In this document: positions 1-64,000 of the stretch, one piece after another
Layout: each line of letters opens with the position of its first letter
How positions within the stretch are numbered: position 1 is the stretch's first letter
Source: Sulfitobacter sp. HNIBRBA3233
GTDB lineage: Bacteria > Pseudomonadota > Alphaproteobacteria > Rhodobacterales > Rhodobacteraceae
Assembly: GCF_040149665.1 (NCBI RefSeq)
Contig: NZ_JBEFLP010000001.1
Location: 930,001-994,000 of the forward strand
DNA: 64,000 nucleotides
Direction of reading: 5' to 3'
Translations under genes and position numbers: made by a program
Notes under the pieces: generated by a model
The model's input: only the letters and a program-made list of their open reading frames with translations
What the model was told of the DNA's origin: nothing
Databases searched by the model: none

Positions 1-1762
1 CCCGTGTCGTGATCGGGACCTTGATACCGCGGATCCGCACGGTCTGGCTGGTCAGCGATGTCAGCCACAGCTGGTGCGAGACGCCATTCACCGTGTATTC
101 CGCCAGTTCCGCCTTGTCGGAGACATGCAGTTCGGTGCGCGGCCGCTCGATACAGGCAAGGCAGGTCACCGCAAGTACGAAGACATTGTAGAGGCTCCAG
201 AACAGGATGACCCACTTGCCATCCCCGGCGTCATAGGACGCGAAGCGATCGACGAAGATGCCCAGCAACAGCCCCACGATCGTCAGAACAAGGCCCACGA
301 GAAACGGCATCATGATCCGCCACTGGATGACTACCTTCGAGCGGTCGCCGCCCTTCGCGGTAACGGAAAAAGGATGTCCATGTGGCCGCAGCAGCGCCGA
401 GAAGGCCGCGCGCGTGATCGGGATGGCGCCGAGCAGCTGGCTTACGTCATTGAGGATCGGCACCACCATCCCGCGGCTGAGAAAGTTCAGCGTCATCAGG
501 ATCCAGAAATAATAGGCCCCGAAATAGCTGATCACATCCGCCAGACTGGCATCCACCACGATGATGCCGAAGTACCAGTAGAGCAGCGGAAAGATGATGG
601 CCGCCAGACGGAAGGGAAAGGTCGTCGTCCAGAACAGGATGGAATCGATCACGCTCCAGCGGTCGCGCAGACGCAGATTGCTGGGGGCAAAGGGGCCGAG
701 CGATGACCGCGCGATCTGCATCAGCCCCAGACACCAGCGCGCGCGCTGGGTGATGTATTCCTTGAGCCCCTCCGGCGCGAGCCCCTCGGTCAGCGGTTCG
801 GAGAGATAGATTGTTTTCCATCCGCCGTTTTGCAGCGCGAGGGTAAGCATGAAATCCTCGGTCACGGATTCCGTGTTGAAGCCCCCGATCTCGCGCAAGG
901 CGCTCCAGCGGCACATCGACGACGTCCCGCAGCAAAACGCGATCCCCCAGGCATCCCGCGACGGCTGCATGTGGTCGAAGAAGAACCGCTGTTCATCCGG
1001 CAGCGACCGGCTGAGGTTGAAATTGTGCTGGATGGGGTCGGCATTGAAGAAGAACTGCGGCGTCTGCACCAGCCCGACCTTGCTGTCGTGGAAAAGCGCG
1101 AGCGTCCGCGACACGAAACCCCGATGCGGCACGAAATCCGCGTCGAGCACGGCGATAAAGTCCGGAACGACATCGTCCTCCGCCAGCCGGTCCAGCGCGT
1201 GATTGATGTTTCCGGCCTTCTGCCCTTCATTGGTGGGGCGTCTGATGTAGCGGACACCGATTTCCGCACAGTAATCGCGCAGCCAGTCACGACGCTTGTC
1301 ATCGCAGACGACGATCTCCTTGTTGGGATACCTGAGCGATTTCGCCCCCACGATGGTACGCTCCAGCACGTCCTTTTCTTCGTTGTAGGTCGCGATCAGG
1401 ATGGCCACTCGGGGGTTTTCGCTGCCCCACCACGACGCATAGGCGTCGGCCTCGCCGCTGCGGCGTTTCACCCGCGACAGGATCAGGAAGGCGCTCAGCG
1501 ATCCGACGATCGAAAACAGCTCGAGGCCCAGCAGCATCCAGCTTCCGAGCGTGTCGAGGTTAAACCCGAAGGGCGCGATCGTCTCTGTCGCGCGCCACCA
1601 CGCATAGCGCAGCGCCAGCAGGGCTGCGACACCCAGCAGGATCGAGCGGTGCAGCGTGCGGCTTACGTCGATCAGAGCGGGCAGCAATCCCGCCACCCCG
1701 ATGACCAGCACAAGGTGCATGCTCACGGATCCCAGCTCTCCCAGATGTGGGAAGGGCAGCAT
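1..1762 (-). CDS. Cellulose-synthase-like family 2 glycosyltransferase (3' end off window)
   Basis: Membrane processive GT2 that should polymerise a beta-glucan from UDP-glucose and move it across the inner membrane. Only about the first 587 codons lie in the window. Reading the minus strand from the ATG at 1762 gives N-terminal membrane segments (about residues 15-55 and 75-97), then the cytosolic GT domain: CDDKRRD near 153-159, DAD near 207-209, TED near 301-303 and QRARW near 339-343, the D,D,D,QxxRW set of cellulose synthases. More membrane segments follow. The last visible part (CIERPRTELHV) sits where BcsA enters its PilZ domain, but too little is present to claim one. The ATG shares one base with the TGA of the HlyD-like gene, so the two are translationally coupled. 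With no bcsB-like gene beside it, a mixed-linkage glucan synthase (BgsA type) or curdlan-type synthase is as likely as cellulose synthase. Confidence 0.88.
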   Translation of the reverse strand, partial: MLPFPHLGELGSVSMHLVLVIGVAGLLPALIDVSRTLHRSILLGVAALLALRYAWWRATETIAPFGFNLDTLGSWMLLGLELFSIVGSLSAFLILSRVKRRSGEADAYASWWGSENPRVAILIATYNEEKDVLERTIVGAKSLRYPNKEIVVCDDKRRDWLRDYCAEIGVRYIRRPTNEGQKAGNINHALDRLAEDDVVPDFIAVLDADFVPHRGFVSRTLALFHDSKVGLVQTPQFFFNADPIQHNFNLSRSLPDEQRFFFDHMQPSRDAWGIAFCCGTSSMCRWSALREIGGFNTESVTEDFMLTLALQNGGWKTIYLSEPLTEGLAPEGLKEYITQRARWCLGLMQIARSSLGPFAPSNLRLRDRWSVIDSILFWTTTFPFRLAAIIFPLLYWYFGIIVVDASLADVISYFGAYYFWILMTLNFLSRGMVVPILNDVSQLLGAIPITRAAFSALLRPHGHPFSVTAKGGDRSKVVIQWRIMMPFLVGLVLTIVGLLLGIFVDRFASYDAGDGKWVILFWSLYNVFVLAVTCLACIERPRTELHVSDKAELAEYTVNGVSHQLWLTSLTSQTVRIRGIKVPITTR

Positions 1763-2925
1763 CAGTCCAGCAGTGTCCGGAACCAGTCGAGCGGACGACC
1801 GTCGAAGAAGGCGCGCCCGGTACGCCCGATGGCGCAGCCGCGATCGGCGTCTGCGGTGAGCCCCGGCACCAACAGGGCGACGTCATATCGTTCGAGGTGT
1901 CTTTGCGTAGGTGCGACCGCGAGGTTGCGGTAGATCGTCTCCGCCCCCGACCCGGCCAGCCGCGCCACCGTCGCCTCGAACACGCGCCCCTTTCCGCCCA
2001 TCCTGAACGATGCCTCATCCCCGATGCTCAGCGTATTGAACAGGCGCTCGGTGACCGACAGCGTTACGAAGCTCGCGTCGCAATCGACGAGCCGCAGGAT
2101 CGGGTCACCGCGCTGGACGTTGACACCCCCCGCTTGCAGCACTTCCCAGTAGATCCCGTTCACCGGCGACCGGATCGCGCCACCGGTCAGGTTGTTGAAG
2201 CGCAGGTACGCGCGTTCGGTGCGCGTCGACACCGCCTCGAACCGGGTAATGGCCTGAGCAAGGGCATTCTGCAGGTCGGTGATCCGCGTTTCCAGCTCTG
2301 TCGCCCGCTGCTCTGCATTCGGGGAGTCGTTGTAGCCATCTCCGAGGAAAACGCCCTTTTTGGCTGTTTCAAGGGCGATCTCCAGAACCTCGACGTCTTC
2401 GCGCGCCCGCTCGATCGCCAGCCGATCGTCTCGCGTCCGCTGCGGCGAAATATCGGCGGAAGCACCGGTATCTTCCGCGTCCCCCTCACGCTCGACGGGT
2501 TCGCCGTCGAGGATCGCAAGACGCGCGCGCGCATGTTCAAGCCTGACGGTAAGTTCTTCCAGCCGGCCTGCGCGGAAGATTTCCGTCCGGTCATCCAGAC
2601 TGTCGCGCATCGCCTCAACCGCCGCCAGATCGGCCGTCAGGCGCGCTATTTCAGCCTCGGCAAACGTCGTTTCCATCCGCAGGTCGTTCAACCGCACCGA
2701 ATCGACAAGCGGGTCGAGGACGGAGGCAAGCTCCTCGCCCTCGCGGACCCGCGAGCCGAGGGAGTTGGTGTTCAGCGTGAGATCTCCTGCCGTGGGCGCG
2801 CGGACCGTGACGACCGGCGCATTCACGACAGCATTCGCGCTGGCTCCGGACATTTGTTCGCCGATGATGACCCATAGCGCGACCAAGATAAGCAACAAAC
2901 TGATAAACAGACGTACGGGTTTCAT
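1762..2925 (-). CDS. HlyD-family periplasmic adaptor / membrane fusion protein
   Basis: 387 residues. One N-terminal membrane anchor (residues 4-22), then a short biotinyl-lipoyl-like segment (VTVRAPTAGDLTL), a long predicted coiled coil (about residues 85-220, with many ExxRAxLxxL-like heptads), the second lipoyl half (GGAIRSPVNGIYWEVLQAGG) and a C-terminal beta-rich region. This is the order of HlyD/EmrA adaptors. It ends on the start codon of the GT2 gene, which points to a dedicated partner of the synthase. In Sinorhizobium the bgsBA operon for mixed-linkage glucan has the same adaptor-then-synthase order (recalled knowledge). Its role would be to guide or regulate polymer export in the periplasm; substrate unproven. 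Confidence 0.85.
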   Translation of the reverse strand: MKPVRLFISLLLILVALWVIIGEQMSGASANAVVNAPVVTVRAPTAGDLTLNTNSLGSRVREGEELASVLDPLVDSVRLNDLRMETTFAEAEIARLTADLAAVEAMRDSLDDRTEIFRAGRLEELTVRLEHARARLAILDGEPVEREGDAEDTGASADISPQRTRDDRLAIERAREDVEVLEIALETAKKGVFLGDGYNDSPNAEQRATELETRITDLQNALAQAITRFEAVSTRTERAYLRFNNLTGGAIRSPVNGIYWEVLQAGGVNVQRGDPILRLVDCDASFVTLSVTERLFNTLSIGDEASFRMGGKGRVFEATVARLAGSGAETIYRNLAVAPTQRHLERYDVALLVPGLTADADRGCAIGRTGRAFFDGRPLDWFRTLLD

Positions 2926-3045
2926 GCGGTTTTCCCTGTTGGCATCGGTCCCCTGACCCGGCTTTCGCCTCGATATTGAATGACATTAGCCCGCGGTTTC
3001 AACGTGGCAGCCTTCGACCGGCAAGAATTAACGCATAAGTGGTAT

Positions 3046-4095
3046 TTATGCGCCTTCTTTCCACGCAACCTGCGCCAGAAGACCAAGCGTTGCGGGATAA
3101 TATCCCTGCGATGGTGAGCCCGCAGGCCCGGGGGCGCGCCCGGCGGCAAGGCTGGCCACAGCGCGGAATCCGGCGGCATCACTGCGGGCACGGACCCCGC
3201 CATCCGCATCGGTGACCGTCGCGATATGGCCGCGCAGGGGACTGGCGGCGAACCTGTCCTGCATCCGCGCCACGGCAGGATGCGCCGACCGCCCCGACCA
3301 GACCAGATACAACGGGAGGCGAAGCGCATCCCAACCGCAGAGGTCCTCGAATCCTTCCGCCGGTGACACGCCTTGCGGCGTGATCTCCACCCAGTCGCGC
3401 AGGGCTGCCGGATCCGACAGGATGCGTTCACCATGCACGGCGGCTTTGACAAGCGCCACGCGCCCCGATGCCTCGCCCAGCTCGATCAGCGCGCGAATAA
3501 CGTAGTAAGAGGGGTTCACGAGCACGGATGTGTCAGTCGCCCTGGAAAGGTCGGAGGGTTTCAGCAAGCTTTCCGCAGGTGCCCGCGGATCTGGCGCAAG
3601 GCAGATCCCCGTGATGTCTGTGGCGATGCGGTTCATCTCTTCCGCATGGCCCGCCCAGCCGGAATCCCTGTCCGCGCGCAACAATGCCCAAGCCCTCAGC
3701 AGATCGCCGTCAGTCGCATTGCGCCAGTCGCTTACGCCGTCATCCTGCCACTTCCACGCCATCAGGGCATCCTGTCTGACGGCGAGATTGGCCCGCGTCC
3801 ACGCCTCGATCCGCTCGAACGCGTCCCGGTCGCCCCACGCCTGCGCGAGCAACAGGCCGTAGGCCTGTCCTTCGGAATGGCTCACCCCGCCCTGCTCGCG
3901 ATCCACAACCCGTCCCTCCGCAGTCATGAACGCGGCCTTCCAATCCTCCCACGCCGAGGATCCAGCCCAACCGCGCCCGGCGGCAAGACCTGCCAGCGCC
4001 ACAATGAGGGCCCGTCGATTGATGTCTGCGTATTCAATAGACAATTTCTGGGGCCTCGTCTTGGATGGGAACCGGGGGAAACTCTGGCTTTTCAT
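3046..4095 (-). CDS. Glycoside hydrolase family 8 endoglucanase (BcsZ-like)
   Basis: 349 residues from the ATG at 4095; a GTG at 4110 would add five. A hydrophobic segment after a basic start (RRALIVALAGLAAGRGWAG) suggests export, possibly by Tat. The GH8 general-acid motif is seen as HSEGQAYGLLLA, followed by a conserved NATDGDLLRAWAL acidic motif, NPSYY and the GWDALRLPLY segment, as in BcsZ/CelA endo-beta-1,4-glucanases. Such enzymes trim or edit nascent glucan in the periplasm. It lies 120 bp upstream of the HlyD-like and GT2 genes on the same strand, so the three likely form one polysaccharide operon. Whether the substrate is cellulose or mixed-linkage glucan cannot be told from sequence. 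Confidence 0.88.
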   Translation of the reverse strand: MKSQSFPRFPSKTRPQKLSIEYADINRRALIVALAGLAAGRGWAGSSAWEDWKAAFMTAEGRVVDREQGGVSHSEGQAYGLLLAQAWGDRDAFERIEAWTRANLAVRQDALMAWKWQDDGVSDWRNATDGDLLRAWALLRADRDSGWAGHAEEMNRIATDITGICLAPDPRAPAESLLKPSDLSRATDTSVLVNPSYYVIRALIELGEASGRVALVKAAVHGERILSDPAALRDWVEITPQGVSPAEGFEDLCGWDALRLPLYLVWSGRSAHPAVARMQDRFAASPLRGHIATVTDADGGVRARSDAAGFRAVASLAAGRAPGPAGSPSQGYYPATLGLLAQVAWKEGA

Positions 4096-4242
4096 ATCCC
4101 TGCTTAGCACGGGAAAACATGCATTTGTGCTTACTCTCGAAAGCGATTGTTTTCAGAAGCAACTAAGCACCGGACGGATCGACCACAAGTTGAAGGCCGC
4201 CCAAGCGGGACACAACAAATCGGTCAAAATGGGGTGGGTGGC

Positions 4243-4272
4243 GGTGCTGGCAGACGAATTCGAACCAGTCTC
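4243..4272. repeat. Probable IS end (copy 1 of a 30-bp sequence)
   Basis: Starts GGTGCTGGCAGACGAATTCG and matches 11684-11713 at 28 of 30 positions in the same orientation. It lies just beyond the C-terminal end of the IS6-like transposase relic, where the terminal repeat of that element should be. Calling it an IS terminus is an inference from position. Confidence 0.5.
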
Positions 4273-4299
4273 CGAATGGACAGTGACGCTGGCTCATAT

Positions 4300-4757
4300 T
4301 TTGCGCAGAGGCCGCGCCACCCGGCAAAAGCGGCGGCACGGTTGAGTTTGAAGTTGGGTCGAGTTGAGAGACTGCGCTCCTGATCAAAGTGATTGTAGAC
4401 GGAGGCGTGAACGGCGTCGCATTTCTGTAAACTTCGCATGGTCCCGCAACGCAACATCGTACTCTCCCGTCGTCGAAACGGCAGGTGTGAATTCTCCGCC
4501 CGATTGTTCAGCCAGCGGCCGGTTTCTTGGCGGTGTTCCGCACCAATTTCTTCAGCGCCGCTCCGTATGAACGCAGTCGGTCCGTGACGACACCCTCCGG
4601 CTGACCATGCTTACGCATTGTTTTCTTGAAGAATTTCAATGCGGCCTTCTTATCGCGCGTCTTTGTCACAAGGCTTTCCAAGACTTCGCCTTCATGATCG
4701 ACCTCACGCCATAGATAGTGTCGCTCACCGTTAATTTTTACAAACACCTCGTCCATC
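4300..4757 (-). pseudogene. IS6-family DDE transposase remnant (truncated, frameshifted)
   Basis: Minus-strand reading from about 4757 gives MDEVFVKINGERHYLWREVD, then LVTKTRDKKAALKFFKK and VVTDRLRSYGAA, which carry the first two catalytic aspartates of IS6/IS26-type transposases. The frame stops at 4508. The rest, GRWLNNRAENSHLPFRRRE (with the catalytic Glu) and ASVYNHFDQERSL-type C-terminus, continues in another frame, so there is an indel near 4510-4530. The N-terminal helix-turn-helix part is missing: homology starts right at the first Asp. The element is therefore dead and truncated on the side facing the permease at 4904. It marks the left edge of the accessory region. Confidence 0.85.
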
Positions 4758-4762
4758 TGCGC

Positions 4763-4876
4763 CTCGCCAGCCCAGCGCCCGACTGGTGGGGACCGTTCTG
4801 CGTCGGCTTCGATGTTGCCCTCGGGGCCTGGCTGCTGACGCTCCGCCCGGAACCCGCCGGCGGGGAACCTCGTTGA
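4763..4876 (+). pseudogene. Possible 3' fragment of a lost gene at the IS breakpoint
   Basis: Directly beyond the transposase breakpoint one plus-strand frame stays open to a TGA at 4874-4876 and reads like a membrane-protein tail (PDWWGPFCVGFDVALGAWLL). It has no start of its own and would have been cut by the IS event. I do not recognise the family; it could equally be chance. Confidence 0.25.
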
Positions 4877-4903
4877 AACGATGAGACAGGATAAGAGAGA
4901 CCT

Positions 4904-6106
4904 ATGACGCAAAGCTTCCTCGAAACCTGGCATTCGGCCGCGACCACGGCGCTCGGCCTCTTCTGGACGGCCTTCTGGGCCTTCGGTCTCGGCTACCTGA
5001 TCTCGTCGATGATTCAGGTCTTCGTCACGCGCCAGACCATGCAGAAGCAGATGGGCGAGGCCGGTCCGCGCTCGGTCGCCATGGGCACGTTTTTCGGCTT
5101 CGCCAGCTCGTCGTGCAGCTTCGCGGCGCTGTCTGGCACCCGCGCGCTGTTTGCCAAGGGCGCGGGGCTGGTGCCCTCGCTCGCGTTCCTGCTGGCCTCC
5201 ACCAACCTCGTCGTGGAGCTCGGCATCATCATCGCGATCTTCCTCGGCTGGCAGTTCGTCGTCGGCGAATATGTAGGCGGCCTTCTGCTGATCGGTTTGA
5301 TGTGGTTTGTGATCCGCCTGACCAAGTGCATCGCCCCGGTCGAAGAGGCGCGGCGCACCGCGCAGCAGAGCCAGGGCGACGAGGACGAGGCGGAGGGCGA
5401 CGACGCCTCGTGGCGCGACAAGATCGCCTCGCGGCAGAGCTGGGCCATGGTCGCGCAGCGCTACGTCATGGAATGGATGATGGTCTGGAAGGACGTGACC
5501 GTGGGCTTCACGGTCGCAGGCATCATCGCCGCCTTCGTGCCGCAAAGCTTCTTCGAATGGCTCTTTATCGGCGGCGACGATCCGAACTTCTTCGAGCTTT
5601 TGGCACAGGCTTTGGTCGGCCCGGTCGCGGCCTTCTTCACCTTCATCGGATCGATGGGGAACATCCCGCTCGCGGCCGTTCTCTACGGCAACGGCGTGGC
5701 CTTCGCGGGGATCATGGCGTTCATCTTCTCCGACCTCGTCGTCATCCCCGTGCTGCGGGTCAACGCGCAGTATTACGGGTGGAAGATGGCGCTCTACATT
5801 CTCGGCGTCTTCCTCGTGGTGCTCGTGGCGACGGCGATGCTGCTGCATTACGGGTTCGCGGCCCTCGGCCTGTTGCCCACGGCCGAGCAGGTCCGCACGG
5901 TCATCGACCGCGACTTCTTCGCCCTCGACTATACCTTCTGGCTGAACCTCGTCTTCGGCGCGCTCGGCCTCGCTTTCCTCGCCTGGAAGATCGCCCGATC
6001 CGGCTGGAGCTTCGCCATCGAAGCGGGCGTCGTCGAAAAGGCCCTCTTTGTCCTTGCCATGGCCTCCTACGCGTGGCTCGCGGTCGGTCTCTTCGTCGGC
6101 GGATGA
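4904..6106 (+). CDS. ArsP_1/YraQ-type permease
   Basis: 400-residue polytopic membrane protein with two hydrophobic halves. The first holds FFGFASSSCSFAALSG (about residues 65-80), the second GSMGNIPLAAVLYGNGVAFAGIMAFIF (about 248-274), linked by a charged loop (about residues 150-170, rich in D/E). This is the layout of the permease family (PF03773) that includes the organoarsenical exporter ArsP and YraQ. Family members without the CSCG motif often sit beside metal-handling genes; the transported substrate is not known here. A GAGAG-like ribosome site precedes the ATG. It is convergent with the ArsP-like gene at 6132, only 25 bp away, and its upstream neighbour is an IS scar, so it has probably lost its original operon. 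Confidence 0.8.
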   Translation: MTQSFLETWHSAATTALGLFWTAFWAFGLGYLISSMIQVFVTRQTMQKQMGEAGPRSVAMGTFFGFASSSCSFAALSGTRALFAKGAGLVPSLAFLLASTNLVVELGIIIAIFLGWQFVVGEYVGGLLLIGLMWFVIRLTKCIAPVEEARRTAQQSQGDEDEAEGDDASWRDKIASRQSWAMVAQRYVMEWMMVWKDVTVGFTVAGIIAAFVPQSFFEWLFIGGDDPNFFELLAQALVGPVAAFFTFIGSMGNIPLAAVLYGNGVAFAGIMAFIFSDLVVIPVLRVNAQYYGWKMALYILGVFLVVLVATAMLLHYGFAALGLLPTAEQVRTVIDRDFFALDYTFWLNLVFGALGLAFLAWKIARSGWSFAIEAGVVEKALFVLAMASYAWLAVGLFVGG

Positions 6107-6131
6107 GTGGGGTTGCATCCGTGTTGAGCCT

Positions 6132-7184
6132 TCAGATCATCGTCCAGAGCTGAAACAGAAGGCCTGTCGCAAAGGAGCCGGTCAAAGCGATCCCAAAATA
6201 GAGAAAGAACACCTTTCGCTTCACCATCGCCCAGACCGCAATAGCCGCTGGCAGCGAGGTCACACCCCCTGCGACCAGAAACGCGAGACCTGCGCCCGGG
6301 GCCATGCCTTGCCCGAGAAGGCCACCGACGAGCGGCAGGGCAGCGTAGCCGTTGAGATACGCAGGTACGCCGACCAGGGTTGCGATCGCGATAGGAGCGA
6401 GGCCTGTGCCGCCGAGCGAACGGGCCACCAGATCGGCAGGAAGCCACGCGAGCATCAGGCTTTCCAGCACGAATGCGAGCGTCAGCCATTTGGCGAGAAA
6501 CAGCGTGGTCTTGATCCCCTCGCGTATGAACTTGCTGACACGCTCATCGTCCTGCCAAAACTTCCAGACAACAGGCTTCGCCGTGCGCACTTTTGCACCA
6601 CCGCACCCGCCATTGCCAACGCCCTCGCGCAGTGGATCGGCTAATCCGCCCGCCCTGCTCAGGAGATGGACCACATAGCCGCCGAAGACACCCAGTCCGA
6701 CGGCTGCGAGCGTTTTGGCTACAGCGAACTCGATCCCGAGAACTCCAGTGGTCAGCACAAACATTGAGGGGTCCATGACCGGCGAGGCGAGCCAGAAGGC
6801 CATGACGGCCGAGAGTGGCACACCCATTGCAAGAAGTGCCGCGATCAGCGGGATGACACCACAGGAGCAGAACGGCGACAGGCCTCCTGCGAACGCCGCA
6901 ATCAAAATCATAATTGCGGGCGATCCGGTGAAGGCACGTGCAATCAGAGCGTCAGCACCGGTCGCACCGGCATAGGCGGCGATGCCGATTGAGAGAAACA
7001 GAAACGGCGCGACCTCAAGCAGGTTGCGCGCGGCAAACTCTGCACTGATGGCAGCCTGTCCGGGGGCGAGAACCAACAGGGCGAGCAAGAGACCGGCGAT
7101 GAACAACAAGACCTTCTCCTCGGTCCACAGCCGATGAGCGAGGTCGGTTGCCCATGAGCGGACGCTGAGGGCGAGTTCAGTCAT
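6132..7184 (-). CDS. arsP: ArsP-like permease (organoarsenical efflux)
   Basis: 350 residues, about 8-9 membrane segments in two halves. The first half has the signature FSCSCGV-like block (GGLSPFCSCGVIPLIAALL, about residues 100-118) and LASPVMDPSMF; the second has GVPAYLNGYAALPLVGGLLGQGM. The cysteine pair matches ArsP-type exporters of trivalent organoarsenicals and is functionally important in characterised ArsP (family knowledge). A GNGGCGGAK stretch in the central loop supplies another Cys. It follows the ArsR gene by 54 bp on the same strand, so it is probably the regulated gene of that operon. Alternative: exporter of another soft-metal compound. Confidence 0.82.
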   Translation of the reverse strand: MTELALSVRSWATDLAHRLWTEEKVLLFIAGLLLALLVLAPGQAAISAEFAARNLLEVAPFLFLSIGIAAYAGATGADALIARAFTGSPAIMILIAAFAGGLSPFCSCGVIPLIAALLAMGVPLSAVMAFWLASPVMDPSMFVLTTGVLGIEFAVAKTLAAVGLGVFGGYVVHLLSRAGGLADPLREGVGNGGCGGAKVRTAKPVVWKFWQDDERVSKFIREGIKTTLFLAKWLTLAFVLESLMLAWLPADLVARSLGGTGLAPIAIATLVGVPAYLNGYAALPLVGGLLGQGMAPGAGLAFLVAGGVTSLPAAIAVWAMVKRKVFFLYFGIALTGSFATGLLFQLWTMI

Positions 7185-7238
7185 AGCGATACCCCTAGAT
7201 TAGTAGTTATAAAAAGCAGAGAAAAAGGCCGCGCTTCA

Positions 7239-7553
7239 TCATGCGACGTCCTCCTGTGTAAGGGTGACACCGACGCAGCACTCAGCAGTCAAGAACGATA
7301 CAGTTCTGCGCATCGCGCCGTAATCGACCCGGTTCAAAATCTGGCGACCCTGGCGCTCCTGAATAACCAGCCCGGCATCTACAAGAGCTTTAAGATGATG
7401 CGCGAGTGTAGAAGCCGCCATGTCGATATGCTGACCGATCTCGCCCACGTTCAGGCCTTCGTCCCCGGCCCGAACCAGAAGCCGGAAGATCGCGAGACGA
7501 GTTTCATGCCCTAGGGCGGCCAAAGAGAGAGCGATGGATGCATTTGAATTCAT
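7239..7553 (-). CDS. ArsR/SmtB-family metalloregulator
   Basis: 104 residues from the ATG at 7553; the longer frame up to 7658 would run through the promoter and is rejected. Winged helix-turn-helix: LAALGHETRLAIFRLLVRAG, then the recognition helix MAASTLAHHLKALVDAGLV, then the wing QERQGRQILNRVDY. The alpha-3 CVC metal site of classical ArsR is absent. Instead an adjacent Cys pair lies near the C-terminus (FLTAECCVGVTL), a location used by several divergent As(III)/Sb(III) sensors. It should repress itself and the downstream arsP-like gene and let go on binding the inducer. Its likely operator is the perfect palindrome at 7570-7585. Confidence 0.9.
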   Translation of the reverse strand: MNSNASIALSLAALGHETRLAIFRLLVRAGDEGLNVGEIGQHIDMAASTLAHHLKALVDAGLVIQERQGRQILNRVDYGAMRRTVSFLTAECCVGVTLTQEDVA

Positions 7554-7558
7554 GACAC

Positions 7559-7588
7559 ATATAAAAACTATAAAACTAGTTTTATCAA
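7559..7588 (-). promoter_or_regulatory. arsR-arsP promoter with palindromic operator
   Basis: On the minus strand TTGATA (7588-7583) and TTTATA (7565-7560) are spaced by exactly 17 bp. Between and overlapping them is a perfect 16-bp palindrome, ATAAAACTAGTTTTAT, at 7570-7585. A repressor bound there would cover the promoter spacer. The ATG of the ArsR gene follows 6 bp beyond the -10. Confidence 0.75.
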
Positions 7589-8010
7589 TATAATTTTTTG
7601 GGTGCCTCACCTGCCTGTCTTTTTTTATCAAGGAAAACTGAAGCCGCCATCGGTGCACGTGCGGCGAAGGTCTGCAAAGTCCCGCAAAGCTGATCTTTGA
7701 TCTGAGCGCAGCGGACGACCGCTCTCCGCCCGGTGTCTACAGAATAGCAAAGGTAACGAACGGCCCCCAGCGGACCTTCACCATCCATGGAGATGCTGCT
7801 GTGCGGCCCTTCATTACGGACTTTCGCTGCAACTGCAGAGTCAATTGGTCGACGAATAAACACTTCGCGGATTTTGCTGCCGTTGGTCTTACCGGTGCCG
7901 ACGTATGCTTCCACGTAATGTCATGGTAGTCACGCCTCAGAGATTATGCTGACGCGGTGGAAGCCGCGCCCGTATTGTGAGGGATGTAGACCAGTAATAG
8001 GATTGTGTAA
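7589..8010. other. Intergenic stretch with repeat copy 1; no supported gene
   Basis: Open frames here are short and compositionally unconvincing. The segment 7655-7690 has a GAAGGTCTGC...GCAAAGC pattern of a kind common in dispersed roseobacter intergenic repeats (recalled impression). It contains the 42-bp repeat at 7725-7766. The region upstream of 7600 is AT-rich promoter DNA. Confidence 0.5.
7725..7766. repeat. 42-bp direct repeat, copy 1
   Basis: Matches 11599-11640 at 40 of 42 positions in the same orientation; the core is TGTCTACAGAATAGC followed by an AAGGTAACGAACGGCCC stretch. The two copies bracket the four-gene exported-protein module. Confidence 0.85.
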
Positions 8011-8946
8011 TTACCCGCTCTTCACTGCTCCCTTACGGTCTCTGACATCTCCGTAGAATTGTGATGCTGACGCAAGAATCGACAATATGATCGCCAGAGC
8101 CAGCAGCAGTGGATTTGATATCGCGGCATCAATGAGGTCTGGGCGAACGACCGTTGGCTTGTTCGTGCCAAAGTATCCCAAGTGTAATTCGACATCACCT
8201 GGTCGGGATAGAGCGACGATGTCCATATAGTCTCCCCCTAAAGATGAACCAGAAGTGATATGACCAAATGTCTCCGCAGGGGACTCACCGGACCAAACGG
8301 TGGCTGTACCCCCTCTTACCAATTCACCTGTTTTGATAACCTCCGTCACGTTGGACCGCAGCATGCTGGTTGTGAAGCCAGCCTCCCGAGCTTCCCATCT
8401 TCCACCGGATAAGAAGTTAATCTCTCCATTTCCAATTGGTGTACCGATGGTAACTTGTGCCGCGAAGGTAAGTGCACCAGCCTCCCGCCAAGCTTCTGGG
8501 GACAGGATTATTTTGGTTCCGTCCTGGAATGATGGCATCACATCGTTTTCAACACCGATAACCAACTCGTCTCGTTGAGATACGGTTATCTTCACAGTCA
8601 TTCCATCACGCCACGCAGCAACCAAACCGTCCTGCTTCTCCACGTCATAGAAACGGCGATCACACAGATCATTCGTTTCTTCCTGAGTCAAATCGGGCTG
8701 CGCTTTCAAACGGCAAATTGCTGCATTTGGGATCATCCAAATATTGGAGTTACCGACAAATCTGATGGTTGCCGCAGTGGTCTGGGCTTCGATCAAGAAA
8801 GTGCGCGTCTTACTGAAGGTACTGACGATCATGAAAAACAGCAGGCTACAGATCGCCAAGAGCATTAGCAGCAACCGCATTGCACCAATTAATTTCAATC
8901 GACCGAACATCGACATAAACGACACCTCCCCAATTGAGGTGCTCAT
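8011..8946 (-). CDS. Unknown membrane protein with large periplasmic domain
   Basis: 311 residues. One membrane segment near the N-terminus (about residues 20-42, LIGAMRLLLMLLAICSLLFF), a periplasmic domain of roughly 230 residues, and a second membrane segment near the C-terminus (NPLLLALAIILSILASASQF) before a short basic tail. The start at 8946 overlaps the stop of the upstream gene (8943-8946, ATGA), so both are one transcription unit. The periplasmic part has two cysteines close together (AICRLKAQ...DLCDRR) and a beta-rich stretch; no family recognised. GC is clearly lower than the flanking chromosome, which suggests acquisition. Possibly an anchor or partner for the secreted products of the same module. 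Confidence 0.75.
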   Translation of the reverse strand: MSTSIGEVSFMSMFGRLKLIGAMRLLLMLLAICSLLFFMIVSTFSKTRTFLIEAQTTAATIRFVGNSNIWMIPNAAICRLKAQPDLTQEETNDLCDRRFYDVEKQDGLVAAWRDGMTVKITVSQRDELVIGVENDVMPSFQDGTKIILSPEAWREAGALTFAAQVTIGTPIGNGEINFLSGGRWEAREAGFTTSMLRSNVTEVIKTGELVRGGTATVWSGESPAETFGHITSGSSLGGDYMDIVALSRPGDVELHLGYFGTNKPTVVRPDLIDAAISNPLLLALAIILSILASASQFYGDVRDRKGAVKSG

Positions 8947-9641
8947 CCACCGTCACCAAACCAAAGTTGCGTTATCGAAGGCTTCGCAGGCTTGCCATTT
9001 GAAATCCGGTAGAGCGTCACGGCCACCATACCATTCTGTTCCAGAGGGAGTGCGCAAACAGAATCGAACGAAGACATCGCCCTGTCATTCATCGCTTCGC
9101 ATCTGATAGCTTTGGGATCATCTCCAAGATAGACAAAGACTTCATCTGCCCGGAAGGAATTTACAAGCAATGACAACTCTGTTGTCGCGGTCGCCTCATT
9201 CCAGATCGCAATGGCTGTCTCACCGGGAGAGGACGCACACTCGCCATTCGATATGCTTACAGCCAGATCATTTGGCTCCAGTGTTGCAAGCAAATCCTGA
9301 TATGCTGAAGGGAACGGAAGCACCGCATTGCCACCAGCCCAATCGCTGGGAATATCATATTCATTGGACGCTTCATATAAGCCATCGCCGCTCCGTACTC
9401 TGGTACAGATCGTGCCACCAGCCCAGCCAGCGGGTAAATTGGAAGATAGCTGCAATTCATTCTGTTCTGGTTGGCGTGAACCATGACGCTGGGTGCCGAC
9501 AACCACGACGCCTGAAATTTCTGCTGTATCGCGCAAAATTTCGTTAAACGGGTTGCTCTTCAGGACTAATCTATCGTCTGCTTGGGCTGACAAGGGCATC
9601 ACAGCGAGGCATCCTAAAATGAACATCCGAAAAGCCACCAT
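8943..9641 (-). CDS. Unknown secreted protein
   Basis: 232 residues from the ATG at 9641, which has a good AGGAG site 7 bp upstream; the longer frame starting at 9698 lacks one. A typical signal peptide is visible (MVAFRMFILGCLAVMPLSAQA, written here as positions 1-21 ending SAQA). The mature part has four to six cysteines (TICTRVRS, NGECASS, IRCEAMND, SVCALPL) that could form disulfides. No known domain recognised. It is coupled by ATGA to the membrane protein downstream. Its start overlaps by 23 bp the start of the divergent protease gene. Confidence 0.75.
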   Translation of the reverse strand: MVAFRMFILGCLAVMPLSAQADDRLVLKSNPFNEILRDTAEISGVVVVGTQRHGSRQPEQNELQLSSNLPAGWAGGTICTRVRSGDGLYEASNEYDIPSDWAGGNAVLPFPSAYQDLLATLEPNDLAVSISNGECASSPGETAIAIWNEATATTELSLLVNSFRADEVFVYLGDDPKAIRCEAMNDRAMSSFDSVCALPLEQNGMVAVTLYRISNGKPAKPSITQLWFGDGG

Positions 9642-10698
9642 GCTTTGTCTCCTACGTTTCTCAGCCCTATGTGTAACAGCCCTGCATGCGTCCGTCATTG
9701 GTGTTGTTGCACAAACTGTAAGCGTACAAAATGGTTTGAACGAAAATGGCTTCGGCTGGATGTTTCGATCTGGTGGAACTTGTTATGCCGTGATGCCAAG
9801 ACACGTTGCTGGTCCCCTCCCCCGTGTGACACTCACCTCAGCCGCTCCTGTGGCCAATGGTTCAGGGTCCGTGATCCATCCGTTCTGGCCGGGCTTGGAC
9901 CTATCAATTGCGGTTGTCAGGGGCGGTATCGAAGCACGGTGTACTGAAACGCTTGATCGTCTTGATTTGTCACGGCGGGCAAACAGTGCGGCACGTGCAG
10001 AATTACATCGTCTTGATCCAACAGGCGAAGAAGAACGCATCGCCATCAGCTTGGAGCGCAAAAACTATCTGACGATTGATAGTGAGGTCGCTGCGACCGA
10101 CGCTGAAGTATATCAGGGGACATCAGGTGCATTTGCATTCGTCGGTCAAGAACTAATCGGCATGGCGATCACATCTGATGATCCGAAGCGACTTGTGCTG
10201 ATGAGGTCTGAAGAAATATTGATGAACGTGCGCCGTTACCTGTCCGAACAAGGCAATGCATTTGCTGCCGAAACCGCGCCGGCCCCCGCACAACAGGAAG
10301 GGGGATTTGCCTTGAACCTTGTTAGTGTATCTGCACCGCCGATATCGCCGGAGTTTGATGCACAGAACGTCCTTGGCGATGGTATGTATGTTTTCAGCCC
10401 GCAAAGAAATGCAGAGATCATCTTGCGTGTGGAAAGCGATGATCCGGTTGCCTTATCACGCATCCGGATTATGAGCCCCCAAGACAACGGTTACGCCGTT
10501 CCCCGTCGGGTTCTGATACTCACGGACGCACGATTGGAGGGTGACGGATACAGCGTGTGGACCCGTGGTGAGATCCCGCCAGATGGGAAATTCGATACCG
10601 GGCCGATGGCAATCCGAAATGCCCTTTGGATCAAAGTTATGATCCTGAGTGCATGGGGGAGCGGCGATATCGCTATTGGGGAGATTTCGGCCCAGTAA
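9619..10698 (+). CDS. Predicted secreted trypsin-like protease with discoidin-like C-terminal region
   Basis: 359 residues from the ATG at 9619, preceded by GAGG; an ATG at 9640 has no ribosome site. Signal peptide to about residue 31. The first half has a chymotrypsin-fold triad: GFGWMF...TCYAVMPRHVAG (His62), PGLDLSIAVV (Asp94) and YQGTSGAFAFVGQELIGMAI (Ser169), followed by the usual ALL-type end (EEILMNVRRYL). Residues 211-235 are a linker rich in A, P and Q. Residues about 245-359 look like an F5/8 type C (discoidin) beta sandwich, ending LWIKVMILSAWGSGDIAIGE. I know no named protein with this pair. It is divergent from the secreted-protein gene at 8943 and convergent with the one at 10732. 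The Ser motif is GTSGA rather than GDSGG, as in several bacterial members. A pseudo-enzyme cannot be excluded. Confidence 0.75.
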   Translation: MNIRKATMLCLLRFSALCVTALHASVIGVVAQTVSVQNGLNENGFGWMFRSGGTCYAVMPRHVAGPLPRVTLTSAAPVANGSGSVIHPFWPGLDLSIAVVRGGIEARCTETLDRLDLSRRANSAARAELHRLDPTGEEERIAISLERKNYLTIDSEVAATDAEVYQGTSGAFAFVGQELIGMAITSDDPKRLVLMRSEEILMNVRRYLSEQGNAFAAETAPAPAQQEGGFALNLVSVSAPPISPEFDAQNVLGDGMYVFSPQRNAEIILRVESDDPVALSRIRIMSPQDNGYAVPRRVLILTDARLEGDGYSVWTRGEIPPDGKFDTGPMAIRNALWIKVMILSAWGSGDIAIGEISAQ

Positions 10699-10731
10699 AC
10701 GCGTCTAAAGCACGGTTCTTATACTGCTCAA

Positions 10732-11355
10732 TCAGGGCAGCAATTGGATTGTTGAAGGGAAGCCTCCAGCAGTATTGTAAACCGAGGCAAAACCCTCAAT
10801 CATACCTGCCTCGGAAAGCGAGCCTTGAAGTTTGAAATAGCCACCCGGTGCTGTCGCTTCGACACCCGCGTTCGAGACCTTGAGAAAGCAATCGTTCGCA
10901 GATCCACCTACGAAAAGATAACATTTCTTTTCGGTATCATAATCACCTACGGCATATGTGACACCGGCAACTCCTTCTGGCGAGACAGCAGCACCAGCTT
11001 CTTTCATGCTACTCTCATACCAACTGCTTTCGGCTGCTGATCCATCGACAATGATTGAAATTGAAGGCCCTGTTGCAAGATATCCCTCAAGTGTCTTCTG
11101 CCTTACATCCGGATCTGTCGACAGAAAGCCGGCCCGCGCGGCCATCGCGACCAGGCTGGAATCTTTGGTTCCCATCATGATCTCTATCGCTGCTAACTGA
11201 CGTGCCGGATCAGGATCGTTCAAAAGCTCTGCATAAGGCCCGCTATTCTCAACTTTCTTATTCACCATAGCCAAGATCTCGTCCGGCGTAAGCACTTGGG
11301 CAGAAGCAAGGTTGGTTGAGGCCATGAGCAATAAGAAAGCAACGGTTCGAAGCAT
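10732..11355 (-). CDS. Unknown secreted protein with HEAT-like N-terminal repeats
   Basis: 207 residues with a clear signal peptide (MLRTVAFLLLMASTNLASAQ). After it comes a helical stretch, DPDPARQLAAIEIMMGTKD then STDPDVRQKTLEGYLATG, which looks like two HEAT/armadillo-type repeats (DPDxRxxAxxxL). The last 110 residues are beta-rich with two cysteines (KKCYLFVGG, NDCFLKV). No family name can be given. It ends 33 bp from the stop of the protease gene, facing it, and shares the lower GC of the module. It may act on the same periplasmic target as the protease, but that is only context. Confidence 0.7.
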   Translation of the reverse strand: MLRTVAFLLLMASTNLASAQVLTPDEILAMVNKKVENSGPYAELLNDPDPARQLAAIEIMMGTKDSSLVAMAARAGFLSTDPDVRQKTLEGYLATGPSISIIVDGSAAESSWYESSMKEAGAAVSPEGVAGVTYAVGDYDTEKKCYLFVGGSANDCFLKVSNAGVEATAPGGYFKLQGSLSEAGMIEGFASVYNTAGGFPSTIQLLP

Positions 11356-11598
11356 ATGGCTGTAATCCTTTTACGGTTCTGTCCAAATTGATTTGCCCCA
11401 ATAATTCCTTCAAACGGAAGTGCGCACAAGTACCAATCCAGACTGTCCCTTCTCATTTGGACACTTTTCCAAAGGCTGCTATCTGTGCGCATCCGACATT
11501 CGCATGCAGTGCAGCATGGGGCCTCGGTCTGCTACCGCCTGAATGGGCGCTTTTGCAATTCTGGCAAAGAACCTTCGCAACTGCAGGGAAATCCGGTT

Positions 11599-11640
11599 TC
11601 CGCCCGTTGTCTACAGAATAGCCAAGGTAACGAACGGCCC
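11599..11640. repeat. 42-bp direct repeat, copy 2
   Basis: Same sequence and orientation as 7725-7766 with two mismatches. Similarity outside the core is weak, so the copies are old or were exchanged by recombination. Confidence 0.85.
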
Positions 11641-11683
11641 ATAGCAGACGTTGCTCGGCGGCGCAGCGAACGGTAGTTTCGAG

Positions 11684-11713
11684 GGTGCTGTCAGACCAAT
11701 TCGAACCAGTCTC
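11684..11713. repeat. Probable IS end (copy 2 of the 30-bp sequence)
   Basis: Starts GGTGCTGTCAGACCAATTCG and matches 4243-4272 at 28 of 30 positions. No transposase lies next to it, so it would be a solo end. It lies 47 bp before the point where recombinase homology starts. Confidence 0.45.
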
Positions 11714-11760
11714 AGTTCACCGCCAGATGTCGGAACCTATGCCGAACAAAGCTTGCGCCA

Positions 11761-13236
11761 CTGTCAGCACTCCAGCGCCTCCTCACTGAAGTGGATGCGG
11801 GCCACGTCGACACGGTCGTGGTCTACAAGATCGACCGGCTGACACGCTCACTCATGGACTTCGCAAAGCTGGTGGAGCGGGCGGACAAGGCAAACTGCTC
11901 ATTCGTCTCGGTCATCCAGGCTTTCAACACCTCGACCTCGATGGGCTGACTGACGCTCAACGTCCTGCTGTCCTTCGCCCAGTTCGAACGCGAGGTCACG
12001 GCTGAGCGCATTCGCGACAAGATCGCCGCCTCCAAGAAGAAGGGGATGTGGATGGGCGGATTGGTTCCTCTCGGCTACGACCCGCACCCTGATGCTGAGA
12101 TCCGCAGCCTCGTGGTCAACCCGATCGAGGACGAGACTGTGACCGCGCTGTTCCATCTCTACGACACATTCGGCGCTCTCGGTGCAGTTGCCCGCGAGGC
12201 AGATCGCCTCCGCCTGCGGTCGAAGCGCCGCATCGACAAGGCCGGCAATCAGACAGGTGATCGCCGGTTCAGCAATGGCCAGATCCATCACCTGCTGCGC
12301 AATCCCCTCTACATCGGCCAGATCCGTCACAAAGACCAGCTCTGGCACGGGCAACATCCTCCGATCGTGGGTCATGACCTTCGGACCCGCGTCCAGGTAC
12401 GGCTCGATGCCGCTTCCCGGAGGGGCCGCAGCCAGTCGACCTTGGGCACCCCTCCCACTGCCATGCTGGCCGGGAAGCTGCGTGATGAGTGCGGTGACCG
12501 CCTCACCCCCACACATCGCGTCAAGGGCAGTCGGCGCCATCGCTACTATGTCTCCAACCGCCTGATCGCAGGCGGCGTCGATCCTACTGGTTGGCGCTTG
12601 CCCGCGGCCAGCCTCGAGCAGTCAATCGCTGCCGGTCTTGTAAATCACCTTCAGACGCAAGCGCAAACGCATGCCCTGCTGAGCGAGCCGGATGCCAGCA
12701 TCGCCGAGGCGCTTCTGGCGCGCGTCATGCTATTGACCGATCAACTCCGTGCGCACCCCGTCGAAGCCGCCGCCCTCATCACCGAGGTCAGGCTCATGCG
12801 CACCTCCCTCCGCATCACCTGCGGCTCAGATCCGTTGGCCGATCGGATCGGGGTCCAATCCGATAATCTTGCCCCCGCCGCCCTCGCCTTCGACGCGCCC
12901 TTCTCGCTGCGTCGCCGGGGCGTCGAAACCCGAAGCGTCAGCGGTGCTCTCACTGCCGCTCGAGATCCGACATTGCTGAAGAACCTCTCAGCCGCCCATG
13001 GCTGGATAAGGTCGCTGCTCGTCGGAACCCCAATCTCGGCGATCAACCCGAAAACCGGCCATGCCGAGTCCCATATCCGCACACGCTCCCAGCTGGCCTT
13101 CCTATCTCCCCGGCTGCAGGCCGAGATCCTCGCCGGCAGCCTGTCACCGGACCTGACCCTTAAGCGCCTGCTCGCGCGGTCTCTCCCGCTCGATTGGGAT
13201 GAACAGGAAAAGCTCTGCGGCCTTCCTCCCCTCTGA
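11761..13236 (+). pseudogene. Large serine recombinase (resolvase/invertase type), inactivated
   Basis: The plus frame from 11761 reads ALQRLLTEVDAGHVDTVVVYKIDRLTRS, the middle of the resolvase catalytic domain, then FVSVIQAFNTSTSMG, a TGA at 11947-11949, then LTLNVLLSFAQFEREVTAER and a full recombinase domain, zinc-ribbon-like region and C-terminus up to 13236. The first 60-70 residues, with the nucleophilic serine, are gone. The stop sits where intact relatives have Arg (SMGRLTLN), which fits a CGA-to-TGA change. An ATG at 12046 could express the DNA-binding part alone (396 residues). Site-specific recombinases of this type move mobile islands, so this probably records how the neighbouring DNA arrived. 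Confidence 0.9.
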
Positions 13237-13575
13237 GCGCAACTAAAAGGGCAGCAACCATTTTACCGGTCCTGAGACCAAGACCAGCTCTCTACATGCA
13301 TTGAGGCTCTCGCAATTGCGTTCGCAGGTTCACTTCGCCGCAATACGCCAGGTTCCAAACCCCAGACCCGATGCAAAATTCCCTGTAGATTCCCTGTTAA
13401 TGGCACCAGCGCAGAAAACCCGCTCTGCGATTTTTGGCCCGAGAGACGGGCCGCAGGAATGCCCCGATCCGCCGCTCCCAAGCGCGTCTCTATGGACGAA
13501 CACGCGGCGCAAACCGCCGAAAGTGCGGGCAGAAATCGCGGAAACATCAATTTATGGGGAACACCCAGAGGTGCG
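13237..13575. other. Gene-free stretch between recombinase relic and tRNA-Ser
   Basis: No ORF with a start site and plausible composition. A tandem motif ATTCCCTGT occurs twice with 11-bp period at 13378-13386 and 13389-13397. The rest appears to be decayed DNA. Confidence 0.5.
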
Positions 13576-13665
13576 TGGCGGACAGACAGGGATTCGAACC
13601 CTGGAGACGGTCTCCCGCCTACACACTTTCCAGGCGTGCGCCTTCGACCACTCGGCCACCTGTCC
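13576..13665 (-). tRNA. tRNA-Ser (GGA)
   Basis: 90 nt including an encoded CCA. Acceptor GGACAG pairs with CTGTCC, the anticodon loop reads CCTGGAAAG (anticodon GGA), a long variable arm of class II tRNA is present (GGCGGGAGACCGTCTCC), and the T arm is GGGTTCGAATCCC. The serine tRNA lies at the right border of the accessory region, though no duplicated tRNA end was found on the left side. Confidence 0.95.
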
Positions 13666-13674
13666 GTGGGGGGT

Positions 13675-13703
13675 CTTTAACAAAGGGGCAACCCGATGCG
13701 CAA
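13675..13703 (-). promoter_or_regulatory. Promoter of tRNA-Ser
   Basis: On the minus strand TTGCGC (13703-13698) and TTAAAG (13680-13675) are separated by 17 bp and lie 9 bp before the tRNA 5' end. This matches the TTGxxx-N17-TAxxxx pattern also seen at the other two tRNA genes. Confidence 0.5.
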
Positions 13704-13734
13704 GCCCCAAATCGCGCCCTGCCGCCCGGTCCGG

Positions 13735-14454
13735 TCAGCTTTCCAGATGGAGGTACATACGCCTGTTCATGCGGCCTTTTTTCTCGATCTTTCCCAGCCG
13801 CACATGTCCGATTTCGCCCGTCCGTGCAACGTGGGTGCCGCCGCAGGGTTGAAGATCGATCCAGTCTTGCTCTTCGCCGATGCGCACCAGCCTGATGTCT
13901 CCGCTGCCCCGCGGCGGCGCGACCGCCATCGTCTTGACCAGCTCCGGTGCCGCGTCGAGTTCGGCCTCCGTGATCCAGCCGTCGGTCACGCGGGCGTCAA
14001 GGTCGATATAGGCGTTCAGCGCCGCCTCAAGTTCCTCACGGTCCTGTGGCGCGTCGGGCATGTTGAAATCCAGCCGCCCGTGCGCCGCCGAAATCGCCCC
14101 GCCGGTAACACCGAAGGGCACCACAACCGACAGAAGGTGCAGCGCGGTGTGCACGCGCATGTGCCGGTGCCTGCGGTCCCAGTCGAGCGTTTGGCGCAGG
14201 TAGGTTCCCGCATGGGGCAAGGGGCGCGGCTCTGCCGGGACCAGAACGATATCGTCGCCTTCCCCCTTAACCGCCGTCGCGATGCTCAGCCGGTTGCCGT
14301 CCCATTCGACCCAGCCGCTGTCACCGGGCTGTCCGCCGCCCTTGGGATAGAAGATCGTCGACTCCAGCACGATACCGCCTTCGGGCGTCAGCGCCTTGAC
14401 CCGGCCGTCGGCATCGCGCCGGTACGGGTCATCGCGAAACAGCATCGCCGTCAC
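13735..14454 (-). CDS. alaX: Alanyl-tRNA editing protein AlaX
   Basis: 239 residues homologous to the editing domain of alanyl-tRNA synthetase. The zinc ligands are visible: HMRVHTALHLL (HxxxH, about residues 98-108) and PCGGTHVARTGEIG (CxxxH, about 201-214). STIFYPKGGGQPGDSG is the conserved N-terminal loop. It hydrolyses Ser-tRNA(Ala) or Gly-tRNA(Ala) in trans and so limits mistranslation. The start overlaps the stop of the mechanosensitive channel gene by 4 bp (14451-14454), so it is the last gene of the cysK-mscS-alaX run. Confidence 0.93.
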   Translation of the reverse strand: MTAMLFRDDPYRRDADGRVKALTPEGGIVLESTIFYPKGGGQPGDSGWVEWDGNRLSIATAVKGEGDDIVLVPAEPRPLPHAGTYLRQTLDWDRRHRHMRVHTALHLLSVVVPFGVTGGAISAAHGRLDFNMPDAPQDREELEAALNAYIDLDARVTDGWITEAELDAAPELVKTMAVAPPRGSGDIRLVRIGEEQDWIDLQPCGGTHVARTGEIGHVRLGKIEKKGRMNRRMYLHLES

Positions 14455-16913
14455 GTCATCTCACCCGTATCGGGGCGCGCGGCATCGCTGGGGTCCGTTT
14501 GCTGCTGGCTGTCGGGCTCGGCTGTGGCGGGCGTGGCAGTGTCCTTGCCGCCATCCTGGCGCAGAACCTCGGGGTTGCGCAGCCACACGTCGCGCTGCGC
14601 GAAGGGGATCTCGATCCCCTCCTCCGCGAACCGCGCCGCGATGGCGTGATTGACGTCACTCTTGACCGGCATCATCCAGTTCACGTCGCGCAAGAACATC
14701 CTGATCTCGAATTCCAGCGCATCGGCGCCGAAGTTCAGGAACAGAACCGCTGGCGCGGGATTGGCAAGCGCCATGGGCTGGGCATCCGCGATTTCCTTGA
14801 GGATTGCCTCGACCCGTTTCGTATCGGTGCCGTAGGCGACACCCACCGGGATGATGACGCGCCCGAGCGTGTTGCCGCGGGTGTAGTTCGTCACCGTGCC
14901 CGAGACGAGATCGGCGTTTGGCACGATCACATCCGTGCGGTCGAAAGTCTCGATCCGGGTGGAGCGGACCGAGATGTCACGCACATACCCCATCTGCCCG
15001 CCCGAAACCTCGATCCAGTCCCCTTCGGAAATCGGCCGCTCGATCAGCAGGATGATACCCGAGACGAAGTTCGAGACGATGTTCTGAAGGCCGAAACCGA
15101 TCCCGACCGACAGCGCACCGGCAACGATGGCGAGCGAGCTGAGGTCGATCCCCGCGCCGGTGATGGCAAGCAGCGCGGCAAGGAAAATACCGATATACCC
15201 CAGGCCGGACACAATGGCGTTCTGCCCACCCTTGTCGATCTTCGTCTTGGGCAGGACGTTGGTTTTCAGCGCCCCCTGCGCGAGCCGTGTCAGCAGGTAG
15301 CCCGCGATAAAGATCAGCGCGAAGGTCAGGAAATCCGTGGGCGAGATGCGCGTCGTGCCAATGGCAAATCCGCGCTGGAAGGCCGCCCAGATCTCGGTCA
15401 AGTCCGAGACGCGTGCGCCCCAGATCAGCGCCAGCGCAGGCGCGGCAACCATCAGCAGGACCATCCCGAAGACAATGGGCATCAGCGCCTCGCGCGCGGC
15501 AGAGCCCTGCCCGGTCACGGCCCCGTAGACATCCGCACTGAACCGCTGCAACGCCAGTACAAGGCCCAGAATAATCAGCGTGGCAATGAACGGGAAAAGG
15601 AAGAAGTCGGCAGCGTTCTCGTATCCCGCCGCTTGCAGCAGCGGTGCCGCCACGGCCACCAGCAGCGCGCCCGTCCCCAGACTGCGCACAACACGCGCAA
15701 GGGTGCTGGCGCGGGTGATTTCCTCGTCCTCGTCCTGTACGACCTCGGCGCCGAACCGGCGCAGCAACTGGCCGATCCGGAACAGCGCGTAGCACATCAC
15801 CACCGTGAACGGGAAAGACACGACCGTTCGCGCGGCGGCGCTTGCCTCGTCCAGCTCCAGTGTGATCCGTAGGATCGCATCGGCGATAATCATCACTGTG
15901 ATCAGGCTGACCAGCCAACGCGCGGACCTGCGGTCGCTGTCGGACAGCTGCAACAGCGCCTCGTCCTCGTCGCGTGCAAAAAGCTGTTCGGACACCCAGC
16001 GGAACCCGAGGATGATCCCCCCCAGAATCGGGATCATCGTCGCGATCTCGTCACCGCGACTGCCCAGATACCCCGAGCGGATTGCGGCAAAGCTGAGCAG
16101 GGTCAGCCCGACGAAAGGCAGCGCGATCCGCAAAAGCGACACCACGAAACGCCAGACCCCCAGCCCGCGCGTCTCTGCCCGGCGCAGGCGCGCCACGATC
16201 AGCGTCGACCACTTGCGCCCCCGCAGGATCAGAACCAGACCCGCCACCGTCGCAAGCAGGATAATCGGCAAATTCTTCCGCAAGAGCTCGGCCTGCGCCT
16301 CGCGCTCTTCTTCGGTGCGGTCGGTATCCCAAAGCTCTTCGACCGCATAGACAAGCTCGGCCATGGCCTGCGGCCAGTAGACCGGATTGAGCGGCGACTC
16401 GATCACTTCCAGCAGGGCTTCGGTCTGCCGCGCGCGCAGGATGCTGTCGATCTCGCCGATCAGGCCATCCGCACGCGTATAGGCCGCGTCGGCCCGCGTC
16501 ACGGGGGCCGTCAGCGTGGCCAGCTGCGCCTCGAGCTCTTTTCGCTGTGCGGCGACATCGGCAGCTTCGGGGGCGGCATCGTTCTGCGATGGCGTCGATC
16601 CGTCCGCGCTGTCGGCAGGCGCTTGGCCAAGCGCGGCAAGCTGGTCGCGCAGGCTGGCGATCCGATCGGAGTTTACGCTGCGCGCGTCGTTGAAATCTTC
16701 GCGGAAATCGGCAAGCCGCGACCGCAGGACTTCGAGCGTTTCGTTTTCGGTATCGGGATCGTCGACAGCTTCTTCGGCGCGGTTGGCCACGTCCTGCCAG
16801 AGCGCCATGTCGACCCCCGGCACGTCCTGTGCGGCAAGGGCACTGACGCACAGGATCCAAAGGCCCAGCAGCGCCGCTGCAAAGCCACCGGCGCGAACGA
16901 TCCTCGCGGTCAT
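14451..16913 (-). CDS. Large MscS-family mechanosensitive channel (DUF3772 type)
   Basis: 820 residues from the ATG at 16913, which overlaps the cysK stop (ATGA); the frame open to 17039 lies inside cysK. A signal peptide (AALLGLWILCVSALAAQD) is followed by a periplasmic helical domain with coiled-coil character (about 35-235), about ten membrane segments, and the MscS core: LGFGLQNIVSNFVSGIILLIERP (about residues 600-622, the pore helix and start of the beta domain) and EVSGGQMGYVRDISVRSTRIETFDRTDVIVPN. This is the KefA/MscM-like architecture with the extra N-terminal domain. It opens on membrane tension to release solutes in osmotic downshock. The C-terminal 60 residues are low complexity (TPATAEPDSQQQTDPSDAA). 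Confidence 0.92.
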   Translation of the reverse strand: MTARIVRAGGFAAALLGLWILCVSALAAQDVPGVDMALWQDVANRAEEAVDDPDTENETLEVLRSRLADFREDFNDARSVNSDRIASLRDQLAALGQAPADSADGSTPSQNDAAPEAADVAAQRKELEAQLATLTAPVTRADAAYTRADGLIGEIDSILRARQTEALLEVIESPLNPVYWPQAMAELVYAVEELWDTDRTEEEREAQAELLRKNLPIILLATVAGLVLILRGRKWSTLIVARLRRAETRGLGVWRFVVSLLRIALPFVGLTLLSFAAIRSGYLGSRGDEIATMIPILGGIILGFRWVSEQLFARDEDEALLQLSDSDRRSARWLVSLITVMIIADAILRITLELDEASAAARTVVSFPFTVVMCYALFRIGQLLRRFGAEVVQDEDEEITRASTLARVVRSLGTGALLVAVAAPLLQAAGYENAADFFLFPFIATLIILGLVLALQRFSADVYGAVTGQGSAAREALMPIVFGMVLLMVAAPALALIWGARVSDLTEIWAAFQRGFAIGTTRISPTDFLTFALIFIAGYLLTRLAQGALKTNVLPKTKIDKGGQNAIVSGLGYIGIFLAALLAITGAGIDLSSLAIVAGALSVGIGFGLQNIVSNFVSGIILLIERPISEGDWIEVSGGQMGYVRDISVRSTRIETFDRTDVIVPNADLVSGTVTNYTRGNTLGRVIIPVGVAYGTDTKRVEAILKEIADAQPMALANPAPAVLFLNFGADALEFEIRMFLRDVNWMMPVKSDVNHAIAARFAEEGIEIPFAQRDVWLRNPEVLRQDGGKDTATPATAEPDSQQQTDPSDAARPDTGEMT

Positions 16914-17944
16914 ACGTCCTCGAATACGGAAGGAAGCTCGGCCGGTTCGCGGTCCAGCCATTCGGGAACCGGAAGATCCTTTTCGCGCAGGAACGCAGGG
17001 TTGAACAGCTTGGACTGGTAGCGGGTGCCGTAATCGCACAGGATCGTCACGATCGTATGGCCCGGGCCCATTTCCTTGGCCATGCGGATCGCGCCCGCGA
17101 TATTCACACCCGAGGACGCGCCCAGGCAGATGCCCTCATGCTCCAGCATGTCAAAGACCACCGGCAGCGCCTCGCTGTCGGGGATGTTGTAGGCGTAGTC
17201 CGGGGTGAACCCTTCGAGGTTCTTGGTGATGCGCACCTGCCCGATGCCCTCGGCGATGGAGGACCCCTCCGTCACGATTTCACCGGTCTTGTAATAGCTG
17301 TAAAGCCCTGCCCCATCGGGATCGGCGATACCGATCTTCACACCCTTGGGCTGCAGCGCAATTGCGGTGCCCGCAAGGGTTCCGCCAGAGCCTACGGCGC
17401 AGATGAACCCGTCGACCTTGCCGTCGGTCTGCGCCCAGATTTCGGGGCCGGTCGTTTCGACATGGGCCTGCCGGTTGGCAACGTTGTCGAACTGGTTGGC
17501 CCAGATGACCCCTTCGTTCGTCGTGCGCGCCAGTTCAGCGGCAAGGCGTTCGGAATAGCGGATGAAGTTGTTGGGGTTGCGGTAGGGCGCTGCCGGCACT
17601 TCGACCAGTTCAGCGCCAGCCAGCCGCAACATCTGCTTTTTCTCTTCCGACTGTGTCTCGGGAATGACGATGACCGTCTTGAAGCCCATGGACGACCCCA
17701 CCAGCGCAAGGCCGATCCCGGTGTTGCCCGCCGTTCCTTCGACGATGGTGCCGCCGGGCTTGAGCGCGCCACGCGCGATCGCGTCGCGGATGATGAACAG
17801 GGCCGCGCGGTCCTTGACCGATTGGCCGGGGTTCATGAACTCGGCCTTGCCATAAATCTCGCAGCCGGTTTCGGCACTGGCCTGCCGAAGTCTGATAAGC
17901 GGGGTGTTTCCGACCGCATGTTCAAGATCGCGCGCTACGTGCAT
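16910..17944 (-). CDS. cysK: Cysteine synthase A (O-acetylserine sulfhydrylase)
   Basis: 344-residue fold-type II PLP enzyme that makes cysteine from O-acetylserine and sulfide. GNTPLIRL opens the protein, NPGQSVKDRAA holds the PLP lysine (about residue 44), GTAGNTGIGLA binds the substrate carboxylate and cofactor phosphate, and GSGGTLAGTA is the phosphate loop. It is about 30 residues longer than E. coli CysK at the C-terminus, as usual for the alphaproteobacterial form. Located 47 bp downstream of trgB: in Rhodobacter sphaeroides trgAB and cysK together support tellurite resistance (recalled), so the order here is the same conserved locus. Confidence 0.95.
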   Translation of the reverse strand: MHVARDLEHAVGNTPLIRLRQASAETGCEIYGKAEFMNPGQSVKDRAALFIIRDAIARGALKPGGTIVEGTAGNTGIGLALVGSSMGFKTVIVIPETQSEEKKQMLRLAGAELVEVPAAPYRNPNNFIRYSERLAAELARTTNEGVIWANQFDNVANRQAHVETTGPEIWAQTDGKVDGFICAVGSGGTLAGTAIALQPKGVKIGIADPDGAGLYSYYKTGEIVTEGSSIAEGIGQVRITKNLEGFTPDYAYNIPDSEALPVVFDMLEHEGICLGASSGVNIAGAIRMAKEMGPGHTIVTILCDYGTRYQSKLFNPAFLREKDLPVPEWLDREPAELPSVFEDV

Positions 17945-17991
17945 GGCATGGCCTCCGTTTCAGGGATGCAAATACCTCTATCCGCGCGAAA

Positions 17992-19098
17992 TCAAGACCT
18001 CAACCGCTTACGGTGATGCGCCAGCCAATAGCACAGCAGCAAAAGCGGCGCATTCACCAGACGCTGGCCTTCGGCCATTTCCAGAAACTCAGCGAAATCA
18101 AACAGGTGCGACCGGATATCTTCGGCTTCGGTTTCCAGCCCGCCAACGCCGGTCACGGTATCGGGCAAGTCCGCCAACCCCACGAAAACGTGAAAGAAAT
18201 CGGTCGTGCTTCCGGGGCTGGCATAACATTGCCCAACCTGCTCCAAACGCGAAAGCGTCAGCCCCGCTTCTTCCTGCGCTTCCCTGTGGGCGGCTTCTGC
18301 CGGCGTTTCACCGGGATCGACACGCCCTGCGATGGGTTCGTATTGCCAAAGCTCGGGATCACCGCGCCCCAGCGGGCCAACGCGCACCTGTTCGATCATC
18401 ATCACCCGGTCGCGGACCGGATCGTAGGGCAGGACGAGCGAAGCGTCGGCGCCCACCAGATAGGACCGCTCCAGCCGCTCCGACATGCCGCCCGCGAATC
18501 TGCTGTGGCGCATCTCGACTTCGTCGAGGGTCAGGAAACCGCTGTAGGCCTTGCGCTGCGCGATGACCTCGACCTCGCCGTCAAAGGTTCCCTGCCGCGC
18601 GGACGCCCGACCGGCCAAGACCTTGGACCACGCGCGGGTGCGGATCTGGCCGAACCGCTGCGCGACCGTTTGCGCATCTAGGGTGCCGTAATACCCCATC
18701 ACCTCGACCGCGGCATGGCACGACATTTCGCCCCAGTCCGCGACCCAAGCCTCCAGCGACCACGCGCCGGTAGCGGTCCACCTGTCGGGGGGCGAAACAT
18801 AGACCTCGGCCGCCTGCCCGTCCGCCAACTCGACCGGCAGCAGATCATAGGCAAATCCGCCCTCGTAGAAATCCAGCCGCGCGATATCCGCCTTACTAAG
18901 GCCTCGCACCAGCAGGCCATGCGCATCGGCGCCCTTCTCGCGGACAAGCGTGGGAAAGGGCCCCTCGCTGACGCCGCGCACCGCGTAGCCGTTCAGGACC
19001 GCAGGCGCCATCCGCTTGGCATCCGGCGCATACCCCAGCACGATCCGCAAAAGCGGCGCATGACGCAAAGAGCCGTAGAAAAAGATCGAGCGGCTCAC
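17992..19098 (-). CDS. trgB: TrgB: gamma-glutamylcyclotransferase-like plus Nudix hydrolase
   Basis: 368 residues with two enzyme-like domains. Residues 1-125 look like the AIG2/gamma-glutamylcyclotransferase fold (FFYGSLRHAPLL, then GLSKADIARLDFYEGG and YDLLPVEL). Residues about 180-350 form an ADP-ribose-pyrophosphatase-type Nudix domain with a complete Nudix box, GRVDPGETPAEAAHREAQEE then AGL (GX5EX7REUXEEXGU). The upstream helical stretch around 130-180 joins them. The start overlaps trgA by 4 bp (19095-19098). Tellurite resistance was shown for the R. sphaeroides trgAB locus; the actual chemistry of the fused protein is unknown. A link to glutathione turnover or NADH/ADP-ribose housekeeping is possible from the domains. 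Confidence 0.88.
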   Translation of the reverse strand: MSRSIFFYGSLRHAPLLRIVLGYAPDAKRMAPAVLNGYAVRGVSEGPFPTLVREKGADAHGLLVRGLSKADIARLDFYEGGFAYDLLPVELADGQAAEVYVSPPDRWTATGAWSLEAWVADWGEMSCHAAVEVMGYYGTLDAQTVAQRFGQIRTRAWSKVLAGRASARQGTFDGEVEVIAQRKAYSGFLTLDEVEMRHSRFAGGMSERLERSYLVGADASLVLPYDPVRDRVMMIEQVRVGPLGRGDPELWQYEPIAGRVDPGETPAEAAHREAQEEAGLTLSRLEQVGQCYASPGSTTDFFHVFVGLADLPDTVTGVGGLETEAEDIRSHLFDFAEFLEMAEGQRLVNAPLLLLCYWLAHHRKRLRS

Positions 19099-19535
19099 CG
19101 CCAGAGCTTTTTCGCCGTTTCGGCGAGCAATCCGGTAATGACCGCCCCGATCACGGCGGCAATCAGCACGGGTGCTGTCGCGATCGTATAGCCGAATTCG
19201 GAGGCGATGATGAAGATATTGGTCAGCGCCTCCATCGGCCCATCGTAGCGATTGCGCATCGCCAGCCGGAACATCTCGTAGGAGGCGTGGATGCCGAGCG
19301 CCCAGATGAACAGAACCGCCGTACCGGTGATGCCATTGTTGATGGCAGGGACTGTGCCGCGCCCTGCCCGCGGTCCGACAACCCGCCAGCCAACGGCCAG
19401 CCCGACGACCGCGTTGACGTAGTTGAACCAGCCGAAATCAGTGCCCTCCGGCATCAGCGGCTTGATGATTTCCGACAGGATCCACGCAAGGATCGCGAGG
19501 CAGACTGCGCCAACAAGGCTTGCGGCGGTGGGCAT
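19095..19535 (-). CDS. trgA: TrgA family membrane protein
   Basis: 146 residues with four predicted membrane segments (about 4-22, 38-56, 70-92, 118-140). FNYVNAVVGLAVGWRVVGPRAG and NNGITGTAVLFIWALGIHASYEMF are the characteristic blocks. It matches the tellurite-resistance protein TrgA of Rhodobacter by size, topology and position right before trgB, to which it is coupled by ATGA. Molecular function unknown. Confidence 0.85.
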   Translation of the reverse strand: MPTAASLVGAVCLAILAWILSEIIKPLMPEGTDFGWFNYVNAVVGLAVGWRVVGPRAGRGTVPAINNGITGTAVLFIWALGIHASYEMFRLAMRNRYDGPMEALTNIFIIASEFGYTIATAPVLIAAVIGAVITGLLAETAKKLWR

Positions 19536-19568
19536 TTGGGCGGCTCCGTACTGGGCGGGGCGTCAAAC

Positions 19569-20777
19569 TCAGCCCGGCTTGCGCACCGTAATCTGCGTCA
19601 CATCACAATTTCCACTGTCAAAAGTCGCAGCGCAGGAAGTGAGGTAAAAATTCCACATCCGCCGGAACCGCTCGTCAAAGCCGAGTGCCGCGACCTGATC
19701 CCACTTCTCGTTGAAGGTCTCGTGCCAGCGGCGCAGCGTCAGATCGTAGCTTTTGCCGAACTCGACGGATTTCTCGACGCCCAGACCGGCATTTTCAACC
19801 TGCTGGCGCAAGGCGCTGGGGCTGGGCAGCATGCCGCCCGGAAAGATGTATTTCTGGATGAAATCGACACCGCGTTTGTAGACCTTCCAGCGGCGGTCGG
19901 CGACGGTGATGATTTGCAGCGTTGCCATTTTTCCCGGTTTAAGACGTTCCCGCAAGGCATTGAAATACGTGGGCCAATATCTTTCCCCAACGGCCTCGAA
20001 CATCTCGATCGAGGCGATGCCGTCGTAGGAGCCGGTCTCGTCCCGGTAATCCTGAAGCTTGAATTGAACTTTGTCAGAAAGTCCCGCCTTTTCAATGCGA
20101 TCCACGGCGTACTTGAACTGCTCTTCGCTGATGGTCAGGCAGGTCACACGCAATCCGCGCTCTTTCGCGGCATATTCCGCGAAACCGCCCCAGCCACAGC
20201 CGATTTCCAGAACGTGATCGCCGGGCGCGACACCCATCTGATCAACCATGGATTTGTACTTCTCGATCTGCGCGGCTTCGAGGCTTTGCTGCGGTTCGGA
20301 GAAGATCGCGCTCGAGTAGGTCATCGTATCGTCGAGCCACAGGCTGTAGAAATCATTCCCGAGATCATAGTGATACGAGATGTTCTTGCGCGCCTGCTTT
20401 TTTGAGTTGCGTTGCAGCCAGAAGCGCAGCTTCTCGTACCAGCGCACAAAGCCCATGCCGGGAAAGCCGTCGTAGAGTTCTTCGTTGTCGTGGTGGATGA
20501 AGTCCATGAAGGCCTGCAGGTCCGGGGTGCTCCACCAGCCATCGAGGTAGGCGTCGCAAAAGCCCAGATCCCCTTCGCGGATCAAGCGGGCGAACAGATC
20601 GTCGTTATGGATATCCAGCTCGGCCACGGGGCCGGGCTTTTGTCCCTCTGCACGGAACCGGCGACCGTCTGGCAGAACGAAATCTATGCGCCCGTGGCGC
20701 AGGTCTTTTGCCATGCCCATCACATGGGTGAAATATCGCGGCAGGTTTTTCTGCCCTTCCGTACTCGTCAAGATCAT
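19569..20777 (-). CDS. cfa: Cyclopropane-fatty-acyl-phospholipid synthase family protein
   Basis: 402 residues. The N-terminal half holds the lipid-binding region (LGFCDAYLDGWWSTPDLQAF), the C-terminal half the SAM-dependent methyltransferase fold with motif I HVLEIGCGWGGFAEYAA (about 185-201), SYHYDLGNDFYSLWLDDTMTYSSA (helix that binds bicarbonate and lipid in CFA synthases) and FIQKYIFPGGMLPS. It transfers a methylene group from SAM to unsaturated acyl chains of membrane phospholipids. It is followed downstream by trgA and preceded by the photolyase gene. In R. sphaeroides a cfa-like gene and phrA are neighbours under the singlet-oxygen sigma factor RpoE (recalled); no clear RpoE promoter was found here. 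Confidence 0.93.
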   Translation of the reverse strand: MILTSTEGQKNLPRYFTHVMGMAKDLRHGRIDFVLPDGRRFRAEGQKPGPVAELDIHNDDLFARLIREGDLGFCDAYLDGWWSTPDLQAFMDFIHHDNEELYDGFPGMGFVRWYEKLRFWLQRNSKKQARKNISYHYDLGNDFYSLWLDDTMTYSSAIFSEPQQSLEAAQIEKYKSMVDQMGVAPGDHVLEIGCGWGGFAEYAAKERGLRVTCLTISEEQFKYAVDRIEKAGLSDKVQFKLQDYRDETGSYDGIASIEMFEAVGERYWPTYFNALRERLKPGKMATLQIITVADRRWKVYKRGVDFIQKYIFPGGMLPSPSALRQQVENAGLGVEKSVEFGKSYDLTLRRWHETFNEKWDQVAALGFDERFRRMWNFYLTSCAATFDSGNCDVTQITVRKPG

Positions 20778-20807
20778 GTGCAGTCCTCAAAGGGGCTTTC
20801 CTCGGCT

Positions 20808-20823
20808 GTCAGTCTAAACTGAC
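20808..20823. promoter_or_regulatory. Small inverted repeat upstream of cfa
   Basis: GTCAGTCTAAACTGAC has 6-bp perfect arms and a 4-nt centre, in the 64-bp gap between phr and cfa, about 30 bp before the cfa start. It could be an operator or a weak hairpin; nothing else supports either role. Confidence 0.3.
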
Positions 20824-20841
20824 GCACGCGCGGACGGAACA

Positions 20842-22266
20842 TCAAAAGTCCCTGTTTTCATATGCATCCAAGGCACGTTGCCGACCGGCACTTGGTTTCA
20901 CGATGGCATCGGGATATTCGTCATCGGGTGCCATGTTCCAGCGCTGCGGTATTGCGGCGAAGTATTTCAGCGCGTCTTCGTGCGGATCGCTGTGCCCTTC
21001 GGCAATCCAGCGCCCCGCGTAGTCGCGGTTCTTGTCGAATTTGTCGAGTTGCGTCACGGGGTTGAACACCCGGAAATACGGTGTGGCATCCGGGCCGGAG
21101 CCCGCAGACCATTGCCAGCCCATCGCGTTGGAGGCCGGATCCCAGTCGATCAGGCAGTCCTCGAACCACTTCTGGCCGATTTTCCAGTGACACATCAGAT
21201 GCTTGGTCAGATAACTTGCGACAATCATCCGGCCGCGGTTGTGCATGCGTCCGGTCACATACATCTCGCGCATGGCCGCATCCACAAAGGGCACGCCCGT
21301 GCGACCCTGCTTCCATGCCTTCACCTCGGCCAGCCGCTCGTCCTCGTTCCACGGAAAGCTGTCCCACTCCTCGCGCCAGTTCGCGTGGGTGATCCGCGGC
21401 GTGTGGTGCATCAGGTGATAGGCGAACTCGCGCCAGACGAGTTCTTTGAGGAAAGTCTCGGCGCCCTTCTTGCCCTCTTGCAGGGCCCGCTGGCCCGCAT
21501 GCCAGCACTGATGGGCCGAGATTTCACCGAGCGACAGATTTTCCGACAGACAGGATGTTCCATCCACTCCCGGCAGATCGCGCGTGGTGTCATAGTCTTC
21601 GACCTTATGCGCCAGAAACGCGCCCAGACGGCTTTGGGCCGCATCCTCGCCCAGCTGCACGAAGGGCCGGACGATATCGGCGCCGCGCTGCATTGCCCCT
21701 GCCATGTTCCAGTCCGCCAGATCGTCGGACGCGGGCCATGTGTCGGGCGCGCGGATGCTGTCGGGGCGGTCCAGCGGCGTCTCGACCGCGCGGTCCTTCA
21801 CGGCGCGCCAGAACGGGGTGTAGACCTTGTAGTAGCCGCCCTGCTTGGTCTCGACGGTCCAAGGCTCGAACATCAGGTGGCCACCGAAGGAGCGCGCGTC
21901 GATGCCGCGGTCTTTCAGGGTTTGCTTGATCGCGCTGTCGCGTTCCACCGCATCCGGATCGTACTGGCGCGTCCAGTAGACAGAGGTGGCCCCGGTCTCT
22001 TCGATCAGCGCCTCCAGCGCGTCCAGCGCCTTGTCCGCGCGCCGCAGGATCAGGCGGCTGTCCTTGCCCTGCAACCGTTCGGCGAAATGTTCTACCCCGA
22101 GGCCCAGCCGGAATTTCGGCGCGGCCCCCAGCCGTGCCACCTGCGCGTCGTGGATAAACACGGGAATGACGGGCCGCCCGGTGTCGCAGGCTGCTTTCAG
22201 GGCGGGATGATCGCTCAGCCGCAGGTCGCGGCGAAGCCACAGAAGGATCGGAGCATTTTCGGACAT
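20842..22266 (-). CDS. phr: Deoxyribodipyrimidine photo-lyase (class I CPD photolyase)
   Basis: 474 residues from the ATG at 22266 (a start three codons earlier is possible). The N-terminal Rossmann-like antenna domain opens with ILLWLRRDLRLSDHPAL. The FAD domain shows LVWREFAYHLMHHTP, GRTGVPFVDAAMREMYVTGRMHN, MIVASYLTKHLMCHW, DCLIDWDPASNAMGWQW and AGSGPDATPYFRVFNP, all hallmarks of class I photolyases, including the Trp and Asn positions near the flavin. It repairs cyclobutane pyrimidine dimers using blue light. It lies 65 bp downstream of the aminotransferase gene and 64 bp upstream of cfa, all on one strand. Confidence 0.95.
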   Translation of the reverse strand: MSENAPILLWLRRDLRLSDHPALKAACDTGRPVIPVFIHDAQVARLGAAPKFRLGLGVEHFAERLQGKDSRLILRRADKALDALEALIEETGATSVYWTRQYDPDAVERDSAIKQTLKDRGIDARSFGGHLMFEPWTVETKQGGYYKVYTPFWRAVKDRAVETPLDRPDSIRAPDTWPASDDLADWNMAGAMQRGADIVRPFVQLGEDAAQSRLGAFLAHKVEDYDTTRDLPGVDGTSCLSENLSLGEISAHQCWHAGQRALQEGKKGAETFLKELVWREFAYHLMHHTPRITHANWREEWDSFPWNEDERLAEVKAWKQGRTGVPFVDAAMREMYVTGRMHNRGRMIVASYLTKHLMCHWKIGQKWFEDCLIDWDPASNAMGWQWSAGSGPDATPYFRVFNPVTQLDKFDKNRDYAGRWIAEGHSDPHEDALKYFAAIPQRWNMAPDDEYPDAIVKPSAGRQRALDAYENRDF

Positions 22267-22331
22267 CGGCACCACGTTGCTATGCGTTTCCCCAGACCTA
22301 GCGCAGGTTTGGTCCGGTCAACCGCAGCGCG

Positions 22332-23555
22332 CTACAAAACGGCGTCGAGCGCTTTGAGCAACTGGTCGATTTCGGCATCGGTCGTGTAATGGGTGAAACT
22401 CAGCCGCAGCACGCCCTTGTCGGCGTCTACTCCCATCGCCTCCAGCGCCCTGCCCGCGTAGAAATCCCCACCGCCGGCCATGACACCGTGCGCTGCCAGC
22501 GCGCGCGCCGCCTCTTCGCCCGGGCGTTGCAGCGCCAGTGCCACGGTGGGCGCGCGGCCTCTTGCGTCTGCCGGACCGATCAGGCGCACCGAATTGCGGT
22601 CCTTCACCGCGTCGAGAAGCCGTTGTAAGAGCACGGTTTCGTGGCCGCGCATCAGGTCATGCGCAACCGCGCCACGGGCAGCGCCGCTGGCATCCTTGCA
22701 TCCGTGGTGGGCCGCCAGTGCATCGACGTAATCCGCCATTCCGGCAGAGGCCGCCACCTGCGCATGATCAGGCCCCGCCGGGGTGAAGCGCTTGTAGAGC
22801 GTACCTGCGTTAAAGACATGCCCCTGATCGGGCAGCAACTCACCCAGCGCGCGGCGGATCACCATAAGCCCCTGATGCGGCCCGTAGGTCTTGTAGGCCG
22901 AGAACAGGTAGATATCCGGCCCCAGCGCGCCCACATCGACAAAACCGTGCGGCGCGTAGGACACACCGTCGACACAGACGAAGGCCCCCGCGGCATGGGC
23001 GAGAGCGGTGATTTCGGTGACCGGATTGATCTCTCCGACCACGTTGGAGCAATGCGGGAAGCAGACCAGCCGAACCTTGTCGTCTAGGATCTGTTCGAGC
23101 GCGTCGGGATCGAGGTGGCCTGTCTCGGGATCGATGCGCCATTCGCGCACCTCGATGCCCCGCTCGGCCAGACGGCGCCACGGTCCGGTATTGGCCTCGT
23201 GGTCCTGGTTGGTGACCACGATCGCCTCGCCGGGGGTCAGCATCTGGCCAAAGGCCTGCGCCAGCACATAGGTGTTCTGCGTGGTCGAGGGGCCAAAGCT
23301 CAGCTCGTCGGTGTCCACGCCCAGAAGGGCGGCCATGCGGCTGCGGGCCTCGTCCATCTCCTCGCCCGCGACTGTGCTGGCCGCATAGGGCGCATAGGGC
23401 TGCACCTTGCGCTGCGTGTAATACCGCATCAGCCGGTCGATGACCGGTTTGCAGGTATAGCTGCCGCCGGCATTCTCGAAGAACGCCTGCCCTTGCAGGG
23501 AGGGTTCGGAAAAGGCGGGGAATTGGGCGCGCACCCAGTCGATATCAAGTGTCAT
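22332..23555 (-). CDS. Class V aminotransferase / cysteine desulfurase-like protein
   Basis: 407 residues from the ATG at 23555; an in-frame GTG five codons earlier is possible. PLP enzyme of the NifS/Csd superfamily: FENAGGSYTCKPVID near the start, TTQNTYVLAQAFG, NQDHEANTGPW, HCSNVVGEINPV, CVDGVSYAPHGFVDV, and the Schiff-base lysine in LFSAYKTYGPHQG (about residue 220). The catalytic Cys loop of true group II desulfurases is not obvious: the matching region reads MAGGGDFYAGRALEAMG. It belongs to the 'cysteine desulfurase-like' branch whose substrate is not known. It could be co-transcribed with phr. Confidence 0.85.
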   Translation of the reverse strand: MTLDIDWVRAQFPAFSEPSLQGQAFFENAGGSYTCKPVIDRLMRYYTQRKVQPYAPYAASTVAGEEMDEARSRMAALLGVDTDELSFGPSTTQNTYVLAQAFGQMLTPGEAIVVTNQDHEANTGPWRRLAERGIEVREWRIDPETGHLDPDALEQILDDKVRLVCFPHCSNVVGEINPVTEITALAHAAGAFVCVDGVSYAPHGFVDVGALGPDIYLFSAYKTYGPHQGLMVIRRALGELLPDQGHVFNAGTLYKRFTPAGPDHAQVAASAGMADYVDALAAHHGCKDASGAARGAVAHDLMRGHETVLLQRLLDAVKDRNSVRLIGPADARGRAPTVALALQRPGEEAARALAAHGVMAGGGDFYAGRALEAMGVDADKGVLRLSFTHYTTDAEIDQLLKALDAVL

Positions 23556-23622
23556 GGCCGCAGGTTTCACCCCGCAGCGGCAAAGGTCAAGGGACGACAG
23601 TGAACGCCCCGCGCAAGCGCAC

Positions 23623-23656
23623 GAAAAAGGGCGGCGCGCACCCTGCGCACCGCCCC
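23623..23656 (-). terminator. Rho-independent terminator of the BCCT gene
   Basis: On the minus strand a 12-bp stem (GGGCGGTGCGCA against TGCGCGCCGCCC, one mismatch) with a 3-nt loop is followed by TTTTTTC, starting 23 bp after the BCCT stop codon. Confidence 0.8.
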
Positions 23657-23678
23657 CTTTTCTCTTATCTTCCGGCGT

Positions 23679-25322
23679 TTACTTGGTGTTGGCCCGCTCG
23701 CTATGCAAACCTTTCAGGATGCAGAAGCACATCGCCAGCAGCACCACGGTAAACAACAGCCCGGTCGAGATCACCATCGACTGGAGCGATGCAAGCCCGC
23801 CGCCGATCAGCAGCGCAACAGCAACCGCGCCCTCGAAGATGCACCAGAACACCCGCTGGGGCATCGGCGCATCTACCTTGCCGCCCGCTGTGATCGTATC
23901 GATCACAAGGCTGCCGCTGTCGGAGGAGGTCACGAAGAACACGATGACCAGCACGATCCCGATGAAGGATGTGATCTGCACCAGCGGCAGGCCATCCAGC
24001 ATCTTGAACAGCTGCAGCGGCAGATCCGCGTCCTGAGCGGCGGTATAGCCGTCATTCAGCACCTGGTGGATCGCGGTGCCGCCGAAGATCGACATCCACA
24101 TGACGCAGACAAAGCTTGGGATCAGCAGCACGCAGACCACGAATTCACGCACCGTGCGGCCACGGCTCACGCGGGCGATGAACATCCCCACGAAAGGCGA
24201 CCAGCTGATCCACCATGCCCAGTAGAACGCCGTCCAGCCCTGGCTGTAGTTCACGTCCGCGCGTCCGAACGGATTGGACAAGGCGGGCAGATACTGCACA
24301 TAGGCAACAAGGCTGTCCCAGAAGAACGACAGCAGGAACGCGGTCGGACCGACCAGCAGCACGAAGAGCGCCAGAAGCCCCGCGAGACCCATGTTGATCT
24401 CGGACAGAATCTTCACCCCGCCATCCAGACCGCGCATCACCGACACCAGCGCCACCGCTGTAATGACGGTGATCAGGATCACCTCGGTGGTCTTGCCAAG
24501 CGGCACGCCGAAGAGCTCGTTCAGGCCCGCGTTCGCCTGCGTGGCCCCGAAACCCAGCGATGTCGCCAGACCGAAGAGCGTTGCGAAAACCGCGATGATG
24601 TCGATGATGTGGCCCGGCCAGCCCCAGACGCGTTCGCCCAGCAGGGGGTAGAATGCCGACCGGATCGTCAGCGGAAGGCCCTTGTTGTAGGAAAACAGCG
24701 CCAGCGCCAGCGCGACGGTCGCGTAGACCGCCCAAGGATGCAGCGCCCAGTGAAAGATCGTCGCAGCCATGCCCAGACGCACCGATGCGGCCTCGTCTCC
24801 GGTGGCGGCGCCCAAGGGTGCCCAGTCTGTGCGCAGACCGTTTTCACCGACCGATGTCTCGCCCATCGAGGTCGAGAAATGCGTCATCGGTTCGGACACA
24901 CCGTAGAACATCAGCCCGATGCCCATGCCGGCGGCAAATAGCATCGCGAACCATCCCGGATACCCGTAGTCCGGCGTCGCATCGACGCCGCCCAACCGGA
25001 CGCTGCCGTAGGGTGTAACGATCAGGAGCAGCGCAAAGATCACCACGATGTCCGCAGCCCCGATCAGGAACCAGTCGAAATTCTTGGTGGTAAAGTCGAA
25101 CATGGCGGAGAACGCGCTCTCCGCCTGCGTCGGCAACGCCAGGGTGAAGAAAACGAAGGCGACGACCGCCAGCCCCGAAATCAGGAAAACCGGGTTGTGT
25201 ATGTCAAACCCGAAAGGACCGATATCGCCTTCGACGTTATCCTGTCCGATCTCGTAATCCGTGGAGATAAGATCCGAATCGCCGTCCGGCGTCGGAATTC
25301 CCTCCGGTGTGCTATCTGTCAT
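23679..25322 (-). CDS. BCCT family (betaine/carnitine/choline-type) transporter
   Basis: 547 residues, twelve membrane segments. FAAGMGIGLMFYGVSEPMTHF is the conserved glycine stretch of the family with the helix-3 substrate site, and FYWAWWISWSPFVGMFIARVSRGRT is the signature of helix 8. The acidic N-terminal tail (about 35 residues) is usual for sodium-coupled members. It imports trimethylammonium compounds or DMSP, as compatible solutes or as carbon source. It is followed upstream by acuI on the same strand (200 bp apart), the last enzyme of acrylate removal in DMSP cleavage, so DMSP is a candidate substrate; glycine betaine remains equally likely. Confidence 0.92.
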   Translation of the reverse strand: MTDSTPEGIPTPDGDSDLISTDYEIGQDNVEGDIGPFGFDIHNPVFLISGLAVVAFVFFTLALPTQAESAFSAMFDFTTKNFDWFLIGAADIVVIFALLLIVTPYGSVRLGGVDATPDYGYPGWFAMLFAAGMGIGLMFYGVSEPMTHFSTSMGETSVGENGLRTDWAPLGAATGDEAASVRLGMAATIFHWALHPWAVYATVALALALFSYNKGLPLTIRSAFYPLLGERVWGWPGHIIDIIAVFATLFGLATSLGFGATQANAGLNELFGVPLGKTTEVILITVITAVALVSVMRGLDGGVKILSEINMGLAGLLALFVLLVGPTAFLLSFFWDSLVAYVQYLPALSNPFGRADVNYSQGWTAFYWAWWISWSPFVGMFIARVSRGRTVREFVVCVLLIPSFVCVMWMSIFGGTAIHQVLNDGYTAAQDADLPLQLFKMLDGLPLVQITSFIGIVLVIVFFVTSSDSGSLVIDTITAGGKVDAPMPQRVFWCIFEGAVAVALLIGGGLASLQSMVISTGLLFTVVLLAMCFCILKGLHSERANTK

Positions 25323-25524
25323 GACTAGATGCCCCCTCTGGTATTAAAATCAATCCGCAATGCAATGCGTGATTGTGGTCAAAGCTATTGCATAGGGCGC
25401 GGAAAGACACCCCCATGCGGGGACAGTTTCGACCCAAAAGTCGGGAAAACCGACGAAAACGACCGGTATACGCCTGTATCCCGGTCGCCTGGCGCCGCAG
25501 CGCCCGATCCGCGTGGACCGATGA

Positions 25525-26511
25525 TCAGCTGTTTACGTCGACCACCACACGGCCTTTTACCTGACCGCCAAGGATGTCTGCGCCCAGCTTCGGCAAATCC
25601 GAAAGGGTGGCCGGAACGATCATATCCTCAAGCTTGTCCATCGGCAGATCCGTCGAGATCCGCTGCCACGCGCGCAGGCGGTTCTCGTAGGGTTGCATCA
25701 CGCTGTCGATGCCCAGCAGGTTCACACCGCGCAGCAGGAACGGGATCACGGTGCCGGGAAAGGACGCACCGCCGGCCAGACCGACCGCCGCGACAGAGGC
25801 GCCGTATTCCATCTGCCCCAGCACGCGTGCCAGCATTTCGCCGCCCACGGCGTCGACACATCCGCCCCATGTCTCGCCTTCCAGCGGACGCTTGATCGCC
25901 TCGTTGATATCTTCACGAGCGACGATCTGATCGGCGCCGAGCGATTTCAGGTAGTCCGAGGTTTCCGGACGCCCCGTCACCGCAGCGACTTTGTGGCCGA
26001 GGTTTGCCAGAATGGCCACGGCGACGGAGCCCACGCCACCGGCGGCACCGGTGACCAGCACCGGACCTTTCTTGATCCCGTGATCCTCGAGCGCCATCAC
26101 AGCCAGCATCGAGGTGAAACCCGCCGTCCCGACGGCCATGGCACGCCGCGTATCCAGCCCCTCCGGCAGCGGCACCAGCCAGTCGGCCTTGACCCGCGCC
26201 TTTTGCGTGTAGCCGCCCCAATGCGCCTCGCCCACGCGCCAGCCGGTCAGCACGACCTTGTCACCCGGCTTGTACCGGTCGTCGGCGGAGGCCTCGACCG
26301 TGCCTGCAAAATCGATGCCGGGGACATGGGGGTACTTGCGCACCAGCCCGCCGCCCTTCGGGCTCATGCACAGGCCGTCCTTGTAGTTGACGGTCGAATA
26401 TTCGACCGCAACCGTCACGTCCCCTTCGGGCAGATCGTCAAGCTCAAGCTGCTGGACCGCCGCTGTTGCCTTGCCGTCTTCGTCCTGCGTCATCACGAGT
26501 GCGTTGAACAT
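25525..26511 (-). CDS. acuI: Acryloyl-CoA reductase AcuI (MDR family)
   Basis: 328 residues of the medium-chain dehydrogenase/reductase superfamily, YhdH/AcuI branch. GroES-like N-terminal domain (YSTVNYKDGLCMSPKGG, HVPGIDFAGTV), then a Rossmann domain with VLVTGAAGGVGSVAVAILAN (NADPH motif AAxGGVGxxA), VTGRPETSDYLKSLGA and LLGIDSVMQPYENRLRAW. It lacks the zinc-binding cysteines of alcohol dehydrogenases, as expected for this branch. It reduces acryloyl-CoA to propionyl-CoA with NADPH, protecting the cell from acrylate toxicity in DMSP catabolism and serving 3-hydroxypropionate use. Monocistronic by spacing. Confidence 0.93.
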   Translation of the reverse strand: MFNALVMTQDEDGKATAAVQQLELDDLPEGDVTVAVEYSTVNYKDGLCMSPKGGGLVRKYPHVPGIDFAGTVEASADDRYKPGDKVVLTGWRVGEAHWGGYTQKARVKADWLVPLPEGLDTRRAMAVGTAGFTSMLAVMALEDHGIKKGPVLVTGAAGGVGSVAVAILANLGHKVAAVTGRPETSDYLKSLGADQIVAREDINEAIKRPLEGETWGGCVDAVGGEMLARVLGQMEYGASVAAVGLAGGASFPGTVIPFLLRGVNLLGIDSVMQPYENRLRAWQRISTDLPMDKLEDMIVPATLSDLPKLGADILGGQVKGRVVVDVNS

Positions 26512-26689
26512 TTTCCGTCTCCTTTGATTTTCCTTCGGCCTTGTCGTCTGGCCCTTGATGGTCCGGGGGCCGGGGCGTGGCCCCGGTCCGGTTCTGCGGG
26601 CGCTATCCTACGCCCGGATTGTCCGCTCCGCTATCGCAGCCTGCAGCGGGTCGACGCTTCGACCCCGTCTCTTCCGTATTTCAGGCGGA

Positions 26690-27199
26690 TCACGCATCCT
26701 CCGGCATGAAGATCAGATCGCTCACCGGCGGGGTCTCTCCCGCCTCGCTTAGCATCTGGTGGACCTGGCCGCGATGGTGGGTCTGGTGGTTGAACATATG
26801 CGCGATGCACATCGCCGTCGGCTGGCTGACTGTCCGGCCAAGGGTCGCGGAATGAAAGCTGAGCGTTCCGTGCAGATCGACGTTCGACAGGGTCTGCGCC
26901 CAGATCCTGATTCGCCCGTCGAGCCGGAAACGCGCGCCGTCCCAGTCGGACGGCGTGACCTTGAACGCGGTATTCTCGGCCGCCGGAACATCCGGTGCAG
27001 GCACGTCGCTGCACCAGCGGCTCATCCAGAGGGTATCGGCCCACAGGATGTGGTTGAGCGTGGCAAAGATCGACCCGAAGAACGCGCCACGATCCTGCCG
27101 CAGCGCCTTGTCGTCCATCCGCTTGATGGTGTGACGCAACTGGCTGTTCTGCCAGCCGTTGTAGCGCGCCATCGTCAGAACATAGCCCTTGTCGATCAA
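26690..27199 (-). CDS. DinB family protein
   Basis: 169 residues from a TTG at 27199 that overlaps the DUF1326 stop (TTGA) and has GGAAAGG 9 bp upstream; an ATG at 27172 is the alternative. Four-helix DinB/YfiT-like fold with the metal ligands visible: a first His in ATLNHILWADTLWM and a C-terminal HMFNHQTHHRGQVH (HxxxHxxxHRGQ). Family members bind a divalent metal and include thiol-dependent transferases; the physiological substrate of this one is unknown. Coupled to DUF1326 and DUF2182 upstream, in one unit of three overlapping or near-touching genes. Confidence 0.82.
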   Translation of the reverse strand: MIDKGYVLTMARYNGWQNSQLRHTIKRMDDKALRQDRGAFFGSIFATLNHILWADTLWMSRWCSDVPAPDVPAAENTAFKVTPSDWDGARFRLDGRIRIWAQTLSNVDLHGTLSFHSATLGRTVSQPTAMCIAHMFNHQTHHRGQVHQMLSEAGETPPVSDLIFMPEDA

Positions 27200-27903
27200 G
27201 GCTTGGGGCCTTTCCAGTCGATCGGGCATATCTCGGCGGATTTGCCGCCGAAGTCCCAAACCCGACCGTAATCGCGCACTTTGGATTTCAGACCGCGCGC
27301 CGCGATGATATCCGGCCCCATCCAGTATTTCGAATTCGAGATCATGACCGGATGCTCGGGATCCTTGCCGGCAATTGTCTCGATCTCGCCTGAGATCTTG
27401 CGCCCGATCTGGATCGCGCGGCGGTTTCCATCGCGTATGATCTGCACCGGCGCACGTTCGGCCCCGATGATCTCGGACACCAGCATGGTGAACAGGCCCG
27501 TCGTGCCGCCAGCCGCGCCCGAGAATATCTGCAAGATCCCGTTGTAGGCCTTGCCGCTGGCCCGTTCGTCCACGTAGGCGGCAACCTTCCAGTTGCCTTC
27601 GCCCATGCGCCCCGGAATATCGACCAAAAGCCCCACGTTGAGCCCGCCGAGGTCTTCGCCCTCGTAGTGGCCTTCGTCGATGGCGATCGCCATCCACGCA
27701 TGACAGTGCCCTTCGGTCGGGGGGTGCGCGCCCAGGCTGACAACGCAGGGGCAGAAAACCTCGCACGAACAATTCAGGAAAAGCTCCCCCTTGATCGCCC
27801 AGTCCGTCGGGGTCGCCTCGCGCCGTTTCGGATTGGGCATGCGGCTGTCGATCCTCTGGCTGATCGGCAGCCTGTCGGCATCGCTGCGTTTATTGGTCGC
27901 CAT
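27196..27903 (-). CDS. DUF1326 domain protein
   Basis: 235 residues. The DUF1326 core begins with WAIKGELFLNCSCEVFCPCV (about residues 34-53), a CxCxxxCPC cluster that looks like a metal or thiol site, and ends near ISNSKYWMG...YGRVWDFGGKSAEICP. The first 30 residues are basic and not part of the core. A GGAGG site precedes the ATG by 8 bp. DUF1326 genes are very often followed or preceded by DUF2182 genes, as here (3 bp apart); the pair probably forms a functional unit, perhaps in metal or redox handling, but this is inference. Confidence 0.85.
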   Translation of the reverse strand: MATNKRSDADRLPISQRIDSRMPNPKRREATPTDWAIKGELFLNCSCEVFCPCVVSLGAHPPTEGHCHAWMAIAIDEGHYEGEDLGGLNVGLLVDIPGRMGEGNWKVAAYVDERASGKAYNGILQIFSGAAGGTTGLFTMLVSEIIGAERAPVQIIRDGNRRAIQIGRKISGEIETIAGKDPEHPVMISNSKYWMGPDIIAARGLKSKVRDYGRVWDFGGKSAEICPIDWKGPKP

Positions 27904-27906
27904 TGG

Positions 27907-28695
27907 TTATCCTCCCGAAATGATGGGCCAGCCTGCCACGACGCCTGCGCCGAGGATCAGGGCGAAACCCATTGGTCTTGTTACAACGTGTCCGATTTGC
28001 GGCAGCTTTTCCAGCACCATAAAGAGCGTCGCCAGCCCCATCCACGCAAGGTTCATCACACCGCCCGCAAATCCCAGCGCCATGAAGCCCCAGCAGCAGC
28101 CCACGCAAAAGCCCCCCAGCCCCGAGCCCATGCGCAGCCCGCCCGCAAAACCGGTGCGCCAGTGGCCCAGAAAATACATCGCGGGCGCGTGGCACACGCC
28201 GTGGCAGACCTCCTTGGCGCGGGTGAACTGGAACAGGCCGACCGCCAGCAGCAGCGCGACCGCAAACCAGCGGGACGTCGCGATGCCCAGCATGTCGATC
28301 ATCCCACCGAAGAGCAGCGCCAGTTGGAGCCCCGCCAGCCCCAGCGCCGCCACGAGCCATACGCCGAAGTATCCCGCGACCACGCCGGCCCATCCCGCGC
28401 GGGTGCCATTGGCGCTGACCATCAGGTCCTCGTAGGCGCGCAGGGTCGGCACCAGCGTCGGCAGCATCATCGCCGCCATCATCAGCGCCCACATCGACGC
28501 CAGCGGCCAGAATTCGGCCATCGGCATCTGCATGTCCATGCGCGGGTCCATCCGGCGCATGGCTTCGGCAATCCCGCCGGGCCGGCCCAGCAAATCCAGC
28601 CCCATATCAAGGCTCGCAACGGCCAGCATCCACCACGCGGCAAGGATCAGCCCGAAAAAGCCAAGCCAGAGCGTGGATCGCAGCAGATGGGGCAT
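27907..28695 (-). CDS. DUF2182 metal-binding membrane protein
   Basis: 262 residues, six or seven membrane segments. The loop between segments 1 and 2 is very rich in Met and Asp (MRRMDPRMDMQMPMAEF, about residues 47-63), followed by ALMMAAMMLPTLVPT. The second conserved block is EVCHGVCHAPAMYFLGHWRTG, with GGFCVGCCWGFMALGF after it. The Cys/His/Met pattern suggests binding of copper or a similar metal in the membrane. Start at the ATG 28695, with GAGG 9 bp upstream. First gene of the DUF2182-DUF1326-DinB unit. Confidence 0.85.
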   Translation of the reverse strand: MPHLLRSTLWLGFFGLILAAWWMLAVASLDMGLDLLGRPGGIAEAMRRMDPRMDMQMPMAEFWPLASMWALMMAAMMLPTLVPTLRAYEDLMVSANGTRAGWAGVVAGYFGVWLVAALGLAGLQLALLFGGMIDMLGIATSRWFAVALLLAVGLFQFTRAKEVCHGVCHAPAMYFLGHWRTGFAGGLRMGSGLGGFCVGCCWGFMALGFAGGVMNLAWMGLATLFMVLEKLPQIGHVVTRPMGFALILGAGVVAGWPIISGG

Positions 28696-28921
28696 CAAGG
28701 ACCGACCTCGTGGATGTTTCGAAGCGCTGAATTTCCGGCAGAAAAACCGGAATCACCCCAAGGGTAAATGCCAAACCCCCGAAAAGACGAAAAAACGCGA
28801 TACGGCGCGGCACAGCCGTTGGCTGCCGGTGCCGCCTGCCCTGTGCGCTGCACCAATGCTGAACCAATTCGGTGTCACATGCGTTGAAGGGCAGACCACC
28901 CGCCGCCCGAAAGGACACACC

Positions 28922-29275
28922 ATGGACCTGATTTCCGTCATCAACGTGCTGCTTGCCCTGTTTACCATCGGCTTTGGCGCCGTCGGCTGGCTGGCCCCGA
29001 AATACACTATGGACACGGTCGATCTGAAAGATACGGGGTCCTCGATGGGCACATCGGAAGTGCGTGCAGCCTCGGGCGCGCTATTCGTGATGGCGGGCAT
29101 CGGCGCGCTGATCCTCGGCACGCCGGGCGCATATGCGATGATCGGCTTCATCTGGGCCGGTGGCGGTCTGGGCCGCATCACATCGCTGATCCTTGACGGG
29201 CAGACCCGCCGCAAGTGGATTTTCTTTGCCAGCGAGGTGGCGGTGGCGGTGATCGCGCTCGGCGTGAACCTGTAG
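28922..29275 (+). CDS. DUF4345-like small membrane protein
   Basis: 117 residues with four predicted membrane segments. The segment APKYTMDTVDLKDTGSSMGTSEVRAASGAL and the GLGRITSLILDGQTRR motif resemble DUF4345-type proteins (a periplasmic loop with conserved Glu-Arg after helix 1). Start at the ATG with GAAAGGACACACC upstream. A long in-frame extension upstream lacks a ribosome site. Function unknown. It stands just before ssrA on the same strand. Confidence 0.75.
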   Translation: MDLISVINVLLALFTIGFGAVGWLAPKYTMDTVDLKDTGSSMGTSEVRAASGALFVMAGIGALILGTPGAYAMIGFIWAGGGLGRITSLILDGQTRRKWIFFASEVAVAVIALGVNL

Positions 29276-29286
29276 CCCCTTGAAGA

Positions 29287-29640
29287 ACGGCCGCAATTGA
29301 CCTATCTCAGAGGTGTCCTTCGGGACTATGGACATAAACGCGCTCGTAATAAGCGGATCGGACCCGGGGGCGGTACCCGGCGGCTCCACCAAACATCCTT
29401 CATTTGGGGATCATGGGGCCGAAATAGGATCGACGAACGTCTAAAGGGGTTATGCTTTGTCTCGGCTGACTGCCACCGTTATCGGCGTAAAACGTACAAT
29501 TGCAAATGACAATCGTGCACCAGTAGCGATGGCCGCGTAAGCGGTCGGAGCGACTGAAACTTAAGTCCTAGTGCTTTGCAGCGCTAGGCGGGGTTCGCAG
29601 GCACCTGGCAACAGAAGCCTGCATTTACACCTTCCCCGTT
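29287..29640 (+). ncRNA. ssrA: tmRNA (permuted two-piece, alphaproteobacterial form)
   Basis: Circularly permuted gene. The acceptor piece comes first: a T arm CCGGG-GGCGGTA-CCCGG followed by CGGCTCCACCA ending near 29393. About 20 nt later the coding piece starts at 29413 with GGGGCCGAAATAGGATCGAC, whose GGGGCCG pairs with CGGCTCC. The tag reads GCAAATGACAATCGTGCACC and on to GCGTAA, giving ANDNRAPVAMAA, ending at a TAA near 29540. The pseudoknot region CCTGGCAACAGAAGCCTGC follows. Outer ends are approximate. It rescues stalled ribosomes together with SmpB. Confidence 0.93.
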
Positions 29641-29840
29641 TTCCCGACCCGCGCGCCAGCGGGCGCAGACCCACCTGACGGGGCGGATCACATCATTTTG
29701 CCGCTGAAATGACTGTTTTATTTGCCATTTATCGCGTTCTGCACCGCGCGACGGGGGCTGTACCGCGACTTGTCTTCTGGCCCCTTTCGCTTGGATTAGA
29801 AATCGCTATGGTGGCTATAACGATCATACGGGGATGAGCG
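29641..29840. other. Gap between ssrA and sspB
   Basis: About 200 bp without a gene. GC-rich near 29650-29690, then an AT-richer part before the sspB start that may hold its promoter; no strong match was found. Confidence 0.4.
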
Positions 29841-30323
29841 ATGAGCCGCAGTATCGATTACGGAAACCTGATGCATGACGCCATGCGCGGCCTGATCCGC
29901 AAGGTACTTCTGGACGTTGCGGAAAACGGGCTGCCCGGCGCACATCACTTCTTCATAACCTTCGACACCAGCCATCCGGATGCTGAACTGGCCGACTGGC
30001 TGTCAGACCGCTATCCCAGCGAGATGACAGTGGTCATGCAGCATTGGTACGACAATCTCGACGTGACCGAAGAAGGTTTCGGCATCACGCTCAATTTCGG
30101 CGATGCGCCCGAACCCCTCTATATCCCTTATGACGCGATCCGCACCTTCGTGGACCCTTCGGTCGAATTCGGCCTGCGGTTCGAACAGCAGGGCGAGGAT
30201 GACGAGGACGATACTCCGCCCGCGCCAAAGGACGGCAAGGCCAAGACCTCCACGTCGAAACCAGATACCGCGCCCGAGAAAAAAGCCGAAATCGTCTCGC
30301 TCGACAGTTTTCGCAAAACATAG
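29841..30323 (+). CDS. sspB: SspB-type ClpXP adaptor
   Basis: 160 residues of the alphaproteobacterial SspB family. Residues 1-105 form the substrate-binding domain (YGNLMHDAMRGLIRKVLLDV, GAHHFFITFDTSHPDAEL, FGITLNFGDAPEPLYIPYDAI). A Asp/Glu- and Lys-rich linker follows (about 112-148), then the short C-terminal ClpX-binding tail AEIVSLDSFRKT. It tethers ssrA-tagged proteins to ClpXP. The ATG is preceded by GGGGATGAGCG. It lies 200 bp downstream of ssrA, so substrate tag and adaptor genes are neighbours. Confidence 0.92.
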   Translation: MSRSIDYGNLMHDAMRGLIRKVLLDVAENGLPGAHHFFITFDTSHPDAELADWLSDRYPSEMTVVMQHWYDNLDVTEEGFGITLNFGDAPEPLYIPYDAIRTFVDPSVEFGLRFEQQGEDDEDDTPPAPKDGKAKTSTSKPDTAPEKKAEIVSLDSFRKT

Positions 30324-30390
30324 GTTTGCGCGGCGGCGGACAGGCCGCTAAACAGCCCCTGACCGGAACATACGATCAGGAGCGCCGCAC

Positions 30391-31782
30391 ATGGCCGATA
30401 CCCGCACCGAAACCGACAGCTTTGGCCCTCTCGAAGTGCCCGCAGACAAGTATTGGGGCGCGCAAACCCAGCGTTCGATCATGAACTTTCCCATCGGCTG
30501 GGAAAAACAGCCGGTGGCGATCGTGCGCGCGCTCGGCGTTATCAAGCAGGCCTGCGCCATGGCGAACAAACGCTCTGGAAAGCTGGACGAAAAACTGGCC
30601 GATGCCATCATCACGGCAGCCAGCGAAGTCGTATCCGGCAAGTTCGACGACAACTTTCCGCTGGTCGTGTGGCAAACCGGATCCGGCACGCAATCCAACA
30701 TGAATGCCAACGAGGTCATCGCCAACCGCGCGATCGAGATCCTCGGAGGGGAGCTGGGCACGAAAGATCCCGTTCACCCCAACGACCACTGCAACATGGG
30801 GCAGTCGTCGAACGACACCTTCCCGACCGCGATGCACATCGCGACCGCGATGACCGCGCGCGATGTCACCCTGCCCGGCCTCGAGAAACTGCATGCGGCG
30901 CTGGCCGAAAAAGTGCGCGAATTCGACGGCATCATCAAGATCGGCCGCACCCACACACAGGACGCGACACCGCTGACGCTGAGCCAGGAGTTCTCCGGCT
31001 ACACCCATCAGGTCGCCATGGGCATCCGCCGCGTAAAGGACGCACTGGGCCGCATTTACGAACTGGCACAGGGCGGCACCGCCGTGGGCACCGGCCTCAA
31101 CACGGCCAAGGGATGGGATGTCGAAGTCGCCGCGAACATGGCCGAAATCACCGATCTGCCCTTCGTCACGGCGCCCAACAAATTCGAGGCGCTGGCCGCC
31201 CATGACGCGATGGTCGAGATGTCCGGTGCGCTGAAAACCGTTGCCGCGTCGCTGTTCAAGATTGCCAACGACATCCGTTTCCTCGGCTCAGGCCCGCGCT
31301 GCGGTCTGGGCGAACTGATCTTGCCCGAAAACGAACCCGGATCGTCGATCATGCCCGGCAAGGTCAACCCGACGCAATGCGAGGCGCTGACGCAGGTTTG
31401 CGCGCATGTCATGGGCAATGACGCCGCCGTCGGTTTCGCCGGCAGCCAGGGCCATTTCGAGCTGAACGTCTACAAACCGATGATGGCCTATAACGTGCTG
31501 CAATCCATGCAGCTTCTGGGCGATGCCGCATCCGCATTCACCGACAACCTGATTGTGGGTCTGAAGGCGGACGCCGACCGCATCGAACGCCTGATGCGCG
31601 AATCCCTCATGCTGGTTACGGCGCTCGCGCCCGAAATCGGCTATGACAACGCCACCAAGGTCGCCAAGACCGCGCACAAGAACGGCACAACCCTGAAGGA
31701 AGAGGCGATTGCACTGGGGTTTGTTGATGCCGAGACATTCGACCGCGTCGTGCGTCCCGAGAACATGATCGGGCCCAAGTGA
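30391..31782 (+). CDS. fumC: Fumarate hydratase class II
   Basis: 463 residues. Converts fumarate to malate in the TCA cycle without an iron-sulfur cluster. [58 protein letters not shown] (catalytic His) and the superfamily signature [16 protein letters not shown] (about 317-332) are all intact. Usual length for FumC. AGGAGCGCC lies before the ATG. The stop overlaps the GTG of a small downstream ORF by 4 bp. Confidence 0.97.
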
Positions 31783-31955
31783 GCACGCCGGTCAACCTCA
31801 ACAAGGTCCGCAAGGATCGGGCGCGTCAGCAACGGCGCGCCCGCGCGGACGAAAACGCAGTGAAATTCGGCCGCACCAAGGCCGAGCGCCAGCGCGAGGC
31901 GGCCGAGGCGGACCAGAACATACGCAAGATCGACCAGCACAAGCGCGAGCCATGA
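31779..31955 (+). CDS. DUF4169-like small basic protein
   Basis: 58 residues, starting with GTG inside the fumC stop (GTGA) and ending in the ATGA start of the next gene. [20 protein letters not shown] and [15 protein letters not shown] show the Arg/Lys/Ala-rich helical pattern of DUF4169. Probably a single charged helix; function unknown. Conserved position downstream of fumC in related genomes would support it. Confidence 0.75.
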
Positions 31956-32185
31956 CGGCGCGGCCTGTCAAACATTCGGTCACGCTGCACGGACACCGCA
32001 CGTCCATATCACTGGAAGAACCGTTCTGGCGCGAATTGCGCCGGATCGCACGCGAACGGGATACACCGATCAACGCGCTGGTGGCCGAGATCGACGCCGC
32101 GCGCGGGATGCAAAGCGGTCTGGCTTCCGCGATCCGGATCTTCGTGCTCGAAAATCTCAAGCAACGCGCGGACCGCTCGGGCTGA
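31952..32185 (+). CDS. Ribbon-helix-helix domain protein
   Basis: 77 residues. RPVKHSVTLHGHRTSISLEEPFW forms the beta strand and start of helix A, followed by helices ELRRIARERDTPINALVAEID. It matches the RHH_4 type of arc-like proteins, which often bind DNA as dimers. Coupled by ATGA to the DUF4169 gene and so to fumC. It may regulate nearby genes; target unknown. Confidence 0.82.
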   Translation: MTARPVKHSVTLHGHRTSISLEEPFWRELRRIARERDTPINALVAEIDAARGMQSGLASAIRIFVLENLKQRADRSG

Positions 32186-32234
32186 AGACCGCCACCCGGT
32201 CAGGGCGGCGGATTTCACGTTCCGAAAGGATCTC

Positions 32235-33128
32235 CTAGGCGATGGACGCCGCGTAGATCGCCTCGACATTGGCGGCGAGGGCGGCGTTGAATTCCGCATC
32301 CGACATTTTCACGTTCAGACCTTCCGCCAGTGCGCGGCTGAAGGATGCGATCATCTTGTGGTTCTGCGCCAGCAGTGCACAGGCCTCATCGGTCGAATAT
32401 CCCCCCGACAGCGCCACGACGCGCACGACACGGGCGTGATCCGCTGCCGCATCGTAAAGCCCGGCTTTCGTGGGGATCGTCAGTTTCAGAATCACATCCA
32501 CGCCTTCGGGCAACCCGTCGAGGTGTTCCATGATCCGGGCGTTCAGGATATCCTCTGCCTCGGCCTTGGAGTCGGAGTGGATGTTCACTTCGGGCTCGAC
32601 GATCGGGACCAGACCCGCGGCGGCCACCTGACGCGCCACATCGAATTGCTGGGCCACCACATCGGCGATCCCCTTGGCGTCCGCGCGATGGATGAGCGAA
32701 CGTTCCTTGGTGCCGAAGATCCCCTTTTCGTTGGCTTTCGCCAGCAATGCGTCCAGATCCGGCATCGGCTTGAGCATCTGGACCCCGTCGGCCTCATCCG
32801 CGAGACCCTTGTCGATCTTCAGGAAGGGCACCACGCCACGGTCTTCCCACAGCGCCTGCGCCGTCGGCTTGCCGTTCACCTCGCCATCCATCGTCCGCTC
32901 GAAGAGGATCGCGCCCAGCACCTTTTCGGAGGTGAAGGCATCGGCAGTGATGATCCGCGTGCGCATCGCGTGGACGGCTGCGAACATTTCGGCGTCGCCG
33001 TTGTAATCTTCGGGCTCGACACCGTATTGGCTCAGCGCCTTGGGGGTCGATCCCCCCGACTGGTCCAATGCGGCGATAAATCCGTTTCCGGTTGCGATCC
33101 GGTTGCGCTGTTCGTCTTTCGTGGCCAT
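32235..33128 (-). CDS. Class I fructose-bisphosphate aldolase
   Basis: 297 residues from the ATG at 33128; the 20-residue longer frame has no ribosome site. The sequence IAALDQSGGSTPKALSQYGV, then LFERTMDGE, LKIDKGLADEADGVQMLKPM, LVPIVEPEVNIHSDSK and DVILKLTIPTKAGLY follow the short bacterial class I aldolase (Staphylococcus FdaB type), where a lysine forms the Schiff base. It cleaves fructose-1,6-bisphosphate in glycolysis and works backward in gluconeogenesis. Convergent with the RHH gene, 49 bp apart. Confidence 0.93.
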   Translation of the reverse strand: MATKDEQRNRIATGNGFIAALDQSGGSTPKALSQYGVEPEDYNGDAEMFAAVHAMRTRIITADAFTSEKVLGAILFERTMDGEVNGKPTAQALWEDRGVVPFLKIDKGLADEADGVQMLKPMPDLDALLAKANEKGIFGTKERSLIHRADAKGIADVVAQQFDVARQVAAAGLVPIVEPEVNIHSDSKAEAEDILNARIMEHLDGLPEGVDVILKLTIPTKAGLYDAAADHARVVRVVALSGGYSTDEACALLAQNHKMIASFSRALAEGLNVKMSDAEFNAALAANVEAIYAASIA

Positions 33129-33209
33129 GGAACCTGCCCTTGTGCGAGTGCTGAAATCTGACAGTCTCTTAGAGGAAGCCCTGTCCATAATCCAGTCAAA
33201 GCCAGAGTG

Positions 33210-34574
33210 TTAACGCTCACGCCGCTCGATTTTCAGGCGAATGCCCCGATCCGAGCGCACCGTCAGATGTGCGACCGGAACCGGCGCGGGGCCGTCGGCG
33301 AGATCGAAGCGGAAATCGCGCAACAGCCGGCTGAGGATCAGCGGGCCTTCTATCATCGCGAACCCCGCACCGGGACAGACCCGCGCGCCCGCGCTGAAGG
33401 GGATGAAAGCGTCGCGCTGGCAGGCGCGCCCGTTCTGCGTATGCCAGCGGTCGGGATCAAAGCTGTCGGGCCCATCCCACAGCCGCTCGTGCCGGTGCAG
33501 GTGCCACGGGCTGACCACCAGTTGCGAGCCGCGTCTGACAGGCCGGTCGCGGAACCGCTCAGGGCAGCTGTTTTCGCGCACCATCATCGGCACCGGCGGA
33601 TAAAGCCGCAGGGTTTCGCGAAATACATCACGGCTGAGCCGCAACTGCGACATGACCGCGAAATCGCAGGTCCCGAGCGCTTCGGCCTCGAGGGCAAGCC
33701 GGTCCTGCCAGTCAGGGTAAAGCGCCATCAGATAGAGGGCCCAGGCCAATGTCGATGCGCTGGTCTCGTGCCCGGCAAGAAAGAAGATCGCGACCTGATC
33801 GACCATCTCTTCGGTGCTGAAGGTGTCGCCGGTTTCGGGGTCGCGCGTGGTCATGATCTTGGTCGCGAGGTCGTCGGGCGCATCGCCCGCCGCGATTTCA
33901 TCCGCGCGGGCGCGGGTCAGATCGGTAATCAGGCGGCGGATATGCGCGGCACTGCGCCGCGTGGTACGCCCGAAGGGGCGCGGCATCCAGCGCGGCAGCG
34001 GGACAAGTGCCGCAAGGTTCAGGATCGGCTGGCTGCGCTGGTAGCTGCGGAAGGCCTGAAAGGTCTCCTGCGCCAACCGGTGTTCAATGGGCAGCGAAAA
34101 GAGCGTGCGAAAGATGACGTCGGCGGCGGCGTGGCTTGCCTCTTCCTCGATCTCGACCTCGCGGCCCGCAAGCGCATCGAGACGCAGCGCCGCCGCCTCT
34201 GCCGCGTCCCACATCGCGGGGAATGTATCGCGCAGCCGCCCGCCCTCGAACGCGGGGTCGATGATCCGGCGCTGGCGTTTCCAGGTTTCGCCATTGGTCA
34301 CGAAGACCGAGTTGCCCAGAAGCGGTCGCAGCCCCTCGCCCACCCGCGCGGACTTGGGGAAATCCTCGGGCCGGTCCTTCAGCACCGTACGCACAAGATC
34401 GGGTTCGTTGATCAGGTAGCTGCGGAAGAACGGCGTGCGGAACTCGGCCATCCACGCGCGGTAGAGCCGTCCGGGCTGCGCCGACAGGATATCCGCGCGA
34501 AACAGCCGTGCGTATTGCCACAGCGATACACGGTCCGGGCGACTGGGCGGTTTCGGCGGTATGGGCGCAGTCAT
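33210..34574 (-). CDS. Cytochrome P450
   Basis: 454 residues. The I-helix oxygen-binding motif is AIFFLAGHETSAS (about residues 268-280), the K-helix ExxR is ETLRLYPP (about 318-325), and the heme loop is FIPFSAGARVCPGAGFAM with the axial Cys (about 396-413). No membrane anchor, so soluble or peripheral; it needs a ferredoxin or flavodoxin partner not found nearby. It resembles bacterial CYP of the fatty-acid/terpene hydroxylase type, but substrate cannot be predicted. The start overlaps the stop of the hydrolase-like membrane protein (ATGA, 34571-34574). Confidence 0.93.
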   Translation of the reverse strand: MTAPIPPKPPSRPDRVSLWQYARLFRADILSAQPGRLYRAWMAEFRTPFFRSYLINEPDLVRTVLKDRPEDFPKSARVGEGLRPLLGNSVFVTNGETWKRQRRIIDPAFEGGRLRDTFPAMWDAAEAAALRLDALAGREVEIEEEASHAAADVIFRTLFSLPIEHRLAQETFQAFRSYQRSQPILNLAALVPLPRWMPRPFGRTTRRSAAHIRRLITDLTRARADEIAAGDAPDDLATKIMTTRDPETGDTFSTEEMVDQVAIFFLAGHETSASTLAWALYLMALYPDWQDRLALEAEALGTCDFAVMSQLRLSRDVFRETLRLYPPVPMMVRENSCPERFRDRPVRRGSQLVVSPWHLHRHERLWDGPDSFDPDRWHTQNGRACQRDAFIPFSAGARVCPGAGFAMIEGPLILSRLLRDFRFDLADGPAPVPVAHLTVRSDRGIRLKIERRER

Positions 34575-35797
34575 CGGCTGGTGGCCGTGAACCGGTTGAC
34601 GGGTTTTTCGATCCGCGACGCCGACGGCTTGCGGCCCGCATAGCGGTCCGCGAGTGTCAGCGGCCCTGCCGTGATCCGGAAATAGTCGTAGTCACCGGGC
34701 CGGTCGAAGGCGCAGAGATACTGGAAATGCAGGCGGAAGAAACGCCAGCGCAGCGCGCGCCACCGCTCCGGGCTGAGAGTTTGCGTAAAGGCCGCCGAGA
34801 AGACCAGCGGCCAGACCTTGTCCGGCGGGGCAACACCGCTGACCGCAACAGGATCGCACAGGGCAAAGGCGCAGCCGTCGCCGGGGGCGGTCACATCGAC
34901 CCATGCGATGGCATGCTGTCGCGACAGAAATGCCAGATCGGCGCGCAGGCGGTAAGCCTCCGGCAGAAACGACACCATCGGCACGACCTGCCCCAAACTC
35001 AGAAATCCCAGCGCGGGACCATCGTGGGGAACCCTGCCCGCGCGCAGCAGATCGGCCAGCACGCTGACCCCCAGATGCGCGCCGGACGAATGGCCGACGA
35101 CAAGCACCTCGTCGATATCGTCTTGCGACAGCGCGTCGGCAATGGCATCGGCGAACTGGCTGATCCGGGTCTCCAGCGCGGGAGGATTCGCCCCGCGCGT
35201 CGCCGCGCCAAAGGCGTAGTCATGCATGAGGTAATAGGCAAAGAACTTGCCGTCCTTGGCCTTGAACCACCGCAGCAGGCGCCACGCGGCCACCAGACCC
35301 AAGACCGCCGCCCCCGCCTGCACCGCGACACCGCCGCCCGCGAGGACAGCCGCCGCAATGACCGCCACCACAAGAAGAGCGGCAAGGGCGGCCTGCCCCA
35401 GCAGCATACCGACTGGATAGAGCGCCGCGATCACCGGCCCCTTGCGCAGGCGCATCAGCCGCCACAGCGCTCCCGTCGACATATAGACCCACGCGGTGCG
35501 CAGAAGTTGCCAGTAGGTCGCGGGAATCGAGGTGTTCATGCTGTCGCGCACGATGTCCGACCACACCAGGACATCCACCGAAGCATCCACAGCAATATCA
35601 TCAATTAGCGCGTTGATATTCCAACCGTATCTTTCACCGCCCTGACGCGGCGACAGAGTTATCTCGTAGCCCGAGCATTCCGCCTGCGCGGCGCCCTCCT
35701 TGCGGTAGAGTTCACGGTAGCGGCGCGGATGGATCGGATCGTATCCCGGTATGTAGAAAACCCGCCGGCGGGCGACGGTGGCGGAATTGCGGGGCAT
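34571..35797 (-). CDS. Membrane-anchored alpha/beta-hydrolase-like protein
   Basis: 408 residues. RRVFYIPGYDPIHPRRYRELY opens the protein like an alpha/beta hydrolase strand-loop (oxyanion region). Two or three membrane segments occupy about residues 125-175. A GxSxG nucleophile elbow, DEVLVVGHSSGAHLGVSVL, lies at about 230-248. Downstream Asp and His candidates (PGDYDYFRIT, HFQYLCAFDRPGD) are not certain. It overlaps the P450 gene, so the two should be co-expressed; a lipid or ester substrate that is hydrolysed and oxidised in sequence is an attractive guess only. Confidence 0.75.
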   Translation of the reverse strand: MPRNSATVARRRVFYIPGYDPIHPRRYRELYRKEGAAQAECSGYEITLSPRQGGERYGWNINALIDDIAVDASVDVLVWSDIVRDSMNTSIPATYWQLLRTAWVYMSTGALWRLMRLRKGPVIAALYPVGMLLGQAALAALLVVAVIAAAVLAGGGVAVQAGAAVLGLVAAWRLLRWFKAKDGKFFAYYLMHDYAFGAATRGANPPALETRISQFADAIADALSQDDIDEVLVVGHSSGAHLGVSVLADLLRAGRVPHDGPALGFLSLGQVVPMVSFLPEAYRLRADLAFLSRQHAIAWVDVTAPGDGCAFALCDPVAVSGVAPPDKVWPLVFSAAFTQTLSPERWRALRWRFFRLHFQYLCAFDRPGDYDYFRITAGPLTLADRYAGRKPSASRIEKPVNRFTATSR

Positions 35798-35876
35798 CTT
35801 GCTGCTGGGCCTCTGGCGGTTTTACCCATGCTAACGCGGGTTTCCGGCCAAAGTAAGACATTTGGTTCCCGGCGCG

Positions 35877-36629
35877 TCAGCCCAAAGCGCCCAGGGCGGG
35901 GAAGGTTTCGAGCAGCCAGAAGCTGAAGGTCGAAAACGCACCGGTCAGCATGGCCACGCCAACGACCAGCAAAAGCAGGCCCATGACACGCTCGATCGTT
36001 TTCATATGCCGCTTCAGCCTGTTCATCATGCCCATGGCACGGGTCATGAACATCGCGGCCAGAAGAAACGGAATTCCCAGACCGAAGGCGTAGATCGCCA
36101 ACAGCAGGGTGCCGCGGGTGACCGATGCCTCGCTTGCGGCAAGCGACAGGATCGCGCCCAGCTGCGGCCCGATGCACGGTGTCCAGCCAAAGGCGAACGC
36201 CAGCCCCAGAATATAGGCCCCGAAGGACGTTCCGCCCTTGTCCCCTGCATCCATCCGCGCCTCGCGGTCCAGAAACGGAATTCTGAAAACGCTCAGGAAA
36301 TGGAGGCCGAAAACAATGATCACCACCCCGGAAATCTGGGTGAACAATAGCTGGTTCTGCAAGAAGAACGCCCCGAAGGCCGAGGCGGTGAAACCCAGCA
36401 GGATAAATACGGTACTCAGCCCCAGCACGAAAAACAGCGCCGCCACGATAGCGCGACGTCGCGCCGCACGTTCTGAGGACATGTCAGACAGGCTGACCCC
36501 GCTCATATACGCCAGATAGGGCGGCACGATGGGCAGAACACAGGGCGACAGAAAGCTGATGATCCCCGCCACAAGGGCGATGGTCATGGCGGGCAAGAGG
36601 CTCGCGTCAATAAGATCGATTCCTTCCAT
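35877..36629 (-). CDS. ccdA: Cytochrome c biogenesis protein CcdA
   Basis: 250 residues, six membrane helices. The redox-active cysteines sit in helix 1, GIISFLSPCVLPIVPPYLAYMSGVSL written as SPCVLP near residue 29, and in helix 4, FGWTPCIGPQLGAIL near residue 160, the CcdA/DsbD-beta pattern. It shuttles electrons from cytosolic thioredoxin across the membrane to periplasmic thiol proteins that keep apocytochrome c reduced. Divergent from tusA. Confidence 0.93.
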   Translation of the reverse strand: MEGIDLIDASLLPAMTIALVAGIISFLSPCVLPIVPPYLAYMSGVSLSDMSSERAARRRAIVAALFFVLGLSTVFILLGFTASAFGAFFLQNQLLFTQISGVVIIVFGLHFLSVFRIPFLDREARMDAGDKGGTSFGAYILGLAFAFGWTPCIGPQLGAILSLAASEASVTRGTLLLAIYAFGLGIPFLLAAMFMTRAMGMMNRLKRHMKTIERVMGLLLLVVGVAMLTGAFSTFSFWLLETFPALGALG

Positions 36630-36717
36630 GCGCTACAGCTAGCCTTTGAAGAGGCCGCCGTCACCCACAAGAGCGGTCACAAGGTTGTGGACAGCGTGAA
36701 ACATCTGCCTTAGCTGA

Positions 36718-36948
36718 ATGGATATGAAAGAGATCCTTGATGCGACCGGCCTGTTGTGCCCCCTGCCCGTGCTGAAAGCGCGCAAACGTCTGCAGTCGCT
36801 CGCCGTGGGCGACCGGCTGGAAATGCGCGCGGACGATCCCGCCGCCGTGATCGACGTCCCGCATTTCTGCGCGGAATCGGGGCATCAGTTGGTTGAAACC
36901 CGCGAAGAAGCGTCAGGCGTACAGGTCTACCTGATCGAGAAACGCTAG
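36718..36948 (+). CDS. TusA-family sulfurtransferase
   Basis: 76 residues. Signature DATGLLCPLPVLKARKRLQ, with the sulfur-carrying Cys of the CPxP motif near residue 14, then VGDRLEMRADDPAAVIDVPHFC and a last strand. Small sulfur relay protein; may serve tRNA thiolation, molybdenum cofactor or general sulfur trafficking. A second ATG two codons in (36724) is possible. Stands alone between ccdA (divergent) and rne (convergent). Confidence 0.9.
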   Translation: MDMKEILDATGLLCPLPVLKARKRLQSLAVGDRLEMRADDPAAVIDVPHFCAESGHQLVETREEASGVQVYLIEKR

Positions 36949-36980
36949 GGCCTTTCGGCGGTACAACAGCCCGAACTGAA

Positions 36981-37006
36981 AAAGGCAGGCCAGCTGGCCT
37001 GCCTTT
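36981..37006. terminator. Bidirectional terminator between tusA and rne
   Basis: A 26-bp perfect palindrome whose half is AAAGGCAGGCCAG, with an A run on the left and TTTCTCG on the right. It lies between the convergent stops of tusA (36948) and rne (37034) and can end both transcripts. Confidence 0.85.
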
Positions 37007-37033
37007 CTCGTTTCATTCACCGTGTCGTGCCGG

Positions 37034-39757
37034 TCAGCGACCACCCAGAGACCACCAGCCCTTGCGGCGGGATTTGTCTTTTTTGGGCTCTTCGGCCACT
37101 TCCGCCTCTGCGGGCTCAGCTGCTGCCGGCTCTTTAGCCGGTGCTTCGGAGGCTACTTCGGCAGGTGCTGCTGCTTGCGGTTCAGCCGGTGCTTCCGCTG
37201 CCGCTTGGGCAGGCGCTTCGCTTTGAGGTTCAGCCGGTGCTTCGGGCGCTGCCTGGGCAGGCTCCTCTTTCGCCGCCGCAGGCTCCGCGCTCTCGGCCGG
37301 AGCCTCAGCAACGTCCTTCTTGGGCGCCTTCGGCTTGCGGGTACGCTTCGGCTTCGGCTTCTCGGCCTTCGCTTCTGCGGCCGGTTCTTCCTTTACCTCT
37401 TCGGCAGGCTCGGCCTGCGGGGCATCCGCTGCGGGTGTGTCCGCTGCGGTATCGGCCTGCTCCGCGGGCTTGTCGGCCTTGGGCTTGCGGCTTCGCGAGC
37501 GACTGCGCGGCTTCGGCTTGTCCTCGGATGACGCCTTGGCGTCGTCCTTGCTGTCGGCATCCTCGGCCTTGGCGGGTGACGCGTTATCGGCTTTCTCGGA
37601 CGACGCATCGTCGTTGGACTTGTCATCCGACCCGCCGTTTTCACTGTTCTGGTCATCGCCGTTGCCCGACCGGCCACCACGGCTGCGCCGCCGCCGGCGC
37701 CGCTTGCGCTTGGGCTTGCCATCCGTGTCGTCACCGTCACCGTTGCCGCTGTTCTGCGGCTGGTTCTGCTTGGTCTCGGACTGTTCCTCGTCGGCTTCGT
37801 CCTCGCTTGCGACATCCTCGTCGATCTGGTCCATCAGCGACGTGTCTACCGACACGACCGCCTCGGTCTGGGCCACGGTGCGGGTCGCGGTCTTGAACTT
37901 CTCCATCGAGAAATCGGGGCTGACCAGATGCGGCTCGCCCTCGATGCGGACGGACATGCCGTAGCGCGCCTCGATATGGGCGATATGCTCACGCTTCTGG
38001 TTCATCAGGAAGTTGGCGATGCCCACCGGCGCCTTGATCAGCACCTCGCGGGTGCGCCGACGGGTGCCTTCCTCTTCGATCTGGCGCAGGATCGACAGCG
38101 CAAGGTTGTCGTCCGAACGGATCAGGCCGGTGCCGTGGCACGCGCCGCAGGGCTGCGTTGTCGCCTCGATCATGCCGGGCCGTAGACGCTGGCGCGACAT
38201 TTCCATCAGACCAAATCCCGAGATGCGGCCCACCTGGATGCGCGCGCGGTCGGTCTTGAGCTTGTCTTTCATCCGCTTCTCGACGGCGGCGTTGTTCTTG
38301 CGCTCGTCCATGTCGATGAAGTCGATCACGATCAGACCTGCAAGGTCGCGCAGACGCAGCTGACGGGCAACTTCCTCGGCGGCCTCGAGGTTGGTCTTGA
38401 CCGCTGTCTGTTCGATCGACCCTTCCTTGGTGGCACGGCCCGAGTTCACGTCGACGGCGACCAGCGCTTCGGTCACGCCGATGACGATGTAGCCCCCCGA
38501 AGGCAGCTGCACCGTTGGGTTGAACATGCCCGACAGGTAGCTTTCCACCTGATAGCGCGCGAAGAGCGGCAGCTGGTCCTCGTAGCGCTTCACGTTCTTG
38601 GCGTGGGACGGCATGATCATCTTCATGAAGTCCTTGGCGATGCGGTAGCCGCGCTCGCCCTCCACGAAAACTTCGTCGATGTCGCGGTTATAGAGATCGC
38701 GGATCGAGCGTTTGATCAGATCGCCCTCTTCGTAGATCTTCGCGGGAGCGATGGATTTCAGCGTCAGCGCGCGGATCTGTTCCCACAGGCGTTGCAGGTA
38801 CTCGTAGTCGCGCTTGATCTCGGCCTTGGTCCGTTTCGCACCGGCGGTCCGCACGATCAGGCCGGCACCCTTGGGCACCTTGATCTCGTTGGCGATTTCC
38901 TTGAGCTTCTTGCGGTCCGCAGCATTGGTGATCTTGCGGGATATCCCGCCGCCGCGCGCGGTGTTCGGCATCAGGACGCAGTAGCGGCCCGCGAGGCTGA
39001 GATAGGTTGTCAGCGCCGCACCCTTGTTGCCGCGCTCTTCCTTGACGACCTGCACCAGCAGGATCTGGCGGACCTTGATGACTTCCTGAATCTTGTACCG
39101 GCGCGGGCGCGGTTTGCGCACGGGGCGGATGTCTTCGTGGTCGTCATCGTCGGCAACGGATTCGATGCTGTCGTCCTTCGACGCCGCATCGGATTTGGTA
39201 TCGCCGTCGTCCTCGTCGTCCTCGTCCACATCCGGTGTGTCGACCGGCGTCTCCTTCACCCGCTCCATGGGCGAGGACGCCTCGTCGTCTGGCACATCGA
39301 TGTCACCATCGTCACCCAGATCGACGGTTTCCATACCCTCGATCTCGGCGGAGGTTGTCGCGTCGTCCGTCACGGTATCCTGCGCCTTGGCGCGGGGCTT
39401 GCGCGACCGCGAGCGGCCCGACCGCTTGGGTTTGCTGTCTTCGTCGTCCTTGTCTTCCTGCGCCTGGGCAAAAGCGCGCTCTTCTTCCAGCAGCGCTTCG
39501 CGGTCGGCAACGGGGATCTGGTAGTAATCGGGGTGGATTTCCGAGAACGCGAGGAACCCGTGACGGTTGCCGCCGTAGTCGACAAAGGCCGCCTGAAGCG
39601 ACGGCTCGACCCGTGTTACTTTTGCAAGATAGATGTTGCCGGCAAGCTGGCGTCTGTTCTCGGATTCAAAATCAAATTCCTCGACCTTGTTTCCGTCGAC
39701 CACCACAACGCGGGTTTCTTCCGCGTGGGTGGCATCGATAAGCATTTTCTTAGGCAT
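37034..39757 (-). CDS. rne: Ribonuclease E
   Basis: 907 residues from the ATG at 39757 (MPKKMLIDATHAEETRVVVV). The S1 domain is split by a long acidic/basic insert (about residues 90-210, rich in D, E, S, K). The catalytic core follows: GAGLIVRTAGAKRTKAEIKRDY, GYIVIGVTEALVAVDVNSGR, LIVIDFIDMDERKNNAAVEKR (DNase-I-like domain with catalytic Asp) and the zinc link TTQPCGACHGTGLIRS (CPxCxGxG-like). After about residue 640 comes a 270-residue low-complexity tail of Asp/Glu/Lys, an RRRRRRSRG block and Ala/Glu/Pro repeats, the scaffold for degradosome partners. Endonuclease for mRNA decay and rRNA/tRNA maturation. Confidence 0.95.
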   Translation of the reverse strand: MPKKMLIDATHAEETRVVVVDGNKVEEFDFESENRRQLAGNIYLAKVTRVEPSLQAAFVDYGGNRHGFLAFSEIHPDYYQIPVADREALLEEERAFAQAQEDKDDEDSKPKRSGRSRSRKPRAKAQDTVTDDATTSAEIEGMETVDLGDDGDIDVPDDEASSPMERVKETPVDTPDVDEDDEDDGDTKSDAASKDDSIESVADDDDHEDIRPVRKPRPRRYKIQEVIKVRQILLVQVVKEERGNKGAALTTYLSLAGRYCVLMPNTARGGGISRKITNAADRKKLKEIANEIKVPKGAGLIVRTAGAKRTKAEIKRDYEYLQRLWEQIRALTLKSIAPAKIYEEGDLIKRSIRDLYNRDIDEVFVEGERGYRIAKDFMKMIMPSHAKNVKRYEDQLPLFARYQVESYLSGMFNPTVQLPSGGYIVIGVTEALVAVDVNSGRATKEGSIEQTAVKTNLEAAEEVARQLRLRDLAGLIVIDFIDMDERKNNAAVEKRMKDKLKTDRARIQVGRISGFGLMEMSRQRLRPGMIEATTQPCGACHGTGLIRSDDNLALSILRQIEEEGTRRRTREVLIKAPVGIANFLMNQKREHIAHIEARYGMSVRIEGEPHLVSPDFSMEKFKTATRTVAQTEAVVSVDTSLMDQIDEDVASEDEADEEQSETKQNQPQNSGNGDGDDTDGKPKRKRRRRRRSRGGRSGNGDDQNSENGGSDDKSNDDASSEKADNASPAKAEDADSKDDAKASSEDKPKPRSRSRSRKPKADKPAEQADTAADTPAADAPQAEPAEEVKEEPAAEAKAEKPKPKRTRKPKAPKKDVAEAPAESAEPAAAKEEPAQAAPEAPAEPQSEAPAQAAAEAPAEPQAAAPAEVASEAPAKEPAAAEPAEAEVAEEPKKDKSRRKGWWSLGGR

Positions 39758-40326
39758 GATACTCTTCTGCACAAACTCCGGCGCGCAGGACGACCCGGGG
39801 GCGCTGCGCGAAAAGTTATGTGTCTTGTCAGGGCGATAGGTGACGGCGCGGCCAGTCTGCCCGAAGGGCAACCTGTTCCATTTCTGTGTGCACGCACGCG
39901 CGTCATCGCGGTTCTTCTCCGATGCGCGACCGCGTCAGAGTGCCCCTGCCGCCGTGCGCATCCGTTTATGACTGTGCCGCCTCGGGATCCTTTGTGCGGT
40001 CCTCGGCATACATCAGCGTCTCATGTGCCATTTCTGGCGCTACCCTTCTGTCACACGCCGCGTTTTCGCGCGGGGTAACAGCGAATTCTCTAGCGGTCCA
40101 ATGCCGTAACGGAAACCGGACCCCATCCTTCTAAATAAGGGGAGCGCCACCCCAAACACAATGGGGAATCTCATTTGCGGCACTTGAATTGGCAGATTTG
40201 GTAGCACGAGGGTCGAAATGAGGCAGATAGGGTCACTTGCGAAAGGTTGCCCAAGGCGGGCCGAATGGCTACGCTCCGGGTCACAACCGGCCTTGAAAAG
40301 CCGGATACCGAATATCTGGAGACACC
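39758..40326. other. Gap between divergent rne and lipoprotein genes; long rne leader
   Basis: 569 bp without a supported ORF. On the rne side a leader of several hundred bases is likely. GCGAAAACGC near 40068 is a small palindrome. No -35/-10 pair stands out. E. coli rne has a 361-nt leader used for autoregulation (known), so a similar role is possible. Confidence 0.4.
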
Positions 40327-40623
40327 ATGCGCCTTTTCCTGCGACCCGCGACAGCCCTCTGCGTCGGCTTTCTGGCTCTTGCCGCCTGTGACCCGGCGGA
40401 ATTCGATTCCGATCCGGACGTGCGCCGTGACGCAAAAGCGAACCGCACCTGCGTGAACGCTGTCGAAAACCAGACCGGCGCGGCGGCGCAGCTGAACACG
40501 ACGCTGCCCATCGTCGAGATCAACCAGTATATCATCGACGTTCCGGCCCTTCAGGAACGCTGGATGTGCCGCACGGAAGATGACGGCACTGCATCGCAGC
40601 TTTACAAGATGGGACAGGGATAA
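40327..40623 (+). CDS. Small lipoprotein of unknown function
   Basis: 98 residues. Signal peptide with lipobox FLALAAC, Cys at position 21, so probably lipid-anchored. The mature part has two further cysteines (RTCVNAV, WMCRTED). No family recognised. Ribosome site GGAGACACC before the ATG. Convergent with dctD. Confidence 0.78.
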   Translation: MRLFLRPATALCVGFLALAACDPAEFDSDPDVRRDAKANRTCVNAVENQTGAAAQLNTTLPIVEINQYIIDVPALQERWMCRTEDDGTASQLYKMGQG

Positions 40624-40656
40624 CGCCGCAAGGCGCCATCCCCTTCCTTTCGGACC

Positions 40657-41991
40657 CTAGAGGTAATCCGCGCGCTGAAGCTGGTATTTCGCCATCTTCT
40701 CGTTCAGCGTGCGCCTTGGCAGGCACAGCTCTTCCATGACACTGGCGATGGAGCCCTTGTGGCGGCGCATCGTATTGTCGATCAGCATCCGCTCGAACGC
40801 TTCGACGTATTCCTTAAGCGGCTTGCCTTCGGTGGTCATCACCGGCTGCATCTCGTCGGGGTCCGACATCAGCAGGGACGCGATGGTCCCCGACCCCCGG
40901 CGCGATTGCAGAACCGCGCGTTCGGCCACGTTGATCAACTGGCGCACGTTGCCCGGCCATGGCGCCTGCAACAGCTGAGCGGCCTCCTGCGCGCTGACCT
41001 GCGGCGCTTCGCAGCCGTATTCGTCCGCGAACTGGTCGCTCAGACGGGTGAACAGGCTCAGGATATCCTCGCCGCGCTGGCGCAGCGGCGGCACGGTGAT
41101 CCGCAGCGCCGCCAGACGGTAGAACAGATCGGAGCGCAACGCGTCTTCGGAGGTGCGCCCCGCTTCCTGAAGGTTCGAGATCGCGACGATGCGCGTCTCG
41201 GCCGGTGTGCCCTGCTCGTTGATCGCCGACAGCAGTTTGGCCTGCAGCGCCTCCGACAGTGTTTCGATGTCTTCGAGGACCAGAGTGCCGCCGCGCGCTT
41301 CCTCGATCGCCGGCAGGGTGGCGTCCTCGGGCATCATCGGGCCGAACAGGCGCTTGCTCAGCGCATCTTCCTCGTAGGCCGAACAGCTGATCAGCACGAA
41401 TTTCTTGCCCGCGCGGCTGCCCACGGCGTGCAGCGCATGCGCCACCAGCGTCTTGCCGGTGCCGGTCTCGCCGTCGATCAGGACGTGACCGTCGGCCTGG
41501 CCGAGGTCCAGGATATCCTCGCGCAGGCGCTCCATCACGGGCGACTGCCCGATCAGCTTTTTCATCAACTGGCCGCCGTCCGACAGCTCGCGTCGCAGCG
41601 CGCGGGTGTCCATCACCAGACGCCGCCGTGCAGTTGCCTTCTTGGCAAGCTCGCTCATGCGGTCGGGATTGAACGGCTTTTCCAGAAAATCGAAAGCACC
41701 CACGCGCATCGCCTCGACGGCCATGGGCACATCGCCGTGGCCCGTGATCATGATGACCGGCAGCGAGCTGTCGTTGCCCATCAGCTTCTTGAGAAACTGC
41801 ATCCCGTCCATGCCCGGCATCTTGATATCCGAGATCACGATCCCCGGATAATCCGGCCCCAGAACCTTCAGCGCATCCTCGGCGCTGGCAAAGGTTTCCG
41901 TGTCATAGCCAGACAGGGCCAGCCACTGGCTGATCGACTGGCGCATGTCCTGTTCGTCATCGACAATCGCTATCTTCATCGCTTGAGCCAT
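40657..41991 (-). CDS. dctD: DctD-like NtrC-family response regulator, non-canonical AAA+ domain
   Basis: 444 residues from the ATG at 41991, 4 bp after the kinase stop with GGAG 8 bp upstream. Receiver domain: DDEQ at 11-14, phosphoacceptor Asp55 in VISDIKMPGMDG, MITGHGD, and Lys near 105. AAA+ domain with Walker A GETGTGKT (174-181). The sigma-54 contact loop GAFTGA is missing: the matching stretch reads LFGPMMPEDATLPAIEEARG, and Walker B reads LVLEDIETL rather than LFLDEI. The Fis-type helix-turn-helix is at the end (SIASVMEELCLPRRTLNEKM). It probably controls C4-dicarboxylate uptake, but perhaps not through sigma-54. Confidence 0.9.
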   Translation of the reverse strand: MAQAMKIAIVDDEQDMRQSISQWLALSGYDTETFASAEDALKVLGPDYPGIVISDIKMPGMDGMQFLKKLMGNDSSLPVIMITGHGDVPMAVEAMRVGAFDFLEKPFNPDRMSELAKKATARRRLVMDTRALRRELSDGGQLMKKLIGQSPVMERLREDILDLGQADGHVLIDGETGTGKTLVAHALHAVGSRAGKKFVLISCSAYEEDALSKRLFGPMMPEDATLPAIEEARGGTLVLEDIETLSEALQAKLLSAINEQGTPAETRIVAISNLQEAGRTSEDALRSDLFYRLAALRITVPPLRQRGEDILSLFTRLSDQFADEYGCEAPQVSAQEAAQLLQAPWPGNVRQLINVAERAVLQSRRGSGTIASLLMSDPDEMQPVMTTEGKPLKEYVEAFERMLIDNTMRRHKGSIASVMEELCLPRRTLNEKMAKYQLQRADYL

Positions 41992-41995
41992 TGCT

Positions 41996-43765
41996 TTACT
42001 CCGCTGCTTCAATTTCGCTTTCGCCCTGGTAAAGGGGCAGCTGCATTTCAAAAACCGCGCCACCGGCCTGTCCGTTCCGTGCCGTGAGCCGCCCGCCCAG
42101 ATCGCCGACGATCCCAGAGGAGATCGCAAGGCCCAGACCAACGCCGTCGCCGGGCTGCTTGGTCGTATAGAACGGCTCGAAGAGCGCATCCAGATCCTCG
42201 ATCCCCGGGCCATTGTCGCGCACCGCGAGGGTTGCCGTCTCGCCCACGGACAAGATGATCTCGACGGTCGGGTTCCGTTCGGATTTGGTGGCGTCGAGCG
42301 CGTTGCGCAAGAGATTGACCAAAACCTGTTCGATGCGCATCCGGTCGCCCAGCACAAGAACCGGCTGGTCGGGCAGAATGCGCGTGATCTGTACCTTACG
42401 CTGTTTCAGCTGCGGTTCCATCATGCTGAGCGAACTGGCCAGCGCGTTGCCCATGTTGACCGGCGACAGGGCCTGCTGGCCCTTGCGGGCATAGGATTTC
42501 AGCTGCCGCGTGATCGCGCCCATCCGCTCGATCAGGTCGTCGATCCGCCGGAACGAACTCAGCGCCTCGTCGGGGCGGTTCCGATTCAGCAGCAGGCGCG
42601 CCCCCGCCAGATAGGTTTTCATCGCCGCCAGCGGCTGGTTCAACTCGTGGCTGACGGCGGCCGACATCTCGCCCAGAGCGGCGAGCTTGGACGACTGCTC
42701 CAGCGTTTGTTCGGCCACCGCAAGCGTTTCCTGCACGCGCTTGCGCTCGGCGATTTCCCTCTGAAGGGCCACGTTCAATGCGCGAAGCTCCGCCGACTCA
42801 CGCTGGAACAGGGCCGCGCGGCCCGCCGTCCGGCGGCTGAGAAAGTAGAACGCCAGCGCCAGAAGAATCGCGAATCCCATGACTTCAAGCGCGAGAACGC
42901 CGTTCACACGCTCGCGCACGGAGGCGTAGGTCGTATAGCTGACCATGCGCCAGCCGCGAAAATTGACCCGCTGTTCCAGCCGCATCACCGCCTCGCCCTG
43001 CAGGTAGGCATCGGGCGGCAGCGCGGTCCAGTCCGCCGTTGCCTGTATCGCGCGCTCGATCGCGCTTTGCGGGGTCTGTTTGGCCAGCGCATCGGCTTCG
43101 GTCTTGCCGCGCCAGCGCGGTTCCGTCGCCAGCAGGATCTCGCCATTGCTGTCGGTCACGATCACCGCGTCCGAGATCCCCGCCCAGGCCCGCTCGAACT
43201 TGCGCAGATCGACCTCGACGGCGATGACACCAACGGTCGCGCCGCCGCTCTGGATCCGGCGGGAGTAGAAGAAATCATACGCGCCCGTCTCTCCGGCGAT
43301 CACGCTGAAGATCGTCGCGTTCGAGCGGATGGCATCAACGAAATAGGGCGCCGACCGGTGGGCGGCCCCGATCCGGTTGCGATCCGTGGCCGCCACCGTG
43401 CGCCCGTCCGTATCGAGCAGCATCAGCGACGCGGCCCCGATTTCCTCGACGAATGAGATCAGGCGCTGTGTCGAAAGGGTGTAATCCCCGCTTTCGAGCG
43501 CCGAAATCAGCGTGGGATCACGCGCCAGCAGCTGCGGAACGATGGCGTTCTGGCGCAGCTCGGCCAACAGGTTGCCGCCGTAAAGCGCGATCCTCAGTTC
43601 GGCACGGTTGCGGGTGGTTTCGGTAAACCGGTCCGTCAACAGCTTGTTGGTGATCGAAATGACTGTCACGGCGAGGATCAGCAGAAACACCAGTGCCACG
43701 CGCACACGCCAACTGATGGCGGCGGGCTGCCACGTTGTCTTTGTGCTCTGGGTGCTGTCGCTCAT
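41996..43765 (-). CDS. dctB: DctB-like sensor histidine kinase
   Basis: 589 residues. Two membrane helices (about 20-40 and 295-315) flank a double Cache/PAS-like periplasmic sensor (GDYTLSTQRLISFVEEIGAASLMLLDTDG...RSAPYFVDAI). A coiled coil follows, then the H box AALGEMSAAVSHELNQPLAAMKTYL (phospho-His near 382) and the ATPase domain with N box LLRNALDATK, G1 VRDNGPGIED and G2 GDGVGLGLAISSGI. It senses C4-dicarboxylates such as succinate and phosphorylates the DctD-like regulator encoded next. The dctPQM transporter genes are not in the window. Confidence 0.92.
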   Translation of the reverse strand: MSDSTQSTKTTWQPAAISWRVRVALVFLLILAVTVISITNKLLTDRFTETTRNRAELRIALYGGNLLAELRQNAIVPQLLARDPTLISALESGDYTLSTQRLISFVEEIGAASLMLLDTDGRTVAATDRNRIGAAHRSAPYFVDAIRSNATIFSVIAGETGAYDFFYSRRIQSGGATVGVIAVEVDLRKFERAWAGISDAVIVTDSNGEILLATEPRWRGKTEADALAKQTPQSAIERAIQATADWTALPPDAYLQGEAVMRLEQRVNFRGWRMVSYTTYASVRERVNGVLALEVMGFAILLALAFYFLSRRTAGRAALFQRESAELRALNVALQREIAERKRVQETLAVAEQTLEQSSKLAALGEMSAAVSHELNQPLAAMKTYLAGARLLLNRNRPDEALSSFRRIDDLIERMGAITRQLKSYARKGQQALSPVNMGNALASSLSMMEPQLKQRKVQITRILPDQPVLVLGDRMRIEQVLVNLLRNALDATKSERNPTVEIILSVGETATLAVRDNGPGIEDLDALFEPFYTTKQPGDGVGLGLAISSGIVGDLGGRLTARNGQAGGAVFEMQLPLYQGESEIEAAE

Positions 43766-43801
43766 TACGCCACCCTATCCTTCGGGCGGGTGGCGCTCAA
43801 G

Positions 43802-44470
43802 TCAGGCCTCGGTCAGCGCGCCCGCCAATGCGCGGAAGAGCGCCTGCCCGTCCGTACCGCCGTGCCCCGCGTCAGCGGCGCGTTCGGGGTGGGGCATCAT
43901 GCCCAGCACGCGGCGGTTTTCCGACAGGATGCCCGCGATATCCGCCTGCGCCCCGTTGGGATTGTCGGTGTAGGTAAACGCGATCCGGTCCTCGTCTTTC
44001 AGACGCTTGATCGTGTCGGCATCGGCGAAATAGTTGCCGTCATGGTGCGCGATCGGAATGTCGATCACGTCACCCGCGTTGTAGCCTTGCGTAAAGTCGG
44101 AGGCCGAGGTTTCGACCCTGAGGCCGACCGTCTTGCAGATGTATTTCAGGCCCGCGTTGCGCAAAAGCGCGCCGGGCAGCAGGCCGGTTTCGGTAAGCAC
44201 CTGAAAACCGTTGCAGATCCCCATGACATAACCGCCGCGCGCGGCATGATCGGCAACCGATTTGCAGATCGGCGAATTGGCGGCAATGGCCCCGCAGCGC
44301 AGGTAGTCTCCGTAAGAAAAGCCGCCGGGAATGCCCACGATATCAATGCCTTCGGGCAGCGCGCTGTCCTTGTGCCAGACCATGGTAACATCCGCGCCCG
44401 ACTGTTCGAACGCCACCGCAAGGTCGCGGTCGCAGTTGGATCCGGGAAAAACGACGACTGCGGCGCGCAT
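43802..44470 (-). CDS. purQ: Phosphoribosylformylglycinamidine synthase subunit PurQ
   Basis: 222-residue class I glutamine amidotransferase. FPGSNCDRD at the start, [17 protein letters not shown], the nucleophile elbow [13 protein letters not shown] with catalytic Cys near 86, and [10 protein letters not shown] with the His-Glu pair near the end. It delivers ammonia to PurL. Starts 1 bp after purS ends, so the two are coupled. Confidence 0.96.
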
Positions 44471-44471
44471 C

Positions 44472-44702
44472 TCAGGACATCTCCACCGTGTAGCTTTCGA
44501 TGACCGTGTTCGCGAGCAGACGCTCGCACATCTCGGTCACGTCCGCTTCGGTCGCTCCTTCGGCAAGATCGAGTTCGATCACCTTGCCTTGGCGGACCCC
44601 TTCGACCCCGTCAAAGCCCATCGCCCCCAGCGCGTGGCGCACGGCCTCGCCCTGCGGATCCAGAACACCGTTTTTCAGCATCACATGCACCCGTGCCTTC
44701 AT
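44472..44702 (-). CDS. purS: Phosphoribosylformylglycinamidine synthase subunit PurS
   Basis: 76 residues. [24 protein letters not shown] is the typical PurS opening, followed by [14 protein letters not shown]. Small structural subunit that lets PurQ dock to PurL. Preceded by purC with a 46-bp gap. Confidence 0.95.
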
Positions 44703-44748
44703 TGCGCGGTCTCCTGCTTCGTCTTGTCGTGGCGGCCCTTGGGCCGGA

Positions 44749-45510
44749 TCAGTTGATAAGGGTCGGTTTCGTCACCGGCCCGCTGTTCTTGGGGATGACC
44801 CCAAGGCGCGTGGCGACTTCGGTATAGGCATCGGTCAGCGAGCCGAGATCGCGGCGGAACACGTCCTTGTCGAGATGCCGACCGGTTTCGATGTCCCACA
44901 AACGGCAGCTGTCCGGCGAAATCTCGTCGGCGACGATCAGGCGCTGGAAATCACCGTCGTAGACGCGGCCGACTTCGATCTTGAAGTCCACCAGACGGAT
45001 ACCGACCGCCATCATCACACCCGACAGGAAATCGTTCACGCGCAGTGCGAGCGACAGGATATCGTCCATATCCTGCTGACTGGCCCAGCCGAAGGCGGCG
45101 ATATGTTCCTCGGTCACCAGCGGATCGCCAAGTGCATCGTCTTTGTAGCAATATTCGACGATCGGGCGCGGCAGTTGCGTTCCCTCGTCGATGCCAAGGC
45201 GCTTGGACATGGTGCCGGCGGCGTAGTTGCGCACGATCACTTCAAGCGGCACGATTTCGACCTGCCGGACAAGCTGTTCGCGCATGTTCAGGCGTTTGAT
45301 AAAATGCGTCGGCACGCCGATCTGGTTGAGACCGGTCATGAAAAATTCCGACAGGCGGTTGTTCAGAACGCCCTTGCCGTCGATCACGTCCTTTTTCTGG
45401 GCGTTGAACGCGGTCGCGTCGTCCTTGAAATACTGCACGATCGTGCCCGGTTCGGGGCCCTCGTACAGGATCTTTGCCTTGCCTTCGTAGATTTTCTTGC
45501 GGCGGGCCAT
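44749..45510 (-). CDS. purC: SAICAR synthase PurC
   Basis: 253 residues. [15 protein letters not shown] (ATP loop), [47 protein letters not shown] and [10 protein letters not shown] are conserved PurC blocks. It joins aspartate to CAIR in purine synthesis. First gene of the purC-purS-purQ operon. AGGGACG-like ribosome site precedes the ATG. Confidence 0.97.
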
Positions 45511-45663
45511 GGGCGTCCCTCATGTCACACGGTGGCGGGATGGGCCCGCCACGCTGTTGCGCTCCTCTTAGTGCAAGCCCGCCTGCCCTGCAAGCATGCC
45601 GACACTTGTAGATGCATCAACCGCTCCCCACATCAATAAGGTCATGCACCCAAGGAGGTAGAC

Positions 45664-45981
45664 ATGGACAATTTCAAAGAACGTGAAAAAGCCTTCGAGA
45701 AGAAGTTCGCCCATGACGCAGAAATGCAGTTCAGGGCAGAGGCGCGCCGCAACCGGCTGGTGGGCCAGTGGGCGGCAGGCCTTTTGGGAATGACCGAGGT
45801 CGAGGCGCAGGCCTATGCCCAGGAAGTCGTGAAAGCCGATTTCGAGGAAGCGGGCGACGGTGACGTGATGCGCAAGCTCGAAACCGATCTCGGCGACAGG
45901 GCAGACCGCGCCACGATCCGCGCCAAGATGGACGAACTCCTCGCCGTCGCGCGCGCGCAGATCATGGCCGAACACAGCTAA
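45664..45981 (+). CDS. DUF1476 / zeta subunit inhibitor of F1FO-ATPase
   Basis: 105 residues, all helical and charged. The N-terminal inhibitory region reads DNFKEREKAFEKKFAHDAEMQ and the four-helix bundle RRNRLVGQWAAGLLGMTEVE. Matches the alphaproteobacterial zeta subunit that blocks ATP hydrolysis by F1FO. An ideal AAGGAGGT site lies 6 bp before the ATG. Divergent from purC. Confidence 0.9.
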   Translation: MDNFKEREKAFEKKFAHDAEMQFRAEARRNRLVGQWAAGLLGMTEVEAQAYAQEVVKADFEEAGDGDVMRKLETDLGDRADRATIRAKMDELLAVARAQIMAEHS

Positions 45982-46100
45982 CCGCGCAGGGCGCGACACC
46001 ATCACCCCCGGCCTCATGAAGAGATGAGGCATTTGATGATTGCCGCGCCCGCCCGCGCGTGAGAAAACCGGAAAAAGTCCCAATTCCGGAGCACTGGCCC

Positions 46101-47120
46101 GTGTCAAACCTGTTTATCGATCTTCTTGCCGAAAAAGGCGTCTTGCTGGCCGATGGGGCCACCGGCACCAACCTGTTCAACATGGGTCTGGAATCGGGCG
46201 ATGCGCCCGAGTTCTGGAACACCGACCAGCCCAAGAAAATCATCGCGCTCTATCGCGGTGCGGTCGATGCGGGATCGGACCTGTTCCTGACCAACAGTTT
46301 CGGGGCCAATGCCTCGCGCCTCAAGCTTCACGATGCGCAAAAGCGCGCGCATGAGCTGAGCCGTGTCGCCGCCGAGCTGGCGCGCGAGGTTGCCGATACA
46401 GCTGGACGCCCGGTGGTCGTGGCAGGCTCTGTCGGCCCCACGGGCGAGATCATGGAACCCGTCGGCACGCTGAGCCATGCCTCCGCAGTCGAGATGTTCC
46501 ACGAAACGGCGGACGGGCTGAAGGCCGGTGGCGTCGACATCGGCTGGCTTGAGACCATCTCGGCCCCCGAGGAATACCGCGCCGCCGCCGAAGGATTCGC
46601 GCTGGCCGGTCTGCCGTGGTGCGGCACCATGAGCTTTGACACCGCAGGCCGGACCATGATGGGCATGACCTCGGCCGGGATGGTCGACATGGTCGACGAG
46701 ATCGACAATGCGCCGCTGGCTTTCGGCGCGAACTGCGGCACCGGGGCGTCGGACCTGCTGCGCACCGTGCTGGGCTTTGCCGCCAAGGATCCGTCGCGCC
46801 CGATCATCGCCAAGGGCAACGCGGGCATTCCGAAATACCACGATGGCCACATCCATTATGACGGCACCCCCGAGCTGATGGCCACCTACGCGCTCATGGC
46901 CCGCAACTGCGGGGCCAGCATCATCGGCGGCTGCTGTGGCACCATGCCCTCGCACCTCGAGAAGATGCGCGAAGCGCTGGACACGACCCCCAAAGGAGCG
47001 GCCCCCGACCTTGAAGAAATCGCGGCGGCACTTGGCGGATTCTCGTCGGACAATGACGGCACCGAAGAAGGGTCCGATCCTTCCGCGAAGCGCGTGCGTC
47101 GCGGACGGCGGCGCAGCTGA
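46101..47120 (+). CDS. Betaine--homocysteine methyltransferase-like (homocysteine-binding) protein
   Basis: 339 residues from a GTG at 46101 with GGAG 9 bp upstream; an earlier GTG at 46059 would add 14 unusual residues. TIM-barrel homocysteine S-methyltransferase: VLLADGATGTNLFNMGL at the start, AGSVGPTGEIMEPVG, and zinc cysteines in FGANCGTGASD (about 217-227) and IIGGCCGTMPSHL (about 281-293). It transfers a methyl group to homocysteine to give methionine. In roseobacters this protein is encoded with a corrinoid protein and DUF1638, as here (48388 and 49326), so it may act as the homocysteine module of a split B12-dependent methionine synthase as well as, or rather than, a betaine enzyme. 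Confidence 0.88.
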   Translation: MSNLFIDLLAEKGVLLADGATGTNLFNMGLESGDAPEFWNTDQPKKIIALYRGAVDAGSDLFLTNSFGANASRLKLHDAQKRAHELSRVAAELAREVADTAGRPVVVAGSVGPTGEIMEPVGTLSHASAVEMFHETADGLKAGGVDIGWLETISAPEEYRAAAEGFALAGLPWCGTMSFDTAGRTMMGMTSAGMVDMVDEIDNAPLAFGANCGTGASDLLRTVLGFAAKDPSRPIIAKGNAGIPKYHDGHIHYDGTPELMATYALMARNCGASIIGGCCGTMPSHLEKMREALDTTPKGAAPDLEEIAAALGGFSSDNDGTEEGSDPSAKRVRRGRRRS

Positions 47121-47132
47121 CCGCATCGCCCC

Positions 47133-48209
47133 CTAGAAAAGGGCAAGCTGCCGGTCGTCCCGGTGCGGCGCGCGAAACAGGTCGCATCGCATCGGGGCTG
47201 CGCGTTCAGACAGGCCCAGCCGCTTGACCGCGATCTCGAACCGCCGCGCGATCATCTCGGCATAGGGCCCGTCGCCGCGCATACGCCGGTGCCACTGCGA
47301 ATCGTAGAGCGCCCCGCCGTGCATCTCGCGCAGCCGCCCGAGGATCCGCGCCGCGCGGCCCGGAAAGTGCGCCTCCAGCCATTCCTGCACCAGTGGCGAT
47401 ACCTCGCGCGGCAGCCGCAGCATGATCCAGCTTGCGTGGCGGGCACCGGCGGCGCGGCCCTGTTCGAGGATCTGTTCCAGTTCGGGATCCGTGAGAGTGG
47501 GGATCAGCGGCGACGCCATGATGCGCACCGGCACCCCTGCCCCGGCCAGCAAGCGGATCGTGCGCAACCGCCGCGCGGGCGCGGGCGCGCGCGGCTCCAT
47601 CAGGCGCGACAACGCGGGATCGAGCGTAGTGACCGAAATGCCGACACGCACCAGACCGCGCCGCGCCATATCGCCCAGAATGTCGATATCCCGCTCGATC
47701 AGGCTGCCTTTGGTCACGATGGCGACCGGATGGCCCGCCTGCGACAGCACTTCAAGGCAACCGCGGGTTACCGCGTGGGTCTTTTCGATCGGCTGGTAGG
47801 GGTCGGTATTCGTGCCGATCGCGATGGGCGCAACGCGGTAGGACCGCGCGGCAAGCTCCCGGGACAGCACCTGCGGCGCGTCGGGCCGCGCGACCAGCCG
47901 GGTTTCAAAATCCAGACCCGGCGACAGGCCCAGATAGGCATGGCTGGGCCGCGCGAAGCAATAGACGCAGCCGTGTTCGCAGCCCCGGTAGGGATTGATC
48001 GACCGGTCAAAGGGCAGATCGGGCGAGCGGTTGTAGGTGATGATGCTGCGCGGCTGCTCTATCGACGTTTCGGTGCGCAGCACCGGAAGCGCGTCCTCCT
48101 CCGCCCAGCCGTCATCGACAGCGTCCCGTGTCAGACGCTCGAACCGGCCCGCGTGATTGCTTTGCGCGGCGCGCCCCTTGAGCGTGTATCTGCGATCTTC
48201 CCTGTCCAT
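47133..48209 (-). CDS. PA0069-family radical SAM protein
   Basis: 358 residues from the ATG at 48209. The iron-sulfur cluster motif CEHGCVYCFARPSHAYLG (CxxxCxxC) lies near residues 92-109, preceded by SINPYRG. DTDPYQP-like GTNTDPYQPIEKTHAVTRGCLE and VTKGSLIERDIDIL follow, as in spore-photolyase-like SplB relatives. Function unresolved for this family. It sits on the opposite strand between the methyltransferase and the corrinoid protein, 12 bp from the former, so it is not in their operon. Confidence 0.88.
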   Translation of the reverse strand: MDREDRRYTLKGRAAQSNHAGRFERLTRDAVDDGWAEEDALPVLRTETSIEQPRSIITYNRSPDLPFDRSINPYRGCEHGCVYCFARPSHAYLGLSPGLDFETRLVARPDAPQVLSRELAARSYRVAPIAIGTNTDPYQPIEKTHAVTRGCLEVLSQAGHPVAIVTKGSLIERDIDILGDMARRGLVRVGISVTTLDPALSRLMEPRAPAPARRLRTIRLLAGAGVPVRIMASPLIPTLTDPELEQILEQGRAAGARHASWIMLRLPREVSPLVQEWLEAHFPGRAARILGRLREMHGGALYDSQWHRRMRGDGPYAEMIARRFEIAVKRLGLSERAAPMRCDLFRAPHRDDRQLALF

Positions 48210-48387
48210 CTCGACAGATTGGAACAAAATGGGAACATTTGCAAGATGCCGGCTTTCGGCGGCGATCCGACTGACGCGGCGTCGCGTAGAAATCGACGCA
48301 TGTCGCAAAAGTGCATTCCGCAAATTGAAACGGTATGACAAAAGGGGCTAAATATCATGCCTGCACAGTCAGCAGAAGGAATGCCTC

Positions 48388-49089
48388 ATGTCAGACCAAG
48401 AAGACGACATCATCCTCTCCGAACTCGACGACGAAGAGCTTGTCCAGCAAATGTTCGACGATCTCTACGACGGTCTGAAGGAAGAGATCGAGGAGGGCGT
48501 CAACATTCTTCTCGAACGCGGATGGGAACCCTACGATATCCTGACCAAGGCGCTGGTTGGCGGTATGACGATTGTCGGCGCGGATTTCCGTGACGGCATC
48601 CTTTTCGTGCCCGAAGTCCTGCTGGCCGCGAATGCCATGAAGGGCGGGATGGCGATTCTCAAGCCGCTGCTGGTCGAAACCGGCGCGCCGCGCGTCGGCA
48701 AGATGGTCATTGGCACGGTCAAGGGCGATATCCACGACATCGGCAAGAACCTTGTCAGCATGATGATGGAAGGTGCGGGCTTTGAAGTCGTCGATCTGGG
48801 CATCAACAACCCGGTCGAGGCCTATCTCGAAGCGCTGGAAACCGAAGGGCCCGACATTCTGGGCATGTCGGCGCTGCTGACGACGACGATGCCCTATATG
48901 AAGGTGGTCATCGACACGATGGTCGAACAGGGCATTCGCGACGATTACATCGTGCTTGTCGGTGGTGCGCCCCTGAACGAGGAATTCGGCCGCGCCATCG
49001 GTGCGGATGCCTATTGCCGGGATGCCGCCGTCGCGGTCGAGACGGCAAAGGAATGGGTCGGGCGCAAGCATAACAGCAAGTCGGCCTGA
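48388..49089 (+). CDS. Corrinoid (B12-binding) methyltransferase protein
   Basis: 233 residues. N-terminal helical cap domain (DDEELVQQMFDDLYDGLKEEIEEG, VPEVLLAANAMKGGMAIL), then the Rossmann B12 domain with GTVKGDIHDIGKNLVSMMM (DxHxxG with the cobalt-ligand His near 117), GINNPVEAYLEAL, MSALLTTTMPYMK and VLVGGAPLNEEF. This is the MetH/MtbC-type carrier that holds methylcobalamin. It probably carries methyl groups for the homocysteine methyltransferase encoded 1.3 kb upstream. Confidence 0.92.
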   Translation: MSDQEDDIILSELDDEELVQQMFDDLYDGLKEEIEEGVNILLERGWEPYDILTKALVGGMTIVGADFRDGILFVPEVLLAANAMKGGMAILKPLLVETGAPRVGKMVIGTVKGDIHDIGKNLVSMMMEGAGFEVVDLGINNPVEAYLEALETEGPDILGMSALLTTTMPYMKVVIDTMVEQGIRDDYIVLVGGAPLNEEFGRAIGADAYCRDAAVAVETAKEWVGRKHNSKSA

Positions 49090-49107
49090 AGCGGGCCGCG
49101 CGATCAC

Positions 49108-49132
49108 AAAGGGCCCTGCGGGGCCCTTTTTT
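49108..49132 (+). terminator. Rho-independent terminator
   Basis: AAAGGGCCC-TGCG-GGGCCC followed by six T. It ends the corrinoid-protein transcript 19 bp after its stop. DUF1638 therefore has its own start or is read through. Confidence 0.88.
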
Positions 49133-49173
49133 ATGCGCCCCTCCGCGCTTAGATTAAGGGCAAAGGAGTTTCC

Positions 49174-49329
49174 ATGCCCAGATCGGTGTTTGCCATCCTC
49201 ATCCTGTCCGTCATCGCGGCCGCTGCGGTAACGGTTGCGGCTCTTTCGGCCACGCCTGCCCTCTCTGCCGGGGCCGTGCTTGCCGCGCTGGGGGTCGCCG
49301 CGCTTGCTGCACGGCTGCTGCTGCGGTGA
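49174..49329 (+). CDS. 51-residue membrane peptide
   Basis: Starts at an ATG with AAAGGAG 6 bp upstream and ends in the GTGA start of DUF1638. The peptide is almost all A, L, V: SVFAILILSVIAAAAVTVAA and AGAVLAALGVAALAARLLL form two membrane helices. No family known. Its strong ribosome site and coupling to the next gene argue that it is real and sets translation of DUF1638. Confidence 0.65.
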   Translation: MPRSVFAILILSVIAAAAVTVAALSATPALSAGAVLAALGVAALAARLLLR

Positions 49330-49964
49330 TCGCGTCCGACGACACCCTGCGCGAAAGCGGCCTGCCCGCCCCCTCCGATCCACGCGGACGGGTGCTGGTG
49401 ATCGCCTGTGGCGCGCTTGCGCGTGAAATCATCGACCTGCGCGACCAGAACGGCTGGCACCACATCGACCTGACCTGCCTGCCCGCCAAGCTGCACCTCT
49501 ACCCCGACCGGATCACCGCCGAGGTGGAGGCCGCCGTTGCAAAACACCGCGACACCCATGCCCATATCTTCGTGGCCTACGCGGATTGCGGGACCGGCGG
49601 GTTGCTGAAAGCGGCCTGCGACCGTCTGGGGGTCGAGATGATCGCAGGGCCCCATTGCTACAGTTTTTTTGAGGGCAATGACCGCTTCGCGCGGATCAGC
49701 GAGGACGAGATCACCACATTCTACCTGACCGATTTTCTGGTCCGCCAGTTCGACGCGTTTATCATCAAGCCCATGGGCCTCGACCGGCGGCCGGAGCTGC
49801 GCGACATCTACTTCGGCAATTACGAGAAGTTGGTCTATCAGGCCCAGACCGACGATCCGGCCTTGACCGAAAAGGCCCGCGCCTGCGCGGACCGGCTGGG
49901 TCTTGCGTTTGAACGCCGGCTGACAGGCTATGGCGATCTTGAGGATGTTCTGGCCGATCTCTGA
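49326..49964 (+). CDS. DUF1638 protein
   Basis: 212 residues from a GTG that overlaps the previous stop. VLVIACGALAREIIDL near the start, YADCGTGGLLKAACDRLGVEMIAGPHCYSFF in the middle (about residues 80-110) and the Cys in each suggest a metal or corrinoid contact. DUF1638 genes are found beside corrinoid methyltransferase genes; from memory, genome-wide fitness work in roseobacters ties this family to methionine synthesis, which should be verified. It would then be the third part of the local methyl-transfer set. Confidence 0.83.
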   Translation: MIASDDTLRESGLPAPSDPRGRVLVIACGALAREIIDLRDQNGWHHIDLTCLPAKLHLYPDRITAEVEAAVAKHRDTHAHIFVAYADCGTGGLLKAACDRLGVEMIAGPHCYSFFEGNDRFARISEDEITTFYLTDFLVRQFDAFIIKPMGLDRRPELRDIYFGNYEKLVYQAQTDDPALTEKARACADRLGLAFERRLTGYGDLEDVLADL

Positions 49965-50014
49965 CGCGGCCAGCGCTTTCCCATGAACCTTAAGGCCGGG
50001 GCTGGACCCCTTTC

Positions 50015-50428
50015 CTAGGCCGCCGCGCGCGCTGCCGTCTCGCGCACGCGCTCGATCATTGCGGTCAAGCCGTTCGACCGCTGGGCCGAAAGATGTTCGT
50101 TCAATCCCAGACGTCCCAGTTCGGCACGCGCATCGACCGCCATGACTTCCGACGGCGTCAGCCCGTTGTACAAAAGCCGCAGCACGGCAATCAGCCCCGA
50201 TACGATCATCGCATCCGACGCCCCGTCGAAATGCAGGCGTCCGTCGCGCATCTCGGCGTGAAGCCAGACCTGGCTGGCGCATCCGTCTACCTTGGTCGCG
50301 GGTACCCGCAGCGCGGGATCGAGCGCGTCCATCTCGCGGCCCTGTTCGATCACGTGGCGATAGCGGTCTTCCCAGTCTTCCAGAAACTCGAAATCCTCGA
50401 CAAGGTCCTCGAATGCGGCGTTGGCCAT
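50015..50428 (-). CDS. sufE: SufE family sulfur acceptor
   Basis: 137 residues. DFEFLEDWEDRYRHVIEQGR and VPATKVDGCASQVWLHAE carry the sulfur-accepting Cys (about residue 50); GLIAVLRLLYNGLTPSEV is the conserved helix. It takes persulfide sulfur from the SufS desulfurase for iron-sulfur cluster assembly. Stands alone here. Confidence 0.94.
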   Translation of the reverse strand: MANAAFEDLVEDFEFLEDWEDRYRHVIEQGREMDALDPALRVPATKVDGCASQVWLHAEMRDGRLHFDGASDAMIVSGLIAVLRLLYNGLTPSEVMAVDARAELGRLGLNEHLSAQRSNGLTAMIERVRETAARAAA

Positions 50429-50558
50429 GGTGTGCTCCTCTGCGTCTCAGTCAGGAGGTAGGCAAGTGCGCGCCAAAGGTCCACCCCCGCACCCCCTTCC
50501 CAAGTGTCGCACGATGGGTTAGGTCAGATGGACAAGGAAAAACCAACCGGCAGGTCCA

Positions 50559-51080
50559 ATGCGCAGTATACTTCCCGCCTTTCTGGTCGCCTCCCTGACA
50601 CTGGGTGCCTGCGGCGTGGTCCGCGACAGCGCGCTCAACCCCGGCAACTGGTTCGGGCGCAGCACACCTGCCCCCGTCAGCGCCGAGACAGAGCCGGTCA
50701 ACCCTTTGATCCCGACACGTTCGGGCCTGTTCGGCAGCCGCCCGGACAACAAGGAAATCTACCTCGGAGAGCCGTTTTACGAAATCGTCGATCTGACGAT
50801 CGAACGGGTCGCGGGTGGCGCGATCATCCGTGCAACCGGTCGTGCCGAGCGGCAGGGCATCTTTGCCGTACAGCTGACCCCCGTCACCGAGGACGAGACG
50901 CCGGTCGACGGCACACTGTCCTACCGGCTCGAAGGCGTGGAGCGCACACAGCCGACACCAGTGGGCGCCCCCGCCACGCGCGAGGTGACAGCCGCCCGCC
51001 GGATCACGGACCAGCAGCTTGCCGGGGTCAGAGCGATCCGCGTCGAAGGGGCGCAGAACGCCCGCGTAGCCCGCCGCTAA
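50559..51080 (+). CDS. Lipoprotein of unknown function
   Basis: 173 residues with lipobox SLTLGAC (Cys18). The mature part has a Pro/Thr-rich linker (30-60) then a beta-rich domain with EIVDLTIERVAGGAIIRATG and a C-terminal TAARRITDQQLAGVRAIRVEG. No family recognised, though similar lipoproteins occur in other roseobacters by impression. Downstream gene rnd is convergent. Confidence 0.75.
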   Translation: MRSILPAFLVASLTLGACGVVRDSALNPGNWFGRSTPAPVSAETEPVNPLIPTRSGLFGSRPDNKEIYLGEPFYEIVDLTIERVAGGAIIRATGRAERQGIFAVQLTPVTEDETPVDGTLSYRLEGVERTQPTPVGAPATREVTAARRITDQQLAGVRAIRVEGAQNARVARR

Positions 51081-51141
51081 TCCGGATTTTACAGAATACG
51101 CTACGCAGCGGGCCGCTCGCCCGCCTGGTCCTGTCCGTCCG

Positions 51142-52299
51142 TCAGTGGCGAACCACGACGACCTGGCTGCCCTCGGCGGTCAGCGCAATCCGACCCGCGC
51201 ATAGGTCGAGCGCGTCCGATCCGAAGACCTCGCGCCGCCAGCCCTTCAGCGCCTGAACGTTGCGTTCGCCCGCCGAAATCGCATCGAGATCGGAGGCCGT
51301 CGCGATCAGCTTCGCGGCCACGCCCGCACTTTCGACCTTTGCCTTCAGAAGGACGCGCAACAGATCCGCCAGCGCCGGATTTACCTGCATTTTCTCGCGG
51401 CGGCGGTCGGGTTCGGGCAGATCGGACTGGGGGCAGTCGATCCCCTCGGCCACGGCGGCAAGGATCCCTTCGGCGATCTCGCCCTTGCGGGCGTCGCGCA
51501 GCAACAGCCGCGCGCGGCTGAGCTCTTCCAGTGTCTTAGGCTTCAGCGAGGCCAGTTCGACCAGCGCGTCGTCCTTGTAGATGCGGTTGCGCGGGATGTT
51601 GCGCTCCTGCGCGATACGTTCGCGGAAGGCGGCGAGTGCGCGGACGAGCGCCAGAAAGCGCCCCGAATGCGTGCGGGTCTTCACCCGCTGCCACGCGTCT
51701 TCGGGGGTGTTGGTATAGGTCTCGGGCGCGGTGAGGATTTCCAGCTCCTCCGCCACCCATTTCTGGCGTCCGGACTTGGCCAGTTCGGCGGCGAGGTATT
51801 CGTAAATCTGGCGCAGGTGGGTGACATCGGCCAGCGCGTATTTCTTTTGCGCGTCAGACAAGGGCCTGCGCGACCAGTCGGTAAAGCGCGATGTCTTGTC
51901 CAGCTGCTCGCGCGCGATCTTGCGCACCAGCGTCTCGTAGCCGACCTGCTCGCCAAATCCGCAGACCATGGCGGCAACCTGCGTGTCGAACAGCGGCTCG
52001 GGGAACACTTCGGCATCGACAAAGAAGATTTCTAGATCCTGCCGCGCGGCGTGGAACACCTTGACCACCGAGGTATCGCGAAACAGCGTATAGAGCGGTT
52101 CGAGCGACATATCCCCGACCAGCGGATCGACCAGAACCGCACCGCTGTCGTCGGTGCCCGGCATCGCCAGCTGGATCAGGCACAGCTTCGAGTAATAGGT
52201 CCGTTCCCTGAGGAATTCGGTATCGACAGTCACATAATCGTGCTTGGCGGCTTCGTCGCAGTAGGCGGCGAGTTCTTCAGTCGTGGTAATCGTACGCAT
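51142..52299 (-). CDS. rnd: Ribonuclease D
   Basis: 385 residues from the second ATG at 52299. DEDDy exonuclease motifs: YVTVDTEFLRE (Exo I, about 24-34), VVKVFHAARQDLEIF (Exo II) and KKYALADVTHLRQIYEYL (Exo III, Tyr/Asp near 158-162). One or two HRDC-like helical domains follow (GRFLALVRALAAFRERIAQ). 3'-to-5' exoribonuclease for tRNA 3'-end trimming. Monocistronic; purN lies 50 bp away upstream. Confidence 0.95.
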   Translation of the reverse strand: MRTITTTEELAAYCDEAAKHDYVTVDTEFLRERTYYSKLCLIQLAMPGTDDSGAVLVDPLVGDMSLEPLYTLFRDTSVVKVFHAARQDLEIFFVDAEVFPEPLFDTQVAAMVCGFGEQVGYETLVRKIAREQLDKTSRFTDWSRRPLSDAQKKYALADVTHLRQIYEYLAAELAKSGRQKWVAEELEILTAPETYTNTPEDAWQRVKTRTHSGRFLALVRALAAFRERIAQERNIPRNRIYKDDALVELASLKPKTLEELSRARLLLRDARKGEIAEGILAAVAEGIDCPQSDLPEPDRRREKMQVNPALADLLRVLLKAKVESAGVAAKLIATASDLDAISAGERNVQALKGWRREVFGSDALDLCAGRIALTAEGSQVVVVRH

Positions 52300-52352
52300 C
52301 ACATCATCCTTGGCTTATCCCAGCGGTACAGAAAACGCGCGGGATTTACCAG

Positions 52353-52949
52353 TCAGGTCTTGAGCATCAGGGGCCGCCTGTCGCCCGCCGCGAAGCGCCG
52401 CAGGACAGCCGGATAGAGAGTATGCTCCTGCACCAGCACGCGGTCGGCCAGTGTCTCGGGGGTGTCACCGTCCAGAACGGGCACCTCGGCCTGTCCCAGA
52501 ATCGGCCCGTCGTCCAAGGCTGCGGTCACCTCGTGCACGGTGCACCCGTGAACGCTGTCGCCCGCTTCCAGCGCGCGGGCGTGTGTGTGCAGCCCCTTGT
52601 ACTTGGGCAGAAGCGACGGATGGACATTCAGCATTCGGCCCGCCCAGGCATCGGTGAAACCCGCGGTCAGCTTGCGCATGAAACCCGCCAGACAGATGAT
52701 ATCGGGCGCGTGCGGGACAAGGGCGCGGCTGATCGCTTCCTCGAAGGCGCTGCGGTCGCCGGCGAAGGGGCGGTGATCGACGACCTCGGTCGCCACGCCC
52801 ATGGCAGCGGCCTTTTGCAAGCCGCCCGCCTCCGCGGTGTTCGACAGGACAACCGCAGGGGCCGCAGCGTGCCCCGCGCGTGCCATATCCTCCAGCAGCG
52901 CGACCATGTTCGACCCGCCACCGGAGATGAATACCGCGACTTTTTTCAT
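52353..52949 (-). CDS. purN: Phosphoribosylglycinamide formyltransferase PurN
   Basis: 198 residues. VAVFISGGGSNMVALLEDM (phosphate loop), ICLAGFMRKLTAGFTDAWAGR (folate loop), MLNVHPSLLPKYKGLHTH with the catalytic Asn-His pair, and VHEVTAALDDGPILGQ with the catalytic Asp. Adds a formyl group to GAR. Its ATG shares one base with the purM stop (TAATG). Confidence 0.96.
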   Translation of the reverse strand: MKKVAVFISGGGSNMVALLEDMARAGHAAAPAVVLSNTAEAGGLQKAAAMGVATEVVDHRPFAGDRSAFEEAISRALVPHAPDIICLAGFMRKLTAGFTDAWAGRMLNVHPSLLPKYKGLHTHARALEAGDSVHGCTVHEVTAALDDGPILGQAEVPVLDGDTPETLADRVLVQEHTLYPAVLRRFAAGDRRPLMLKT

Positions 52950-53989
52950 TAAACGAGGCTGCCCTCGTAGCGCACACCGGCCGTGGCTGTCACTTCGCCG
53001 ATCGCGAAGACCTCCTCGCCCGCGTCGCGCAGCAGCTTCATGGCTTCTTCCACCGAGTCCTTGGGCACCACGGCAACCATGCCGATGCCGGCATTGAAGG
53101 TCTTGAGAAGCTCGTCCTCGTCCATCCCGCCGTGCGCCGTCAGCCAGCGGAAGACCGGCGGCAGTTCCCAGCTGTCCAGATCGATGCGGACACCGGTGCC
53201 CGCGGGCAGGATCCGCGGCAGGTTCTCGGTCAGACCGCCGCCGGTGATATGGGCGAACCCATGCGCCAGACCGGCCTGCGACAGCGACATCGCCGCCTTT
53301 ACATAAAGACGCGTGGGCGTCAGCAGCACCTCGCCCAGCGTACCCGCATCCCAGGGGCACGGATCGTCCCACGCGAGGCCGGAATGGTCGACAATGACCC
53401 GCACGAGGCTGTAGCCGTTCGAATGCACACCCGCACTGCCCAGACCCAGCAGCACATCACCGGCGCTTACGTTCTTGGGCAGGGTCGCCCCCCGCTCCAT
53501 CGCGCCCACGGAAAATCCGGCCAGATCGAAATCACCTTCGGCGTACATCCCGGGCATCTCGGCAGTCTCTCCGCCGATCAGCGCACAGCCCGAAAGCTCG
53601 CATCCCTTGGCGATCCCCTCGATGATCGCGGTTCCCTGATCCAGGTCGAGCTTGCCGGTGGCGAAATAGTCGAGGAAGAAGAGCGGCTCCGCCCCCTGAC
53701 AGACCAGATCGTTCACGCACATCGCGACCAGATCGATACCGATCTTGTCGACATTGCCGGTATCGATGGCAATCCGCAGCTTGGTGCCGACACCGTCAGT
53801 CGCGGCCACGAGGACCGGATCTTCGAACCCGGCCGCCTTGAGATCGAACAGGGCGCCAAATCCACCCAGACCCGACATGGTTCCCGGTCTCGAGGTCTTC
53901 TTGGCCGCAGGCTTGATGCGTTCAACCAATGCGTTACCTGCATCGATATCGACACCGGCATCTGCGTAGGTGATCCCTCTTTTGGTCAT
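52949..53989 (-). CDS. purM: AIR synthetase PurM
   Basis: 346 residues from the ATG at 53989. [65 protein letters not shown] and [15 protein letters not shown] are all standard PurM blocks. Closes the imidazole ring. Operon with purN. Confidence 0.97.
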
Positions 53990-54639
53990 GGTGTCTTCCC
54001 GTTGAATGGTGTCACCGGTGCGATACCCGATCATATTGGGTCAGGCAACCGATACTGCCCCGCAAGGCGCATCCGACCCGCCGGTGCGCGTGGATTTATC
54101 CGCAACCATCTCAAAATTGATGCGACCGTTCGGGTGATTGCACAGCCCCGCCCCATAGACCGAGCACAACGGCGCACCAATCAGGCACCGCGCGCCTCGA
54201 TCGTCGAGGGCTGGAACGCCTGTTCATCAAAGCGAGTTCACGCAGCCGTCCGGTTGCCCGCATTTCGCCGCGGCCAAACGCATCCCCGCGCCAGCCCGGA
54301 AGGCGCAGAGCTGTGCCATCGCCGTACCGCGCAGAATGCAAGCGCCCGCACGCCAATTGCATCCGATGTACCGAAATGGCGCAACTACCCTGCCCCACCC
54401 GCAACCGCACAAAGCGGCTGATGCCCCCAGCATAGAGCAGCGAGCACCTATCATCGCTCCACATTCAGCAGATCGCCCGGCAAGAATGCGGTAACCCAGC
54501 CGCGCTCCCGGAGGTCTCCTCCGATCTCTCGGCGCAAACCGCCGTACGCTTCATCTTGCGCGCGCCAAGAAAAACCCGCCTCGCCACGCCCCAACCGGTC
54601 TTGACGCGCGGCCTGCGCGCGCATACCCAAAACATCGGC
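53990..54639. other. Gap between purM and the CAU tRNA
   Basis: 650 bp. It carries the purM promoter region (no clean match) and, at its right end, the tRNA promoter. No open frame has a convincing start or composition. I see no further structure. Confidence 0.5.
54601..54629 (+). promoter_or_regulatory. Promoter of the CAU tRNA
   Basis: TTGACG (54601-54606) and TACCCA (54624-54629) with 17-bp spacing, 10 bp before the tRNA 5' end. The -10 is weak, but spacing and place fit the other tRNA promoters. Confidence 0.45.
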
Positions 54640-54716
54640 GGGCCTGTAGCTCAATTGGTTAGAGCAGAGCGCTCATAACGCTTTGGTTGCGGGTTCAAGT
54701 CCTGCCGGGCCTACCA
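54640..54716 (+). tRNA. tRNA with CAU anticodon (Met elongator or Ile2)
   Basis: 77 nt with encoded CCA. Acceptor GGGCCTG pairs with CGGGCCT (two G-U pairs), D arm GCTCAATTGGTTAGAGC, anticodon stem-loop AGCGCTCATAACGCTTT, T arm GCGGGTTCAAGTCCTGC. It lacks the initiator marks (three G-C pairs under the anticodon). Whether it is elongator tRNA-Met or a lysidine-modified tRNA-Ile2 cannot be settled by eye. Its last 18 bases plus one are duplicated at 56840. Confidence 0.93.
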
Positions 54717-54717
54717 C
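54699..54717. repeat. att-like direct repeat, left copy
   Basis: GTCCTGCCGGGCCTACCAC, the T-stem to CCA end of the tRNA plus one base. Confidence 0.8.
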
Positions 54718-55285
54718 ATTTACCGCCAAGTCATTGTAAAATATAAAAAGACACTGCCCCACGGATGTGGAAGGTGCTCCATGGAATTCAATGGGTTAGA
54801 ATGGATGCGCCCACGATTCCAGAGACTTCATCCGTCTGGCCTGCCATTCGCGCCTGTTACGAAGCCCGCGCAACGTGCTGCACCGCAACCGTCTGGCCCT
54901 CTTGCACGCCCTGAAGCGCCGCCTCGTACAAAGGCAGAGCAGCCGCGAAGTCTAGCGCGTGAACGCGATCACGACCGAAACTACACGAAAGCGGCTCGAC
55001 AGCTCCGCCCGACGCGCTGGAAACCGAGGGCGCGACCCAAGGATGATGCCGATCCTTGACCCAATACGCGCAGATCTTTTTCCTTGCACGGAGGCCGCGG
55101 CAGTCAGGAGCGCAGAACGCCTGACACACATGCCCTGTCCGGTGACCCTCGCTTAAGACGGCAAGCCACTTGGAGAATGTCGGTTGAACTAGTAGGATAT
55201 TGGCGCATCCCGATCCGGATCGCCAAAGGGCAGGCGCTGCCCGGTACGGGTCTTTTTGGTCGCATAGAGCAGGAGTTTTTTTAAA
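54718..55285. other. Gene-poor left part of the insertion
   Basis: 568 bp. The minus frame around 54860-55130 ends ALDFAAALPLYEAALQGVQE then GQTVAV and a stop, which faintly resembles the C-terminus of Gfo/Idh/MocA oxidoreductases, so a fragment of such a gene is possible. Nothing firm. GAGCAGGAG just before 55286 serves the RTX gene. Confidence 0.4.
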
Positions 55286-56410
55286 GTGGCTGATTTCCGA
55301 TCCTCTCCTTTGTCATTTGGTCAGCGTGTAGAAAGCACGCTCGGTCCAACCGATAATCTCGACTACTACCGGATCTTTCTTGAGCCGGGGGGTATCTACT
55401 ATCTCGACGTTGAAGGTGATGCGTCCTTCCACGTCGTCTACGGCGTGCACATGTGGGAAGGTGCTGGCCGCGACGGCTATTTCCAGCTGGACAGCCTTCT
55501 TACCGGGCCGACCGCCCATGTGCTGATCGAGGTGCGCAAAACCACGCCGGGCGAGGAAGACTACGCCTTCGAGATCACAGAGCCGGTCTATGTCGCCGCC
55601 GGTCCTGGCGATGATTGGTTGTTCTGGCAAGGCCGCGAGACCTTTTACGAAGGCGGCCCGGGGTACGACAGCCTGTCTTTTGCCAATTATACTGGCGGTG
55701 GCGGGGTTAAATTCGATTTCGGGAGAGGCAGCGTCACGATCGGGATTGACCTGCCAGCGTACGCATCGTTTGCCACAGGCGGTGAGGTTGTGGGCGGATA
55801 CCAGAAGAACTACAATTCTGGCCAGATGGTCTGGCGCAATGTCGAAAGTTTTACGGGGACGTCGGAGAATGACCATTTTGTTGGCAGCTCTGGCAGGCCT
55901 TCAGGCAATGTTGAAATGCGCGGCCTGGGTGGGCGCGACTGGTTCGAAGCCAGCAATGCCTGCGAAATCTTTGATGGCGGTGCGGGTTGGGACCGGGTCA
56001 GCCTGGGCTACGTCGATCCCGTTGTTCCGGACGAACATGTGTCGCTGCTGCGCGGCAAGGGTTGGTCCGGCACCGCCAGTGGCGATACCTTCCTGTTTAT
56101 CGAGGAGCTCGAAGGCGCGGCTGGCGATGACCATTTCACCGGCGACCGCAATTCCAACCGGCTGATTGGGGGCGCGGGCGACGATACCCTGATCGGCAAT
56201 GCCGGGCAGGATGTGCTTGTGGGTGGGTACGGTACGGACGTTGCGGTGTTCAACTATGACCGCGATCAGTATGTCGTCGGCCCACAATTTCCTTTTGCGC
56301 CCTTTAGTCCGACTGAGGTCCGCTACATTGGGCCGGGTGCAGGAGACGGCGTTGATTACCTGACTGGGATCGAGATCCTGCGCTTTGCCGATGGGGATGA
56401 ATTTATCTGA
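55286..56410 (+). CDS. RTX-like calcium-binding protein
   Basis: 374 residues from a GTG with AGGAG 10 bp upstream. No signal peptide, as for type I secreted proteins. Residues 8-100 resemble a PPC-type domain (GQRVESTLGPTDNLDYYRIF, then LEPGGIYYLDVEGD). Residues about 185-325 carry loosely spaced hemolysin-type repeats: TGTSENDHFVG, DGGAGWDRV, EGAAGDDHFTG, and the clear pair IGGAGDDTLIGNAGQDVLVG GYGTDVA (about 294-320, GGxGxDxxx). The C-terminus, YLTGIEILRFADGDEFI, is a typical RTX end and may hold the secretion signal. No protease or other enzyme domain seen. Only recognisable gene inside the tRNA-bounded insertion. Confidence 0.82.
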   Translation: MADFRSSPLSFGQRVESTLGPTDNLDYYRIFLEPGGIYYLDVEGDASFHVVYGVHMWEGAGRDGYFQLDSLLTGPTAHVLIEVRKTTPGEEDYAFEITEPVYVAAGPGDDWLFWQGRETFYEGGPGYDSLSFANYTGGGGVKFDFGRGSVTIGIDLPAYASFATGGEVVGGYQKNYNSGQMVWRNVESFTGTSENDHFVGSSGRPSGNVEMRGLGGRDWFEASNACEIFDGGAGWDRVSLGYVDPVVPDEHVSLLRGKGWSGTASGDTFLFIEELEGAAGDDHFTGDRNSNRLIGGAGDDTLIGNAGQDVLVGGYGTDVAVFNYDRDQYVVGPQFPFAPFSPTEVRYIGPGAGDGVDYLTGIEILRFADGDEFI

Positions 56411-56839
56411 TCGGCAGTGCACCGCCTTCGGTGATGTTGACAGAACCGGATATCGATCTTTAACCGTCTGGCCAGTTCGGGGTGGCAGGCCATCTCCGAG
56501 CCGCGCGGTTTTAGGTTATGCTCTTGCGCAAAGCGGCTGGTAGTCGTCTTAACTGGCAGGTGAAGCTGTCGAACGCGGCCTCGGCCCCATGCCATCCATT
56601 TTGCAAAGAATAACAAAACGTGCCTTGCGCTCGATCATGGTGCTTACGACCAATGCTGCTCACCCATTCCGCCGGCGCCTACGAGTAGCTGGCTGCGCCG
56701 GCTCCATGTGGCAAGGAACCGGCACAACGCAAAGACGATTGCTTGACCAATCGTTGATGAGGTGGCCCACGACCGATTTCGTGGGCCACTTTTTCAATGT
56801 AATGATTTGTAATTTATTGTCATTATTGACCCCGCACAG
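56411..56839. other. Gene-poor right part of the insertion
   Basis: 429 bp with AT-rich end (56800-56825). A minus frame near 56450-56560 reads FAQEHNLKPRGSEMACHPEL but has no clear relatives that I can name and no start site. A hairpin with TGGCCCACGA and TCGTGGGCCA arms around 56762-56790 followed by TTTTTC may end a plus-strand transcript. Confidence 0.45.
56762..56797 (+). terminator. Terminator-like hairpin downstream of the RTX gene
   Basis: GTGGCCCACGA and TCGTGGGCCAC form an 11-bp perfect inverted repeat with a 6-nt loop (CCGATT), followed by TTTTTC. It lies 350 bp after the RTX stop, near the right end of the insertion. Confidence 0.7.
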
Positions 56840-56858
56840 GTCCTGCCGGGCCTACCAC
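56840..56858. repeat. att-like direct repeat, right copy
   Basis: Exact second copy of the tRNA 3' end, without a tRNA body, 57 bp beyond the end of the kinase gene at 56916. Confidence 0.8.
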
Positions 56859-56915
56859 GCCTCCCGCTGAGAATTGCCGCTTTCGCTGCATCCGAGCCTC
56901 TCGGATCACTGATCG

Positions 56916-58235
56916 CTACCGCGCGATCACGATGTCCGCCCTGAGACCGCCCAGCCGGTCGGACACGCCCAGCCGCAGCATGCCGCCATGACCGCGTGCG
57001 ACATCCATTGCGATCGCAAGCCCGAGGCCGACACCGCCGCCCTTGTCCTGGTTGCGCGCCGGATCGAGCCTGCTGAAGGGTTTGAGCGCCTGCTCACGCG
57101 AGGCCTCCGGGATGCCGGGGCCGTCATCCTCGACCCGGATGCGAAGGGTCCGGTCGGTCAGCAGAACGGAAATCTCGGCCCGGGTGCCGTAGCGGACCGC
57201 GTTGCCGATCAGGTTGTCGACCGCGCGCCGCATCGCCCCCTCGCGCAGGCGGACCGTACCGGCCCCCTCGCCTTCGAGCGGCAACAGCGTGACATCGCGG
57301 CCCGCGCGCGCCGCCTCTGCCACGAGGGATTCGACCATCGCCACAGGATCGACCCTTTCGGGGGTGCCCTCGGCCATGCCCTTGGCAAAATTGAGAAATT
57401 CGTCGAGCATCATCTGCATGTCGTCAACGTCGCGCAACAGCGGCTCTGCGTCTTCCTCGTCGATCATCGACAACCCCAGCCGCAGCCGCGTCAGAGGCGT
57501 CCGCAGATCGTGGCTGACCCCCGACAGCATCAGGGTGCGCTGTTCGATGTGCCGCTCGATCCGGTTGCGCATGTCCACGAAGGCGTTGCCCGCGGCACGC
57601 AGTTCGACCGCGCCCGCCGGTGTCAGCGGCACATGCCTGCCCTTGCCGAATGCCTCTGCGGCGCGGGCCAGCTTCTTGATCGGGCGCAACTGGTTGCGCA
57701 GATAGATGATCGAGATCAGCGTCATTAAGAGACCAAGAATAACCGTGTAAACGAAAAGCTGATGCGGATTGTTCGCCGTGATCCGCTTTCTGTCGAAACC
57801 CACGCGCATCAGGCCATGGGTATCCTCGAAGTAGACGACAACACGGTCGCTATCGCTCAGATCCACCGCACGAAATCCCGGCATCCGTTCACCCAGCCTC
57901 TGGATGACCCGTCGGCCGGAATAGTCGTACCAGGCAAGTGTGTTCTCCGGTGCAGCCGTCCCGACGGAGCCGAGCGTCACCTCAAGCGGCGCAAGCTCCT
58001 GCGCCACGCGCGCCACGGCGGCACTGGCATCCGGGGCCTCGCGCGCCACCTCGCGCACCAGATTGATCTCGCGCAGGACGGTGTCGGTCATCTGGTAGGT
58101 GACGCCCTCGAAATGGCGCTGTGCGAAAATCACGGTGACCACCAGTTGCAGCGAGACGACCGGCAGCAGCAGGATCAGCGCCGCACGCGCGTAGATGCCT
58201 CGGGGCATATAGTGTTTGAGCCATGCGAAGGACAT
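56916..58235 (-). CDS. EnvZ-like sensor histidine kinase (orphan here)
   Basis: 439 residues. Two membrane helices (about 15-38 and 163-182) around a periplasmic domain of 125 residues, HAMP (LRPIKKLARAAEAFGKGRHV), H box MLSGVSHDLRTPLTRLRLGL with phospho-His near 243, N box RAVDNLIGNAVRYG, G1 RVEDDGPGIPE and G2 GGGVGLGLAIAMDV. The H-box wording is that of EnvZ-type kinases. No response regulator is adjacent: downstream is the tRNA-bounded insertion, upstream a divergent hydrolase. The stimulus is unknown. Confidence 0.92.
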   Translation of the reverse strand: MSFAWLKHYMPRGIYARAALILLLPVVSLQLVVTVIFAQRHFEGVTYQMTDTVLREINLVREVAREAPDASAAVARVAQELAPLEVTLGSVGTAAPENTLAWYDYSGRRVIQRLGERMPGFRAVDLSDSDRVVVYFEDTHGLMRVGFDRKRITANNPHQLFVYTVILGLLMTLISIIYLRNQLRPIKKLARAAEAFGKGRHVPLTPAGAVELRAAGNAFVDMRNRIERHIEQRTLMLSGVSHDLRTPLTRLRLGLSMIDEEDAEPLLRDVDDMQMMLDEFLNFAKGMAEGTPERVDPVAMVESLVAEAARAGRDVTLLPLEGEGAGTVRLREGAMRRAVDNLIGNAVRYGTRAEISVLLTDRTLRIRVEDDGPGIPEASREQALKPFSRLDPARNQDKGGGVGLGLAIAMDVARGHGGMLRLGVSDRLGGLRADIVIAR

Positions 58236-58280
58236 GCGCTAGACCCTACTGACCCACCCTGCGCTGCGAAAGGCAAAACC

Positions 58281-59192
58281 TTGACACCACCAGACGACTT
58301 CGACCCGCCCATCGGCGTGGCAGAGCAGCTAGAGCCCGGCCTGCGCCGCATCGTGGCGCCGAATCCGTCGCCGATGACCTACCGTGGCACGAATACCTAC
58401 CTGCTGGGCACCGGCGATCTGGCCGTGATCGACCCCGGGCCGGCAAACCCGCAGCACCTGGATGCGATTCTCGCGGCCCTGCGCCCCGGCGAGCGGATCA
58501 GCCATATCGTGGTGACGCATACCCATCTCGACCACTCCCCGCTGGCCCGCCCGTTGTCGCGGAAAACCGGCGCGCCGATCCTTGCCTTCGGCGGCGCAAC
58601 CGCCGGTCGGTCCGAAGTGATGCAGATGCTGGCCGATCAGGGCGACATCGGTGGCGGTGAGGGCATCGACCATGACTTCAGCCCCGATGAAACCCTCACC
58701 GATGGTGCGGTGCTCGCAGGCGACGGCTGGCAGCTCGAGGCGATCCACACGCCCGGCCACATCGGCAACCATCTCAGCCTCGCGTGGGGTGAGAGATGCT
58801 TTACCGCCGATCACGTGATGGGATGGGCGTCTTCGCTGGTCTCTCCCCCCGACGGGGACCTGACCGACTTCATGGCGTCCTGCGCGCGGCTGCAATCGCG
58901 CGACTGGTCGGTTTTCTACCCCGGTCACGGTGCGGCCATCACCAGTCCCGCCGACCGGCTGTCGTGGCTGGTCACCCATCGCCGCAGCCGCGAGAGTGCC
59001 ATCCTCGACGCCCTGCAGAAAGGCCCGTCGGATGCCGCGACACTCGCGGCAGAGATCTACACCGAGACCCCCGCAGCGCTCCTCGGAGCGGCCACGCGCA
59101 ACGTGCTTGCCCATCTTCTGGACCTGCACGGCCGCGACCTTGCCCGCAGCATCGGCACCCTGCGCGCGGACGCAACTTTCGCCCTGCGCTAG
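58281..59192 (+). CDS. MBL-fold metallo-hydrolase (LACTB2-like)
   Basis: 303 residues from a TTG at 58281 with AAAGG 8 bp before it; no ATG lies at the start of homology. PNPSPMTYRGTNTYLLGTGD opens the fold, VVTHTHLDHSPLARPL is the THxHxDH zinc motif (about residues 76-91), IHTPGHIGNHL and TADHVMGWA give further ligands, and FYPGHGAAI the last His. A C-terminal winged-helix part (residues 235-303) is typical of the LACTB2 branch, some of which are endoribonucleases. Divergent from the kinase, 45 bp between starts, so the promoters must overlap. Confidence 0.9.
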   Translation: MTPPDDFDPPIGVAEQLEPGLRRIVAPNPSPMTYRGTNTYLLGTGDLAVIDPGPANPQHLDAILAALRPGERISHIVVTHTHLDHSPLARPLSRKTGAPILAFGGATAGRSEVMQMLADQGDIGGGEGIDHDFSPDETLTDGAVLAGDGWQLEAIHTPGHIGNHLSLAWGERCFTADHVMGWASSLVSPPDGDLTDFMASCARLQSRDWSVFYPGHGAAITSPADRLSWLVTHRRSRESAILDALQKGPSDAATLAAEIYTETPAALLGAATRNVLAHLLDLHGRDLARSIGTLRADATFALR

Positions 59193-59241
59193 CGCGTGAA
59201 ACGAAATCGTAATTTTTTGTATTTTTCCGGCCCAAACCCTC

Positions 59242-59270
59242 TGGACGCGCGAAATACGCCTCGCTATACG
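59242..59270 (+). promoter_or_regulatory. Promoter of tRNA-Asn
   Basis: TGGACG (59242-59247) and TATACG (59265-59270), spaced 17 bp, 11 bp before the tRNA start. Confidence 0.6.
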
Positions 59271-59281
59271 GTGCGGACCGT

Positions 59282-59356
59282 TCCGGCGTAGCTCAGCGGT
59301 AGAGCAGTTGACTGTTAATCAATTGGTCGTAGGTTCGATCCCTACCGCCGGAGCCA
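59282..59356 (+). tRNA. tRNA-Asn (GTT)
   Basis: 75 nt with encoded CCA. Acceptor TCCGGCG/CGCCGGA, D arm GCTCAGCGGTAGAGC, anticodon loop GACTGTTAATC (GTT), T arm GTAGGTTCGATCCCTAC. Confidence 0.96.
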
Positions 59357-59812
59357 AAGAATTTATTTGTTTAGCGAGAAATCGTTGACCCATTTTTCGT
59401 TGGTCAACAACAATTCCACAACATTAACGCAGGTCCTACGCGCAGCAGAAATGGATCATCCCGTCGCGACAGTGGCACGCACCCTGCCCTCCCCGGATAT
59501 CGGGGGCGTGACGGTGACAACGGTAGAACACAACCGCTGACGGGTAAGGGTTTGGCTGTCGGAAACCGGGATAGGTTCGCCGCCCGGATCGCTTATCTGA
59601 AGCTGAAGACCGTTCTGTATTTGGGCAAAGCGGCTGGGTGGCTCAAGAAATCATTGTAGCCACAGTTGAGGGGTTTGAAGCCTATAGAAACAGGCATCCT
59701 TCGATCCCAGCACGGAATAAAACGCCTGAGTATGCTGGCATGCGGGCACAAGAAAAACCTCGCCCTGAGACCGAAGATAATCTTGAACCGGTGACGGTTA
59801 TCAGCCGCTGCA
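59357..59812. other. Gene-free stretch after tRNA-Asn
   Basis: 456 bp. GTTGACC and GGTCAAC (59384-59390 and 59402-59408) form a 7-bp inverted repeat with an 11-nt loop, of unknown use. No open frame is convincing. AT content is higher than around it; it may be decayed insertion DNA behind the tRNA. Confidence 0.45.
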
Positions 59813-60549
<737 letters not shown>

Positions 60550-60553
<4 letters not shown>

Positions 60554-61305
60554 ACTATTTCCACCGGTTGTTCGTCGTGCTTCTTGGCAAAGCTCGCGCC
60601 CAGATAGGCCTCGATCACGCGCTCGTTGCGCGCGATCTCGACCGGCGTGCCATCGGCGATCAACTCGCCGAAATTGAGCACCAGAAGACGCTCGCAGAGC
60701 TTCATCACCGCCTTCATGTGGTGTTCGACCACGATAAAGGTGATGCCCTCGTCTCGCAGGGAGCGGACAAGATCGATGACCTCCTCCATCTCGGCAGGGG
60801 TGAGCGCGGCCATGACCTCGTCCAGCAGCAAAAGCTTTGGTTCGGTGCAGAGCGCGCGCGCGACCTCGACCCGGGCCCGTTCGGGGAACGACAGGTCGCC
60901 TGCGCGGACATCGGCGATGCCGGACAGACCGACCCGGTCGAGGATCGCCCGCGCCTTTTCCCGCGCCTCGGGCAGCGGATTGTTCAGCAACCCGCCCGTC
61001 ACGACATTGTCGAGCACCGACGACTCCATGAACAGCGCAACGTTCTGGAAGGTCTTGGTCATGCCGCGGCGCGCGATCTTGTGCGGCTTCAGGCCACCGC
61101 TGGAGGTCCCCTCGAAGCGGATCTCGCCGGAACTGGGCTGGTAGATCCCGGTCAGCAGGTTGAACAGGGTCGTCTTCCCTGCCCCGTTGGGTCCGATCAG
61201 GCCGACGATCTCGCCTTCCTGGGCGGAAAAGGTGACGTCATTGACGGCAACAAGGCCCCCGAAACGCCGGGTCAGGCCCGAAACCTCAAGTAGCGGCGCG
61301 GTCAT
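60550..61305 (-). CDS. livG: Branched-chain amino-acid-type ABC transporter ATPase LivG
   Basis: 251 residues. Walker A GPNGAGKTTLFNLLTG; Walker B LLLLDEVMAAL; switch region FIVVEHHM. The signature reads DLSFPERARVEVARAL instead of LSGGxxR, so the ABC motif is non-standard. Overlaps livM by 20 bp. Confidence 0.93.
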
Positions 61306-62290
61306 GCGGTGCCCCCTTTCCGAGGATGCGGTTCCAGAGCTGGCCGATCAGCGCCGTCAGCCCGTGCGGGTTGAGCAGGATGACGATCACAAGGATTGCG
61401 CCATAGGCGAATTGAGACAGGCCCGCGGCGGAACTGCCGAAATAGCTGTTGGCCATCTCCTCCATCGGAATGATGAAGGCAGCACCGACCAGCGGCCCGG
61501 ACAGACGCCCTACCCCACCCAGAATGGCGATGAGCGCCATCTTGACCGAGATCGTTGCGATCCCGAAAACCGTATCGGGGTCGAAAAAGAACTGGAATTG
61601 CGCGTAGAGCGTGCCAAGGAAGGCCGTGATGGCAGCCGAAACGCAGGCGGCGATCAGCTTGGCGCGATATGTATCGACGCCGATCACCTCGGCCGCCTGC
61701 TCGTTCTGCTTGATGGCCCGCAGGCGGTAGCCCAAGGCGCCGGTCTGGATTTTCCAGAAGATCAGGCAGATCACGACGAGCGCCGCAAGAAACAGGTAGT
61801 AATTCGGAAGCACGGTAGAGAACTGCATCATCCACAGCCCCTCGCCGGGCATATAGGGGACAGAAATACCCACAGGTCCACCGGTGACATCGGCCCAGCT
61901 GTTGGCGATCACGCGCATCGCCTCGCCCGCCGCGAGGGTCGCCAGCGCATAGTAATGCCCTTTCAGCCGCACGGTCGGAATGCTGAGCAGCAGCGCAAAG
62001 CCCACGGCAAGCACCATGCCGAACAGCCCCCCAAGCCAGGGCGACAGGGTGAAAAGGTTCAGCAGGATCGTCGACGTATAGGCACCGATCCCGAAATAGG
62101 CGGCATGCCCGAGCGAGATCTGGTTCGCCAGACCACCCACGATGTTCCATGCCTGACCAAGTCCCGCGAAGAGCAGCATGATACACAAGATCCGCATCTC
62201 GTAGCCGCGAGGATCGAGGCCCAGCGGCGCCAGCACCATGACGATCAGCGCCAGAATGGCGAGGATGGGAAGAAATCGCTGAACGGTCAT
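61286..62290 (-). CDS. livM: Branched-chain amino-acid-type ABC permease LivM
   Basis: 334 residues, about ten membrane segments. GLGQAWNIVGGLANQISLGHAAYFGIGAY and AIKQNEQAAEVIGVDTYRAKL (cytosolic coupling loop) are conserved. Overlaps livH by 4 bp and livG by 20 bp. Confidence 0.94.
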   Translation of the reverse strand: MTVQRFLPILAILALIVMVLAPLGLDPRGYEMRILCIMLLFAGLGQAWNIVGGLANQISLGHAAYFGIGAYTSTILLNLFTLSPWLGGLFGMVLAVGFALLLSIPTVRLKGHYYALATLAAGEAMRVIANSWADVTGGPVGISVPYMPGEGLWMMQFSTVLPNYYLFLAALVVICLIFWKIQTGALGYRLRAIKQNEQAAEVIGVDTYRAKLIAACVSAAITAFLGTLYAQFQFFFDPDTVFGIATISVKMALIAILGGVGRLSGPLVGAAFIIPMEEMANSYFGSSAAGLSQFAYGAILVIVILLNPHGLTALIGQLWNRILGKGAPHDRAAT

Positions 62291-63177
62291 GCGCGTCTCC
62301 TCGCGACGAGGCCCTCAGGCCGAAGGGCAAGGACGAGAATGAAGATGACGAAGAGGGTCAGGTTCATGAGCTGGATCGGCAGGAACAGCGCCGAGAAGGA
62401 CTGGATCAGCCCGACCATGATGCCCCCGACCACCGCGCCAGCGACAGAGCCCAGCCCGCCCAGCACCACGGCCGTGAACATGAGCACGACAAACTGCGCC
62501 CCCACCGTGGGAGAGGCGGTAATATAGGGAAGGATCACCGCACCGCCGAAGGCCGTGGTTCCGACGCCCAGCCCGAATGCGATCATGTACATGCGGTCGG
62601 TGTTGATGCCCATCAGGCGGGCCGCCATGGGATCCTGTGACGTGGCGCGCATCGCCCGCCCCCATCGTGTCCGGCTGAGGAAATACCACAGCGCGCCCCC
62701 GCTCAGCAGAGCCATCAGGAAGGCATAGAGCTTGTCCAGCGGAACGAGGAGCCTGCCCGCGTCACTGGAGAAGAGTGTCAGCGCCTGCGTCTGGTAGGAT
62801 GTCGACACCGACCGGTAGTCGGCACCGAACAGCAGCAGCGCACCGTTCTCGAGCGCGAAGAGAAGACCCACCGTCAGGAAAATCTGCGACACCTGCGGCG
62901 CGTTGAGGATCGGCTTGATCAGCGTGCGCTGCATGACCATCCCGATCACGAATGTGACCCCGAGGGCGATGAAGGCGCCGAACATCGGGTCGATGCCGGC
63001 AAACGCCCAGGCGAACCAGGCGATGAACATGCCGATCATCAGGAATTCGGCATGGGCGAAGTTCACGATGTGCATGACACCGAAGACGAGGCTCAGCCCG
63101 ATCGAGATCACGGCATAAACGCCGCCGATCAGGATGCCGTCGATCAGTGTCTGCAGGAACGTCAGGAGATTTTGCAT
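62287..63177 (-). CDS. livH: Branched-chain amino-acid-type ABC permease LivH
   Basis: 296 residues. IDGILIGGVYAVISIGLSLVFGVMHIVNFAHAEF is the typical opening, with the coupling loop RAMRATSQDPMAARLMGINT. Pairs with LivM to form the channel. Preceded by a hairpin that separates it from the binding-protein gene. Confidence 0.94.
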   Translation of the reverse strand: MQNLLTFLQTLIDGILIGGVYAVISIGLSLVFGVMHIVNFAHAEFLMIGMFIAWFAWAFAGIDPMFGAFIALGVTFVIGMVMQRTLIKPILNAPQVSQIFLTVGLLFALENGALLLFGADYRSVSTSYQTQALTLFSSDAGRLLVPLDKLYAFLMALLSGGALWYFLSRTRWGRAMRATSQDPMAARLMGINTDRMYMIAFGLGVGTTAFGGAVILPYITASPTVGAQFVVLMFTAVVLGGLGSVAGAVVGGIMVGLIQSFSALFLPIQLMNLTLFVIFILVLALRPEGLVARRRA

Positions 63178-63199
63178 ATTTCAGGTCCGACCTTGTGGG

Positions 63200-63230
63200 A
63201 GCCCCGAAACGGATTGTCCGCTTCGGGGCT
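63200..63230 (-). promoter_or_regulatory. Intercistronic hairpin between binding protein and livH
   Basis: AGCCCCGAA and TTCGGGGCT arms enclose a second stem CGGA/TCCG, making a strong hairpin with no T tract. It lies 16 bp after the binding-protein stop. Such structures usually protect the upstream message and let only part of the transcription continue into the permease genes. Confidence 0.65.
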
Positions 63231-63245
63231 TGCTCTGACATTGGA

Positions 63246-64000
63246 TCAGCTGTTCCAGACGACCTCGGCCTTGGCCAGTTCCTTGGGGTAAACCGTCGCC
63301 AGTTCACCACCCTGCCACTGGACCATCAGCGGAGATGCGTGCGGATTGCGACCCATCTCGTCGAACTCGACCTTGCCGCCGGTCATGACAGTCGCCCAGC
63401 CTTCGTCGAAGAGATCAGTGCGCAGGTGCTCGCTGATCGTGGCGGGGTCGGCTACGCCCGCAGCTTCGAGCGCCGAATGCAGGCAGCCCATGCAGGCGGC
63501 ATGTTCCTGCGCCTCGTGCACCATGAAATAGCCGAACCGTTCGCGGAACCGTTCGGTGTATTCCGGCGCCTGATCGTAGGCCGCGGGCGAGATCGACAGA
63601 ACATTGTCGGCCAGTTCGCCCAGCCCGTCGCGGAAGTCGGGGATGATGTAGCCTGCGGCGCCACCGATCGTGGGGATATTGAGCCCCTGCTGGCGCATTG
63701 CCCGGACAATAAGCAGCGAATCATTGAGGTAGGAGACCGGGAAGACCGCCTGCGCTTCGGCCCGGCGCAGCTGGTTGATCAGCGGGCTGACGTCGGTAAT
63801 GCCCAGCGGATAGGCCTCGTCCATCGCCACCTCGATACCGGCGTCCGCGGCGGCCTGACGCAGACCCGCAGATTGCGAGGTCCCGTAGGCGGTGTCCTCG
63901 TACATGATAGCGATCCGCTCGAGCGTCTCGCCCGCATCCGCGGCCAACGCGCGGGTGTAATCGAACGTGGCCGCGCCGATCTGGCTGCCGACCGAGACGA
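63246..64000 (-). CDS. ABC transporter substrate-binding protein (5' end off window)
   Basis: At least 251 residues; the frame stays open to the right edge, so the start is outside. VSVGSQIGAATFDYTRALA, IAIMYEDTAYGTSQSAGLRQ, VSPLINQLRRAEAQAVFPVSY and ALEAAGVADPATISEHLRT follow the type I periplasmic binding fold of LivJ-like proteins (Peripla_BP_6). Substrate could be branched-chain amino acids, amides, urea or aromatic acids. First gene of the liv-type operon seen here. Confidence 0.9.
   Translation of the reverse strand, partial: VSVGSQIGAATFDYTRALAADAGETLERIAIMYEDTAYGTSQSAGLRQAAADAGIEVAMDEAYPLGITDVSPLINQLRRAEAQAVFPVSYLNDSLLIVRAMRQQGLNIPTIGGAAGYIIPDFRDGLGELADNVLSISPAAYDQAPEYTERFRERFGYFMVHEAQEHAACMGCLHSALEAAGVADPATISEHLRTDLFDEGWATVMTGGKVEFDEMGRNPHASPLMVQWQGGELATVYPKELAKAEVVWNS

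What the first reader, a model, noticed from the sequence alone, without database searches (positions are those of the whole stretch)
8011..11355. Unnamed four-protein extracytoplasmic module with a protease-discoidin fusion
All four products carry signal peptides or membrane anchors, have low GC relative to the chromosome, and lie in an island between repeats. One is a predicted trypsin-like protease with complete His62-Asp94-Ser169 triad and a discoidin-like C-terminal region; the others are a two-anchor membrane protein, a cysteine-containing secreted protein and a secreted protein with HEAT-like repeats. I know no described system of this composition. A surface sensing, defence or competitor-directed role is possible.
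Basis: partly seen in the sequence, partly recalled or inferred. Interest (0 to 1): 0.75.

Follow-up and report, generated by a model that had tools for sequence, protein, structure and literature searches.

The report
Mobile four-protein envelope protease module
Four neighbouring genes in this marine bacterium encode an exported, membrane-tethered protease set that travels as one unit between bacteria, plasmids and at least one phage-like genome, has no described relative that we could find, and probably guards the cell envelope against phages or rivals, although that role is untested.

Summary
Window 8011-11355 encodes four exported or membrane-anchored proteins: P1 (two membrane helices), P2 (secreted, conserved Cys), P3 (trypsin-fold protease plus discoidin-like domain) and P4 (HEAT-like N-terminus plus a second region). 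They have no credible Pfam, NCBIfam, PADLOC or PHROGs match. The triad His62-Asp94-Ser169 is invariant in 36 of 36 loci; an AlphaFold2 model shows both P3 domains. P1 has a confident model without a significant PDB match.

The unit is patchy and mobile: on plasmids, beside TniABQ genes, beside a type III R-M system with an integrase, and complete inside a phage tail-gene cluster. P3 usually lies antisense between P4 and P2-P1, often with P2 and P3 starting at one CATG.

Best reading: an envelope-located proteolytic defence or superinfection-exclusion cassette (about 0.4). Rivals: regulated envelope proteolysis, niche effector. The repeats and low GC are weak evidence. It is testable in Cereibacter sphaeroides 2.4.1, whose plasmid pC carries it.

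The parts
8011..8946 (-). P1: two-anchor membrane protein with an extracytoplasmic beta-rich domain; start overlaps the P2 stop by 4 nt (ATGA)
   Evidence: AlphaFold2 pLDDT 84.8, pTM 0.76; best PDB match E 0.0087, none at E<=0.001
8943..9641 (-). P2: secreted protein with four conserved Cys; alternative upstream start at 9698
   Evidence: C79, C135, C181, C196 invariant in alignment A6 of 11 members
9619..10698 (+). P3: secreted trypsin-fold serine protease (His62, Asp94, Ser169; Cys55, Cys108) with C-terminal discoidin/CBM32-like domain; a second in-frame ATG is at 9640
   Evidence: triad in 36 of 36; AlphaFold2 pLDDT 85.3; Foldseek
10732..11355 (-). P4: secreted protein, HEAT-like helical N-terminus and a C-terminal region with two conserved Cys
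   Evidence: C145 and C156 invariant in 12 members; weak HEAT matches
9639..9642 (.). CATG at which P2 (-) and P3 (+) both have an in-frame ATG (head-to-head start codons)
   Evidence: the same arrangement read in 15 of 33 type-A loci, and in phage locus L089
7719..7778 (.). left copy of a dispersed 60-nt repeat
11593..11652 (.). right copy of the same dispersed repeat
11767..13236 (+). serine recombinase region beside the module, apparently broken; the 396-aa ORF with a Recombinase domain is 12046-13236
   Evidence: Pfam Recombinase E 1.9e-8 for 12046-13236; 11767-12044 has a 77% DNA match elsewhere in the genome and reads by eye as a recombinase remnant

Best explanation
The four genes form one mobile cassette encoding an extracytoplasmic protease complex. 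Inferred mechanism: P1 anchors the complex in the inner membrane. P3 is the catalytic unit, and its discoidin-like domain binds a ligand such as a glycan or an envelope component. P2 and P4 act as adaptor and regulator. On an envelope challenge, most likely an adsorbing or injecting phage and possibly a competitor's effector, the serine protease is unleashed on an extracytoplasmic target and blocks the invader or disables the cell. Shown by computation: the four families, their co-inheritance, the predicted protease fold and conserved triad, and mobile and phage carriage. Read from sequence: export signals. Inferred: complex formation, trigger, substrate and the protective role. The 0.42 refers to the protective role; I hold the structural and mobile-unit part at about 0.95.
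For: Co-inheritance: 37 of 39 sources hold all four. In the same 145 genomes P3 hits 9, P1 8, P2 10 and P4 11, own genome included, nested apart from one weak P4-only hit. The set stays together in four gene orders, with pairwise-identity correlations 0.77-0.89 over 36 loci. Active enzyme: triad and Cys55/Cys108 in 36 of 36, plus L089 and L021; fold matches HtrA/DegS/MamO; dN/dS 0.08-0.20 in the closest pair. Mobility: plasmids, TniA/B/Q, integrase, type III R-M, relaxase and transposase neighbours, complete module between tail genes of a viral contig, P3 and a P4 fragment about 2 kb from a terminase in another. Scattered within the host genus.
Against: No infection, expression or protease data. 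No credible PADLOC or PHROGs match for P1-P4. Many loci show no obvious defence or mobility gene next to them in the listings that I read by eye, and no enrichment test against random loci was done. No match in 50,697 annotated phage records, and only two IMG/VR contigs were found in five answered scans, so phage carriage is rare. Phage carriage also fits lysogenic conversion without defence. The P3 discoidin domain (mean pairwise identity 0.26) is less conserved than the protease domain (0.325), but P4, duplicated in 6 of 37 loci, has the lowest dN/dS in the three pairs tested, so no arms-race signature was found.
Confidence: 0.42

Rival explanations
1. An envelope-stress or ligand sensor working by regulated proteolysis, as DegS does: the discoidin domain senses a polysaccharide or misfolded protein and P3 cleaves P1 or another membrane protein.
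For: The nearest protease folds are DegS, AlgW, MamO and RsgI9 S1C; P1 has an extracytoplasmic domain between two membrane helices; a PG-binding protein follows P1 in L019, L020 and L072.
Against: In the 15 sources compared, no gene beyond the four was shared across loci apart from generic ABC ATPases and small subsets, so no conserved cytoplasmic regulator was seen; the distribution is patchy and mobile, unlike core stress pathways.
Confidence: 0.22
2. A niche or competitor-directed effector spread by lysogenic conversion: the protease attacks proteins of neighbouring cells, predators or surfaces, with P4 or P2 as its own-cell inhibitor.
For: All products look exported; complete in a phage tail cluster; P4 is in two or three copies in 6 of 37 loci, as immunity proteins can be.
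Against: P1 keeps a membrane-anchored component in the set in 37 of 39 sources; I saw no secretion-system or toxin gene linked across loci (by eye); P4 is under strong purifying selection.
Confidence: 0.2
3. A maturation protease that processes one particular surface or exported protein.
For: Trypsin-fold protease with accessory secreted proteins; an RTX-repeat protein lies near L018, relatives of it near L014 and L020, and a 1,607-aa ORF without Pfam match beside L030.
Against: No substrate gene shared across the 15 sources compared.
Confidence: 0.13
4. A chance cluster of unrelated ORFs, or decaying genes.
For: Low GC and flanking remnants in the window.
Against: Conserved co-occurrence, intact triad, purifying selection.
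Confidence: 0.01

Closest known systems
HtrA/DegS-type periplasmic serine proteases (S1C)
   Same: Secreted trypsin-fold protease domain with His-Asp-Ser triad; Foldseek matches DegS, AlgW, DegP, MamO
   Different: No PDZ seen: residues 228-359 model as a discoidin/CBM32-like domain; company of three other families; mobile; only 1 of 14 members matches Pfam Trypsin_2 at E<=0.1
RsgI9 S1C-NTF2 ectodomain (Clostridium thermocellum)
   Same: Protease-like extracytoplasmic domain joined to a second domain; third-ranked structural match
   Different: From memory: part of an anti-sigma factor; here no sigma or anti-sigma gene is shared across the 15 sources compared, although one locus, L027, lies near a sigma-FecR pair
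Nuclease-trypsin pairs of Hachiman/AVAST (PMC12799240, passages seen)
   Same: Trypsin-like protease recurring in immune loci, with co-evolving partner
   Different: In the passages seen, the protease is fused to defence enzymes and activates a nuclease; the terms signal peptide and periplasm do not occur in that main text; here all four proteins look exported and no nuclease is shared across loci
NTP-dependent conflict systems with trypsin/Trypco components (PMC7159879, passages seen)
   Same: Trypsin-like peptidase with dedicated co-occurring families; some have membrane segments
   Different: No NTPase in the shared four-gene unit; P1-P4 match no Pfam family, so no vWA, EAD or Trypco profile was hit
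Tha/Ith prophage immunity in a noncontiguous operon (PMC11087260, passages seen)
   Same: Phage-carried cassette with one gene nested antisense in the operon
   Different: No HEPN or other known family among P1-P4; here co-transcription is unproven

Membership tests
Trypsin-fold (S1/PA clan) serine proteases | Double beta-barrel fold | tested here: met
   Model m5b40559e5169, Foldseek E about 1e-6 to MamO and DegS, TM by target 0.66-0.72
Trypsin-fold (S1/PA clan) serine proteases | His-Asp-Ser catalytic triad | tested here: met
   36 of 36 aligned loci; also L089 and L021. Geometry in the model was not measured
Trypsin-fold (S1/PA clan) serine proteases | Proteolytic activity | not testable with these tools
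   needs an assay
HtrA family | C-terminal PDZ domain | tested here: not met
   Residues 228-359 model as discoidin/CBM32-like; no Pfam match in P3
Discoidin/F5-8C/CBM32 domains | Jelly-roll discoidin fold | tested here: met
   Muskelin discoidin, IFT25 and CBM32 single-domain matches: TM by target about 0.6-0.8
Discoidin/F5-8C/CBM32 domains | Recognition by a Pfam profile | tested here: not met
   No F5_F8_type_C hit at E<=0.1 among 14 members scanned
HEAT-repeat proteins (P4) | HEAT profile match | tested here: inconclusive
   3 of 12 members, best E 0.0066
Known anti-phage defence systems (PADLOC 2023) | Match to a listed component | tested here: not met
   Only a chance-level HEAT hit, E 0.091, for P4
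Noncontiguous operon | Gene nested in opposite orientation between co-oriented genes | tested here: met
   P4>(<P3)P2>P1> in 32 of 37 loci (31, plus L027 after reading its annotation)
Noncontiguous operon | Co-transcription across the nested gene | not testable with these tools
   needs RNA-seq or RT-PCR
Superinfection-exclusion or phage-borne defence genes | Carriage in phage genomes | tested here: met
   Complete in viral contig L089 between tail genes; partial in L021 about 2 kb from a terminase. Against: no match in 50,697 annotated phage records
Superinfection-exclusion or phage-borne defence genes | Protection from infection | not testable with these tools
   needs phage challenge

The most novel reading that the evidence does not exclude
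A new class of bacterial immunity that works wholly outside the cytoplasm: a membrane-tethered, glycan- or particle-sensing trypsin-fold protease complex, loosely like a one-step complement cascade, moved among bacteria by plasmids, transposons and phages, and run from a nested antisense gene arrangement whose head-to-head genes often share one CATG start.
Probability: 0.25. Interest if true: 0.9.

Novelty: categorically new. Interest (0 to 1): 0.63.

Why it matters
Most described bacterial immune systems act in the cytoplasm or at its inner face (recalled, not searched). A conserved, mobile, fully exported protease module would be a distinct layer of defence or sensing at the envelope. It is carried complete by plasmid pC of a laboratory model, C. 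sphaeroides 2.4.1, where its products are annotated only as hypothetical proteins, so its role can be tested directly. The compact antisense gene layout also gives a natural case for studying overlapping transcription.

Tried and rejected
Repeats as insertion ends: rejected, because similar stretches lie at three further genomic places. Fifth conserved gene: none shared across the 15 sources compared (the later loci were read by eye only); a PG-binding protein and a secreted 456-aa family accompany L019, L020 and L072. Homology of P1 to P2, or of P2 to P4: none credible (the latter aligned mainly signal peptides). Strain-level hypervariation in C. sphaeroides: the lower identities of hits H6-H8 looked like allelic change. 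I opened H6 and H8. Their module genes match those of H3 in broken, shifted pieces, with P3 at 92% and 86%, while H4 (strain 2.4.1) is identical. I treat this as assembly error, which I did not prove. Promoter scan: one hit where shuffles average 3.3; five terminator-like sites against 3.7; uninformative. L083 was a marginal hit without any of the four families. Sequence searches of solved structures gave nothing better than E 0.006. Alpha-2-macroglobulin beside L074 is a single case. Literature: nine searches; no paper on this module among the rows listed, but several lists were capped and the library is open-access only.

Counting notes: among the 37 complete loci L066 is identical in all four genes to L026, so 36 were used for the tree, correlations and triad. 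L029, L036 and L037 duplicate L014, L025 and L069 and were left out. Loci were found through P3, so the reverse searches are the fairer co-occurrence test. The shared-CATG count (15 of 33, L066 included) is my reading of the listing, keeping cases in which both frames begin plausible signal peptides; L070 and L074 had a CATG but were not counted. The divergent-gap control (9 pairs) was counted by hand from incomplete gene tables of two 50-kb stretches. The class count of 7 of 385 includes the rejected G1127 (L083).
Full report
Observation. All have N-terminal hydrophobic leaders by eye; P1 has a second membrane helix. Region GC is 51.2% against 62.1% for the window. P1-P4 have no match in Pfam or NCBIfam up to E 1, only a chance-level one in PADLOC and none in PHROGs at E 0.01. 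The window genome appears to be a Sulfitobacter-like roseobacter. This is an inference: same-genus genome G037 has a contig of the same length, 793,168, as a record titled uncultured Sulfitobacter.

Co-occurrence. P3 alone hit 9 of 145 related genomes. Profile searches hit 16 of 394 in the family, 7 of 385 in the class (one of these, G1127, later rejected) and 2 of 398 in the phylum; all these counts include the own genome. Iterative profile search of 39 sources found all four families in 37. The exceptions are L021, a 4.6-kb viral contig with P3 and a P4 fragment, and L083 (G1127), with none. In the reverse direction, over the same 145 genomes, P1 hit 8, P2 10 and P4 11. P1 missed only G062 among the nine P3 genomes, and its locus L019 does hold P1 by the refined profile. 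The extra genome G128 holds all four (L081). G137 has one weak P4-only hit (E 3.2e-4), which I did not follow. The own genome has two complete, very different copies (27% identity in P3). Five same-genus genomes other than the own one were hit; the list of same-genus genomes examined was cut in the output, but the handles suggest about 60.

Order and overlap. The order on the P3 strand is <P1 <P2 P3> <P4 in 31 loci plus L027, whose row differs only through an over-long ORF: 32 of 37. Others are P2> P1> P3> <P4 (3 loci), P4> <P1 <P2 P3> (1) and the co-directional P3> P4> P2> P1> (1). So the set persists through rearrangement. In the 32 type-A loci the convergent P3 and P4 stop codons lie within 20 nt in 29, which leaves little room for a terminator; the window itself, with 33 nt, is one of the three exceptions. 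P2 and P3 start head to head: the automatic start choice gives a median gap of -2 nt over 33 loci (the choices for L020 and L027 are unreliable). The reading-frame phase that allows a shared CATG is present in 25 of 33, and a CATG giving plausible signal peptides on both strands in 15 of 33, the window among them; shared ancestry inflates both counts. Nine divergent gene pairs in two related records have gaps of 164-1253 nt. P4, P2 and P1 thus form a possible noncontiguous operon around antisense P3, an arrangement known for example from the Tha prophage immunity locus (PMC11087260, passages; PMC7154746, passages). Transcription was not tested.

Enzyme. His62, Asp94, Ser169, Cys55 and Cys108 are invariant in 36 of 36 loci, and in L089 and L021. 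The AlphaFold2 model has mean pLDDT 85.3 and pTM 0.57, so the two domains are well formed but their relative placement is unsure. Foldseek matches the N-terminal domain to MamO, DegS, AlgW and RsgI9 S1C and the C-terminal domain to CBM32 and muskelin discoidin. Pfam Trypsin_2 hit 1 of 14 members (E 1.8e-5). P1 has pLDDT 84.8 and pTM 0.76; its best PDB match has E 0.0087 and probability 0.18 and none reaches E 0.001: a fold without a clear solved match. dN/dS for the closest pair of loci (L013, L025) is 0.18, 0.20, 0.19 and 0.08 for P1-P4; in two more distant pairs it is 0.14-0.37, with dS above 1 and so near saturation, as is dS for P4 in the closest pair. Pairwise identities of the four families correlate at 0.77-0.89, partly through shared ancestry of loci.

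Mobility. Relatives lie on plasmids of Tistrella, Cereibacter and Paracoccus: 10 records, of which 7 are C. sphaeroides plasmids of 105-107 kb (four of these opened). The named strain 2.4.1 holds all four genes intact, identical to strain CH10. L015 is beside TniA, TniB and TniQ genes. L012 lies between a type III R-M operon with an AlbA-type ATPase and a tyrosine integrase. L069 is near a relaxase and L073 near a transposase. In viral contig IMGVR_UViG_3300026613_000166 (L089) a complete module lies downstream of head, connector and tail genes and upstream of tape-measure and tail-assembly genes, and the start of the tape-measure gene seems repeated on both sides. L021 has P3 about 2 kb from a large terminase. 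Whether these contigs are free phages or prophages is unknown. No annotated phage record in the 50,697 searched matched P3. In the P3 tree the host genus needs 5 changes, all forced by well-supported branches, and the Tistrella pair (one row named, L025; the other, L013, assigned by its shared flanks) lies inside a supported 16-row group with roseobacters, so horizontal transfer is likely.

Mechanism. The parts point to an envelope-tethered protease complex: P1 anchor, P3 catalytic and ligand-binding, P2 and P4 adaptor or regulator. That much is inference from topology. Phage carriage, patchiness, association with mobile and some defence genes and the invariant active site favour a protective role at the envelope. 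Regulated stress proteolysis, a competitor-directed effector and a maturation protease remain possible. No arms-race signature was found, and no enrichment test for defence neighbours was done.

Comparison and novelty. The single domains of P3 are known folds. HtrA membership fails on the PDZ domain. The nuclease-trypsin pairs of Hachiman and AVAST (PMC12799240, passages) and the NTP-dependent systems with trypsin components (PMC7159879, passages) differ in partners, and here every component looks exported. I saw no description of this module in the rows listed by nine library searches, which cover open-access papers only and were in part capped. As a four-component system I rate it categorically new, with its function open.

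Noticed in passing
L020 (G000:C2:232000-251900), 7579-11356: The window's own genome carries a second complete but highly diverged copy of the module (27% identity in P3).
   Followed up: partly
L089, 9624-9668 and 13777-13821: The start of a phage tape-measure gene appears in similar form on both sides of the module, as if insertion had split or duplicated it.
   Followed up: partly
L082, 7112-8293 and 12851-13285: Two helicase ORFs matching the same part of helicase profiles flank the co-directional version of the module.
   Followed up: no
L019 12423-15215; L020 about 4761-7430; L072 about 5015-7564: A low-complexity peptidoglycan-binding protein and a secreted 456-aa family accompany the module in one subclade.
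   Followed up: partly
L074, 1431-6887: A bacterial alpha-2-macroglobulin with PAN domain, a protease-trap family, lies directly beside P4 in this locus.
   Followed up: no
L026, 5488-7933: A caspase-family gene and two small genes lie downstream of P1 on a Cereibacter plasmid.
   Followed up: no
window 4904-7658: Two permease-like genes and an ArsR-type regulator (named by eye from sequence) lie left of the module.
   Followed up: no
window 13576-13665: A tRNA-Ser gene lies just beyond the recombinase region, a possible island boundary.
   Followed up: no
L069, 8653-8772: A second short match to the end of the P3 profile lies in another frame after P3, perhaps a partial duplication of the discoidin end.
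   Followed up: no
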